In this document: positions 1 to 41,414 of the stretch, piece after piece | Numbering within the stretch: position 1 is the stretch's first letter | How the letters are laid out: every line of letters starts with the position of its first letter | Source of the DNA: Flavobacteriales bacterium | GTDB taxonomy: Bacteria; Bacteroidota; Bacteroidia; Flavobacteriales_D; Sanyastnellaceae | Length of the DNA stretch: 41,414 bases | Assembly (NCBI GenBank): GCA_002862785.1 | Contig: PKDZ01000025.1 | Coordinates: forward strand, 1 to 41,414 | Reading direction: 5' to 3' | Notes under the pieces: model-generated | Told to the model about the DNA's origin: nothing | Database searches by the model: none | The model's input: the letters and a program-made list of their open reading frames with translations, nothing else | Made by a program: the position numbers and the translations under genes

Positions 1-10
1 GTGGAACGGG

Positions 11-835
11 TCAGCCCATGATGTGGTAGCCGCCGTCGATGTGGCGGATCTCGCCAGTGATGTGCAGCCCGGGCTGCATGAGGTGCACGATCTCGAGGGC
101 GAGGTCGCGTGGCCCGGCATTGCCCAGTGGGCTCATGGATTCGGCCTTTTCGACATCGGACGGCTCGAGCGTCGCTGTGCCCGCCTTGCTGCCGAGGTAG
201 GGCGAGAAACGCAAGGCGTTGACCCGGATGCCGCGACTGCGGCCCAACTCGTCGGCCAATTCGATGGTGATGCGCTCGAGCGCCGCTTTGGCGACGCTCA
301 TGTTGCGGTAGGGGTGGAAGGTGACTTTCTCCGCAGCGATGTAGCTCAGCGAGCAAATGCTGGACCCATCGCGCAGGGCGCCCGTCTTGAGCAGGTGGTG
401 GGTGATGCGGACCAGAGAGAAAGCCGAAACGCCCAGGGTGTCAGAGAACTCGGCCTGCGTGACCTCCAGCAACGGCTTGACCTGCTTGTTGCGGATGGTG
501 CGGTCCATGGCGATGGAGTGCAGGAACCCGTCCAAATGGAGTCCGTTCTCCGCCAGGCCAGCCCCGAGGTCGGCCATGCTCTCCTCCTGCGTCGCGTCCA
601 GGATGATGATGGGGGTGTCCTCGCCCAATTCGGCCTTGACCGTCTCCCGGAAGGCCGTTTCGTTGGCGGAGAGGTAGGCCTGGGCCTTGTCGGAGAGGTC
701 CGTGTGGTGGGGTGTGACGCCGAGGCCGGCGCAGACGACCTGACCGCCCTGTTCGACGATGGCTTTGGCGGCGTGAAGGGCGAGGGAGCCGGCATCGGAA
801 ATGCCGGTGATGAGAAAGCGCTTGTCCTGAAGCAT
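11..835 (-). CDS. fabI: Enoyl-ACP reductase (FabI-like short-chain dehydrogenase)
   Basis: A 274-residue NAD(P)H-dependent reductase of the FabI branch of the short-chain dehydrogenases, expected to reduce enoyl-ACP in the last step of a fatty-acid elongation cycle in the cytoplasm. The N-terminal nucleotide-binding segment reads FLITGISDAGSLA (residues 7-19). The active site has the FabI pattern Y165, then Y176-x6-K183, and the C-terminal HIDGGYHIMG is typical of FabI. The reading frame continues 12 codons upstream, but the ATG at 835 is preferred because it lies two bases after the stop of the upstream FabH-like gene, so the two are probably co-transcribed and translationally coupled. Family membership is clear. 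Whether it is the housekeeping FabI or a specialised paralogue of a secondary pathway cannot be told from this window. Confidence 0.85.
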   Translation of the reverse strand: MLQDKRFLITGISDAGSLALHAAKAIVEQGGQVVCAGLGVTPHHTDLSDKAQAYLSANETAFRETVKAELGEDTPIIILDATQEESMADLGAGLAENGLHLDGFLHSIAMDRTIRNKQVKPLLEVTQAEFSDTLGVSAFSLVRITHHLLKTGALRDGSSICSLSYIAAEKVTFHPYRNMSVAKAALERITIELADELGRSRGIRVNALRFSPYLGSKAGTATLEPSDVEKAESMSPLGNAGPRDLALEIVHLMQPGLHITGEIRHIDGGYHIMG

Positions 836-837
836 GG

Positions 838-1809
838 TCAGACTTTGTAGAGGGCGGTGCCCCACGTCCATCCCGCGCCGACGGCGGCGAAGAGGAGGTG
901 GTCACCCGGTTCGAATTCGGTGGAACGCCAGGTCTCGTCGAGGACGATGGGGATGGTGCCTCCTGAGGTGTTGGCGTAGCGGTCCATGTTGGTTTTGACC
1001 TTCTCCCAGGGCAGGCCCACGCGGCGGGCGACCTCCTCGAGGATCTTGATGCTCGGCTGATGCGGGAGCATGCAGGCCACATCTTCGATGGCCAAACCGG
1101 TCTTGTCGAGCAGGGTGCCGATGGACTCGGGCACGGCCTTGATGGCGGTCTTGTAGACGGCGGGGCCATCCATCTGGAAGCAGTGTAGGCCTTGGGCGAG
1201 GGTCTCCTCGCTGGCTGGGCGTTCGGATCCGCCGGCGGGCACGGTGAAGCCGTCGCGGCCAGAGCCGTCTGTGTTCATGTCGAAGCCGATGAATCCGCGG
1301 TCCTCCTCGGTGGCGGTCAGCAGGATGGCGCCGGCCCCATCTCCGAAAAAGACGGAGTCGCGTCGGTCCCAGTCGATGATGTTCGAGAAGGTGTCCGCTC
1401 CGATGACCATGACGTTGCGGTACAGGCCGGAGGCGATGAACTGACAACCAGTCGTCAAAGCGAAGAGGGCGCCGGAACAGACAGCGGCGATGTCGAATCC
1501 GGCGGCGTTTGTCGCACCGAGTTTCTCTTGGACCATACACGCAGAGGCGGGGGCCGGTCGGTCCGGGGTGGCCGTGGCGAGCACGATCAGGTCCAATTCC
1601 GAGGCGGCCATCCCGGCCATGTCGAGGGCCCGTTGTGCGGCCTTTGTGGCCAGTTCGCTGGTGGTCTCACCCTGGCTGATGCGGCGCTCCTTGATGCCGA
1701 GCCGTTCTTGTATCCATGCATCGTTGGATCCGACGCGGTCGAAGTACTGGTTGGGGACGACGTGCTCGGGGGCGTGTGAGCCGGTTCCGGCAATGATGGC
1801 GTTGGGCAT
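838..1809 (-). CDS. fabH: 3-oxoacyl-ACP synthase III (FabH-like)
   Basis: A 323-residue beta-ketoacyl-ACP synthase III, which condenses an acyl-CoA starter with malonyl-ACP to begin fatty-acid or related acyl-chain synthesis. The thiolase-fold catalytic triad is intact: C111 in AAVCSGALF, H250 in LPHQPS and N280 in YANTSGG. Length matches the family. The ATG at 1809 is chosen because the protein then begins MPNAIIAGTG, the usual start of the fold; seven further codons upstream stay open. It is the first gene of a two-gene minus-strand unit with the FabI-like gene. The region upstream carries two palindromes (1840-1854 and 1869-1885) that could be operators. FabH paralogues also act in secondary lipid pathways, so the exact substrate is open. 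Confidence 0.88.
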   Translation of the reverse strand: MPNAIIAGTGSHAPEHVVPNQYFDRVGSNDAWIQERLGIKERRISQGETTSELATKAAQRALDMAGMAASELDLIVLATATPDRPAPASACMVQEKLGATNAAGFDIAAVCSGALFALTTGCQFIASGLYRNVMVIGADTFSNIIDWDRRDSVFFGDGAGAILLTATEEDRGFIGFDMNTDGSGRDGFTVPAGGSERPASEETLAQGLHCFQMDGPAVYKTAIKAVPESIGTLLDKTGLAIEDVACMLPHQPSIKILEEVARRVGLPWEKVKTNMDRYANTSGGTIPIVLDETWRSTEFEPGDHLLFAAVGAGWTWGTALYKV

Positions 1810-1839
1810 GGCGCAAGAGGGAAGAGTCAATGATACACC

Positions 1840-1854
1840 GGTTATTTTCTAACC
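1840..1854. promoter_or_regulatory. Palindrome GGTTA-N5-TAACC upstream of fabH
   Basis: A perfect 5-bp inverted repeat with a 5-base spacer, about 30 bases before the fabH start. It has the geometry of a dimeric regulator site but could also form a short mRNA hairpin. No regulator is identified. Confidence 0.35.
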
Positions 1855-1868
1855 TCTTGAATTTCAGC

Positions 1869-1885
1869 CGTGTACCAAGTACACG
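1869..1885. promoter_or_regulatory. Palindrome with GTGTA-N5-TACAC core upstream of fabH
   Basis: CGTGTAC and GTACACG flank a 3-base spacer, a perfect 7-bp inverted repeat 60 bases upstream of the fabH ATG. Its core, GTGTA-N5-TACAC, recurs just upstream of the GH3 gene at 34120-34134. This suggests a shared transcription-factor operator, although two occurrences do not prove it. Confidence 0.4.
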
Positions 1886-1997
1886 AAATCCGGCGAATCC
1901 ATTGATTATGATGCCATTGACCGAGTGATTTTTTGACGCGTTGCCCTTGAATTTGAATAAGTTGATGTCCCATCGTGGAAGGGAGCAGGTGTGAAAT

Positions 1998-2026
1998 AAA
2001 AACGGAGGCCATCTGGCCTCCGTTTT
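1998..2026 (-). terminator. Rho-independent terminator of the FISUMP lipoprotein gene
   Basis: A perfect 12-bp inverted repeat (1999-2010 and 2015-2026) with a 4-base loop. On the minus strand the stem runs directly into a T tract. It lies 25 bases after the stop of the lipoprotein gene that ends at 2051. The A/T-rich arm also makes it partly bidirectional in form. Confidence 0.85.
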
Positions 2027-2050
2027 AGGATCAATATTGGGTGTTCCTGC

Positions 2051-2764
2051 TCACTCATCCAGGATGCAGCGCAGGCAAAGACCATAGGCTGGATCCAAGC
2101 CCCCACAGGCATCGAAAAATCGGTCCTCCTTGATGTGCACAACGGGCACGACCGTCACGATTCCCTGGTGCTCAATGTCCCAGTAACGCGTCCAGAACCA
2201 AGCGGACTGATCGGAGTTCAAGTTCAACGAGGAAGCAGGTGCCAAGGGGGCAACGATGCCGGCTGGTTGGGCACTGAAGCCGAATTTGTTGAATTCGACG
2301 TCCGTCAGGGTGAAGTCCCAATCGGTGGGGTCACAGAATTCGGCGCCGGTCACATTTGAATGGTCCGCAGTAGAGATGCTGCGCGTGTATTGGTGCAGTT
2401 GGCTGTATTCGTTGGCGGTGGGGACCCTCCATCCTTCCGGGCAGACGCCTTTCGGGTTGAGCAAGGTCCAGCCGTTGTAGAAGGTGTTGTAGGCTTCCGG
2501 CAGGTCGGGGCTCACGATGCGTCCGGGGGCATCCACGTCCACGAGTTGCTCCTTGGTCAGCTCCGGGATGGGGGTGCCATCGGTGAACTCGGTGGTCTTG
2601 AGGTTTTCCGCAAACCAGCATTGCTCCCCGATGCGGACCACTTCATAAGTGTGGCCATCCATGGTGGGGGAGGTGCAGGTGCGCTGGTCGGGTTCTTCCG
2701 GGGCACAGGAACTCAACAGGACAAAGGGTGCCGTTGCGGCGAGAAGATGGGAAAGGAATCGCAT
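2051..2764 (-). CDS. FISUMP-domain lipoprotein
   Basis: A 237-residue predicted surface or periplasmic lipoprotein. The signal peptide ends in the lipobox VLLSSC with C20 as the lipidated cysteine. The mature part matches the Fibrobacter succinogenes major paralogous (FISUMP) domain: DGHTYEVVRIGEQCWFAENL, then YNGWTLLNPKGVCPEGWRVP, and later FWTRYW with a C-terminal LCLRCILDE. This domain is common and often amplified in Bacteroidota and Fibrobacterota; its function is unknown, although surface exposure is usual. The gene stands alone, with its own terminator at 1998-2026 and about 110 bases to the protease gene upstream. Confidence 0.8.
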   Translation of the reverse strand: MRFLSHLLAATAPFVLLSSCAPEEPDQRTCTSPTMDGHTYEVVRIGEQCWFAENLKTTEFTDGTPIPELTKEQLVDVDAPGRIVSPDLPEAYNTFYNGWTLLNPKGVCPEGWRVPTANEYSQLHQYTRSISTADHSNVTGAEFCDPTDWDFTLTDVEFNKFGFSAQPAGIVAPLAPASSLNLNSDQSAWFWTRYWDIEHQGIVTVVPVVHIKEDRFFDACGGLDPAYGLCLRCILDE

Positions 2765-2875
2765 GTCTTCACAACGCTCCGTTTTTGCGGGATGTTGCGT
2801 AACTCATTGAAATACAACTATTCAGCGTCGTCTTGCGTTGTAATTTCTGTGGGGTTCCGACGAAGGGGTGGCGCG

Positions 2876-5107
2876 TCAGTGTGCCTTCGTGATTTGGATG
2901 ACCTCCGTGTGCTGCCCTTGCCTCAGGTGGAGCAGGTGAACGCCGGCGGCGAGGCCGTTGAGCTTCATCTCGAAGGGTGTCCGATTGGTTCCGCGGCGGA
3001 CGGGGCGTCCCTGCAGGTCGATCAGGACCCAATCGACCCGCCCTGCCTTCTGGCCGTTCACATCGATTTGAATGTGACGGTGTGCCGGGTTGGGGTAGGC
3101 CACAAATCGAGCGTTTCTTAGGTCGGATTCCTCCATGGCATTCAGGGCGAGGGCGGCTTGGACGGCGGCGGTGGCAGTGACCTTGCCTTGGCCCCAGACG
3201 GGGTCGCCTTCTTCTGGCAACGTGCCGGTGTTGTTGTCTTCCCGGGCGGTCTCCTCGAGAACGTTGCGGACCTGGGCGGAGGACAGGGCAGGGTTGGCCT
3301 CGAGCATGAGGGCGACGATGCCGGCGATGGCCGGGCTGCTCATGCTGGTGCCGGACAGCCGGGCGAACTCGTAGGTCGTGCCGTCGAATTCGACTGTTTC
3401 CGTGACGTTGTACGAGCCGTCGCGGAAGGAGCTGAGCGAGGACTCGACGTTGACGCCCGGGCCGCTGAGGCTGGGCTTCAACCGGCCGTCGAGGGTGGGG
3501 CCAAAAGAGCTGAAATAGGCGAGTTGCCCGCCGATTTCGTTGCCGCCAGAATTGACGAAGTCCGCGCTGTGCGCGCCGACGGCGATGACATTCTGGGAGC
3601 TGGCTGGATGCTGGACGCCATAGAACGGGTCTCCCGCTGTCCACCCGGGCTGTCCCGCTGAGCTGAAGTCGTAGCCCCAGTTGCCGACATCGTTGGTCAG
3701 GTAGGTGTGGTTCCACGCGTGGACCTCGCCAAGGGGGGAAGTCACCTGCAGGATCACGTTGACGTTGGACTGGCCCTTGTGGACGCGGATCTGGAGGAAA
3801 GGACGTCCGTTGGCCGGGTGGCTCTGTTCCACGACGACGTCATAGAAGACGGTGTCGTCTCCATTGACCACAATCTCGTCTTCCCACATGCCGGGCCCGC
3901 CCTCCGTGAGGATCCAGGGTGTGTTGCCTGATGCGTTGAAGGCGCCATCAGCGAAGCCGAGGCTGGCCTCGATGGTCCGTCCGGGTTCGCCCCAGAGGTG
4001 AAGGCTTTGGCCCCACGCGTTGGGGTTGGAGGACAAAGGGTAGAAGGTGACGAGCGAGCGGACCGTGTCGCCGGGGGCGGTGAAGGTGTGGTCGAAGTGG
4101 AAGTCGCTGTCGCCGTTGTTGCCGTTGGAGGTGACGATTACCACGCCCTCGTCGGACATGGCGTCGATGAACTGGTTGCTGAGCGACGTGCCGTCCGGGG
4201 TACCCCATTGTGGCAGGCCCCAGCTGTTGTTGATGACGAGGCGCTTGTTGTCCGCCTCGGCGATGTCCTGCATCCAGGCGAACGCGTCGAGGGCGGAGGC
4301 TTCGTCGACCATAAGGGTGGCAAAAAGGAATTCCGCTGTGGGAGCCATGCCGTGCAGCCCGATGCCGCACCCCGATCCGCCTGCGATGCCGGCCACATGG
4401 GTGCCGTGGGTGGAGTAGGAGTAAACGTTGGCGGTGTCGGTGCCCATCGCCATCAGTTCCACCGGTGACTCGGCCACCGTGCCGTACTCGAAGCCGGCCG
4501 GGGCGGGACCGGATTGGCGGTATTGGTCCCACGCGCCTCGAATCCGCGTGGACGTGAGGGTGGTGTCGTAGAAGTTGGGGTGGGTGTAGTCGAACCCCCA
4601 GTCGAGCACGCCGATCAACACGCCCTCTCCGTGGAAGGCCTGCGGCAGGTTGATGCCGGCGTGGACGCTGTCGACGCGGGTGCCGACTCGGGCCCGCTCG
4701 AGGTCGGGCACCGCCTTGGACGCCAATTCCACGCGGGCCATCGGGAGTCCGTCGATGAGGTCGAGTTGGAAGGCGTCCATCCGGAATGAGGCGATGCCAT
4801 ACCGGCAGGTGCCCGGTGTGATGGCCGGCTCAGCTTCGGCCCACGCCAACCATTCCTCTTTGGTGAGTAGGTCATCGAGCTGGCCGATGAACCCCACGGT
4901 TGGACGCTCATCCACCCACGCCACGGGGTAGGCGCCTTTCGCCGCATCATAGAAGGCTTTGGCCACAGGGTGTGTCTGAATCAAATCGTTCATTTCCTGA
5001 AGGGCCTGCTGCGCCGTCATGGCCCGCACGGGGCCTTGAGCCACGGCGCGCCCCGGGAGAATCAGCAGGAAGAAAATCCAAAGAGCGGGAAGAGGGAGGG
5101 GGCGCAT
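2876..5107 (-). CDS. Secreted subtilisin-like serine protease (S8) with T9SS sorting domain
   Basis: A 743-residue exported protease. A signal peptide (about residues 1-24, ending AVAQ) is followed by a propeptide-like stretch and an S8 catalytic domain. The triad is visible: D169 in LDWGFDYTHP, H234 in STHGTHVAG and S588 in SGTSMSSPA; N328 in SNGNNG fits the oxyanion position. A long insert (about 340-500) separates the His and Ser regions, as in S8 enzymes with beta-rich insertions. The last 75 residues, starting near FVAYPNPAHRH and ending in a short basic tail, look like a type A T9SS sorting domain, so the enzyme should be exported across the outer membrane. It diverges from the T9SS protein starting at 5179, with only 71 bases between the two starts. 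Confidence 0.85.
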   Translation of the reverse strand: MRPLPLPALWIFFLLILPGRAVAQGPVRAMTAQQALQEMNDLIQTHPVAKAFYDAAKGAYPVAWVDERPTVGFIGQLDDLLTKEEWLAWAEAEPAITPGTCRYGIASFRMDAFQLDLIDGLPMARVELASKAVPDLERARVGTRVDSVHAGINLPQAFHGEGVLIGVLDWGFDYTHPNFYDTTLTSTRIRGAWDQYRQSGPAPAGFEYGTVAESPVELMAMGTDTANVYSYSTHGTHVAGIAGGSGCGIGLHGMAPTAEFLFATLMVDEASALDAFAWMQDIAEADNKRLVINNSWGLPQWGTPDGTSLSNQFIDAMSDEGVVIVTSNGNNGDSDFHFDHTFTAPGDTVRSLVTFYPLSSNPNAWGQSLHLWGEPGRTIEASLGFADGAFNASGNTPWILTEGGPGMWEDEIVVNGDDTVFYDVVVEQSHPANGRPFLQIRVHKGQSNVNVILQVTSPLGEVHAWNHTYLTNDVGNWGYDFSSAGQPGWTAGDPFYGVQHPASSQNVIAVGAHSADFVNSGGNEIGGQLAYFSSFGPTLDGRLKPSLSGPGVNVESSLSSFRDGSYNVTETVEFDGTTYEFARLSGTSMSSPAIAGIVALMLEANPALSSAQVRNVLEETAREDNNTGTLPEEGDPVWGQGKVTATAAVQAALALNAMEESDLRNARFVAYPNPAHRHIQIDVNGQKAGRVDWVLIDLQGRPVRRGTNRTPFEMKLNGLAAGVHLLHLRQGQHTEVIQITKAH

Positions 5108-5178
5108 GGTCGAAAATTAAGGCCACCACCATGCCTCGTGCTGGGCCGGGGGCGCAGGGAAATGTGCATCTTGACGAC

Positions 5179-7155
5179 ATGAAGCCGATTGCCTGCGGTC
5201 TCCTCGTCTGGAGCCAGCTCATTTTTTCGTCCCTCCTGTGGTCCCAATGCGCGGATTGCGAAGTGGACCCGAATTGCGGATCTGCGGACGGATTCCCGAC
5301 CCTGTGCCCGGAAACCCTGCCCTCCGGGACGGCAGGCGAACCGTACGAGACCGTGGTCAGTGTGTCCATCCCCGCCGAGATCACGGACCCCGGCTCTGGC
5401 CTCGTGGCCACCCTCAATACGGTCACCATCACCAGTGTGGCGGGCTTGCCGCCGGGCATGGACCTGACCTTCGACGACGAGGATGGGGTGTATGAACCGG
5501 CCGCGGGACAGACCGCAGGGTGTGCGACCCTTTGCGGAGAGCCCCCGTTCCCAGGCGTCTTCGATGTGCAGCTCGGCATTTTGGCTGTGATCACCGCCCT
5601 CGGCTTCGAGCAGGACGTCACGGAGTCCTTCAGCCTGACCCTCGTGATTGACCCCGGGGCCGGGGGGACCAGTTCCTTCAGTTTCGAACCGGTCGCGGGA
5701 TGCGGCGAGGTCTGGGCCAGTTTCGAAGCGACCGTCTTTGGGGAGGGCAACCAGATCACCGATCACCAGTGGACGCTGGGCTCCAACGGGCCGGCGTCGG
5801 GGGCTGCCCTCGACAGCCTGTACTTCGGTACGGCCGGCACGGAGACCATTACCCTGGAGACCACCATCCTCGACCAGGTCCTCCAGCAAGTCCAGCTCTT
5901 CAGCACCGGCGGAGGCGGCTGGGATGACTTCTTCGGCAATCCGGATCCCTACTTCACCTTGAAGGATGGCAATGACAATGTGGTCTACACCTCGAGCACC
6001 GTCGATGATGCGGGGTCGGCCACCTGGACCGGGCTCAATGTGGTCCTCAACAATCCGCCCTACGCCCTCGACTTCTACGACGAGGACCTCTTTGATGGAG
6101 ACGACTGGCTCGGCTGGGCTCCGTTCACCCCGAATGGCCCCGGCACGATTTCCATCGACGCCAACCCGAGCAACGCCCAGCTGACCATCGGCCTCGACCC
6201 GGTGGTGACGGTGGTGGATGCGGCCGAACTCGTGGTGCACCCGCTGCCGGAGGTCGGCATTGTTCTCGACGGTGTGGACGGGGTGGCTTGTCCCAACGAC
6301 AGCCTGCTTCAGTATTCATGGTCCTTGTCGGGTTCGACGGTGGCCGGAGGGCCGGATGCGGTGTATTCGCCGGAGCAAAGTGGGTGGTACGCCGTCATGG
6401 CCCTGGATTCCAATGGGTGTTCGTCGATGTCTGACTCCATTCTGTTTTGCCTGCCTGATGCCGGCATGCCGCTGAACCTCAACGAGGCCAACGGCATTCC
6501 GATGGGGCTCGAGGCGAGCGTGGACCACCCTTGGTGGGCCTGGTATTTCAATGGCGAGCTGGCTGATACCCTCCTTGCCGGAGGCCATGTCTGGTTCCCA
6601 TTGGAGAGCGGCTGGTACCGCGTTGAGTCGGTGTCCGACCTTGGATGCCCATTGGCCAGCGACTCCCTGCTGGTGTGCTGGCCACTCGAGGCCCCGGAGG
6701 TCATCCAGGATGCGGCCGGCGACCTGGTCATCGAAGGGGATTTCGCCTCGGTCCAATGGTGGGCCGATGAAACGGAACTCGAAGGCGAGACGGGCCTGGT
6801 CCTGACCGCTCCTGGCGAAGGCAGCTACTCCGTGTGGGTCACAGACTTTGCCGATTGTCCCGGAGTGCAGTCCGAGCCGGTGGTCTACGTCGGCATCGCG
6901 GAAATGGGAGCTGATTGGACATGGACCGTCACGCCGAATCCGGTGGACGCCCGATTCCAATTGGAGTTCGATTCCGCCTGGCAGGGTGGGGAGGCCCTGC
7001 TGTTCAGTGCGGCCGGTGTCCTCCTCGAGCGTCGCTTGCTGGGCGCATCCCCAATGGGCTGGGAGGCAGGAGATTGGGGGAGGGGCGTGTACCTGCTTCG
7101 CCTGACCGATGAGAGGGGCCAAACCCAGTCCGTGCGCCGCATCCTTCGGAATTGA
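5179..7155 (+). CDS. Large secreted protein with Ig-like region and T9SS sorting domain
   Basis: A 658-residue exported protein of unknown function. The open frame extends 93 codons upstream, but that part is the antisense of the neighbouring protease gene. The ATG at 5179 gives a clean signal peptide (MKPIACGLLVWSQLIFSSLL...) before a Cys-rich mature start (CADCEVDPNCG). A stretch near residues 90-110 (VAGLPPGMDLTFDDEDG) resembles the putative Ig domain seen in secreted bacterial proteins. Later modules repeat a W-Y-x-V pattern around short CLPD or CWPL motifs (about residues 360-550), suggesting tandem beta-sandwich repeats. The C terminus (TVTPNPVDARFQLEF to the final RRILRN) is a T9SS type A sorting domain. 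It could be an adhesin or matrix protein, but no enzymatic motif was found. Confidence 0.75.
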   Translation: MKPIACGLLVWSQLIFSSLLWSQCADCEVDPNCGSADGFPTLCPETLPSGTAGEPYETVVSVSIPAEITDPGSGLVATLNTVTITSVAGLPPGMDLTFDDEDGVYEPAAGQTAGCATLCGEPPFPGVFDVQLGILAVITALGFEQDVTESFSLTLVIDPGAGGTSSFSFEPVAGCGEVWASFEATVFGEGNQITDHQWTLGSNGPASGAALDSLYFGTAGTETITLETTILDQVLQQVQLFSTGGGGWDDFFGNPDPYFTLKDGNDNVVYTSSTVDDAGSATWTGLNVVLNNPPYALDFYDEDLFDGDDWLGWAPFTPNGPGTISIDANPSNAQLTIGLDPVVTVVDAAELVVHPLPEVGIVLDGVDGVACPNDSLLQYSWSLSGSTVAGGPDAVYSPEQSGWYAVMALDSNGCSSMSDSILFCLPDAGMPLNLNEANGIPMGLEASVDHPWWAWYFNGELADTLLAGGHVWFPLESGWYRVESVSDLGCPLASDSLLVCWPLEAPEVIQDAAGDLVIEGDFASVQWWADETELEGETGLVLTAPGEGSYSVWVTDFADCPGVQSEPVVYVGIAEMGADWTWTVTPNPVDARFQLEFDSAWQGGEALLFSAAGVLLERRLLGASPMGWEAGDWGRGVYLLRLTDERGQTQSVRRILRN

Positions 7156-7213
7156 TGCACACTTCCTGCGCACGTCGAGCAAACCTTTCTCCGGGCCATC
7201 CGTCTTTCCATTG

Positions 7214-9256
7214 ATGCTCTGCTTTCTGTCTCATTCCAAAACCGTCTGGCAGGTCCTGCTGATTGGCCTGTTGTGTGTCACAGTTTCGGCCAACGCCCAG
7301 AATTTGACCGGGGCGTCCGATCTCTCACTGGTCCAATCCTGGTCGCAGGAACCGAATGGATGGAGCTATCCGGTGGCGGTTTCCGTGCCGCCCGGTGAAA
7401 TGCCCGCACAAGGTTTTCCTGTGGGGATCCTGCTCCATGGCAATGGAGTCAATGGTTTTCAGATGCTCAACTTGGGGGGCAACCTCTTGACGGACCACAT
7501 TCTGGTGGCGCCCACCGGCTACCTCAACTCCTGGAACCTCTGCGGAGAGAACAGTGAGGCTCCCGACATCGCCATGTTGTCCGACCTCGTCGCCCAGCTG
7601 TCGGGGTTTGACAATGTGGATGCCAACCACATTCGCCTGATCGGCTCTTCGAATGGAGCGGGGCTGGTGAACCAGGCCTTCATCGAGTTGGACGATCCCG
7701 GTGTCGATGCCTTCGTGGCGATTGTATCCCAAATGAACCAGCCGCAGTTTCATCAAGGGGCCTTCCACCGCCCTTCCGGGGTGACGGATGCGCCGCTTTC
7801 TTTCTGTGGTTACGACGACGTGGTGGTGCCGCCACAGGGGCGGAAATACCTGTCGATCTGCAACCACAACGACTCTGTGGTGCCCTACGATGGTGGTCCA
7901 GCGGTGGGCAATTTCTTTCTGCCTGCTGAATTCGCCATCCACCAGGTCGCACTGCAGCAAGGGCACGTAGGACCTCCCGTTCCGGGCGAGCCTTTGGCGG
8001 GCACGGGGTTGACGGCATTCAGCTACCTCGAGGGGAATGTGGTGCTCGTGCGCGGCAATGCCGGACACGGGACAAGCCCTTCCCAGACCATGGTGGCGTC
8101 TGAATTTCTCAGCATCGAGGATGTGCCACCACCTGCACCTTCCGAAGGCGATTGTCCGGAAGATCTGGATCTGGATGGTGTGGTCGGTGTTTCCGACATC
8201 TTGATTTTGCTGGGTGAATTCGGATGTGTGGTGGAGTGCGGTGCGACGGACATCGATGCGAACGGATTGGTGGGCGTCAGCGATGTGTTGGCCATGCTCA
8301 ACGTGTTCGGGATGCCCTGTTCGGACGGACCTCCGGTGCCCACCGTCATGGCGAACTCCACCTATGCGGTTGTGGTCGACACAGCCATCGTCTATGCGGA
8401 AGGGTTGAGCCATGAGACCTGGAATTCGGATACCTCTATGACCATGCCACTGCTGCTGGATGCCTATGTGCCGCAGGGTGCCGGGGACAACCGTCCTGCC
8501 ATTGTCATCATTCACGGTGGTGCGTTCAATGGGGGCTCTCGGCAACAGGAGAGTCTCGTCGCGATGGCCAATCACTTTGCCAGCCGCGGCTGGGTGGCCT
8601 TCTCCATCGACTACCGGCTCGCCGGCGATGTGGGGACCGTTCCGCAGCAATGGGCCGACTCGGTCCTCAGCGCAGGCTTGGACACTTGGCCGACGACGCA
8701 ATCGCTCGCCATATACCCCGCTCATCGAGACGCCAAAGCGGCGTTGCGCTGGGTGGCGGCGAATGCCGAGAATTACGGCATCAACATGGACTACCTCACA
8801 GTGGGGGGAGGCTCCGCCGGGGCCACCACCGCCATCGGGGTCAGTGTGACAGAGCCAGGCGATTTCACCGACGAACTGACCGTGGCGGAAGACCCGATGC
8901 TGGCCACAACCCATTTGGGCGAGACCTATGAAGTGCAGACCATTTTGGATTTCTGGGGGGGGCGGGGGTCCGTGGACTTGTGGCACGGCGTCTACGGGGG
9001 CAACCGGTTCGATTCGGGCGATCCGGCTTTGTTCATCACGCACGGCACGAATGATGAAACGGTGCTCTACACCAATGCATTGGCGCTCGAAGCGACCTGG
9101 ACGGACATGGGCGTGCCGTACATCCTCCACACCCTGCAGGGAGCAGGGCACGGTCCGTGGGGGGCGACTGTCCCAGACGCTGATGGGAATCCTCAGAGCC
9201 TGAGCGAGTTGGCCTTCAATTTCATGGTCGCCCAGCAGGCCCTTCAGGTTGAGTAG
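7214..9256 (+). CDS. Secreted double esterase joined by a dockerin-like linker
   Basis: A 680-residue exported protein with two different alpha/beta-hydrolase domains. The start at 7214 gives a signal peptide ending SANAQ. Domain 1 (about 40-300) resembles polyhydroxybutyrate-depolymerase or feruloyl-esterase types: nucleophile S146 in GSSNG, D220 in HNDSVVPYDG and H285 in NAGHG. Residues 314-368 hold two copies of a D-x-D-x-(D/N)-G-x-V-G-V-S-D pattern, as in dockerin type I or other EF-hand-like calcium repeats. Domain 2 (about 380-680) is a carboxylesterase or acetyl-esterase type: oxyanion HGG at 434-436, S534 in GGGSAG, D614 in HGTND and H646 in GAGHG. The substrate is unknown; removal of acetyl or feruloyl groups from plant or algal polysaccharides is a reasonable guess. 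There is no obvious T9SS tail. Confidence 0.8.
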   Translation: MLCFLSHSKTVWQVLLIGLLCVTVSANAQNLTGASDLSLVQSWSQEPNGWSYPVAVSVPPGEMPAQGFPVGILLHGNGVNGFQMLNLGGNLLTDHILVAPTGYLNSWNLCGENSEAPDIAMLSDLVAQLSGFDNVDANHIRLIGSSNGAGLVNQAFIELDDPGVDAFVAIVSQMNQPQFHQGAFHRPSGVTDAPLSFCGYDDVVVPPQGRKYLSICNHNDSVVPYDGGPAVGNFFLPAEFAIHQVALQQGHVGPPVPGEPLAGTGLTAFSYLEGNVVLVRGNAGHGTSPSQTMVASEFLSIEDVPPPAPSEGDCPEDLDLDGVVGVSDILILLGEFGCVVECGATDIDANGLVGVSDVLAMLNVFGMPCSDGPPVPTVMANSTYAVVVDTAIVYAEGLSHETWNSDTSMTMPLLLDAYVPQGAGDNRPAIVIIHGGAFNGGSRQQESLVAMANHFASRGWVAFSIDYRLAGDVGTVPQQWADSVLSAGLDTWPTTQSLAIYPAHRDAKAALRWVAANAENYGINMDYLTVGGGSAGATTAIGVSVTEPGDFTDELTVAEDPMLATTHLGETYEVQTILDFWGGRGSVDLWHGVYGGNRFDSGDPALFITHGTNDETVLYTNALALEATWTDMGVPYILHTLQGAGHGPWGATVPDADGNPQSLSELAFNFMVAQQALQVE

Positions 9257-9264
9257 GCCCGAAT

Positions 9265-9609
9265 TCAGGGGGCCTCTGCGGTATTGTCAAACGTGGTGTC
9301 CAGCCCTGCGGCCAAAGGGGCCGTTTGAGGCCGTGTGTGGTTCAGGAGGTCGAGCCTGACTCCGCTGAGATGGGGGCGAATTGGGGCCATGTCGAGCCAC
9401 CCTGGAATGGTGTCGAGGAGCACGGTGTCTGAGACCAGGTCGATGCCCACGTTGGGTCGCCGTGTGCCATTGTTGACCATGGCCGCTTGCTTCCGGTCTC
9501 CGAGGTTGTAGTTGAACACGAAAGGGGTGGTGGGATAGCGGAAGGTGACGCCCCATCGTGCCTATTCCAGCTTTTGCATGGGAAGGCCCAGCCGCGCGCT
9601 CCGCTTCAT
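9265..9609 (-). pseudogene. Possible remnant of a short minus-strand gene with an in-frame stop
   Basis: The minus strand has a frame starting with ATG at 9609 (MKRSARLGLPMQKLE), broken by TAG at 9562-9564, then open to the TGA at 9265 (ARWGVTFRYPTTPFVFNYNL and onward). An intact 84-codon piece could begin at the GTG at 9517-9519. The later part looks protein-like (VGIDLVSDTVLLDTIPGWLD), but I do not recognise a family. It may be a decayed gene between the esterase and yedI, or chance. Nothing else convincing lies in the 390 bases between these two genes. A short AGGCCC/GGGCCT inverted repeat at 9255-9275 lacks a T tract. Confidence 0.25.
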
Positions 9610-9646
9610 CCCGCTGCGGTTTTCTGATTGAGCGGCTTAGGTTTGG

Positions 9647-10486
9647 ATGATGCCCTCCGGTTTTTTTGCCTTGCTCGACGACCTCGCCCTGATCATGGAC
9701 GATGTGGCGGCCATGACCAAAGTCGCCGGCAAGAAGACGGCCGGCATCCTCGGCGACGACCTCGCGGTCAATGCGGAGAAGGCGATTGGATTTCCCGCTT
9801 CTCGTGAATTGCCCGTCCTCTTGGCGATCACCAAGGGGTCCTTCCTCAACAAGCTCATCATCCTCCCGCTGGCGTTCCTGTTGAGCGCCTTCGCCGGCTG
9901 GCTCATTCAGCCCATCCTCATCGCGGGGGGGGTGTACCTCGCTTATGAGGGGGTAGAAAAGGTGCTCCACATGATTCGACCGCATCACGAGGATGGTCAT
10001 TCCGCTTCGGAGCGGCCTGATGAGAAGGCCCGGATCCGGTCTGCCGTGCTGGTGGATTTCATCCTGTCGGTGGAGATCATTATCCTCGCCCTCAGTCAGG
10101 TCGTCGAGTCCGAGCTGATCGTCCAAGTGCTCGTCGTGAGCATCATTTCACTCGTGGCCACGGTCGGCGTTTACGGTCTCGTGGCCCTGATTGTACGCAT
10201 GGACAATGCCGGCTATGCGCTGGCCGAACGCGATACCAAGTGGGTGCAAAATCTGGGAATGGGCATGGTCCGTGCCTTGCCCATTTTGATTCGCATCATC
10301 AGCCACGTGGGCACGCTGGCGCTGCTGCTGGTGGCCGGCGGCATCTTCCACCACATCGACGTGGTGCACCACGTCTTTCACGGTTGGCCAGGGCCTTTGG
10401 TGGACGGGCTGCTGGGCCTGATTGTCGGGGGACTGGCTGTTCTCGGAGCGGCGGGAATCCGCCAACTGATGGCCGGCCGGCGTTGA
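9647..10486 (+). CDS. YedI-family (DUF808) inner-membrane protein
   Basis: A 279-residue multi-pass membrane protein matching the DUF808/YedI family by its start (SGFFALLDDLALIMDDVA), the KVAGKKTAGILGDDLAVNA segment and the ELPVLLAITKGSFLNKL segment. Four or more hydrophobic segments follow (about 72-92, 126-146, 152-180, 210-232, 252-270), separated by a charged loop, HHEDGHSASERPDEKAR. Members are usually around 300 residues, so this copy is complete or nearly so. The family's function is not established; transport has been suggested because of the membrane topology. The ATG at 9647 is followed by a second ATG. There is no clear operon partner; rmuC follows after 284 bases. Confidence 0.85.
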   Translation: MMPSGFFALLDDLALIMDDVAAMTKVAGKKTAGILGDDLAVNAEKAIGFPASRELPVLLAITKGSFLNKLIILPLAFLLSAFAGWLIQPILIAGGVYLAYEGVEKVLHMIRPHHEDGHSASERPDEKARIRSAVLVDFILSVEIIILALSQVVESELIVQVLVVSIISLVATVGVYGLVALIVRMDNAGYALAERDTKWVQNLGMGMVRALPILIRIISHVGTLALLLVAGGIFHHIDVVHHVFHGWPGPLVDGLLGLIVGGLAVLGAAGIRQLMAGRR

Positions 10487-10494
10487 ATCCAGCG

Positions 10495-10659
10495 ATGGAG
10501 TTTTCCATTCACCGGTCGTTGCCCCTCCATTTCTGCATCCTGGGACTGCCCAAGGAGGCGGTGGTGACGATGGTGATCTCCGCGGGAAAGCGGGCCGAAG
10601 GCGGAGTGTACGGTCCGCGTCTGCGCTTCGACCGGGAGCATTTCGTCCACACCCATTGA
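10495..10659 (+). CDS. Small hypothetical protein (54 aa), uncertain
   Basis: An ATG-started frame eight bases after the yedI stop encodes 54 residues (MEFSIHRSLPLHFCILGLP...) ending REHFVHTH. The third codon positions are GC-rich, as in neighbouring genes, and the spacing would suit co-transcription with yedI. No family is recognised and the length is within what chance allows in GC-rich DNA. The remaining 110 bases before rmuC hold only its promoter. Confidence 0.3.
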   Translation: MEFSIHRSLPLHFCILGLPKEAVVTMVISAGKRAEGGVYGPRLRFDREHFVHTH

Positions 10660-10710
10660 GGGACGGACGGGGCCGGGGCCACCTGTTCAGAATTGATGCC
10701 GTTCAGGGGT

Positions 10711-10740
10711 TTCCTCCAGCAAGGGGAACGCCTACCTTAA
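10711..10740 (+). promoter_or_regulatory. Promoter-like element TTC-N19-TACCTTAA before rmuC
   Basis: TTC at 10711-10713, then exactly 19 bases, then TACCTTAA at 10733-10740, about 30 bases before the rmuC start. This is close to the Bacteroidota sigma-70 consensus TTG-N19-TAnnTTTG. The same TTC-N19-TACCTT layout occurs before the cold-shock gene at 40198-40227. Confidence 0.5.
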
Positions 10741-10770
10741 CCTGTCCATTCCCCTTCCAACGTACTGCCC

Positions 10771-12123
10771 ATGTTGACCCTTCTCGCCGGACTCGCCGCC
10801 TTCTTCTCTGCCATCGCCTGCCTGCTCGCCTTGCGCAAGTCAGGCCCGGCGGGAACGGATTCCAGCGCGGTGGAGGACCTCGGTCGGAAGGTGGAGCGGC
10901 TCGAGTCGTTGCTCCGCGAGGAGTTCGCTACGAATCGGAAGGAGATGGGCGAATCGTCCCTGGCTCAGCGCAAGGAGTTGGCTGACCTGATGGCGGAGTT
11001 CCGGAAACAGATGGAGGACCAGGGCAAGGCCCAGTCCGATGCGTTGCGCAACCGGTTTGCCGACCTGATCAAGCAGTTGGATGCCCAGGGCCAGAAGAGC
11101 CTGGAGTCGGTCAAGGATGTGCGGAGCACCGTCGACAAGCAGCTGAAGGAGATGCGCGAGGACAACGGCAAGCGCCTCGATGAGATGCGCAAGACCGTGG
11201 ACGAGAAGCTGCAGACGACCCTGGAGAAACGGCTCGGCGAATCGTTCAAGCAGGTCAGCGACCGCCTCGAGCAGGTCCACAAGGGGCTCGGCGAGATGCA
11301 GACGCTGGCCAGCGGAGTGGGGGACCTGAAGAAGGTCCTCACCAACGTCAAGACGAAGGGCATTCTCGGCGAGTACCAGCTCGCCAACATCCTCGAGCAG
11401 ATTCTGCCCCGCGAGCAATACGAGGAAAACATCGCCACCCGCCCGGGCAGCGCGGAACGCGTCGAGTTCGCCGTGCGCATGCCGGGGGCGTCGGACAACG
11501 AATCCATCTGGTTGCCCATTGACAGCAAGTTCCCCCTCAAGGGATACGAGGACCTGCTCGATGCCCGGGAGGCCGGAGACCTCGCGGCGATCCAGGCGGC
11601 CGAGAAGGCCTTGGCCCGGACCATTGAATCCTTCGCCAAGGACATCAGCGAGAAGTACCTCGAGGTGCCCTACACGACCGAATTCGGCATCATGTTCCTG
11701 CCGGTGGAGAGCCTGTACGCGGAAGTGCTCCGGCACCCGGGAGTGTTCGAGACGCTGCAGCGCAAATACCACATCACCATCACGGGCCCGACGACCATGT
11801 CTGCCCTGCTCAACAGCCTGCAGATGGGCTTTCGCACGCTGGCGGTCACCAAGCGGAGCAGCGAGGTGTGGCGCATCCTCGAGGCGGTCAAGACGGAGTT
11901 CGGAAAGTTCAGCGAGCAGCTGGAAAAGGTGGACGATCGCCTCGGCAAGGCCAAGAACGAGCTGGAGAGGCTCCGCAGCACCCGGACCAACGTCATGGCG
12001 CGCAAACTCCGCGAGGTTGGCACCCTCGATTCCGGCGACAGCGCCGACGTCCTCGACCTCCCGTCCCTGAGCGAGGCAGGTGCTCCTGAGGCCCCTGAGG
12101 CTCCGGAGCCGAACCAGGGTTAA
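10771..12123 (+). CDS. rmuC: DNA recombination protein RmuC
   Basis: A 450-residue RmuC-family protein, a predicted nuclease-fold protein that limits inversions and other rearrangements between repeats. An N-terminal membrane anchor (about 1-21) is followed by a long charged coiled coil (about 33-185) rich in heptads such as KQLKEMREDNGKRLDEMRK. The conserved RmuC domain spans about 190-400: TKGILGEYQLANILEQILP, VEFAVRMPG, WLPIDSKFPLKGYEDL, PYTTEFGIMFLPVESLYAE and ITGPTTMSALLNSLQMGFR. The C-terminal tail is Pro/Glu-rich and probably disordered. The length and domain order are normal. A promoter-like element sits at 10711-10740. It converges with the GH53 gene, whose stop is 16 bases away. Confidence 0.92.
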   Translation: MLTLLAGLAAFFSAIACLLALRKSGPAGTDSSAVEDLGRKVERLESLLREEFATNRKEMGESSLAQRKELADLMAEFRKQMEDQGKAQSDALRNRFADLIKQLDAQGQKSLESVKDVRSTVDKQLKEMREDNGKRLDEMRKTVDEKLQTTLEKRLGESFKQVSDRLEQVHKGLGEMQTLASGVGDLKKVLTNVKTKGILGEYQLANILEQILPREQYEENIATRPGSAERVEFAVRMPGASDNESIWLPIDSKFPLKGYEDLLDAREAGDLAAIQAAEKALARTIESFAKDISEKYLEVPYTTEFGIMFLPVESLYAEVLRHPGVFETLQRKYHITITGPTTMSALLNSLQMGFRTLAVTKRSSEVWRILEAVKTEFGKFSEQLEKVDDRLGKAKNELERLRSTRTNVMARKLREVGTLDSGDSADVLDLPSLSEAGAPEAPEAPEPNQG

Positions 12124-12139
12124 TGCCGGCGCCCGGAAG

Positions 12140-13198
12140 TCACTCGGAGAAGGCCGACCACGCGGGCAGGGCGATGCCGTCAAAGTCCCACAGGGCCGCA
12201 TTCTCCCACGGGCTTCCATCGAGGGCTTCAGGACCCATGGCCGAGACCCAGTCCGGTGCCCAGTAACACCAGCCCAGACATTGCTCAGAACCCAGGTTGG
12301 TCAAGAGGGCATCGAGATCGGTCAGGTAATCCAGCTGTCCTTGCGGAGTGAAGGCGTATCCGTCGCTTTCTGCGCCGGTCCACCAGAGGTTGTGGGTCCA
12401 GTCGAACCAGTCGATGGTCCAAGCGTAGGCGGTTTCAGCGAGGAAGGTGGGACGGTTGAATGTGGTCGACAAGGCGGCCATGGCGGCGCTCAGGACATCG
12501 AGGTCCGTTTCGTGCCAGAGGCTGTAGTTGCTGATGGCGAGGACGTCGGGCATGTAGCCCTCCGCTTGAAGTTGGGTGAAATACCACGGGGCGAGATCGA
12601 TGCTGGACACATGGACAGACACAAGTGTTCCCGGACTGGATAGGGTCACAGCTTCATGTCCCGCTTGGAGTAGGGAGGCGAGGTTTCCGAATCCATCGTC
12701 CAATGTGCCGTGTGGGTGCATCATGCCCGGGTCGGTTTCATTGCCCAATTGAACCATGGCGATGTCCACTCCTTCTTGGGCGAAGGTTTCCATCACACAG
12801 ACCAGCCAGCAGGCCATGGCATCTTGTGCTTCGTCAAAGGACAGGTATTGCCACATCCTTGGGGCGACCTGCTGGCCGGGGTCGGCCCAAGAGTCGCTGA
12901 AGTGGAAGTCGATCAGGATGTCCATGCCGGCCTCTTGCATCCGCTTGGCTTCCTGGACCACGCCGGGGAGCGCATGGTAGAGCCTCGCCGGATCGTTCCA
13001 CAATCGGTAGCGGGCCAGGTTCATGCCTTGGTCCACCATCCATTGGGGGACATCCTCGATGGGGGTGCCCCCGGCATCCTTGTAGACATAGTCCACGGCT
13101 TCGAGGCTCGGAAGGAAGGACAGGTCTCCACCTCGCCATTGGGCGCTGGCAACAAGCCCTGTAAGCAGGCAACAGGCCAGCGAGAGCATTTTGGTCAT
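12140..13198 (-). CDS. Arabinogalactan endo-beta-1,4-galactanase (GH53)
   Basis: A 352-residue secreted glycoside hydrolase of family 53, expected to cut beta-1,4-galactan side chains of pectin or arabinogalactan. A signal peptide (about 1-19, ending VASAQ) precedes a single TIM-barrel domain. Family signatures: RGGDLSFL at 22-29, YRLWNDPA near 64-71, DFHFSDSWADPGQQ at 97-110, the acid/base E154 in QLGNETDPG and the nucleophile E255 in AETAYAWT. No T9SS tail or binding module is attached. The start at 13198 is used; an ATG three codons later is also possible. It stands alone, followed upstream by the terminator of the next minus-strand gene, so it probably has its own promoter in 13199-13252. 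Confidence 0.88.
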   Translation of the reverse strand: MTKMLSLACCLLTGLVASAQWRGGDLSFLPSLEAVDYVYKDAGGTPIEDVPQWMVDQGMNLARYRLWNDPARLYHALPGVVQEAKRMQEAGMDILIDFHFSDSWADPGQQVAPRMWQYLSFDEAQDAMACWLVCVMETFAQEGVDIAMVQLGNETDPGMMHPHGTLDDGFGNLASLLQAGHEAVTLSSPGTLVSVHVSSIDLAPWYFTQLQAEGYMPDVLAISNYSLWHETDLDVLSAAMAALSTTFNRPTFLAETAYAWTIDWFDWTHNLWWTGAESDGYAFTPQGQLDYLTDLDALLTNLGSEQCLGWCYWAPDWVSAMGPEALDGSPWENAALWDFDGIALPAWSAFSE

Positions 13199-13252
13199 GA
13201 GGGAAAGTTACAGAGAGGAATGCCCTGAGTTCGTCCCGTTGGATGGGGAAAC

Positions 13253-13282
13253 AAAAAAGCCCCCGGAACGGATTCCGGGGGC
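13253..13282 (-). terminator. Rho-independent terminator of the small membrane-protein gene
   Basis: A perfect 10-bp GC-rich stem (13259-13268 and 13273-13282) with loop CGGA, followed on the minus strand by six T residues (13253-13258). It lies 25 bases past the stop at 13308. Confidence 0.9.
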
Positions 13283-13307
13283 GGATTGAATTTGGGAGGA
13301 GGTCCAA

Positions 13308-13718
13308 TTAGGACTTCGCGGCTCCGCGGGCATACATGGCGCCGATGGCGGCTCCGGAGATGGCCATGAAGATGACGTTGGCGGTGATGTCGATCGCGAC
13401 CTCGGACAGGGGGAAGATGTGACCGCCGTCACACGTGAAGAAGGCGTAGATGAAGATGTTGAGCAGTCCGTTGGCGGTCAGACCGGCAACCGCGCCGTGG
13501 ATGGCACCATTGCGCAATGAAAAATCGCCGGCTAGGTTGACCATGTAGCTGGCCAGACCGACCATGAGAGCATTGCCGAAGAACATGGCTCCCATGTTCA
13601 TTTGGTCTTCGGGAACGACGCAGGAGCTGGTCGGGTAGGGCATGATGCCCATGTAGAAGACGCCGCTGATGATGACAAAGGCGACAAAGCCTGTGAGAAA
13701 GGGGAGAAGATGTTTCAT
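13308..13718 (-). CDS. Small integral membrane protein, about four helices
   Basis: A 136-residue hydrophobic protein with roughly four transmembrane segments (about 4-26, 44-64, 74-94 and 106-128). It contains a Gly/Ala-rich AIHGAVAGLTANGLLNIFIYAFF segment and two isolated Cys residues (CVVPED, FTCDGG). The organisation resembles small DUF1761/DUF2177-type membrane proteins, but I cannot assign it firmly. An in-frame start 25 codons upstream is less likely, because the ATG at 13718 begins directly with the signal-like MKHLLPFLTGFVAFVI. It is monocistronic, with its own terminator. Function unknown. Confidence 0.7.
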   Translation of the reverse strand: MKHLLPFLTGFVAFVIISGVFYMGIMPYPTSSCVVPEDQMNMGAMFFGNALMVGLASYMVNLAGDFSLRNGAIHGAVAGLTANGLLNIFIYAFFTCDGGHIFPLSEVAIDITANVIFMAISGAAIGAMYARGAAKS

Positions 13719-13751
13719 GAAACAGTAATAGGTGTGGCGTGAAAATAACCG

Positions 13752-13799
13752 TGAATTGTGTTGTTGTGAGTTGTCAATCAGTACGTTGTGCACAATTCA
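13752..13799. repeat. Inverted repeat TGAATTGTG / CACAATTCA between divergent genes
   Basis: Nine-base arms at 13752-13760 and 13791-13799, separated by 30 bases; the right arm also overlaps the palindrome TTGTGCACAA (13786-13795). It lies in the roughly 260-base divergent region between the small membrane protein and the GH2 gene, so it could bind a regulator. The rest of this interval shows nothing recognisable apart from a possible TACCTATT element near 13855. Confidence 0.35.
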
Positions 13800-13982
13800 G
13801 GCGGCCTTTCTGGGTTTTGTGAAAGCGGTCCTCGTTCAGGCTTCAACATGGTGTACCTATTCCTCTTTCTTCTCGATTTCCTGTGATGTGCGCAATTGAA
13901 TCCCTTCAACAGAGGGGGTGTGTCGCTCATGGATTTCTGTTGGGGCTACATTGCCGACATGCTGTTGAATCAGGGTAGCCCG

Positions 13983-16496
13983 ATGGTCTGGATCACCACG
14001 ATGCTGTTGTTGGTGTCAGGCTGCTCAACCAATCCGAACACGACGGGATTCAAGCTGGATGGAGACTGGACCTTTCAGGATTCAGCAGGCGTGTGGCGGG
14101 CTGCTGAGGTGCCCGGTTGCGTGCACACCGACCTGCTGACCCATGGCCTGATTCCCGATCCGTTCCAAGACGTCAATGAAGGTGAAGTTGAGTGGGTTGA
14201 GAATTGGGATTGGCGCTATCGTCGGCCCTTGCCTGCGCCTCCACCTGAGGGGAATTGGGTGCTTGAATTCAGCGGCCTTGATGCCCATGCGGAAGTTCAG
14301 GTGAATGGCCGTATTGTGCTCAATGCAAACAACATGCATCGCTCCTGGCGCATTCCCGAAACCGAGTTGGGATTGACAGGACAGGATACCCTAGAGGTCC
14401 TGTTCCGCAGTCCGGTGCATGTCGGACAGGCGTTGCTCGAGGCGTCGCCGGTGTCCATTCCCGTGAGCAATGAGGCGCGTCCCATCGGCCAGCAGAACAG
14501 CGTCTTCAGCCGCAAGGCCCAATACCACTTCGGGTGGGATTGGGGACCCCGGTTGGTGACCAGTGGCATCTGGAAACCGGTGCGCTGGGTCCGGGTCGAC
14601 CGAGAGCTGCCTCCGTTCCGCCTCATTGCGGTGTCCATTGCTCCGGAACAGGCCGAATACGAGGTGCTCTTCGAGGAGGCGGTGGAGGCGGTTGTCTCAA
14701 CGCTGGAACGCGATGGGGTCAGCCAACCCATTGGGTGGAATCGAATCGATGAACGGCGCTGTCGTTTGACGATTGCGGAGCCCGCCCTATGGTGGCCCAA
14801 CGGCATGGGAGCACAGCCGCTGTATGACCTTGTGCTACAGGACGGGGAGGGGCGCCTCGATTCGTTGCGGTTCGGGATCCGGACCGTTGAATGGAACAGG
14901 GGAGCGGATGGCTTCGGTCAGGCCATGCAGTGCGCGGTCAATGGGGTTCCGGTCCAGGTTCGGGGGGCCAATGTGATTCCGCCGGATTTCTTTCCGGTCC
15001 GGGCTGAAAAGCGCTGGAAACGGGTCATCGACGATGCGGTGGCGGCTCACATGAACATGATCCGAATTTGGGGTGGAGCGCACTATGGTGAAGAGGTGCT
15101 GTACGACCTCTGCGACCGGCACGGCATTCTCGTTTGGCAAGACTTCATGAACGCCTGTGCCATGGTGCCGACGGATGAGGCTTGGCGGACGAATTTCCTC
15201 GCAGAAGCCCGAGAGCAGGTGCTTCGGTTGCGGAACCGGACATCGCTGGCCATTTGGGCAGGCAACAACGAGACGGAAAAGGCGTGGCGGGAATGGGGAT
15301 GGCAGGATCTCTATGATGTGCATGGGCTCGACTCCATTGCGGTGGAAGACGCCTATCTCCAGCTTTTTGAGCACAAATTGCCCGCCCTCGTTGCGGAGCT
15401 TGGCGGAGGCGAATACCAGCCCTCTTCCCCCCACAACCAGGACCCGGCGCGCTCGCGAGAATCCGGAGACCAGCACGATTGGGGCGTTTGGTTTGGCAAG
15501 GCTGGGTTCGATTACTATACGGAGGAGGCGGGGCGGTTTGCGAGCGAATTCGGGTTGCAAAGCTTGCCCGATCGGCGCACCCTCGAGGCGGTGGGGGTGC
15601 AATCTTACGAGGACACCGTTCTTCAGTTCCGGCAGCGCAGCAAGATGGACTGGCTGGAGCCCGGTTTCGACGGGTGGGACATGATGCAGTTCTACGCTGG
15701 CGAATATTTCGCGGACCCGTCCACGGCGGAGCGGGAGGACATGGACCGGCTGGACACGTGGATTTACCTGACCCAGCTCACGCAGGCCGAGGGGCTGAGG
15801 CAGGCTGTGGAGCGGCATCGCTGTTCACAGGGCCGGACTTCGGGCTCCCTCTACTGGCAGCTGGACGATGTGTGGCCAACGGTGTCCTGGTCCACTGTGG
15901 ACCACGCCGGCCGGTGGAAGCTGGCCCACCATGCCGTGCGGCACGCGAACCAGCCCGTTCGCGTTTTCCCCGACCGGACGCAGGGTGACCGTGTGGCCTT
16001 CGTCATCGCCAACAACAGTCCTCAGTCCGCGACAGGGGTGGTGGCGTGGTCCCTCGTTGACTTGGCAGGGGATACGGTGGAAACGGGACGATTCGGAGTG
16101 ACCGTGGAGGCCCACACAACAGCCTCCTGGTCGGCCACGGACGCCCAGGTGGTCCCGGAGCGGCACATCTTGTCGTGGCAATGGACCGGCCGTGACCGCA
16201 CAGCCACGGTCCACGATGCAGGTCATCATACGTTCAGGCCCCTGGGCGCTCTCGACTGGGCGCCGGCCGGGTTGCAGGTCGACACCGTGGAGCACGGCGT
16301 TCGCCTGCGCACGGATGTCCCCATGGCCGGGGTGTGGCTTCGGAGTGATGAGGAGGGGCGGTTCGAGGACAACGGGTTTTTTCTCTTGCCCGGTCCAGCT
16401 CGAACCGTTCGCTTCTTAAACCCGTCAGGGCAGCTGGCCCAACCAGGCAAGGTCAGGGTGACCCACTACGGGCAGGGTCAGACGACCGCCCCGTAA
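13983..16496 (+). CDS. Exo-beta-mannosidase lipoprotein (GH2)
   Basis: An enzyme of about 837 residues of glycoside hydrolase family 2, beta-mannosidase branch, which removes terminal beta-mannose from manno-oligosaccharides or N-glycan cores. The N terminus carries a lipobox (LLLVSGC, C14), so it should be membrane-anchored. Sugar-binding and jelly-roll regions precede the catalytic barrel; the signature HFGWDWGPRLVTSGIW is typical of beta-mannosidases. Catalytic residues are the acid/base E430 in WAGNNETEKAW and the nucleophile E522 in FASEFGLQSLPD. The start is uncertain: ATG at 13929 and a TTG at 13896 are in frame, and the chosen signal peptide lacks a basic residue near its start. Its 3' end overlaps the convergent glpF gene by 19 bases. 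Confidence 0.85.
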   Translation: MVWITTMLLLVSGCSTNPNTTGFKLDGDWTFQDSAGVWRAAEVPGCVHTDLLTHGLIPDPFQDVNEGEVEWVENWDWRYRRPLPAPPPEGNWVLEFSGLDAHAEVQVNGRIVLNANNMHRSWRIPETELGLTGQDTLEVLFRSPVHVGQALLEASPVSIPVSNEARPIGQQNSVFSRKAQYHFGWDWGPRLVTSGIWKPVRWVRVDRELPPFRLIAVSIAPEQAEYEVLFEEAVEAVVSTLERDGVSQPIGWNRIDERRCRLTIAEPALWWPNGMGAQPLYDLVLQDGEGRLDSLRFGIRTVEWNRGADGFGQAMQCAVNGVPVQVRGANVIPPDFFPVRAEKRWKRVIDDAVAAHMNMIRIWGGAHYGEEVLYDLCDRHGILVWQDFMNACAMVPTDEAWRTNFLAEAREQVLRLRNRTSLAIWAGNNETEKAWREWGWQDLYDVHGLDSIAVEDAYLQLFEHKLPALVAELGGGEYQPSSPHNQDPARSRESGDQHDWGVWFGKAGFDYYTEEAGRFASEFGLQSLPDRRTLEAVGVQSYEDTVLQFRQRSKMDWLEPGFDGWDMMQFYAGEYFADPSTAEREDMDRLDTWIYLTQLTQAEGLRQAVERHRCSQGRTSGSLYWQLDDVWPTVSWSTVDHAGRWKLAHHAVRHANQPVRVFPDRTQGDRVAFVIANNSPQSATGVVAWSLVDLAGDTVETGRFGVTVEAHTTASWSATDAQVVPERHILSWQWTGRDRTATVHDAGHHTFRPLGALDWAPAGLQVDTVEHGVRLRTDVPMAGVWLRSDEEGRFEDNGFFLLPGPARTVRFLNPSGQLAQPGKVRVTHYGQGQTTAP

Positions 16497-17188
16497 AGGG
16501 CGGCACCGAGTAGACCACCCAAGAGGGGACCCACCACGGGAACCCAGGCATAGCCCCAGTCGCCATCTCGTTTGCCGGGTATGGGCAGGATGGCATGTGC
16601 GAGGCGGGGACCGAGGTCCCGAGCGGGATTGATGGCATAGCCGGTCGGTCCCCCGAGACCGAGGCCGATCGCGAGCACGAGCAATCCTACAGGGAGGGCA
16701 TCCAAAGCGCCAAGACTGTCTGTGGGTTCTGAGATGCACAGGGCGCCGAAGACGAGAACAAAGGTGCCAATGGCCTCGGTGATGAGATTCGAGCCGGTGT
16801 TGCGGATGGCCGGAGCCGTGCTGAACACGGCGAGTTTGGCGTCGGGGTCAGACGTGAGTTGGAAATGTGGCCGATAGGCCAGCCAGGCGGCGCTGGACCC
16901 GAGGAATGCCCCCGCAATCTGGGCCGCGACGTAGCCTGCAACCAAGGCAGGGTCAAAGTCCCCAAAGACAGCCACCCCGACAGTGAATGCTGGATTCACG
17001 TGGCCACTGCCACCGAGTGCCACGGAGGTGTAGACACCGATGAACACGGCCACTGCCCACGCCCAGCAGATGACGAGCCACCCGGCACCGTTGCCCTTGG
17101 ATTCGTCGAGGCGCACATTGGCCACCACGCCACTGCCGAGGAGAAGCAGCAGGAAGGTGCCGAGAAATTCTGCGATGTAGGGTTCCAT
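16478..17188 (-). CDS. glpF: Glycerol uptake facilitator (MIP/aquaglyceroporin)
   Basis: A 236-residue six-helix channel of the major intrinsic protein family, letting glycerol cross the inner membrane. Both pore half-helices are visible: NPA at residues 65-67 (GHVNPAFT) and NPARD at 187-191 (INPARDLGPR). The Asp after the second NPA is the classic mark of glycerol facilitators rather than water channels. The ATG at 17188 is chosen because it lies two bases after the glpD stop and starts with MEPYIAEFLGTFLL; the frame is open for 24 more codons. It is the last gene of the glpK-glpD-glpF run and overlaps the convergent GH2 gene by 19 bases. Confidence 0.92.
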   Translation of the reverse strand: MEPYIAEFLGTFLLLLLGSGVVANVRLDESKGNGAGWLVICWAWAVAVFIGVYTSVALGGSGHVNPAFTVGVAVFGDFDPALVAGYVAAQIAGAFLGSSAAWLAYRPHFQLTSDPDAKLAVFSTAPAIRNTGSNLITEAIGTFVLVFGALCISEPTDSLGALDALPVGLLVLAIGLGLGGPTGYAINPARDLGPRLAHAILPIPGKRDGDWGYAWVPVVGPLLGGLLGAALYGAVV

Positions 17189-17190
17189 GA

Positions 17191-18678
17191 TCACGGGGTG
17201 TTGTTTGGAAGGTAATGCGCCGCGGTCTTCCTGAATTGTTCGGCTTGATGGTCTGCCCACTCCGGATCCTGCTCCAATGCGGTGGCCATCAGCCGGGCGA
17301 CCTCGGGTGCGGCTTCCATGGCCGCTCGGGCATCAAGGAAGAGGGTCCGGTAGCGTCTGGCGAGGAAATCCTCCACGGTCACGGCCATGTCCTCGCGGAC
17401 GGCGCGGTCGATGGCGGCTTTGAGGTCGCTTGAATCGGTCGGGTGGAGTCCCCGTTCCCCATGGGACATGTTGAGTTGAAGTCCAGTCGTGTTGGCCGGT
17501 TCGAAGGACAGTGCACCGGACCTGGACAGAAAACGCACCGCATCCTCCGCCATCTTTCGATAGGTGGTCCATTTGCCACCACGGACATTGACGAGTCCGC
17601 TGGGCGAGGCCTCGACCTCGTGGCTTCTGGAGAGCTTTGCGGTGCTGTCCCGGCGTCCTTGGATCAGCGGCCGGAGACCGGCAAAGACGCTGCGGATGTC
17701 TTCGTGCTTCAGGTCCAGACCCAAAAAGCGGTTCGCGTGGTCGAGGGCGAATTCAATCTCCTCTTCGAGGGCACGGGGCTCGGCCTGGATGGTGTCCATC
17801 GCGGTGTCCGTGGTGCCGACGAGGACCTTGCCCAACCACGGGACTGCGAACAGGACGCGGCCGTCGTCCGTCTTGGGGATGAGCAGGGCATCGCCACCCT
17901 GGAGCGTGTCGGCGTCGAAGACGAGGTGGATGCCTTGGCTGGGCCTGAGCCGGTCTTCGTGGCCAGCATCATCCAGACGGCACAAGGTGTCGCTGTACGG
18001 ACCGCACGCGTTGATGACGACGCGGCTGTTGAGGGAGAACGCATCGTCCGTCAGCGTGTCGCGCAGCGCCACCCCCCGGATCACACCTTTCGTCTTGAGG
18101 AACCCCTCCACCTGGCAATGGTTGATGAGCGTGGCGCCGCAGCGGGCAGCCGTCCGAGCAATCCCGAGGGCGAGGTCCGCATCGTTGAAGCGGCCGTCGC
18201 GGTATTTCCAGGCGCCGATGACGCCGACCTCTTTGAGGTGGGGGAGTCGCCGAATGATCTCCTTGCGGCCGACCCATTCCGTTCGGCCCCAGCGGTGGCT
18301 CCCGGCCAGCAGGTCGTAGAGCCGGAGCCCAACGCCGTAGTAGAACTGGGCCCAGCGCCGTTTGACGGGAATCAGAAACCCGAAGTCGTCGACGTGGCCG
18401 CCGGCATTGTGCATCAGGCGGTCACGCTCCCGCAGCGCCTCCGCGACAAGCGAGATTTTGCCTTGCTCGAGGTAACGAACCCCGCCGTGGACCAGCTTGG
18501 TGCTGCGCGAGGAGGTGCCGTGTGCGAAGTCATGCGCCTCGACGAGGGCGGTTTTCAATCCCGACGCTGCCGCTTCGAGGGCGATGCCCAGCCCGGTGGC
18601 GCCTCCGCCGACGATGCAGACATCCCACGTGCCCTCGGCACGGAGTCGTTGCATCATGGTGGGGCGGTGCAGGGCCAT
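17191..18678 (-). CDS. glpD: Glycerol-3-phosphate dehydrogenase (FAD-dependent)
   Basis: A 495-residue membrane-associated flavoprotein that oxidises sn-glycerol 3-phosphate to dihydroxyacetone phosphate and passes electrons to quinone. The FAD-binding motif is at residues 24-31 (GGGATGLG), preceded by WDVCIV and followed by the GlpD signature SSRSTKLVHGGVRYLEQG. Further family regions are NACGPYSDTL, PSQGIHLVFD, LVGTTDT, FAGLRPLI and VRGGKWTTYRKMAEDAV. The C-terminal cap domain, about 400-495, is complete. It starts three bases after the glpK stop and ends two bases before glpF, so the three genes form one translation-coupled unit. Confidence 0.95.
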   Translation of the reverse strand: MALHRPTMMQRLRAEGTWDVCIVGGGATGLGIALEAAASGLKTALVEAHDFAHGTSSRSTKLVHGGVRYLEQGKISLVAEALRERDRLMHNAGGHVDDFGFLIPVKRRWAQFYYGVGLRLYDLLAGSHRWGRTEWVGRKEIIRRLPHLKEVGVIGAWKYRDGRFNDADLALGIARTAARCGATLINHCQVEGFLKTKGVIRGVALRDTLTDDAFSLNSRVVINACGPYSDTLCRLDDAGHEDRLRPSQGIHLVFDADTLQGGDALLIPKTDDGRVLFAVPWLGKVLVGTTDTAMDTIQAEPRALEEEIEFALDHANRFLGLDLKHEDIRSVFAGLRPLIQGRRDSTAKLSRSHEVEASPSGLVNVRGGKWTTYRKMAEDAVRFLSRSGALSFEPANTTGLQLNMSHGERGLHPTDSSDLKAAIDRAVREDMAVTVEDFLARRYRTLFLDARAAMEAAPEVARLMATALEQDPEWADHQAEQFRKTAAHYLPNNTP

Positions 18679-18681
18679 GGC

Positions 18682-20181
18682 TCAGCGGTCTTCGGCCCAG
18701 ACGAGGGTGGCGCGCACTGCTCGATTCCAGCGGGCATCGGCCTTCTGACGTCCGGCGTCGTCTAGGGTGGGAGAGAAGGACCGTTCAGCGGTCCATTGTG
18801 CCCCGATGGCATCCATGTCGCCCCAGTATCCCACGGCCAATCCAGCAAGGTAGGCGGCCCCGAGGGCCGTCGTTTCCGTGACCTCCGGGCGAACGACCTG
18901 ACAGCCGAGGATGTCGCTTTGGTATTGCATGAGCAAGTCGTTGACGGTGGCGCCGCCATCGACCCGAAGCTCGGCGATGGGGACTCCGGCATCGGCCTCC
19001 ATGGCGCGCATGACGTCGACGGTCTGGTGGGCAATGCTGTCGAGCACGGCCCGCGCGAGGTGGGCTTGGGTGCTGCCACGCGTCAGCCCGAAGACGGCGC
19101 CGCGGGCGTGGCCGTTCCAATGGGGAGTGCCGAGTCCGGCGAAGGCCGGCACGATGACGACCCCATCCGCATCGTCCACGGAGCCAGCGAGCTCCTCGAT
19201 GTCCCCTGAATTCGCAATCAATCCGAGGCCGTCCCGCAACCATTGGACGGTGGCGCCACCCATGAAGATGCTGCCCTCGAGGGCATAGTGGGTCTCGTTG
19301 CCAATCTGCCAGGCCACGGTGGTCAGCAGGCGGTTCTCACTGGCCACGGCCTTCTTGCCGGTGTTCATGAGCATGAAGCAGCCGGTGCCATAGGTGTTCT
19401 TGACCATGCCCGGGGCGGTGCACTGCTGGCCAAAGAGGGCGCTCTGCTGGTCACCTGCGACCCCGGCGATGGGCGGCGCATGCTCCTCGGACAGGGCGGT
19501 CGCATGGCCGAAGACGCCACTGCTGGCTTTGACCTCAGGCAACACGGAAGCCGGTACGCCAAAGAGATTGAGCATCGCTGGATCCCATGCGAGATCGTGA
19601 AGGTTGTAGAGCAGGGTGCGGGAGGCGTTGGAGGGGTCGGTCGCGTGGACCTCGCCGCCTGTGAGGTGCCAAATGAGGAAGCTGTCGACGGTGCCGAAGG
19701 CCAGTTCACCCTGTTCGGCGCGCTGGCGGGCGCCGTCCACATGGTCGAGGATCCAGGCGGCTTTGGTGCCGGAGAAATAGGCATCCAGCTCCAGTCCGGT
19801 GGACTTCCGGATTCGGGGGGCTTCGCCAGCGTCGCGCAATCGATCGCAGAGGTCGGCGGTGCGCCGGTCCTGCCAGACGATGGCGTTGTGGATGGCCTTG
19901 CCTGTGGCGCGGTCCCATACCACCGTGGTCTCTCTCTGATTGGTGATGCCGATCGCGGCGATGTCCGCCATCGTCAATCCCGCTGACGCCATGGCTTCGC
20001 GGGCGGTGGCCATCTGGGACGACAGGATCTCCTCGGGGTTGTGTTCGACCCAGCCCGGTTGCGGGAAGTGCTGCGTGAACTCCTGCTGGGCCATGGCCAC
20101 CACGCGGCCGGCGTCATCGAAGACGAGGCTACGGCTGCTGGTCGTGCCCTGGTCGAGGGCGAGGATGTACCGGTCGCTCAT
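18682..20181 (-). CDS. glpK: Glycerol kinase
   Basis: A 499-residue FGGY-family kinase that phosphorylates glycerol to sn-glycerol 3-phosphate, trapping it after entry through GlpF. The N-terminal phosphate loop is [12 protein letters not shown] (residues 7-18). Other family regions are [64 protein letters not shown] and [15 protein letters not shown]. The ATG at 20181 is chosen over two upstream ATGs because it overlaps the stop of the upstream peroxiredoxin-like gene as ATGA, a standard coupling arrangement. No glycerol regulator gene (GlpR or similar) is present in the window. Confidence 0.95.
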
Positions 20182-20738
20182 GGTTTCCATTTGATGTTGC
20201 ACCCCAGAGACGGAACCTGGCCTTCTTCGGACACGGACCCGCTGGCGAGCAGGGTGTCCAAGACGTGGCGGAGGTCGTCACCGGTCACAGGGACGTCGTT
20301 GCCGGGTCGGGCCCCGTCGAACTGGCCGCGATAGACGCACCGCATGTCGGCGTCAAACACGCTGAAGTCGGGGGTGCAGGCCGCCTCGTAGGCCCGCGCC
20401 ACGGACTGGCTCTCGTCGTAGAGGTAAGGGAAGGTGAACCCGGAGTCGGCCGCCAATGCATTCATGTGTTCAGGGCCATCCATCGGGTAGCCCACGACGT
20501 CGTTGCTGGAGATGGCGACCACGTTGACGCCCTTCTCGCCGTACTCGGCGGCAAAGGCCACGAATTCCGGCAGGATGTGGACCACAAAAGGGCAGTGGTT
20601 GCAGATGAACACCACCACGGTGGGGCCGCCGGCCATCAATTCATCCCGCGTCATCACTTGGCCGCTGACAGTGTCGGGAAGCTGGAAGTCGGGGGCCGTG
20701 AAGCCAAGGGGAATTGCGGTGGTGGGGGTGCGGGCCAT
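20178..20738 (-). CDS. Thioredoxin-fold peroxiredoxin-like protein
   Basis: A 186-residue AhpC/TSA-superfamily protein. It has the thioredoxin-like beta strand and active motif [15 protein letters not shown] with C46-x-x-C49, and family segments [43 protein letters not shown] and VYRGQFD. The C-terminal [10 protein letters not shown] is also conserved in this group, which many bacteria carry as a thioredoxin family protein of undefined redox role. There is no signal peptide, so it is cytoplasmic. It sits between the PhnA-like zinc ribbon (20-base gap) and glpK (ATGA overlap). An internal promoter-like TACCTTGA lies about 20 bases upstream, so the redox gene and glp genes may also be transcribed without the upstream four genes. 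Confidence 0.85.
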
Positions 20739-20758
20739 GGGTCAATCCGGTGTCGCCT

Positions 20759-20766
20759 TCAAGGTA
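20759..20766 (-). promoter_or_regulatory. Possible internal -7 element (TACCTTGA)
   Basis: On the minus strand, AACGCCTACCTTGA overlaps the stop of the zinc-ribbon gene and lies about 20 bases before the peroxiredoxin-like start. The 12-base core AACGCCTACCTT is identical to the rmuC promoter element (10729-10740 area). No matching TTG/TTC is found 19 bases upstream, so this is weak. Confidence 0.25.
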
Positions 20767-20887
20767 GGCGTTGCTCCGGTTCCGGTTCCGGGTCCCATTG
20801 GTTGCCACATTCCAGACAGACCATCTGGTCCCCATCCCGGTAGGGGTAGGGCCACGAGCACATCGGGCAGACGGCTTGTTCATCCAT
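20759..20887 (-). CDS. PhnA/YjdM-type zinc ribbon miniprotein (42 aa)
   Basis: A 42-residue protein starting MDEQAVCPMC. It has four Cys in two pairs, C7-x2-C10 and C24-x2-C27, spaced like the N-terminal zinc ribbon of PhnA/YjdM proteins (CPxC ... Y-x-Y-x-DG-x-M-x-C-x-EC-x-x-x-W). The usual C-terminal PhnA domain (about 60-70 residues) is missing: the frame ends after EPEPEQRLP, and neither other frame downstream resembles it. The start at 20887 overlaps the PhzF stop by eight bases. An ATG four bases further in, in another frame, gives no such pattern. It may bind zinc or act as a small adaptor. It is either a genuine stand-alone ribbon or an ancient truncation. Confidence 0.7.
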   Translation of the reverse strand: MDEQAVCPMCSWPYPYRDGDQMVCLECGNQWDPEPEPEQRLP

Positions 20888-21680
20888 TCAACACGCTGGT
20901 GCTGAAGGTGAGGCTGTGGCCGCGGACGAGAACGCGGTCGCCGGCGAGGGTGCAATGCAGCTGGCCGCGGCGGGCGGAGCGCTGTTCCGCTTCGAATTCC
21001 ATCATGCCGGTGCGGGTGTTCCAATAGGGAACAAGCGTACAATGGGCCGAGCCTGTGACGGGATCTTCGAGGATGGTGGCCTGCGGGGTGAAGAAGCGGG
21101 AGACGAAGTCGACGTCGTCGCCTGCAGCGGTGACGATGACGCCGCCGTGGCCGAGGTTGATCTGGTCGAATTCGGCGCGGTCGATGGTGATGTCGTCGAG
21201 GGTCGCTTGGTCGGGGTAGACGAGGACATAATCGCGGGCTTTCAGGACTTCAAGCGGGGCGTGGTTGAGCGCGTTGGCGATGGGTTCGGGCAGTGGGGCC
21301 CGCTCAGGAGGGCGCGAGGGCAGGTCCATCTCGAGGCGGCCGTCGTCGGTTTTGCGGACGATCAGGATGCCACTGGCGGAGCTGAAGCGCACCTCGGTGG
21401 CTTGGGGCGTCAGGTGGTGCAGGACAGTGTGGGCGCTGGCGAGGGTCGCGTGGCCGCAGAGGTCCATTTCGATGTCGGGGGTGAACCAGCGGAGGTGGAA
21501 TTGCGCTTCTGGGTCATCCGGGGTCGGCACGATGTAGGCAGTTTCGGCGACGGCCATTTCTCGGGCCATCTGGAGCATCCACGCATCCTCCGGCCAGCTC
21601 ACCATCGGGATGACGCAGGCGGGGTTGCCGCCGAATGGGTCTTGGGTGAAGGCGTGGATGCGGTAGCAGGTCAGATTCAT
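20880..21680 (-). CDS. PhzF-family isomerase/epimerase
   Basis: A 266-residue PhzF-like protein of the diaminopimelate-epimerase fold, which in characterised cases catalyses proton-shift isomerisation without a cofactor. Family marks are the N-terminal HAFTQDPFGGNPACV, the catalytic-type E46 in AVAETAYIV, RWFTPDIEMDLCGHATLASA, and the second-half EDPVTGSAHCTLVPYW. The ATG at 21680 is chosen because it overlaps the upstream stop as ATGA; the frame extends 18 codons further but reads as non-protein. Most bacterial PhzF paralogues have no known substrate. There are no phenazine genes around it, so a role in phenazine synthesis is not supported. Confidence 0.88.
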   Translation of the reverse strand: MNLTCYRIHAFTQDPFGGNPACVIPMVSWPEDAWMLQMAREMAVAETAYIVPTPDDPEAQFHLRWFTPDIEMDLCGHATLASAHTVLHHLTPQATEVRFSSASGILIVRKTDDGRLEMDLPSRPPERAPLPEPIANALNHAPLEVLKARDYVLVYPDQATLDDITIDRAEFDQINLGHGGVIVTAAGDDVDFVSRFFTPQATILEDPVTGSAHCTLVPYWNTRTGMMEFEAEQRSARRGQLHCTLAGDRVLVRGHSLTFSTSVLNG

Positions 21681-22906
21681 CGGTGGTGCAGTGTGGCGGC
21701 GATGTTCCAGAAGTTGAACGTGCTGTCCGTCCACGGCTGGGCGCCGGGGATGGCAATTTCCAAGGTGTGGTCGCCGGCTTCGAGGTTGCCGAGCGGGAGG
21801 CGGAGCGGCTTCACGTCCTCACCCGGGCACCAATTGGAGCGGCTGAGGTCGGAGGAAGCCACGCGCTCCTCGAGGGTGTCGCCGCGGACGACGTAGGTGG
21901 AGGGCCAGAAGCCGCTGGTCGGGTTGAATCGGCGATAGGCGCTGCAGTCGTTCCGCCAGGGCGTCCAGCGTTTCAGGGTGTCGCCATCGAGGAGGAGGAT
22001 GTGCTTTTGCTCGGTGAATTCGTCGCCGCCCGCGTGGCCGCCGTGGCCGGTGGTCAGGAAGTCGAGGGTGGCGCCTTGGGCGGGAGCGTCGAGGGTGAAC
22101 GGGACCGTCAGCGGGCCGTCTGGAAAGGCGGTGAAGGGACGCTGGTCGTGGGCCAACTTGGTCGTGTTGAGCAGTGGACGGGTCCATTGCTCGAGGGCGA
22201 CGTCGCAAGGCAGGTCGCTCTCGTCCATGGTGATGCTCGCGCTGAGGGTGTAGCCTTCCGCCGTCCAGGTGTCGATGTACACGCCCACCCACAGGGTGTC
22301 GGCGTCAGTGAGCCAGGCTTGCATGGGGGAGAGATCCGCGGACCAATGGACGCTGTCGGCCCAGGCGCCCACCGATTCGGGCTTGTAGGCCTGGGCGCGT
22401 TCGGTGTGGCTGAAGTGGCCGACGCCAAAGGGGGTGATGAAGCGCAACAGTTCGAGGGCGGGTTCCCGGTTGGCTTCCGTGGGGCCGGACATAATCCCGG
22501 CGAAGCGGGTGGTGTCGGCGTCGCCGCCGTTCTGCATGCGCTGCAGGTAGTCGCGGCCGGCGCCGTCGGCAAAGGCGAACAGGGTGCCGCTTTTGTCCCA
22601 GGGATCACCGTTGGAGCGCAGGCTGACGTCCAATGTGATGGCGCACTGCCGGTCGCGGTGGGGCAGGGCAATGGGCTTCAGCCGGATGCGGCCCGCATCG
22701 AGGCGGTAGTCGCCGCGATCGGTCAGGACGGAATCCACGGGTCGACCGGGCACGAAGGCAATGGTGTCTCCAGACCACAGGTCCACACCATGGTCCCCGA
22801 GGGCGGGGAGGTTGTTTCTGCTTTGGCAGGAGACGAGCACGCACAGAACGGTGGCCAAGAGACTGAGGCGGACTCCAATTCCAAGGCGGAAGGGCAGACG
22901 GGTCAC
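21677..22906 (-). CDS. PNGase F-like lipoprotein (peptide-N-glycosidase F family)
   Basis: A 409-residue predicted lipoprotein: the GTG at 22906 starts a basic, hydrophobic leader ending in the lipobox CVLVSC. The GTG overlaps the upstream zinc-ribbon stop as GTGA, which decides the start; 55 upstream codons in frame are antisense-like. The C-terminal half matches the PNGase F fold: LDFLTTGHGGHAGGDEFTEQKH, WTPWRNDCSAYRRFNPTSGFWP, then LSRSNWCPGEDVKPLRLPLG and a G-x-HT-x-E strand (GDHTLEIAIPG). Characterised PNGase F enzymes cut N-glycans from asparagine. The DCS and WCPG elements are hallmarks, but I cannot confirm all catalytic acidic residues. It may release glycans from host or dietary glycoproteins at the cell surface. 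Confidence 0.72.
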   Translation of the reverse strand: MTRLPFRLGIGVRLSLLATVLCVLVSCQSRNNLPALGDHGVDLWSGDTIAFVPGRPVDSVLTDRGDYRLDAGRIRLKPIALPHRDRQCAITLDVSLRSNGDPWDKSGTLFAFADGAGRDYLQRMQNGGDADTTRFAGIMSGPTEANREPALELLRFITPFGVGHFSHTERAQAYKPESVGAWADSVHWSADLSPMQAWLTDADTLWVGVYIDTWTAEGYTLSASITMDESDLPCDVALEQWTRPLLNTTKLAHDQRPFTAFPDGPLTVPFTLDAPAQGATLDFLTTGHGGHAGGDEFTEQKHILLLDGDTLKRWTPWRNDCSAYRRFNPTSGFWPSTYVVRGDTLEERVASSDLSRSNWCPGEDVKPLRLPLGNLEAGDHTLEIAIPGAQPWTDSTFNFWNIAATLHHR

Positions 22907-23097
22907 GCGCTGCAGCTCATGTCGGCACCGCAGCAGAGGGGCGACTTGATCTTGCCCTCGCAGGAGGGGCAGCGCGAGACCTGGACGGAAGAGCCGTTGG
23001 GCAGGTCCAGGTGGCCGTTCTCGAGGGGGACGTCGCACTTGGCGCATTGGGCCTTCACGGACATGCCGCATTGGCCGCAGGAATAGGTGGCGTTCAT
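22903..23097 (-). CDS. Small Cys-rich zinc-ribbon protein (64 aa)
   Basis: A 64-residue protein with four Cys pairs or clusters: C7-x2-C10, C18-x2-C21, C43-x2-C46, and C55/C56/C62. The first two pairs fit a rubredoxin-like or zinc-ribbon knuckle (SCGQCGMSVKAQCAKCDVPL) and the third reads SRCPSCEG. It is probably a cytoplasmic zinc-binding protein; the partner is unknown. It opens an eight-gene minus-strand run whose members overlap or nearly touch. Its start is only about 20 bases downstream of the terminator of the GH16 gene, leaving little room for a separate promoter. Confidence 0.7.
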   Translation of the reverse strand: MNATYSCGQCGMSVKAQCAKCDVPLENGHLDLPNGSSVQVSRCPSCEGKIKSPLCCGADMSCSA

Positions 23098-23116
23098 GCC
23101 CTCAATATCGGAAATG

Positions 23117-23146
23117 AAAAAGCCCCGCAGTGGAGACTGCAGGGCT
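23117..23146 (-). terminator. Terminator after the GH16 gene at the end of the glucan locus
   Basis: An imperfect 10-bp stem (23121-23130 and 23137-23146, one mismatch) with a 6-base loop. On the minus strand it is followed by TTTTT (23116-23120). It lies 25 bases beyond the GH16 stop and 20 bases before the zinc-ribbon start, so read-through into the next operon is plausible. Confidence 0.75.
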
Positions 23147-23170
23147 GTTTCGTGTTCGGTTGACTCCCGA

Positions 23171-24352
23171 TCATTGGAAGACGCGGATGTAATCGACGGC
23201 CATGAAGCCCGGGAAGGGCGTGGTGTCGTCCGGGTCGCCAGGCCAGTTTCCACCGATGGCCACGTTCATGATGAAGAAGAACGCGTCGTTGAACGGATAC
23301 TCGTAGCCGTTCATGTTGGCCGGGGTGATCGTGTGGTAGTGCTGGTCGTCGAGGAAGAACTTGATCTCGTCCTCCTGCCATTCGAGGGAGAAGACGTGGA
23401 ACTCATCCGCGAACGTGGCCGGGAACTCGAGGGCCGGGGCGATGACGCCGTTGTACTGGCGCTCCGCATTGTTCGGTCCCCAGTGCACCGTGCCGTGCAC
23501 GAGGCGCGGCTGGTGCCCAACAAGCTCCATGATGTCGATCTCGCCACAGGCCGGCCACCCCACTTGGTCGATGTCGGATCCGAGCATCCAGAGGGCCGGC
23601 CAGATGCCCTGACCGATGGGCAGGATGGCACGGATGTCGACCCGGCCGTATTGGACGTCGTAAATGCCCTGGGTCTTGAGACGGGCGGAGGTGTATCCGC
23701 CGTCGTTCCGGGCGAAGATGTAGCAGCGTCCATCCTGCACCTTGACGTTTTCCGGGCTGTTGGTATAGTTCTGGAGCTCGTTGTTGCCCCATCCCCAATT
23801 TCCATTCCCGAGGTCGTAGGTCCATTTGGACGGATCCGGAGCACCGGGGGTGTCGAATTCGTCGCCCCACACCAGCGTCATGCCGGGGTAGGTGTCCGGT
23901 GTGCTGTAGCCGGCGTCGCTGATCTGGATGCTCGTGTCGTCGTTGCGGATGGTGCCGACGGCCTCCTGGATGTTGTCCCGGAGGTAACCGCCTTCCGGCG
24001 CGCTCAGAGACACGATGAAGTTCTCGTCCGGCTCCAGCCATTCGTCGACAATGATCTCCACCTCGATGGACTTCTTCGTCTCGCCTGGGGCAAACGTGAG
24101 GGTGCCCGAGGTGGCGATGTAGTCTTCGTCTGCGATCGCAGATCCGTCCACGGTGGCATACTGGACGCGCACCTCCTCGGTCTTGGCCTCGTCGATTCTC
24201 ACATCGAAGGAGAAGACGGAGTTGGCCTCGTTCTCGAAGGCGGTCCGGTCATTGGAGAACCGGAACTCGGCGGGCGTCGGCTCTTCGCCTCCTCCACAGG
24301 CGGAGCAGAGAAGGATGGAGGCCACAGGAAAGATCAGCGGGCGCAGGGTCAT
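23171..24352 (-). CDS. GH16 endo-beta-glucanase lipoprotein with Calx-beta domain
   Basis: A 393-residue surface lipoprotein (lipobox LCSAC, C19). Residues about 28-137 form a Calx-beta-type domain (VRVQYATVDGSAIADEDYIATSGTLTF, SIEVEIIVDEWLEPDENFIVSL). The rest is a GH16 beta-sandwich with the catalytic signature GEIDIME at 270-276 (nucleophile E271, acid/base E276), plus WGDEFD, NELQNYT and YNSGR-like GGYTSARLKT. The motif spacing is that of laminarinases and mixed-linkage glucanases that cut beta-1,3-glucan. It is the last gene of the locus and overlaps the PKD lipoprotein by four bases (ATGA), followed by a terminator. Laminarin is the likely substrate, but lichenan or another beta-glucan cannot be excluded. 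Confidence 0.9.
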   Translation of the reverse strand: MTLRPLIFPVASILLCSACGGGEEPTPAEFRFSNDRTAFENEANSVFSFDVRIDEAKTEEVRVQYATVDGSAIADEDYIATSGTLTFAPGETKKSIEVEIIVDEWLEPDENFIVSLSAPEGGYLRDNIQEAVGTIRNDDTSIQISDAGYSTPDTYPGMTLVWGDEFDTPGAPDPSKWTYDLGNGNWGWGNNELQNYTNSPENVKVQDGRCYIFARNDGGYTSARLKTQGIYDVQYGRVDIRAILPIGQGIWPALWMLGSDIDQVGWPACGEIDIMELVGHQPRLVHGTVHWGPNNAERQYNGVIAPALEFPATFADEFHVFSLEWQEDEIKFFLDDQHYHTITPANMNGYEYPFNDAFFFIMNVAIGGNWPGDPDDTTPFPGFMAVDYIRVFQ

Positions 24353-25197
24353 TGTGCGGCGAAGTACAGGGTGAAGTAGCCTTCCCCGTTGGTGCAGTCC
24401 CCGAGTTGGATCGGAGCGGACACCACGAGGCGGTCCTCGGTGAGTTCAACGATGTCGAAGGTCGGACCCGCATCCCACACGCCCATGAACCAGCAGAAGC
24501 CGAATTCATCCTGGGGCAGATAAATCTGGTCCTCGCCATTCAGGCCGGCTCCGTCAAAGAGCAGGTAGGAGAGGACGTCCGGCACGGCGAGCTCGGTCAC
24601 CACGTAGCCCTCGTAGGGATTCACGGTGCCTCCGTTGTTGTCATAGAAGTACTCGCCGTCGGTGGTGAATTGGTAGCTGTCATCGTACTGTTCCGGCACG
24701 AGTCCAGCGACCGGGCTGCTGTACCACTCGCTGCTTCCGGGCTGCGGCCCGACGGAGATCGCCCCGGCCTCGCCAGAGAAGATCCACGTTTTCTGGTTGT
24801 CGCATCCGGTCAGCAGGGCGAGGGTGCCCTCACATGGGAGCTCTACCGTGTTGGCGATGGGCACATTCTGCGAGGCAACGCCGGACCCACCGGATCCATA
24901 AACGGAGTAGGTCACCTCGTAGTCACCCGACTGAGGGTAGAATGTGGTGTCCTGAACGGCGTTGCTGGTCAGGTTGTTGCCGAAATCCCAGAAGTGGAGG
25001 AAACCGTCACCCGCCAGCGACGTGAAGACGACGCGGTTGGAGTCGACGTACGGAGTGGCGGCCGTGTCGACGTAGAGGTATTCCCATTCGAAGGAGGCGC
25101 TGGGGGCGCCCGGCAGGTCGATGCCCTCCTCTTCGATGGGCTGGCATCCGACGGCGGCGATGAGAATCGCCAGGGGGAGGAAATGATGGAAACGCAT
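24349..25197 (-). CDS. PKD-domain lipoprotein, probable surface glycan-binding protein
   Basis: A 282-residue lipoprotein (signal ending AAVGC, C18). Residues about 34-118 form a PKD-like domain, with FEWEYLYVD, FHWDFGNN-like FLHFWDFGNN and DYEVTYSVYG. The second half (about 130-282) contains a CDNQKTWIFSGEAGAI segment and a conserved-looking WYSSP/YFYDNNG region seen in SusE-position lipoproteins of Bacteroidota. In polysaccharide loci the gene after SusD commonly encodes a surface glycan-binding protein (SusE/F or SGBP-B type), and this fits that place by position and architecture. The stop of susD and this start share one base (TGATG). Confidence 0.75.
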   Translation of the reverse strand: MRFHHFLPLAILIAAVGCQPIEEEGIDLPGAPSASFEWEYLYVDTAATPYVDSNRVVFTSLAGDGFLHFWDFGNNLTSNAVQDTTFYPQSGDYEVTYSVYGSGGSGVASQNVPIANTVELPCEGTLALLTGCDNQKTWIFSGEAGAISVGPQPGSSEWYSSPVAGLVPEQYDDSYQFTTDGEYFYDNNGGTVNPYEGYVVTELAVPDVLSYLLFDGAGLNGEDQIYLPQDEFGFCWFMGVWDAGPTFDIVELTEDRLVVSAPIQLGDCTNGEGYFTLYFAAQ

Positions 25198-26798
25198 CAG
25201 TATCCGGGGTTTTGGGTGATGAGGCCACCGCTCAGGGTGATCTCATTGCTGGGAATGGGGAAGAGTTCGTTGACACCGGCGACGAAGCTGTAGCCAGCAC
25301 CGGGGAAGTGTTCGTCGAGGTGAGCCTGCATCACATCGGCTGCGCGGCCTTGGCGAACGAGGTCGAAGAAGCGGTGCCCTTCGAGGGCGAGCTCCACCCG
25401 GCGCTCGTGCCAGATGTCTTCGATGGTCACGTCCGGGTTGAGGACGGGCTGGCCACCAGCTGGCGGGAAGTGCGGTCCACCATACAGTGGCAAGGATGCA
25501 CAGGGGGCAGCGCCCTCGGGCGTGCCGGCACACCAAGACTCTCCGCGGGCGCGATCACGGACAGCATTGACCATGTCGTTGGCTTCTAAGAAACGGCCGG
25601 TGTTCACGCAGGCTTCCGCGTGGAAGAGCATCACATCCGACAGGCGGATGACGCGGTCGTTGGTGTGGCCGTTCGGGTTCGGATCGCCGAAGGGCGCCTC
25701 CTCGGCCGCATTGTTGAAGTTCTTCCTCGGGTAGTACAGGTGCGGCATGCCGGTCGCGTCCAGCGTGAAGACACCGCGGTCTCCCATCACATCGCCCACT
25801 TGGAAGAGGGAGTGGGAGAGGCGCGGATCCCCGACTTCGAACTCGTCGACGAGGTCCTGGGTCGGCAGGTTGAATCCGTAGCCATTGAATTGGCCACGGG
25901 CCCGCTGGAACACGTTGGTGAACGTGCCCTCGAGCTGCTGTCCCCAGTTGCCACCGGAGGCGTTCATGTATTGGATTTCCCAAATGGAGCCGGGGCCGTT
26001 CTCACCCAGTTCGGTGAAGATGTTGCCGTAGGTGTCCAGGTTGTATTCGCCTTCGTTGATGAGGTCGCCGGAGACCGCGTAGCAGGCTTCCCACTCGCCG
26101 AGGTAGGCGTTGACCTTGGTCATCAGGCCCTGGGCAGAACCGCGGGTGGCGCGTCCGAGCTCGTTGAGGCTGTAGGCGCTGCGGGGCGGCAGGAACTCGA
26201 TGGCGAACTCCAGATCTTCTTTGATGAGGTCCCAGATTTGATCGGCCGTGGCGCGCGGCTGTTGGTACTCGGTGGAGGCCAGGGGCGTGGTCACGAGGGG
26301 CACACCGCCGAAGGTGGTCACCAGATTGAAGTACCAGTACGCGCGGATGAAGCGAGCTTCACCGAGGTAGGCGTCCTTGACTTCCGCATCCATGTCGATG
26401 TCCGGAATCTTCTGCAGTGCGAGGTTGCAGTAGGCGATGCCGCGGTAGGCGACTTGCCACTCGACGAGGAACATCTGCCCGGAGCTGTTGCCTTGGAAAC
26501 GCTCCAAGTCGTAAAGCTGCGGATCGTCGCCATCGCCGGATCCACCCTTGTCGGAGTCGTCGGAACAGATGTCTCCGAAGTACCAGCGGAAGTGCGGCTT
26601 GAGTCCGGAGGACCCTTGGATGTTGGTCACCTCCTGTTGCAGGGTGTTGTAGCAGGCGATGGTCGCCGAGAGGGCGTCCTCCGGGGTCTTGTAAAAGTTC
26701 GCCTCGGTGGCACCGACCACCGGGGTCCGCTCGAGGAACTCCTGCTTGCAGGAGATCAGGAGGACCGGGACGAGGAGAAGAATGAGTTTGCGGTTCAT
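25197..26798 (-). CDS. susD: SusD/RagB-family surface glycan-binding lipoprotein
   Basis: A 533-residue lipoprotein (LLISC, C17) of the SusD family, which sits as a lid over the SusC transporter and binds incoming oligosaccharides. Recognisable features are the N-terminal LERTPVVGATEANFYKTPEDALSA, the helical TPR-like core (YRGIAYCNLALQKIPDID, EARFIRAYWYFNLVTTFGGVPL), NELGRATRGSAQGLMTKVNAYLG and the C-terminal IEDIWHERRVELALEGHRFFDLVR, followed by FPIPSNEI. Length is normal. It lies 12 bases downstream of the SusC gene and is coupled to the PKD lipoprotein. The pair defines a polysaccharide utilisation locus. Confidence 0.95.
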   Translation of the reverse strand: MNRKLILLLVPVLLISCKQEFLERTPVVGATEANFYKTPEDALSATIACYNTLQQEVTNIQGSSGLKPHFRWYFGDICSDDSDKGGSGDGDDPQLYDLERFQGNSSGQMFLVEWQVAYRGIAYCNLALQKIPDIDMDAEVKDAYLGEARFIRAYWYFNLVTTFGGVPLVTTPLASTEYQQPRATADQIWDLIKEDLEFAIEFLPPRSAYSLNELGRATRGSAQGLMTKVNAYLGEWEACYAVSGDLINEGEYNLDTYGNIFTELGENGPGSIWEIQYMNASGGNWGQQLEGTFTNVFQRARGQFNGYGFNLPTQDLVDEFEVGDPRLSHSLFQVGDVMGDRGVFTLDATGMPHLYYPRKNFNNAAEEAPFGDPNPNGHTNDRVIRLSDVMLFHAEACVNTGRFLEANDMVNAVRDRARGESWCAGTPEGAAPCASLPLYGGPHFPPAGGQPVLNPDVTIEDIWHERRVELALEGHRFFDLVRQGRAADVMQAHLDEHFPGAGYSFVAGVNELFPIPSNEITLSGGLITQNPGY

Positions 26799-26810
26799 GT
26801 GTTCTCTGAC

Positions 26811-29800
26811 TTAGAAGGTAACGTTGACACCAGCGATGATGGTGCGGGCGACGGGGTAGAAGCCGCGGTCGATGCCGATTTCCAGCGTGCCACGGGATCC
26901 GATCTCGGGGTCGAGGCCGGAGTAGTTGGTCCAGGTGAGCAGGTTGCTCGCGGAGAGGTAGCAGCGGAACTTGCCGATGTCCATCTTCTCCACAACGCGG
27001 TCCGGCAGGGAGTAGCCAATCTGCAGGTTTTTGATGCGGAGGAAGGAACCGTCTTCAATGAAGCGATCGGACACCCGGTTGTTCTGGTTGGCGTCCACGT
27101 GAGAAATCCGCGGGTGCTCATTGGTGCTGCCTTCTCCGGTCCAGCGCTCAAGGGCGGAGACCGGAAGGTTGGTGGTGTTCAGGTCGTAGCGGAAGATGCC
27201 GTTGTACAGGTCGTTTCCGTGGGAGCCCTGCAGGAAGAGGCTGAGGTCGAACTGCTTGTACTTCACATTGGTCGTAATGCCATAAGTGAAGTCTGGGTGG
27301 GGGTTGCCGATGACGGTCTTGTCGTTCTCGTCGATCGCGCCGTCCCCGTTCTGGTCGACGAAGATGACGTCTCCGGCCATGGCGCCCGGCTGAGCGGTGC
27401 TGGAGGCGGCCTCTTCGTCCGTCTGGAAGATGCCGGCCGTCTCGTAGCCGTAGAAGATGGCCATCGGCAGGCCGATGTCGGTGTAGGCGACAAAGTCGTT
27501 GCCCGTGCCGAACACCCCGCCCGTGGACAGCGGCTGGCCGCCTTCACCGAGGCCGGTGACCTCATTGCGGATCACGCTGATGTTGCCGTTGATGTCGTAC
27601 TCCCAATCGCCTTTTTCACCGCGGTAGGTGAGGGCGAGCTCCAGGCCCTTGTTGCGGGCGCTGGCCACGTTGGTGGCGGCGGGCAGGAAGCCCACCACAC
27701 CCGGGACGGGCACGACGGCGAGCATGTCGTTGGTGTTCTTTACGAAGTAGTCGAGGACCACATTGAAGCGGCCGCGGTAGAGGTCGAGGTCGACACCGGC
27801 ATTGAACTGCTCGACCGTTTCCCACTTCAGGTCCGCGTTGGACGTCGTGACGGGGCCAGCTCCGTTGACCTGCACCTGGTCGGGACCAAAGGTGTAATTC
27901 TGGCCGTTGAAGACGACAGAGGTGAAGTCAAAGTTGCCGATGCCATCGGCGTTTCCGTTGCGGCCCCAAGAGGCACGCACCTTGGCGAACTCGATCCAGT
28001 CCTTCTCGACGACCCACGGAATCTCGGTGAGGTTCCAGGCGGCGGAGAGGGAGGGGAAGATGCCGTAGCGGTTGTTGGCGCCGAACTTGGAGGAGCCGTC
28101 CCGGCGGATGGTGCCGGAGAGGGAGTAGCGGTCGCCGATCTCGTATTGGATCCGGGCGAAGCTCGACAGATAGGAGCTCTCACCGAATCCGCCGCTGGCA
28201 TTCGGGGCCTGTTCGTTGAAGTTGAGGCTGTTGTCGAGAAAGGCCAGTTCGGGATCGTTGGAGTTCAGGCTGTCCCGGTAGGTGCCGATGTTCTGGTAGT
28301 TGCCGTAGAGGGCGGAGTATCCGAAGATGGCTTGGATGCGGTCGCCGTTCTCGAAGTCTTTGTCGTAGGTGGCCGTGTTCTCCCACTGCCAGGTGGACCA
28401 CTTGTTTTCGTTGCGGATGAGGCCGTTGACCTCACGCCACTCATAGGCTGGACGGTTCGGATCGTTCGGGCCGATGCCGAGGTCAAATGTGGGGGAGAAG
28501 ATCTTCTGGGATCCCAAGGAGAGGTCCACGTTGATGGAGGACCGGACTTTGAGGTTTTGCCAGACGTCGTATTCGCCGTACAGGTTGCCGACGAAGCGGT
28601 TGGTGGTCCACTTGTCGTGGGTGGTCTCCACTTGGTTGATTGGATTGGCGATGTCGCTTCCAATCAACTCGGAGTAGGCGTAAGAACCGTCAGGACGGGT
28701 GACCGGCGTAACGGGATCCATGTTCAGTGCGCGCACGACCGGCGTGGCGAACTCGTTGTTCTCGGCCAGAGCGTTCCGGTTGAGGTGGGTGAAGTTGACC
28801 GTCTGACCGATGCGGAACCGGTCACCGGCCTCCTGCTGAGAGCTGATGCGGAAGGTGGTCCGCTCGAAACGGCCTTTCTCGCCACCGATGATGCCGTCCT
28901 GCACGAAGTGGCTTCCGCCGATGGCCGTCGAAGACGTGGCGGTTCCCTTCGTGAAGTTGAAGCTGTGGTTCATGATCGGGGCCCGCTGGAAAAGGGCGTC
29001 CTGCCAGTCGGTGCCTTCTCCCAAGCTGGCCGGGTCGGCGAGTTGGGCGTAAGGAACGAGGCCGGCGGAGGCGCGGCTTTCGTTCATCAGGATGGCGTAC
29101 TCCTCGGCGTTGAGGAGGCCAATCTTCTTCCACGGTTCCTGAAAGCCGTAGTAGGCGTCGTAGGTCACCTGGGCCGGTTGGCCCTTGGCGCCCTTCTTGG
29201 TGGTCACGAGGATCACTCCGTTTCCACCTCGCGCGCCGTAGATGGCGGCCGAGGCGGCGTCCTTGAGGACGGAGATGCTCTCGATGTCAGCCGGGTTGAG
29301 GAAGTCGATGCCCCCGGTCGGGATGCCGTCGACGACCCAAAGCGGCTCAGCGTTGTTGAGCGAGCCCGTGCCCCGGATCCGGATCGACTGAGTCGAGCCG
29401 GGCTGTCCGGAGTTCTGGGTCACCTGGACGCCGGCCGCCCGGCCCTGCAGGGCCTGCTCGGTCCGGAGCACCGGAACCGAAGTGGCGTCCTTGACGTCGA
29501 TGGTGCCCACCGCACCGGAGATCTTGCTCCTCTGCTGGTTGCCATAGCCGATGACGATGGCCTCTTCCAGCCCGGCAATGTCGGCGGCGAGACCGTGGTC
29601 GACGGTGGTGCGGCCGGCGAGGGCCACATCCGTTGTCTTGTACCCGATGTAGGTGAACGTGAGGGTGGCCTCGGGGGAGGACACCATCAACGTGTAGTTT
29701 CCATCGAGGTCGGTCACGCTGCCATTGTAGGTGCCCTTCTCGACGACGGATACCCCAGGCAAGGGCATTCCGTCATCGGAGTCGGTCACCGTTCCGGTGA

Positions 29801-29864
29801 TGGCCGTGGATTGGGCAAATGCCGCAAGCGGCAGGAACCAACCCAGGAGGAGCAAGAATCTCAT
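26811..29864 (-). CDS. susC: SusC/RagA TonB-dependent outer-membrane transporter
   Basis: A 1017-residue outer-membrane receptor that imports oligosaccharides using TonB energy. The signal peptide (about 1-17, AAFAQ) is followed by a carboxypeptidase-regulatory-like domain (ITGTVTDSDDGMPLPGVSV..., about 20-95). A plug domain follows (about 105-220) with the family marks GQPGSTQSIRIRGTGSLNN, EPLWVVDGIPTGG and IESISVLKDAASAAIYGARG. The remaining 800 residues are a beta-barrel with alternating aromatic strands, ending GVNVTF with a terminal Phe. The protein is the third gene of the locus, 19 bases after the repeat/Kazal protein. A very long antisense open frame covers this gene but is an artefact of GC-rich codon usage. 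Confidence 0.95.
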   Translation of the reverse strand: MRFLLLLGWFLPLAAFAQSTAITGTVTDSDDGMPLPGVSVVEKGTYNGSVTDLDGNYTLMVSSPEATLTFTYIGYKTTDVALAGRTTVDHGLAADIAGLEEAIVIGYGNQQRSKISGAVGTIDVKDATSVPVLRTEQALQGRAAGVQVTQNSGQPGSTQSIRIRGTGSLNNAEPLWVVDGIPTGGIDFLNPADIESISVLKDAASAAIYGARGGNGVILVTTKKGAKGQPAQVTYDAYYGFQEPWKKIGLLNAEEYAILMNESRASAGLVPYAQLADPASLGEGTDWQDALFQRAPIMNHSFNFTKGTATSSTAIGGSHFVQDGIIGGEKGRFERTTFRISSQQEAGDRFRIGQTVNFTHLNRNALAENNEFATPVVRALNMDPVTPVTRPDGSYAYSELIGSDIANPINQVETTHDKWTTNRFVGNLYGEYDVWQNLKVRSSINVDLSLGSQKIFSPTFDLGIGPNDPNRPAYEWREVNGLIRNENKWSTWQWENTATYDKDFENGDRIQAIFGYSALYGNYQNIGTYRDSLNSNDPELAFLDNSLNFNEQAPNASGGFGESSYLSSFARIQYEIGDRYSLSGTIRRDGSSKFGANNRYGIFPSLSAAWNLTEIPWVVEKDWIEFAKVRASWGRNGNADGIGNFDFTSVVFNGQNYTFGPDQVQVNGAGPVTTSNADLKWETVEQFNAGVDLDLYRGRFNVVLDYFVKNTNDMLAVVPVPGVVGFLPAATNVASARNKGLELALTYRGEKGDWEYDINGNISVIRNEVTGLGEGGQPLSTGGVFGTGNDFVAYTDIGLPMAIFYGYETAGIFQTDEEAASSTAQPGAMAGDVIFVDQNGDGAIDENDKTVIGNPHPDFTYGITTNVKYKQFDLSLFLQGSHGNDLYNGIFRYDLNTTNLPVSALERWTGEGSTNEHPRISHVDANQNNRVSDRFIEDGSFLRIKNLQIGYSLPDRVVEKMDIGKFRCYLSASNLLTWTNYSGLDPEIGSRGTLEIGIDRGFYPVARTIIAGVNVTF

Positions 29865-29883
29865 GGTGTGAAGGATGGGAAAA

Positions 29884-31764
29884 TCAGTGTTGGACGATCA
29901 CCGTTTCGGTGGCCGTGTGCACGCCGTTCTCGACGCGGATGATGTAGAAGCCATTGGCCTGCTGGCCCAAGTCCACGATGGTCTGGACAGTGCCGGCTCC
30001 GAGGTTCTCGGTGCGGACCATGCGACCGGAGAGGTCGCGGACCACCAGGTTGGCGCCAGCTTCGAGGGCGGTCGGGAAGGCCACGGTCAGGATGCCGTCC
30101 GTCACGGTCGGGAAGACGCGGAAGTCCATCGGGTTGGTCTCGTCGACACCGATGGTGGCGCAGGCCTCACAGGACTCGTAGCACACCGTGTCGAGGACAA
30201 TGGCGTCCTCAGACGTGATGGTCAGCAGACGGTTGGTGAAACCACCGGTCGTGATGGTGCAGGCGGAATCGGCTTCGGCATCGAGTTGCTCCGAGGTGTC
30301 CCAGCTGCCAATCATGTACTTGTACTCGTGGTTGCCCTGCGGCAGCTCGAGGGTCAAGCTGTAGACATTGTCGCCGTCGGCATCCGTGAGCTCCACGGAA
30401 GAACCAGCCCAGCCGTCAATGGACTCGCCGGAGATGTACACGGCACCGGAGACGGTCTGCTCGCTCATGTCGACATTGAAGGTGACTTCAGTGTCGGGGA
30501 CGACGACTTCCTCACATTCGTCGCAGCTTTCGAAACACACGGCATCCAAGACGACGTCACCGGCTCCGGGCAGGATGCTCAGGAAGCGGTTGACAAAGGT
30601 GTTTTCACCGTCGATGGTGGTCAGGGTGCACAGGCTGTCTCCCTCGCTTTCGAGGGTTTCGGTGCCATCCCAACCGCCATTGTTGAACTTGTATTCGTGG
30701 TCTCCGGAGTCCAGCTCCACGGTGGCTTCGAAGACGTTGTCCCCGTCCCCGTCGAGCATTTCGATGCAGGTGCCGCACCATCCGTCGACCGTGTTGCCCG
30801 TGACGTAGATGGGTCCGAGGATGTCTTGCTCGCTCATGTCGACCTTGAAGGTCACCATGGCGGAAGTGGAGCATTCGCCTTCCGTCCAGGACGTGACGCC
30901 GCCATAGAACTGAGCTTCACAGTCGTTGCCGTAGGTCACGCCATTGCAACCGCAGACCGGAGCCCATTCCTGGGTGCACATCATGGTCGTGTCGATTTGG
31001 AGGGAGTCGACGCACGGTGTGCCTCCCCCGCACGCATCGCAGCTGTTGAAGCAGTAGGCGTCCAACGTGATGGGAGCCGTGCCGTCGATCAGGAGGAAGC
31101 GGTTGGTGAAGTCCCCGGTGGTCAGGGTGCACTCGCCGCCGGGCTCGAAGTTCTCTTCGCCGCCCCAGCCCCCGTTCAGGAACTTCCATTCGAATCCGCC
31201 GGGCGTGCAGTCGATGGTCGTGCTGTACACGCCGTCGCCGTCCGCGTCGTCCATCGGGGTGCAACCGCACCAGCCGTCGAAGGTGCCGCTCATGAACACG
31301 CCGCTGCCGACGGTCTCGTTGGACATGTCGACCTGGAAGGTCACAGGGATGGCCCCGCCCACGGTGGCGCAGGAGCCGTCCGTGGTGCACTGGCCGAAGC
31401 AGGTGTTGATCACCGTGTTCTCGGTGATGTTCTCCAGCTGGCGGTCATTGTAGTTCTCCGGGTTGGCACAGTCCTGACCGGCGATGTTTTCCTTGCACCC
31501 CCAGTCCGGGCAGGCGCCGTTGGTGAACGTGTAGTACCCGGTGTATCCGGAGGGAACCTCGACCGTGATGGTCCAGACGTTGTCGCCGTCCGCGTCGGTC
31601 ATGGGGTTGTCGCCGGGCACGCCGAAGTCGGCACCACCGGCGAGGTGGGGCACGTCCGGATTGGCCACGCTGGACATGTTGAGGTTGAAGGTCACGCTGA
31701 CATTTTGGGCCTGCGTCTGGAAAATGGCCAGGCAGGCCAACAGCAGAAGGGTAAGGTGCTTCAC
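29884..31764 (-). CDS. T9SS-secreted repeat protein with a Kazal-like domain
   Basis: A 626-residue exported protein (signal ending QTQAQ) built from four related modules at about 22-125, 141-245, 303-415 and 427-535. Each opens VTF-x-V-D-MS-E-x and continues through DGW, D-DGDN-VY/F, HEYKF and a conserved Cys cluster (C-F-x-S-C-D-x-C). The pattern resembles E-set/starch-binding-like sugar-binding modules. Between modules 2 and 3, residues 263-298 carry a Kazal-like domain: six Cys overall with APVCGCNGVTYGNDCEAQFYGGV. The C terminus (FPTVTDGILTVAFP to the final TETVIVQH) is a T9SS sorting domain. It sits between GH3 and SusC in the locus. I infer a surface beta-glucan-binding scaffold; the protease-inhibitor-like insert is unexplained. 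Confidence 0.8.
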   Translation of the reverse strand: MKHLTLLLLACLAIFQTQAQNVSVTFNLNMSSVANPDVPHLAGGADFGVPGDNPMTDADGDNVWTITVEVPSGYTGYYTFTNGACPDWGCKENIAGQDCANPENYNDRQLENITENTVINTCFGQCTTDGSCATVGGAIPVTFQVDMSNETVGSGVFMSGTFDGWCGCTPMDDADGDGVYSTTIDCTPGGFEWKFLNGGWGGEENFEPGGECTLTTGDFTNRFLLIDGTAPITLDAYCFNSCDACGGGTPCVDSLQIDTTMMCTQEWAPVCGCNGVTYGNDCEAQFYGGVTSWTEGECSTSAMVTFKVDMSEQDILGPIYVTGNTVDGWCGTCIEMLDGDGDNVFEATVELDSGDHEYKFNNGGWDGTETLESEGDSLCTLTTIDGENTFVNRFLSILPGAGDVVLDAVCFESCDECEEVVVPDTEVTFNVDMSEQTVSGAVYISGESIDGWAGSSVELTDADGDNVYSLTLELPQGNHEYKYMIGSWDTSEQLDAEADSACTITTGGFTNRLLTITSEDAIVLDTVCYESCEACATIGVDETNPMDFRVFPTVTDGILTVAFPTALEAGANLVVRDLSGRMVRTENLGAGTVQTIVDLGQQANGFYIIRVENGVHTATETVIVQH

Positions 31765-31814
31765 GGTGTTTGTGGTGTTGATTTCAGTTCTGTTCTGCGC
31801 GATTTAACGCTCGT

Positions 31815-34097
31815 TCATTGTGGACCAATCAGTTCGAATTCGGCTGTTTGGTCCTTGACCCTGAGGCCAAAGGTGCCCGGTTCAATCCGGTAGGCATTGT
31901 CCCGGCCGATCAATCCCAATTCTCGTGTTGAGACGTCCAAGCTGACCGTGGTGGTTGCACCGCCCGGCACGACCACCTGCTTATATGCCGCGAGTTCGTC
32001 CACGGAGGGTGTGATGCTCGCTACGCGATCCTGAGAATACAGGATGACCGTCTCCGTCGTGCTTCGAATCCCCTTGTTTTCAAGGGTCACCTCGACGGTG
32101 ATGGTGTCACCCATATTGGCTGTTTCTCCTGTCAGGATTTTCAGTTCGGTCGTTTGGACCGGGGAGTAGGAGAGTCCCGAACCGAAAGTGTACTGAGGGT
32201 TGAATCCGTCGCCGTTGAGTTCGGTGTGCTTACAGTCGTGTGTGAGGTGGGATGACGGGTGACGCGGCCACGTAAAGGGCAGACGGCCGGAAGGATTGAA
32301 GTCCCCGCTCAAGACGTCAGCAATGGCACGCGCCCCATAGTCTCCGGGAAGGTAGGCCATGATGAAGGCGTCCATCAGCGGTTCGATGTGGTGGTGGGTG
32401 CGGGGGCGCCCCCCCACGTAGACCCCGATGATGGGAACACCGGTGGCGTGGATGGCCCGAACGAGGTCCTGCTGATTCTGGAAGAGTTCAATGGTCTCGA
32501 CGTTGCCCATGAATTCCGTGTAGGGCATCTCCCCGAGGAAAACCACGGCACACTGAGTGGTTCGAGGGCTGAGGGAACGTACAATGGCGTCAATGTCGGC
32601 CTGCCCAAACTCCATGTCCAATTCTGCGAGGGCAATGCGGTCCTCGCCAAAGACTGCGCGTATGGACTCCACGGCGGTGGGGCGACCCGGCGTGTTGTAC
32701 TTCGGGTTCCGGCCTTGCCAGGTTCCGGTCCATCCGCCATTCAAGGCATTCAGACTGTTGGCCGTGGGGCCGGTCACCAGAATCCGTCCTGAGCCTCCGA
32801 TGGGCAGGATGGGTTGATCGGGGTAGATGGCGTGCTGGCCTTCATTCTTCAGAAGGGTGATGCTCTCCAGGGCGGCCCGGGCGGCAGTGCCTTCGAGTCT
32901 GACTTTGTCCGGGTAATCCACGAGGGCAGGGGGCATGCCTCCCGTCTCGAAGAGGCTGCGGTCATACTTAACGCCAAGGATGCGGCGGACACTCTCATCA
33001 ATCCGGGATTCGGCGATGCGGCCTTCGTGGACGAGCTCGGCCAGCAACACCGGGAAGAGCGTGTCGGTTGGCACCATGCTCATGTCAATGCCGGCGTGGA
33101 TGGCCATCTCGATGGCGTCCTTGTAATCGGTGGCCACCATGTGGCGCTTGAAGAGGTAGCGGATGTCCTCCCAATCGCTCACGACCAACCCCTTAAATCC
33201 GAGCTCATCCCGAAGGATGTCGGTGAGGATGTGGCGGTCTGCGTGGACGGGGATGCCATTGGTCTCGCCGCTGTTGACCATGACGGTTGCGGCGCCGGCC
33301 TTGACGGCGGCGGCGAAGGGCGGGAGGAAAATCTCCCGCAGTTGGCGCTCGGGGATCCAGGCCGGCGTGCGGTCCTTGCCGGACAGCGGACGGCTGTAGC
33401 CCACATAGTGTTTCAAGCAGGCTGCTATGGGGGAAGGGCCTTCTTGGTATCCCTTGACCATGGAGACGCCCATATCGGAGACCAGTTTGGGAGCTTCCCC
33501 GAAGGTTTCCCAGAATCTTGGCCAACGGGCGTCGCGGGCGACATCCAGAACGGGCGAGAAATTCCATGGAATGCCCGAGGCCAACACCTCTTGGGCGGCG
33601 TTTTCGGCAAACTTCCGGACGAGTGTCGTGTCCCACGTGGCGGCAAGCCCGAGCTGCTGAGGGCCCAGCACGCCGCCGGTCGTGTAGGTCGTACCATGAA
33701 TGGCGTCAATGCCATACAACACGGGGATGCCGGATGGCTTTTCCGCGGCTTTGCTCTGGATACCGCTGATGAACTCGTGCCATTGCTCCGGGGGGTAAGC
33801 GTGACCTGCACAATTGAGGATGCTGCCCACCTTGAGGTCGACGAGTACGTGCTCTAGTTTGTCCGGGTCCAAACGGTGAGGCTCTTCGACCTTTCCGGGT
33901 TTCCCTACGCACACCATGTCGAGTGTGAGTTGGGTCATTTCCCCGGCCTTGTCCTCGATGGTCAACGTGCTCAGCACGCTGTCGATGAAGGCGTCCTTGG
34001 AGGACACCGGTGCGGTGTTCGGGGGGACAGTACAACCTGTGGCGAACAGGCCGAAAAGGCCCGCCATCAGTACAGAGTGGCGAATCGAGGGTGTCAT
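31815..34097 (-). CDS. GH3 beta-glucosidase lipoprotein
   Basis: A 760-residue GH3 family enzyme, exo-acting on beta-linked gluco-oligosaccharides to release glucose. A lipoprotein signal ends LFATGC (C22). The (beta/alpha)8 domain contains IDAIHGTTYTTGG, SPVLDVARDARWPRFWETFGE, KHYVGYSRP (K229, H230) and the nucleophile D308 in GLVVSDWEDIR. The alpha/beta sandwich and fibronectin-type III region follow, to the C-terminal VKDQTAEFEL. It is the first gene of the six-gene locus. A palindrome overlapping a TATTTCG element lies 21-39 bases before the start. The enzyme is of BglX-like architecture; cleavage of laminari-oligosaccharides is expected from the neighbours. Confidence 0.92.
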   Translation of the reverse strand: MTPSIRHSVLMAGLFGLFATGCTVPPNTAPVSSKDAFIDSVLSTLTIEDKAGEMTQLTLDMVCVGKPGKVEEPHRLDPDKLEHVLVDLKVGSILNCAGHAYPPEQWHEFISGIQSKAAEKPSGIPVLYGIDAIHGTTYTTGGVLGPQQLGLAATWDTTLVRKFAENAAQEVLASGIPWNFSPVLDVARDARWPRFWETFGEAPKLVSDMGVSMVKGYQEGPSPIAACLKHYVGYSRPLSGKDRTPAWIPERQLREIFLPPFAAAVKAGAATVMVNSGETNGIPVHADRHILTDILRDELGFKGLVVSDWEDIRYLFKRHMVATDYKDAIEMAIHAGIDMSMVPTDTLFPVLLAELVHEGRIAESRIDESVRRILGVKYDRSLFETGGMPPALVDYPDKVRLEGTAARAALESITLLKNEGQHAIYPDQPILPIGGSGRILVTGPTANSLNALNGGWTGTWQGRNPKYNTPGRPTAVESIRAVFGEDRIALAELDMEFGQADIDAIVRSLSPRTTQCAVVFLGEMPYTEFMGNVETIELFQNQQDLVRAIHATGVPIIGVYVGGRPRTHHHIEPLMDAFIMAYLPGDYGARAIADVLSGDFNPSGRLPFTWPRHPSSHLTHDCKHTELNGDGFNPQYTFGSGLSYSPVQTTELKILTGETANMGDTITVEVTLENKGIRSTTETVILYSQDRVASITPSVDELAAYKQVVVPGGATTTVSLDVSTRELGLIGRDNAYRIEPGTFGLRVKDQTAEFELIGPQ

Positions 34098-34117
34098 GCC
34101 GCTTGAAATGAAATTGC

Positions 34118-34136
34118 AAGTGTACGAAATACACTT
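34118..34136. promoter_or_regulatory. Palindrome AAGTGTA-N5-TACACTT before the GH3 gene
   Basis: A perfect 7-bp inverted repeat with spacer CGAAA, 21 bases upstream of the GH3 start and in the 119-base divergent region shared with the DUF4920 gene. The core GTGTA-N5-TACAC also occurs before fabH (1870-1884). It is a candidate operator for the beta-glucan locus, which has no regulatory gene inside it. Nothing else stands out in 34098-34216 except a possible TATTTTTC element near 34204. Confidence 0.5.
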
Positions 34137-34216
34137 AGGCCGTTTGTTGGCCAGGGCATGAATATCCCATCACCCGGGTGTCCTGAGCCGTCGGTGTCCG
34201 TCTGTATTTTTCGGAC

Positions 34217-34723
34217 ATGGACATGAAGATGCTTTGTGCCGCCTCGCTCGCGGTGTGCCTGTTGGGATGGACCGGCTGTGCGACTGGAGATGCTCCCTCC
34301 TCCAAATCGTCTCCTGCGTTGGAGGAAAACATCACCTTCTACGGGGAGGTGATCGACACTGAAGGTGGGCTCGATGGCCCGGCCCTGCGCAAGGCGCTGA
34401 GTCTGACAGACGGTCGCACACAGGTCCGGTTGGAGGGTGAGATCACCGCCACCTGTCCCAAAAAGGGGTGCTGGATGGACGTGGCCTCTGGGGGGGACAC
34501 GGTCTTTGTCCGTTTTCAGGATTACGGATTCTTCGTGCCCACGGAAGGCGCCGAGGGCAAGCGGACCATCGTAGAAGGCGAGGCCTTCTTTGACACGCTG
34601 AGCGTCGCAGATCAGCAGCACTACGCTCAGGATGCGGGGTGGTCCGAAGAAGACATCGCGGCCATCACCGAACCGACGTACGAGTTGGCCTTCATGGCCA
34701 CGGGCGTCATGATCGAAGACTGA
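34217..34723 (+). CDS. DUF4920-family lipoprotein
   Basis: A 168-residue lipoprotein (signal ending LGWTGC, C21) matching the DUF4920 domain typical of Bacteroidota: an N-terminal FYGEVIDTEGGLDG, then the core TATCPKKGCWMDV with C80 and C85, VFVRFQDYGFFVPTEGAEGKRTIVEGEAF, and a C-terminal YELAFMATGVMIED. The Cys pair resembles sites for metal binding or redox, but the function is unknown. It is translation-coupled to the next gene by TGATG (one shared base), which suggests the small CxxCH protein is a partner. The cluster ends with purU. Confidence 0.85.
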   Translation: MDMKMLCAASLAVCLLGWTGCATGDAPSSKSSPALEENITFYGEVIDTEGGLDGPALRKALSLTDGRTQVRLEGEITATCPKKGCWMDVASGGDTVFVRFQDYGFFVPTEGAEGKRTIVEGEAFFDTLSVADQQHYAQDAGWSEEDIAAITEPTYELAFMATGVMIED

Positions 34724-35163
34724 TGCGGACGCGATTGGTTGTCGGCCTTCTGATGACGGGCGTGGCGCTGGTCTTCGCCCGATGTGGAGAAGGGGAGGCC
34801 TCTGCCGACCCGCGCCTGGCTCCGGCGCAACCGAATCCGAGTTCGCCGTTGGCGGAGTCGATGCGGGTGCTGGATGCCGAGCTGCTCGAGTTTAGGGGAT
34901 GTCTGATCGAGGGTGAAAGCCTCGATGACGCCCGCTTCTCAGAATACCGATTTACGGAATTGGAGCCCACCGACAGCACCATGTTGGTGGACGGATTCCA
35001 AGCCTTGTCGATGGCCTTCGAGCGCCATGTGGCTGAATTCAACGCTGCGCCTGATGCAGAGAAGTACGCCGCCGTGGTCGGTGGGTGCGAAGCCTGCCAC
35101 ATGCGGTCTTGCCCGGGTCCGCTCGAGCGCATCGCCAAACGACACCTTCCCGATGGCCAATGA
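34723..35163 (+). CDS. Exported protein with a C-terminal CxxCH haem motif
   Basis: A 146-residue protein with an N-terminal hydrophobic leader ending in a Cys (VFARC, C21, a weak lipobox), a helical middle, and a C-terminal C122-E-A-C125-H126 motif: GGCEACHMRSCPGPLERIAKRHLP. A CxxCH close to the C terminus of a helical domain is the layout of class II c-type cytochromes, and the spacing here fits a small single-haem cytochrome. The axial Met cannot be fixed; M47, M87 and M97 are candidates. The ATG at 34723 shares a base with the DUF4920 stop, and its own stop overlaps the purU start by 11 bases. Alternatively the Cys bind a metal without haem. Confidence 0.65.
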   Translation: MRTRLVVGLLMTGVALVFARCGEGEASADPRLAPAQPNPSSPLAESMRVLDAELLEFRGCLIEGESLDDARFSEYRFTELEPTDSTMLVDGFQALSMAFERHVAEFNAAPDAEKYAAVVGGCEACHMRSCPGPLERIAKRHLPDGQ

Positions 35164-36031
35164 AACTGTGGACCGGTTCCGGGTCCTCCTGTCCTGTCCC
35201 GACCGTCGGGGCATTGTGGCCGAAGTCAGCCGACTGCTCGCCCAGCAGGGAGCCAATGTGACGGCGGCGGCCCAGTTCACCGACCCCGCCTCTCACCAGT
35301 TTTTCGTCCGCTATGAGGTGGAGACCCATTCCGGCTCTGTCACGCCCACCTCGCTCCAGATTGGATTGGCTTCCGGGTTGGCGGACCTTCTGCAGCAGCC
35401 AAATGCGGAACTTCTTGTGCGCCGGGCGGATCACAAGCCACGCGTCGCCCTCCTCGCCTCCAAGGCCAGCCATTGTCTGGTGGAGGTCCTGCAGCGTTGG
35501 CGAACCGGAGAATTGCCATGCGACATCGTGTGTGTCATTGCCAATCATCCGCACATCGAGGAGTTCGCCGGATGGTTCAAGGTGCCGTTCCATCATGTGG
35601 ACTTTCCGGTGGGCGAGAAAGCGGTCGCCTTTGCCGAAGTAGAGTCCATCCTGCAACGGGAATCGATCGACGTGACCGTGCTCGCCCGGTTTATGCAAAT
35701 CATTCCCGACTCGATGGCCGAAGCGCACCGCGGCCGGATGATCAACATTCACCACAGCTTCCTGCCTTCCTTTGTGGGGGCCCGGCCCTATGAGCAGGCG
35801 CACGCCCGGGGGGTCAAGCTGGTGGGGGCGACGTGTCACTATGTGACGCCCGAGTTGGATCAGGGCCCCATCATCGACCAGGAAGTCGTTCGGATTTCCC
35901 ACCGGGATTCCGCCGCGGATTTGCGCCGCAAGGGCCGCATCTGTGAGCGGGAGGCGCTGGCGCGCGGCCTTCGGCTGCATCTCGAGGACCGCGTCTTCGT
36001 CCATGGCAACCGGACCGTCGTCTTCGACTGA
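35153..36031 (+). CDS. purU: Formyltetrahydrofolate deformylase
   Basis: A 292-residue enzyme that hydrolyses 10-formyltetrahydrofolate to formate and tetrahydrofolate, supplying formate for PurT-type purine synthesis and balancing the one-carbon pool. An N-terminal ACT domain (about 8-90; RVLLSCPDRRGIVAEVSRLLA) is followed by a formyltransferase-type catalytic domain with N198-I-H200 in MINIHHSFLPSF, and D236 in ELDQGPIIDQEV. Further PurU segments are CDIVCVIANHP, LARFMQIIPDSM, GARPYEQAHARGVKLVGATCHYVT and EREALARGLRLHLEDRVFVHGN. The ATG at 35153 gives the usual length. It overlaps the CxxCH gene by 11 bases, so the two are co-transcribed. Confidence 0.93.
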   Translation: MANETVDRFRVLLSCPDRRGIVAEVSRLLAQQGANVTAAAQFTDPASHQFFVRYEVETHSGSVTPTSLQIGLASGLADLLQQPNAELLVRRADHKPRVALLASKASHCLVEVLQRWRTGELPCDIVCVIANHPHIEEFAGWFKVPFHHVDFPVGEKAVAFAEVESILQRESIDVTVLARFMQIIPDSMAEAHRGRMINIHHSFLPSFVGARPYEQAHARGVKLVGATCHYVTPELDQGPIIDQEVVRISHRDSAADLRRKGRICEREALARGLRLHLEDRVFVHGNRTVVFD

Positions 36032-36078
36032 TCTCGTTTTCCCTTCTTCTCCGTGCTGGTCCTCGGACGAAACAGGGC

Positions 36079-36136
36079 AAAAAAAGAAATCCGCACCGTC
36101 CAGTCCGGGCGAGGCCCTTTCCTTCGTGTGCGGATT
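36079..36136 (-). terminator. Strong minus-strand terminator with no protein gene in front of it
   Basis: A 9-bp perfect stem (36088-36096 and 36128-36136) with an inner GGGC/GCCC hairpin in its loop. It is followed on the minus strand by TTTCTTTTTTT (seven T at 36079-36085). No minus-strand protein gene ends nearby; the closest is the exported protein ending at 37000. It therefore most likely ends the candidate non-coding RNA at 36079-36853. Confidence 0.7.
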
Positions 36137-36853
36137 CTTCCGGGCAAGAACCACCCTGGGGTGTTCTGCTCACAGGGGAACGGGGGGGTTCCCTGCGCTG
36201 CGCCGTTCTACGGGCGCCCCGAACCTTCGGATGTTGGTCGTGGCTTGGTCGATGACCAACGTTTATCCCGTCAGCACCCGGACGACCGGAGTCGTCTCAG
36301 TCCACCCGGTTTCCCGTGTGGGTCAGACGAACAGCGTGAACTGTCCGCCTCTAGCTGTCGGGGACGCTTTGCCTTGCGGCAGCCTTTCCCTTGATCCGTT
36401 GGCTACACTCCCTGTCCCGAGGGGCGGGGAATGCCGGCCTCCGTCGCCTGTCAGCTGGAGGCCTTCCGTTTGGCTCCGGTAAACCAGTTCCAACACCGTC
36501 CACTCTCCGAGGAAAGGTCGTCCGCTCGCGCGGCCGACGCCTTGTTGCCGAAGCAACCCGGCCGAAGCCGGTGGCGGGGGTGCCTCTTTCGTTCCGGATT
36601 GGGACAAGTCCCTCTAGGCGCCGGGCCCCACCCATTCTCAGGGTGCCTTCTCGTCCGAGGACGGCTCGAAATCGCCTTCGCGACTCCGGTCAGGTGCTCT
36701 TTCGATCACTCTCCTCCAGGTTGCCCTGTCGGTTTCGACGCCATTCGGTTGCCCGTCCCTCCCGGAGGAAGACCCTCAGCCGAAGCGTTGGGTTGTCGTC
36801 GCTGACACCACAAGGGTGGGGCAGAATTTTGGATTGACCTGCATCGTCAGGTC
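36079..36853 (-). ncRNA. Candidate large structured non-coding RNA (about 0.75 kb)
   Basis: This gene-free region contains at least 15 short hairpins. Minus-strand loops include two adjacent C(UUCG)G tetraloop hairpins (36544-36557, 36558-36571), GAAA (36302-36321), GCAA (36370-36381) and GCGA (36517-36538). Others are at 36147-36167, 36176-36193, 36219-36230, 36245-36259, 36281-36296, 36436-36463, 36601-36612, 36629-36645 and 36836-36853. Extra-stable UUCG and GNRA loops appear in this sense only when read on the minus strand, which agrees with the terminator. Open frames here in both strands are Arg/Ser/Pro-rich, as expected of GC-rich non-coding DNA. I did not find the GAGGAAAGTCC or ACAGAA cores of RNase P, nor a tmRNA tag or tRNA-like end. 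The 5' end is a guess, somewhere between 36836 and 36930. Confidence 0.55.
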
Positions 36854-36882
36854 TGAAGTGTTTCACAACGAAAACACAAGGG

Positions 36883-36902
36883 TTTTCCACATTTGTGGAT
36901 AC
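36883..36902. promoter_or_regulatory. Inverted pair of DnaA-box-like 9-mers
   Basis: TTTTCCACA (36883-36891) and TGTGGATAC (36894-36902) face each other. Each differs by one base from the consensus DnaA box TTATCCACA. Together they make a TCCACA-TT-TGTGGA palindrome just upstream of the candidate RNA. Two boxes alone do not make an origin; they may be a regulator site or a 5' hairpin of the RNA. The remaining bases 36903-36999 hold nothing recognisable. Confidence 0.3.
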
Positions 36903-36999
36903 CGCGTTTCCCTCTCGGCAACGCACCGTGAAAATACAATCTCCCCCGCTCCGAACCATGGCCCGAGGCGGGAGAGAGGCGACGTCTACAAAAAAGGTG

Positions 37000-37191
37000 T
37001 CAGTGCGTCACGACGAACCGGGCGCTGCCGTGCTTCACGCCCTGCGTGCCGTCCAGCGCGGAGAGGGTCCAGCTGATTTCGCTGCCCCATAGGGCGGTGG
37101 TGGTGGAGATCTCGGCTTCCAGCAGGCACTCGTCCTGGGCTTGGATGGCCAGTCCTGCGAGGAGCAGGACGGAAAGGAGAAGGTGGCGCAT
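37000..37191 (-). CDS. Small exported protein (63 aa)
   Basis: A 63-residue protein with a clear signal peptide (MRHLLLSVLLLAGLAIQAQ) followed by a short mature part starting DECLLEAEISTTTALWGSEISW and ending SARFVVTH. The mature part looks like the first beta strands of a larger secreted domain, so it may be a truncated copy rather than a complete small protein. The frame extends 13 codons further upstream, but the ATG at 37191 gives the normal leader. No homologue is recognised. No hairpin terminator was seen, although a TTTTTT run follows the stop. Confidence 0.5.
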   Translation of the reverse strand: MRHLLLSVLLLAGLAIQAQDECLLEAEISTTTALWGSEISWTLSALDGTQGVKHGSARFVVTH

Positions 37192-37254
37192 GGATCTCAG
37201 ATCGAAATCAAAACCAGAGTGGTCATGCAAAGTTGCGTCGAACAGAAAAAATCG

Positions 37255-37749
37255 TCATTGAACGGAGTCGGCCTGTCCAACGAAGTTGGCTTGTAGGATG
37301 CGTCGGAGGTAGTTGGCCTGCCCCGTATGGCGGGAAAGGTGGCCACTCAATTGAATGAGGAAGAAGCGGACCGTCCGTCCGGCGTGGTGTGGGGGAGGTG
37401 ACGGCATGAGCGCGTCCAATCGTTTGGGGTCCAAGTTGGCCAGTGCGGCCTCCACGGCGTCCTGGGCCCGTTTGATTTCAGCGAGGATCTCTTCCTTGGG
37501 CAGGGGACGTCCCGAAAACTCGTGTTCCCGTTGCCGCACATAGCCATCGTCGCCAAGGTGGTGTCCGATGAAGTGGCGCAGATTGCCGCACAGGTGGACG
37601 GCGAGGGTGCCGACCGAATTGGTGACGCCGGGCACGCTTTCCCAAAGGAGGTCATTCGGGGTCGCCTGCACCTCTGCTGCCAGAGCGCCGAGGTCGCGCG
37701 TGAGGATGTGGCGGAGGTGATCGAGTTCGGGAGGGGTCCTGTCGGTCAT
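37255..37749 (-). CDS. DinB-family protein (DUF1572-like)
   Basis: A 164-residue four-helix-bundle protein of the DinB/YfiT superfamily. His residues suitable for metal binding lie in the expected places (VHLCGNLRHFIGHHLGDDGY near residues 50-70, and LIQLSGHLSRHTGQANYLRR near 130-150). Several superfamily members are thiol-dependent transferases, for instance using bacillithiol or mycothiol, but many have no known substrate. The ATG at 37749 is fixed by its ATGA overlap with the upstream sulfotransferase stop; the longer frame is not used. No thiol-synthesis gene is present in the window. Confidence 0.82.
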   Translation of the reverse strand: MTDRTPPELDHLRHILTRDLGALAAEVQATPNDLLWESVPGVTNSVGTLAVHLCGNLRHFIGHHLGDDGYVRQREHEFSGRPLPKEEILAEIKRAQDAVEAALANLDPKRLDALMPSPPPHHAGRTVRFFLIQLSGHLSRHTGQANYLRRILQANFVGQADSVQ

Positions 37750-38765
37750 GCGGCCAAGTTCGTTCGTCCGGGGCAGGATTCTGAACAACCTTTGATCACA
37801 AGAGGAGCGGACAGGGAGCCCCACTGCTCGAGGGTCTTCCGGTCGATGGCGGCCACCTGCCGCGCGGTCAGTTGATCCTTCCAATCGTCGGTCCGACCGG
37901 AACGGAAAAAGCGCTCGGCATTGAAATGAAAGGTTCCCGGATTCTGGAGGATGGACTGCTTCATTGTGTTGAATTCGGTGGCGGCTGCCACTGCGTTGCG
38001 CTGCTCTTCCGTGAGGCGACTCTTGCCGAACAGCGCCTGTTCCAGTTGGCAGACGGACTCGACCTTGTGCTCCACGAGGTCTTCATAGCGCAGGATGCAG
38101 ACCTGGTCGGGGCAGACGCCATGTTGCCCGGAGTCAAAATAGGCCTGGACGTGCTTGTGGTAATCACCGAAATAGAGGTCGCCCGTGAGAAACAGGTCCA
38201 CAAACTGCTCGAGGGAGAGGTCGGGTGAGACTCCGAGCGTCGGGTGTTTCTTGTAGAAGTGGAATTGGGAGATGGCGGCGCCCTTTGGATCCCGGTAGGT
38301 CATGACCAGCTTGGTCTTGGGATGGAGGCGGCGAACGGGCAGTTCATCCACGTTGGCGTGCGTGTAGAATACCCGGGGTTGGCCTTTTGTCTGTTCGAGG
38401 AATTCGAGGAAGGCCTCCATTCCGTGTTGGGAGGCGGTGACCTCGGGCCAAGGGACGGCGCCTTTCCCGATGTCGCCCTCCCCGGCGGGATGGCCCGCTG
38501 GGAGTGCGCCCGCTTCACGGAGGATCTCGACGATGAACTTCTTGGTGAGGTGGGTGCCCACTTTTTGATGGGTGCAGATGAGGATGTCGTGCTCCGTGGT
38601 GTCCCACGTCTTCCGGAGGGCCCGCATGGCATCCGGGTGGATGAAGGCGGGAATCATCCGGCCATTGGCTCGGGCATGCAGGAAGCCGAGATCGGGGCAC
38701 AACGGGGACTCGGGGGCGACGGGGAGGGGGATGTGGGACATGCGGCAATCCTTTGGAATTGGCAA
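37746..38765 (-). CDS. Sulfotransferase (PAPS-dependent, cytosolic type)
   Basis: A 339-residue protein of the Sulfotransfer_1 family, which moves a sulfuryl group from PAPS to a hydroxyl or amine of a small molecule. The 5'-phosphosulfate-binding loop is LICTHQKVGTHLTKK (62-76), in the place of the usual TYPKSGTTW. The 3'-phosphate-binding region reads LVMTYRDPKGAAISQFHFYKKH, and RYEDLVEHKVE follows. The C-terminal motif RSGRTDDWKDQLT matches the family's R-x-G-x-x-x-DWK pattern. The architecture is like eukaryotic cytosolic sulfotransferases. Starts at 38765 and 38741 are both possible. It is coupled to the DinB gene. The acceptor is unknown; a secondary metabolite, lipid or sterol-like compound is possible. 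Confidence 0.85.
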   Translation of the reverse strand: MPIPKDCRMSHIPLPVAPESPLCPDLGFLHARANGRMIPAFIHPDAMRALRKTWDTTEHDILICTHQKVGTHLTKKFIVEILREAGALPAGHPAGEGDIGKGAVPWPEVTASQHGMEAFLEFLEQTKGQPRVFYTHANVDELPVRRLHPKTKLVMTYRDPKGAAISQFHFYKKHPTLGVSPDLSLEQFVDLFLTGDLYFGDYHKHVQAYFDSGQHGVCPDQVCILRYEDLVEHKVESVCQLEQALFGKSRLTEEQRNAVAAATEFNTMKQSILQNPGTFHFNAERFFRSGRTDDWKDQLTARQVAAIDRKTLEQWGSLSAPLVIKGCSESCPGRTNLAA

Positions 38766-38896
38766 AGTGCGCGGCTTCCCTGGATGCCTGGTTGACGTTC
38801 GTCATCCGATGTGATGACAATGAACAAGTCAGTCGATTGTGAAGCGTTGGGGGCCAAAGGGCATGGGCCTTGGTCCATTTGCCCGAAGTTTGAAGC

Positions 38897-39679
38897 ATGC
38901 GCGTTTCGATCTCCTTTCTGCTGATGACCGCCAGTGTTCTGACCCTCGGCCTGCCTTGGATGCAGGCGCAGGATGTGGATGTGTGTCCTGGTGGATGGGA
39001 GGCGGTCGCGCGCGCGCATCTCCTCACCAGCTTGGATGGGGATTTTGAGACCGCAGCGGCCTTCGTGCTGGAAGATGAGCGGCAGGCTTGGTTGGAGTGG
39101 CAGAGCTGGAAACAGGAGAAGTTGACGCGGACTCTGACCGGCATGGCGCCCGAGTTGCAGGAACGCCAAGCGGCGGAAATGGCCCGACAGCGTCAGCAGT
39201 TCGCGGTGTCCCATTGCCTCTGCGAGCAAAAGGAAGAGGGCGGCTATCGGGTCCGGATTGATCCGGATGGCCGGTCTTTTTGGGGGCTTAACATGCAGCA
39301 CGGTCCCGAGGCGGGTTGGCAGGTGGAGACGCGGCATGTCCTGCTCAATGGAGAGCAAAGGCGCATGGTGACCGCCTTCATGCGCGCCGTGGATGAGCGG
39401 CGTTGGGAGGAGGCTGAGGCGTGGATGGCCGAGGAGGCGATGCCGCGTTTCAAGGAGTACCAGCTGGAAGTGGAGACCTTCCTCAAGGGCAGTGCCTTCC
39501 TGAGTGAGACCCGAAAGCAGCAGTCGACCTTGCGGGAGACCGAGTGGGAAGATGTCATGTTGTGGGCCGAACGCGAGCCCGATGGGGTGGTGGTCGTTCA
39601 CGCGGAATTCCGGACGGCGGCCTCCTTGTCCTGTGAAATGCGCGAGTTGGACGGTGTCTGGCGGACCTTGATGCGATGA
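38897..39679 (+). CDS. Exported protein of unknown function (260 aa)
   Basis: A 260-residue protein with a signal peptide (about 1-24, ending MQAQ) and a mature part that looks helical and acidic/Arg-rich (DDERQAWLEWQSWKQEKLT, RQAAEMARQRQQFAVSHCLC, EERRWEEAEAWMAEEAMPRFKEY). The C-terminal strand-like end is VVVVHAEFRTAASLSCEMRELDGVWRTLMR. There are two internal Cys pairs (C30 and the C-x-C at about 107-109, CLCEQ). I do not recognise a family. It overlaps the following GreA-like gene by four bases (ATGA), suggesting co-transcription and possibly a linked role. The 131 bases upstream contain nothing recognisable. Confidence 0.6.
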   Translation: MRVSISFLLMTASVLTLGLPWMQAQDVDVCPGGWEAVARAHLLTSLDGDFETAAAFVLEDERQAWLEWQSWKQEKLTRTLTGMAPELQERQAAEMARQRQQFAVSHCLCEQKEEGGYRVRIDPDGRSFWGLNMQHGPEAGWQVETRHVLLNGEQRRMVTAFMRAVDERRWEEAEAWMAEEAMPRFKEYQLEVETFLKGSAFLSETRKQQSTLRETEWEDVMLWAEREPDGVVVVHAEFRTAASLSCEMRELDGVWRTLMR

Positions 39680-40131
39680 GCCCGGACCGCAACACGGTGG
39701 TCGCGGCCTTTCGCACGGCTCTCGATCATGCACTGGTCGAAGCGCGGAGTGCCATGGAGGAGTTGTCCTCTAGCCTTGGCAAGGAGACCAAGAGCACGGC
39801 CGGGGACAAGCACGAAACGGGCCGGGCCATGGTCCAAAGAGAAATGGAACAGGCCGGAGAGCGGCTGGCCCGATGCGAGGCCTTGTGCGCCATGGCCACC
39901 CGGTTGGACCTTGACCGTGCCCGCGACGAGGTTGGGCCCGGGGCCATTGTGGTCAGCGGTCAGGCCCGCCTGCTGATTGGCGTGGGACTCGGTCCCTTCG
40001 AGGTTCCGGGGTTGGGCCGGTTCCAGGCCATTTCGGCCGACGCGCCGATTGCGGGGGTGTTGTCCGGGGCGACCGAAGGCGAGGTCCGGGAGTTTCGAAG
40101 CCAACCGTGGACGATCGAGTCGCTCACCTGA
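39676..40131 (+). CDS. GreA/GreB-like protein
   Basis: A 151-residue protein with an N-terminal coiled coil and a C-terminal beta-rich domain resembling GreA/GreB elongation factors, but shorter and diverged. The motif STAGDKHETGRAMVQREMEQAGERL (about 40-64) is typical of a Bacteroidota-specific group of Gre-like proteins often mislabelled as 3-oxoacyl-ACP synthase. The C-terminal part (GAIVVSGQARLLIGVGLG, FQAISADAPIAGVLSGATEGEVREF) matches the FKBP-like Gre fold. Gre factors rescue backtracked RNA polymerase by transcript cleavage; whether this group does so is unknown. It is coupled to the exported protein upstream by ATGA. The 113 bases downstream hold the next promoter. Confidence 0.7.
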   Translation: MSPDRNTVVAAFRTALDHALVEARSAMEELSSSLGKETKSTAGDKHETGRAMVQREMEQAGERLARCEALCAMATRLDLDRARDEVGPGAIVVSGQARLLIGVGLGPFEVPGLGRFQAISADAPIAGVLSGATEGEVREFRSQPWTIESLT

Positions 40132-40197
40132 GCCGGGCGTCCACGACGTTGGGGTCAACCTCGAGCCCTTCGTGGACAAAGTCGTGAACCGCCGGGG

Positions 40198-40227
40198 TTC
40201 TAGCCCCGAGGCGAACCGCTACCTTCG
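40198..40227 (+). promoter_or_regulatory. Promoter TTC-N19-TACCTTCG before the cold-shock gene
   Basis: TTC at 40198-40200, then 19 bases, then TACCTTCG at 40220-40227, 18 bases before the start codon. Apart from one base in each box this fits TTG-N19-TAnnTTTG. A hairpin CGGGG-TTCTAG-CCCCG (40193-40208) overlaps the -33 box. The short leader gives little room for a 5' regulatory RNA. Confidence 0.55.
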
Positions 40228-40244
40228 CGCCAAAATTCACTGAT

Positions 40245-40697
40245 TTGGGACGATCACAGGAAACGTTCGGCAAGCGTGAGCGGGAAGCGAAGCGCGCCAA
40301 GAAGAAAAAAGAGAAGGAGCTCAAGAAGCAGGAGGCCAAGGCCAACAAGCGGACCTTGGATAGCCCGGACATGATCGCCTATGTCGATGAGTTCGGTCGC
40401 ATTGTGGACGAGCCGCCCGATCCCACCGAACGCGAGGAGATCAACCTGGAGGACATCCAGATCAGTGTGCCCAAGGATGAGGACATGCCGCCGGAGGACA
40501 AGACGCGCCGCGGCAAGGTGACCATGTTCAATCCTGACAAGGGCTTTGGATTCATCCGTGACCTGGACAGCGGCGAGAGCATCTTCGCCCACGTCACCAA
40601 CATGAAAGAAGAGGTCGAGCAAGGGGACAAGGTCACCTTCGAGGTGGAGCAGAGCCACAAGGGGCCGTCCGCCATCAAGGTCACGATCGTCAAGTGA
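40245..40697 (+). CDS. Cold-shock-domain protein with Lys-rich N terminus
   Basis: A 150-residue nucleic-acid-binding protein. The N-terminal third is strongly basic (KREREAKRAKKKKEKELKK), followed by an acidic linker with DMIAYVDEFGRIVDEPPDPT, and a cold-shock domain at about 86-150 with the RNA-binding motifs KGFGFI (99-104) and SIFAHV (112-117). This architecture (MGRSQETF start, basic tail, CSD) is common in Bacteroidota. The likely start is TTG at 40245, because the family's usual MGRSQETF start appears directly after it and no ATG is close by. It should bind single-stranded RNA or DNA, for example as an RNA chaperone. It ends three bases from the convergent partial gene. Confidence 0.85.
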   Translation: MGRSQETFGKREREAKRAKKKKEKELKKQEAKANKRTLDSPDMIAYVDEFGRIVDEPPDPTEREEINLEDIQISVPKDEDMPPEDKTRRGKVTMFNPDKGFGFIRDLDSGESIFAHVTNMKEEVEQGDKVTFEVEQSHKGPSAIKVTIVK

Positions 40698-40700
40698 CGG

Positions 40701-41414
40701 TCATGCCCGCGTGAGCTCCTGAAGAAGCCGGCGACGGGCAATCGGCAGCAACGTGTGCTGCAAGGGAACCGCCCAGTCGACATGGGCGTGGAAAGTCGCG
40801 GGCTGGGGAAGGTCCCGATGCCGTCCTATAAGCGACCATTTGATGGACTCGGCTGGTTCGCAGTGTGAGGCTGTCCGCTCTTCCACACATTCGAGCTGGA
40901 GGTGCAGGTAAGCTTCGCCGCCCCGGAGGATGCGCGATTTGTGGAACCGATAGGCGCGGAGGGAACGCCCCTTGGGTTTTCCGATGGTCAGGATGAGATA
41001 TCCTTCTTCCATGCGCAGGGGTTGGATGCCCACGGGGGTGAATCTCAATTGATTCTCGATGAGGTCGTACAGGGTCTTGCCCTCTTCGATGGCCAGGCTC
41101 AGGTGGGGCAGAGCCCGTTGGATGAGGCTGTCCAGATAGTCATCGAGGCCGACGTGGTCTCCAGCGGCCTGCCTCAGGACGCGTAGCCGTTTGAGGTCCA
41201 TTCCGACGGCCTCTCCGCGCTCCTTGCCCGCCACCAGTTCGGCTTGGAGCTGTCCCAGTTCCTTGTGCTTTCGGATGAGGTCAGTGAGTGCGGGGTAAAG
41301 CCGGGTCTGGCGGAACTCGGCTTTGAGCTTCTGGAGCCATGCGAGCAGGAGATACTCCTTGTACTCGGCGTCGAGAACCCCCTCTGTGATCCAGGGTAGG
41401 GGGTCGTGTTGCTG
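40701..41414 (-). CDS. Hypothetical protein, 5' end beyond the window
   Basis: At least 237 codons are open on the minus strand through the right edge, so the start lies outside. Visible features are a helical N-terminal part (VLDAEYKEYLLLAWLQKLKAEFRQTRLYPALTDLIRKHKELGQLQAEL), a central region (MDLKRLRVLRQAAGDHVGLDDYLDSLIQRALPHLSLAIEEGKTLYDLIE) and a beta-rich C-terminal half with several Trp/Arg residues (YRFHKSRILRGGEAYLHLQLECV, IKWSLIGRH). No family is recognised. The GTG at 41234 would be a possible internal start but is unnecessary because the frame is open further. It converges with the cold-shock gene. Confidence 0.6.
   Translation of the reverse strand, partial: QQHDPLPWITEGVLDAEYKEYLLLAWLQKLKAEFRQTRLYPALTDLIRKHKELGQLQAELVAGKERGEAVGMDLKRLRVLRQAAGDHVGLDDYLDSLIQRALPHLSLAIEEGKTLYDLIENQLRFTPVGIQPLRMEEGYLILTIGKPKGRSLRAYRFHKSRILRGGEAYLHLQLECVEERTASHCEPAESIKWSLIGRHRDLPQPATFHAHVDWAVPLQHTLLPIARRRLLQELTRA

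Follow-up and report, generated by a model that had tools for sequence, protein, structure and literature searches.

The locus and its coding content

In the window (the whole stretch of 41,414 nucleotides that was analysed), a gap is flanked by purU, which ends at 36031, and by the next minus-strand ORF, which encodes 76 aa (37230-37000). The initial annotation had described about 0.75 kb of noncoding DNA between purU and this small gene, and the gap is indeed present, with no protein family over cut-off. Seven ORF translations overlapping it were compared with Pfam, of which none passed its cut-off (best E value 0.04), while six ORF intervals were uninterrupted in 4, 7, 6, 6, 11 and 4 of 14 aligned relatives, the one open in eleven being a 177-nt stretch. 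A protein encoded in the gap was rejected on this negative Pfam result together with the ORF intervals broken in the aligned relatives. The following features were delimited:

36862-36902, minus strand: promoter-like element, made up of the near-palindrome TATCCACAAATGTGGAAAA (also given as TTATcNACAATTGTNGATAA) and, always equally far behind it, two TGT repeats
36079-36857, minus strand: large structured RNA gene of about 780 nt, conserved and covarying in 15 aligned sequences of the genus, with one copy found in the genome
36836-36854, minus strand: 5' hairpin (alignment columns 13-31), with 5 of 5 pairs changed on both sides and only 71% of cells paired
36778-36823, minus strand: 5' stem-loop with the near-invariant TGTCAGC(A/G)ACG(A/G)CAA at 36793-36814, from the alignment and the consensus structure
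36466-36664, minus strand: central multibranch domain (columns 217-434) of the consensus structure, with CCTGAGAATGG (36630-36644) and two UUCG hairpins (36544-36571)
36224-36402, minus strand: long arm with branches (columns 502-690); it includes the GCCGCAAGGC hairpin (36371-36380), and its helices 34-38 show numerous two-sided changes
36139-36223, minus strand: 3' junction (columns 691-777) with a hairpin loop carrying a C run conserved in the genus (36173-36196)
36079-36138, minus strand: terminal hairpin and U run (AAGAATCCGCA ... TGCGGATTTCTTTTTTT); this part and the promoter are the best conserved when genera are compared

The feature extends slightly past the coordinates first given for it, with helix 1 starting from 36854 and the promoter-like element lying beyond; the 5' end of the RNA at about 36857 is inferred from the promoter geometry. 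The terminal hairpin has the stem TCCGCA/TGCGGA, followed by the U run, and recurs across genera. Within the genus of the source genome (g1) some single-stranded stretches are invariant.

The 76-aa ORF (37000-37230, minus strand) matches, at 44-49% identity over 26-45 aa, the start of proteins of 699-1009 aa that are encoded next to the RNA in four relatives; a T9SS sorting tail was shown for two of these proteins. Judging from these matches, it is probably a truncated remnant of a longer protein.

Folding and strand

The minus strand folds with a minimum free energy of -358.6 kcal/mol, against -321.7 +/- 7.3 in 20 dinucleotide shuffles (z -5.04, with 0 of 20 as low), while the plus strand of the gap reached a z of -0.74, with 4 of 20 shuffles as low. 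The hairpins of the minus strand thus exceed what chance would give, and the two adjacent C(UUCG)G hairpins lie exactly where, and on the strand on which, they had been placed by the initial annotation. In 194 pairs common to the predictions for both strands, GU cells outnumbered AC cells (145 versus 96), which together with the z-scores of the window favours the minus strand.

The folding analysis was extended across genera with 14 shuffles per sequence, and 18 of the 22 prepared sequences were run (L005, L009, G018 and G029 were left out). The strand leading from promoter to terminator gave z-scores of -3.9 to -10.9 in nine sequences belonging to g1 (two), g3 (one), g5 (four) and g14 (two), each with none of 14 shuffles as low and always more extreme than the other strand. 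In G004, a deep branch of g1, the two strands were not distinguished (z -2.35 versus -2.43). Eight stretches from other genera and families, described below, were divided: G091, G084, G140 and G053 favour the promoter-to-terminator strand by z, and in G027, G030, G157 and G213 the opposite strand folds better.

Covariation and consensus structure

The genus alignment contained 15 loci of about 800 nt, including the window's own and one partial locus (L010), which was excluded from one later analysis and from the group tests; L017, L028 and every locus that matched over less than 40 bp had been dropped before the first alignment. RNAalifold predicted 168 pairs, 89 of which had at least one change on both sides, and 226 consensus pairs in 47 helices when combined with RIBOSUM scoring. 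Both-side changes occurred in 122 of these 226 pairs, compared to 83.9 +/- 4.1 in 500 shuffles. In the same consensus 89.2% of the cells were paired, against 34-44% with slid partners, and the covariation score was 0.385 versus 0.188 in shuffled and 0.066-0.099 in slid controls.

A tree-aware test in the manner of R-scape was also applied, using an APC-corrected G-test and a null in which the inferred substitutions were replayed along the tree at random places. With 14 sequences of the genus, 21 of 229 pairs were significant at p<0.001 (0.23 expected), and slid structures yielded 0-2. As the circularity of a predicted structure was a concern, structures were predicted anew for 16 simulated alignments, which gave 0-2 pairs at p<0.001 versus the 21 real ones, and structures from single-sequence folds (five tried) were used, with which 10-16 pairs still reached this level. 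The RNAalifold energy was -435 for the real genus alignment and between -168.5 and -217.4 in the 16 simulated ones. A test of all column pairs in the 14 sequences, which has little power, returned two significant pairs, one of them in the structure, and a search for pseudoknots among the unpaired columns (stems of at least 4, 85% paired) found none.

The group tests were limited to g1, g14 and g3, so that four g5 sequences were not included, and they excluded G114, G120, G127 and G129 (split, of odd length, or missed by the motif pattern). The nine g14 sequences gave only one pair at p<0.001 (0-2 in simulations) and 14 at p<0.01 (3-9 in simulations), and the six g3 sequences gave two (0-1) and eight (1-6), respectively, so that at p<0.001 both groups were roughly level with their simulations. 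The consensus energies of both groups lay beyond those of all 16 simulated nulls.

A conserved RNA secondary structure at this locus is therefore well supported: compensatory changes in related genomes are abundant and, in the genus, above the controls. A GC content of 58-65% yields many short inverted repeats, from which the region might be read as no more than chance hairpins in GC-rich DNA, but the shuffle, slide and simulated-alignment controls are all exceeded in the genus. The covariation controls refute this reading, to which we give practically no weight.

Distribution and neighbouring genes

The terminal hairpin and the promoter element were found in all 16 other g1 genomes examined. 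The region was recovered by blastn in 15 of these at E values up to 1e-6 (only its promoter part in G002) and in G004 at 0.02. For the last 166 nt, a model (R1) was derived from the 15 aligned g1 loci and run against 114 genomes of the family, where it matched its 15 source genomes at E<1e-30 and, outside g1, gave weak matches (E 3.5e-7 to 0.013) in eight g3, three g5 and eight g14 genomes.

A second model, R2, represents the terminal hairpin across genera; the 16 sequences that went into it come from g1, g3, g5 and g14, and matches to these are expected by construction. At E values of at most 1e-7 it was present in 17 of 17 g1, 8 of 11 g3, 4 of 22 g5 and 11 of 14 g14 genomes, and no further genome was found at this threshold among 399 of the order, a search whose strict filters lose weak matches. 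The source genome contained one strong match. Among 395 genomes of the phylum, R2 at E values of at most 1e-5 gave one match besides the source genome (G672, 6.3e-6). Two R2 matches outside the four genera, G380 (2.8e-7) and G019, were the only ones checked and were both rejected as lacking the promoter. A Nitrospiraceae contig (L088) with the terminator pattern was likewise set aside as a chance match inside an open frame of 157 codons (R1 E value 0.02).

The distance from promoter to terminator varies from about 640 to 1,080 nt across genera, words of at least 8 letters are common between genera only at the two ends, and sequence similarity of the body is as weak as the R1 matches outside g1 indicate. 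This bears on the possibility that the RNA is catalytic, an undescribed ribozyme, for which its size, branched architecture and invariant residues at junctions could speak. Catalytic cores are usually better conserved than a molecule of which only the ends share such words between genera, and there is no Rfam ribozyme or intron match either; we consider a ribozyme quite unlikely.

In g1, six of eight loci had the DUF4920-side genes of the window downstream and four of eight a T9SS-type-related gene upstream, the neighbourhoods having been judged partly from ORF ends; G002 and G004 had other neighbours. In g3 and g14 an AprA-type methyltransferase gene and tRNA-Arg(acg) flank the RNA at six of six loci, and in g5 other flanking proteins were found, partly of PKD and T9SS type. 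The site between the AprA-type gene and tRNA-Arg was also inspected in 36 other genomes: eight had the methyltransferase gene, and among these only G029 (g14) carried the RNA element and tRNA-Arg in the flanks inspected, which did not include a second piece from G031 (L137).

In two g5 genomes (G101 and G102; L163 and L164) the element is followed by an RNA-like stretch of about 720 nt that has another terminator, ending in GGCGCGGTT and a T run. The z-scores of these stretches were -3.9 and -4.8.

The promoter-like element and its resemblance to DnaA boxes

The element, of about 45 bp, aligns by eye without gaps in 35 sequences of the four genera. It has a single match in the window, and the palindrome is the sole match in the genome assembly at up to 3 mismatches. 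A longer pattern of the element was present in 60 of the 114 family genomes, compared to none of 114 for the reversed-pattern control. From the start of the TTG in ACAATTGT (which reads ATG in the window) to that of the last TTGTG there are 24 bp, a spacing that fits the Bacteroidota promoter consensus -33 TTTG / -7 TAnnTTTG (PMC7366714), with a partial match to TAnnTTTG. A pattern scan of the window for sigma-70 promoters and terminators, designed for promoters of the E. coli type and for terminator loops 3-8 nt long, detected neither the promoter nor the terminator of the RNA.

The palindrome can be read as two inverted sequences like DnaA boxes (TTATCCACA/TGTGGATAA-like), going by the DnaA box consensus. 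Binding of DnaA is thus inferred from resemblance alone, and no oriC of the lineage was compared. G027 consists of a single contig, and no dnaA was seen among the ORFs of its first 6 kb.

The draft genome G014 contains two copies of the promoter element, on contigs C24 and C30, one of which is identical to that of G015. This is perhaps a mixed assembly.

The element beyond the four genera

Nine genomes of g7, g8, g9, g12, g15 and g16 (L146-L148, L151-L156) carry the element beside a queE-like gene, with about 180-420 nt of noncoding DNA separating the two. In G027 the best family matches of this gene were QueE models, below their cut-offs. The arrangement could suggest that the RNA is a leader or riboswitch of a neighbouring gene, as the queE-like gene lies downstream in sense in seven of the nine genomes. 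In G027 and G092, however, it is convergent; in the window the downstream gene is the convergent purU, and a terminator hairpin closes the RNA. We regard a leader as most improbable.

The noncoding stretches of G027, G030 and G079 have CCATCCATGTCCA in common, with one difference in G091.

Six genomes of families f3, f4 and f8 (L193-L198) have unannotated noncoding DNA behind the element. GAGAGATA follows 95-97 nt after the element in all six, and in four of the six AACTGTA occurs where a stretch of about 420-520 nt nears its end. A PIN-PhoH2-like gene lies beside the element stretch in G157, G140 and G053. In genus g29 of family f9 (G363, G267, G221, G332 and G349; L188-L192), the element is located 35 nt before a dnaB frame in all five matching genomes; the DnaB family match was made in one of the five. 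Other matches of the element, for instance in G022, where the region looked coding-like by eye, are probably due to chance.

The stretches in other genera and families share the promoter element, and their homology to the body of the window RNA has not been shown. It is conceivable, although we think it rather doubtful, that a fast-evolving RNA exists throughout the order under a DnaA-box promoter common with the dnaB of another family. Flavobacteriales would then have a replication-coupled RNA particle, represented in one lineage by the RNA of about 780 nt and in others by the stretches of about 180-520 nt by queE-like and phoH2-like genes.

Comparison with known RNAs

No family of Rfam 15 reached its gathering score in the window. 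At E values up to 10, positions 35900-37300 gave two noise matches only (E 8 and 4.3). In the relatives (12 loci, G004, eight loci of other genera and six of other families) only tRNA genes passed the Rfam cut-off, and what fell below it was noise. The covariance models of GOLLD, ROOL and OLE found nothing in 35900-37300 at E values up to 10, and nothing in 12 loci of relatives at E values up to 1. With no known class matched at the locus, the initial proposal that the minus strand encodes a structured RNA not recognised so far is supported by the fold, the covariation and the Rfam search alike.

Known stand-alone structured RNA genes include those of tmRNA and RNase P RNA. As had been suggested from the lack of their core motifs, the locus is neither, since both were located elsewhere in the source genome: the genome's one match to RNase P RNA (RF00010) lies at G000:C26:532-875 (189 bits) and a tmRNA match over cut-off (RF00023) at G000:C8:40151-40553 (138 bits), with no ARAGORN prediction in the window. 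6S RNA, which is also a stand-alone noncoding RNA and measures about 200 nt, had no Rfam match in the window, and neither did any group I or group II intron model. A riboswitch or cis leader was rejected on account of the convergent purU downstream.

Among large RNAs, one source (PMC12286853) describes GOLLD as ornate, in many cases longer than 800 nt, more conserved in its 3' than in its 5' region and often near tRNA genes. In the same source ROOL, likewise large, ornate and noncoding, has no known function, assembles with RNA as the only component and is also often near tRNA genes. As far as that description goes, the window RNA is like GOLLD in its large size, ornate fold, better-conserved 3' region and frequent proximity to tRNA. 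GOLLD is encoded by phages and prophages, whereas the window RNA is single-copy, without phage relatives found and without an Rfam match; ROOL is phage- and prophage-linked, and again the window RNA has no Rfam match. OLE RNA is a large structured bacterial RNA of about 600 nt in a ribonucleoprotein (RNP), mainly of Gram-positive extremophiles. The likeness lies in being a large structured RNA; an RNP role of the window RNA is inferred, and it has no Rfam match.

These likenesses raise the question of an origin from a phage, plasmid or intron, as a GOLLD- or ROOL-like RNA or a degenerate group II intron. Its size is similar to that of GOLLD, and tRNA-Arg adjoins it at all six g3 and g14 loci scanned, in keeping with the tRNA proximity of GOLLD and ROOL in the same source (PMC12286853). 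In addition to the missing Rfam match, however, blastn at E 0.01 returned no match when run against 50,697 records of phages and 72,556 of plasmids (the flanks were not searched for prophage), and the three best model matches among 14 viral contigs with the terminator pattern fell in long open coding frames. The single strong match in the genome and the spread along related genera also argue against such an origin, which we judge very unlikely.

The locus meets the description of an independent structured noncoding RNA gene, having a covarying structure, a promoter-like element, a terminator and no conserved protein. No description of a large RNA of this lineage was found in the literature searched, which did not cover subscription papers. 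A transcriptome study of Flavobacterium psychrophilum lists, besides four known RNAs, 85 independent transcripts that were new and had a median length of 176 bp (PMC9723704). Judged by sequence comparison, the RNA class is new, with no homology to any Rfam 15 family; large ornate noncoding RNAs, taken as a loose kind, are not without precedent.

Interpretation and proposed mechanism

We propose, with a probability of roughly 0.7, that the locus encodes a new class of large ornate RNA that serves as a folded scaffold or RNP core and is possibly linked to replication; its transcription, function and control by DnaA are inferred. The differing neighbours between genera, the RNA's own promoter-like element and its terminator point to a trans-acting gene. 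That the RNA is transcribed alone and acts in trans as RNA, rather than as a leader or mRNA, is an inference made without expression data, which we nevertheless hold with considerable confidence. The promoter-like element would drive a stand-alone minus-strand transcript that ends at the terminator hairpin.

As structure and not sequence is kept while the size drifts from about 640 to 1,080 nt, the folded body may be the functional part of the molecule, the scaffold of a ribonucleoprotein or of an RNA-only assembly; we see the odds of this inference as evenly balanced. It could act as an RNP scaffold, as compared with OLE, or as an RNA-only assembly, as compared with GOLLD and ROOL (PMC12286853).

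Alternatively, the RNA could be a base-pairing regulator, in which exposed conserved loops (the TGTCAGCAACGACAA region and the C-run loop) pair with mRNAs or other RNA while the remainder serves as a carrier. In favour of this are the single-stranded stretches that do not vary within the genus and the presence of a C-rich loop, a common seed of bacterial sRNAs; yet the C run is missing or replaced in those g3 and g5 matches whose alignments cover it, and size and structure appear far beyond the needs of a seed. We find this alternative unlikely, if less so than a ribozyme, and retain the folded scaffold or RNP core as the preferred reading.

If DnaA bound to the promoter at its inverted TTATCCACA/TGTGGATAA-like boxes, expression would be coupled to replication and the dose of the RNA tied to DNA replication. 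This part of the proposal is tentative and in our opinion has somewhat less in its favour than against it, being inferred without binding data.

To our knowledge, few bacterial RNA classes of such size and complexity are known, and OLE, GOLLD, ROOL and raiA each started work on RNA structure or RNA particles. The present RNA adds a case in which, in four genera of Flavobacteriales, the fold is kept while sequence and length drift, and its promoter carries a mark hinting that the RNA is linked to DNA replication, an idea that lends itself to direct testing.
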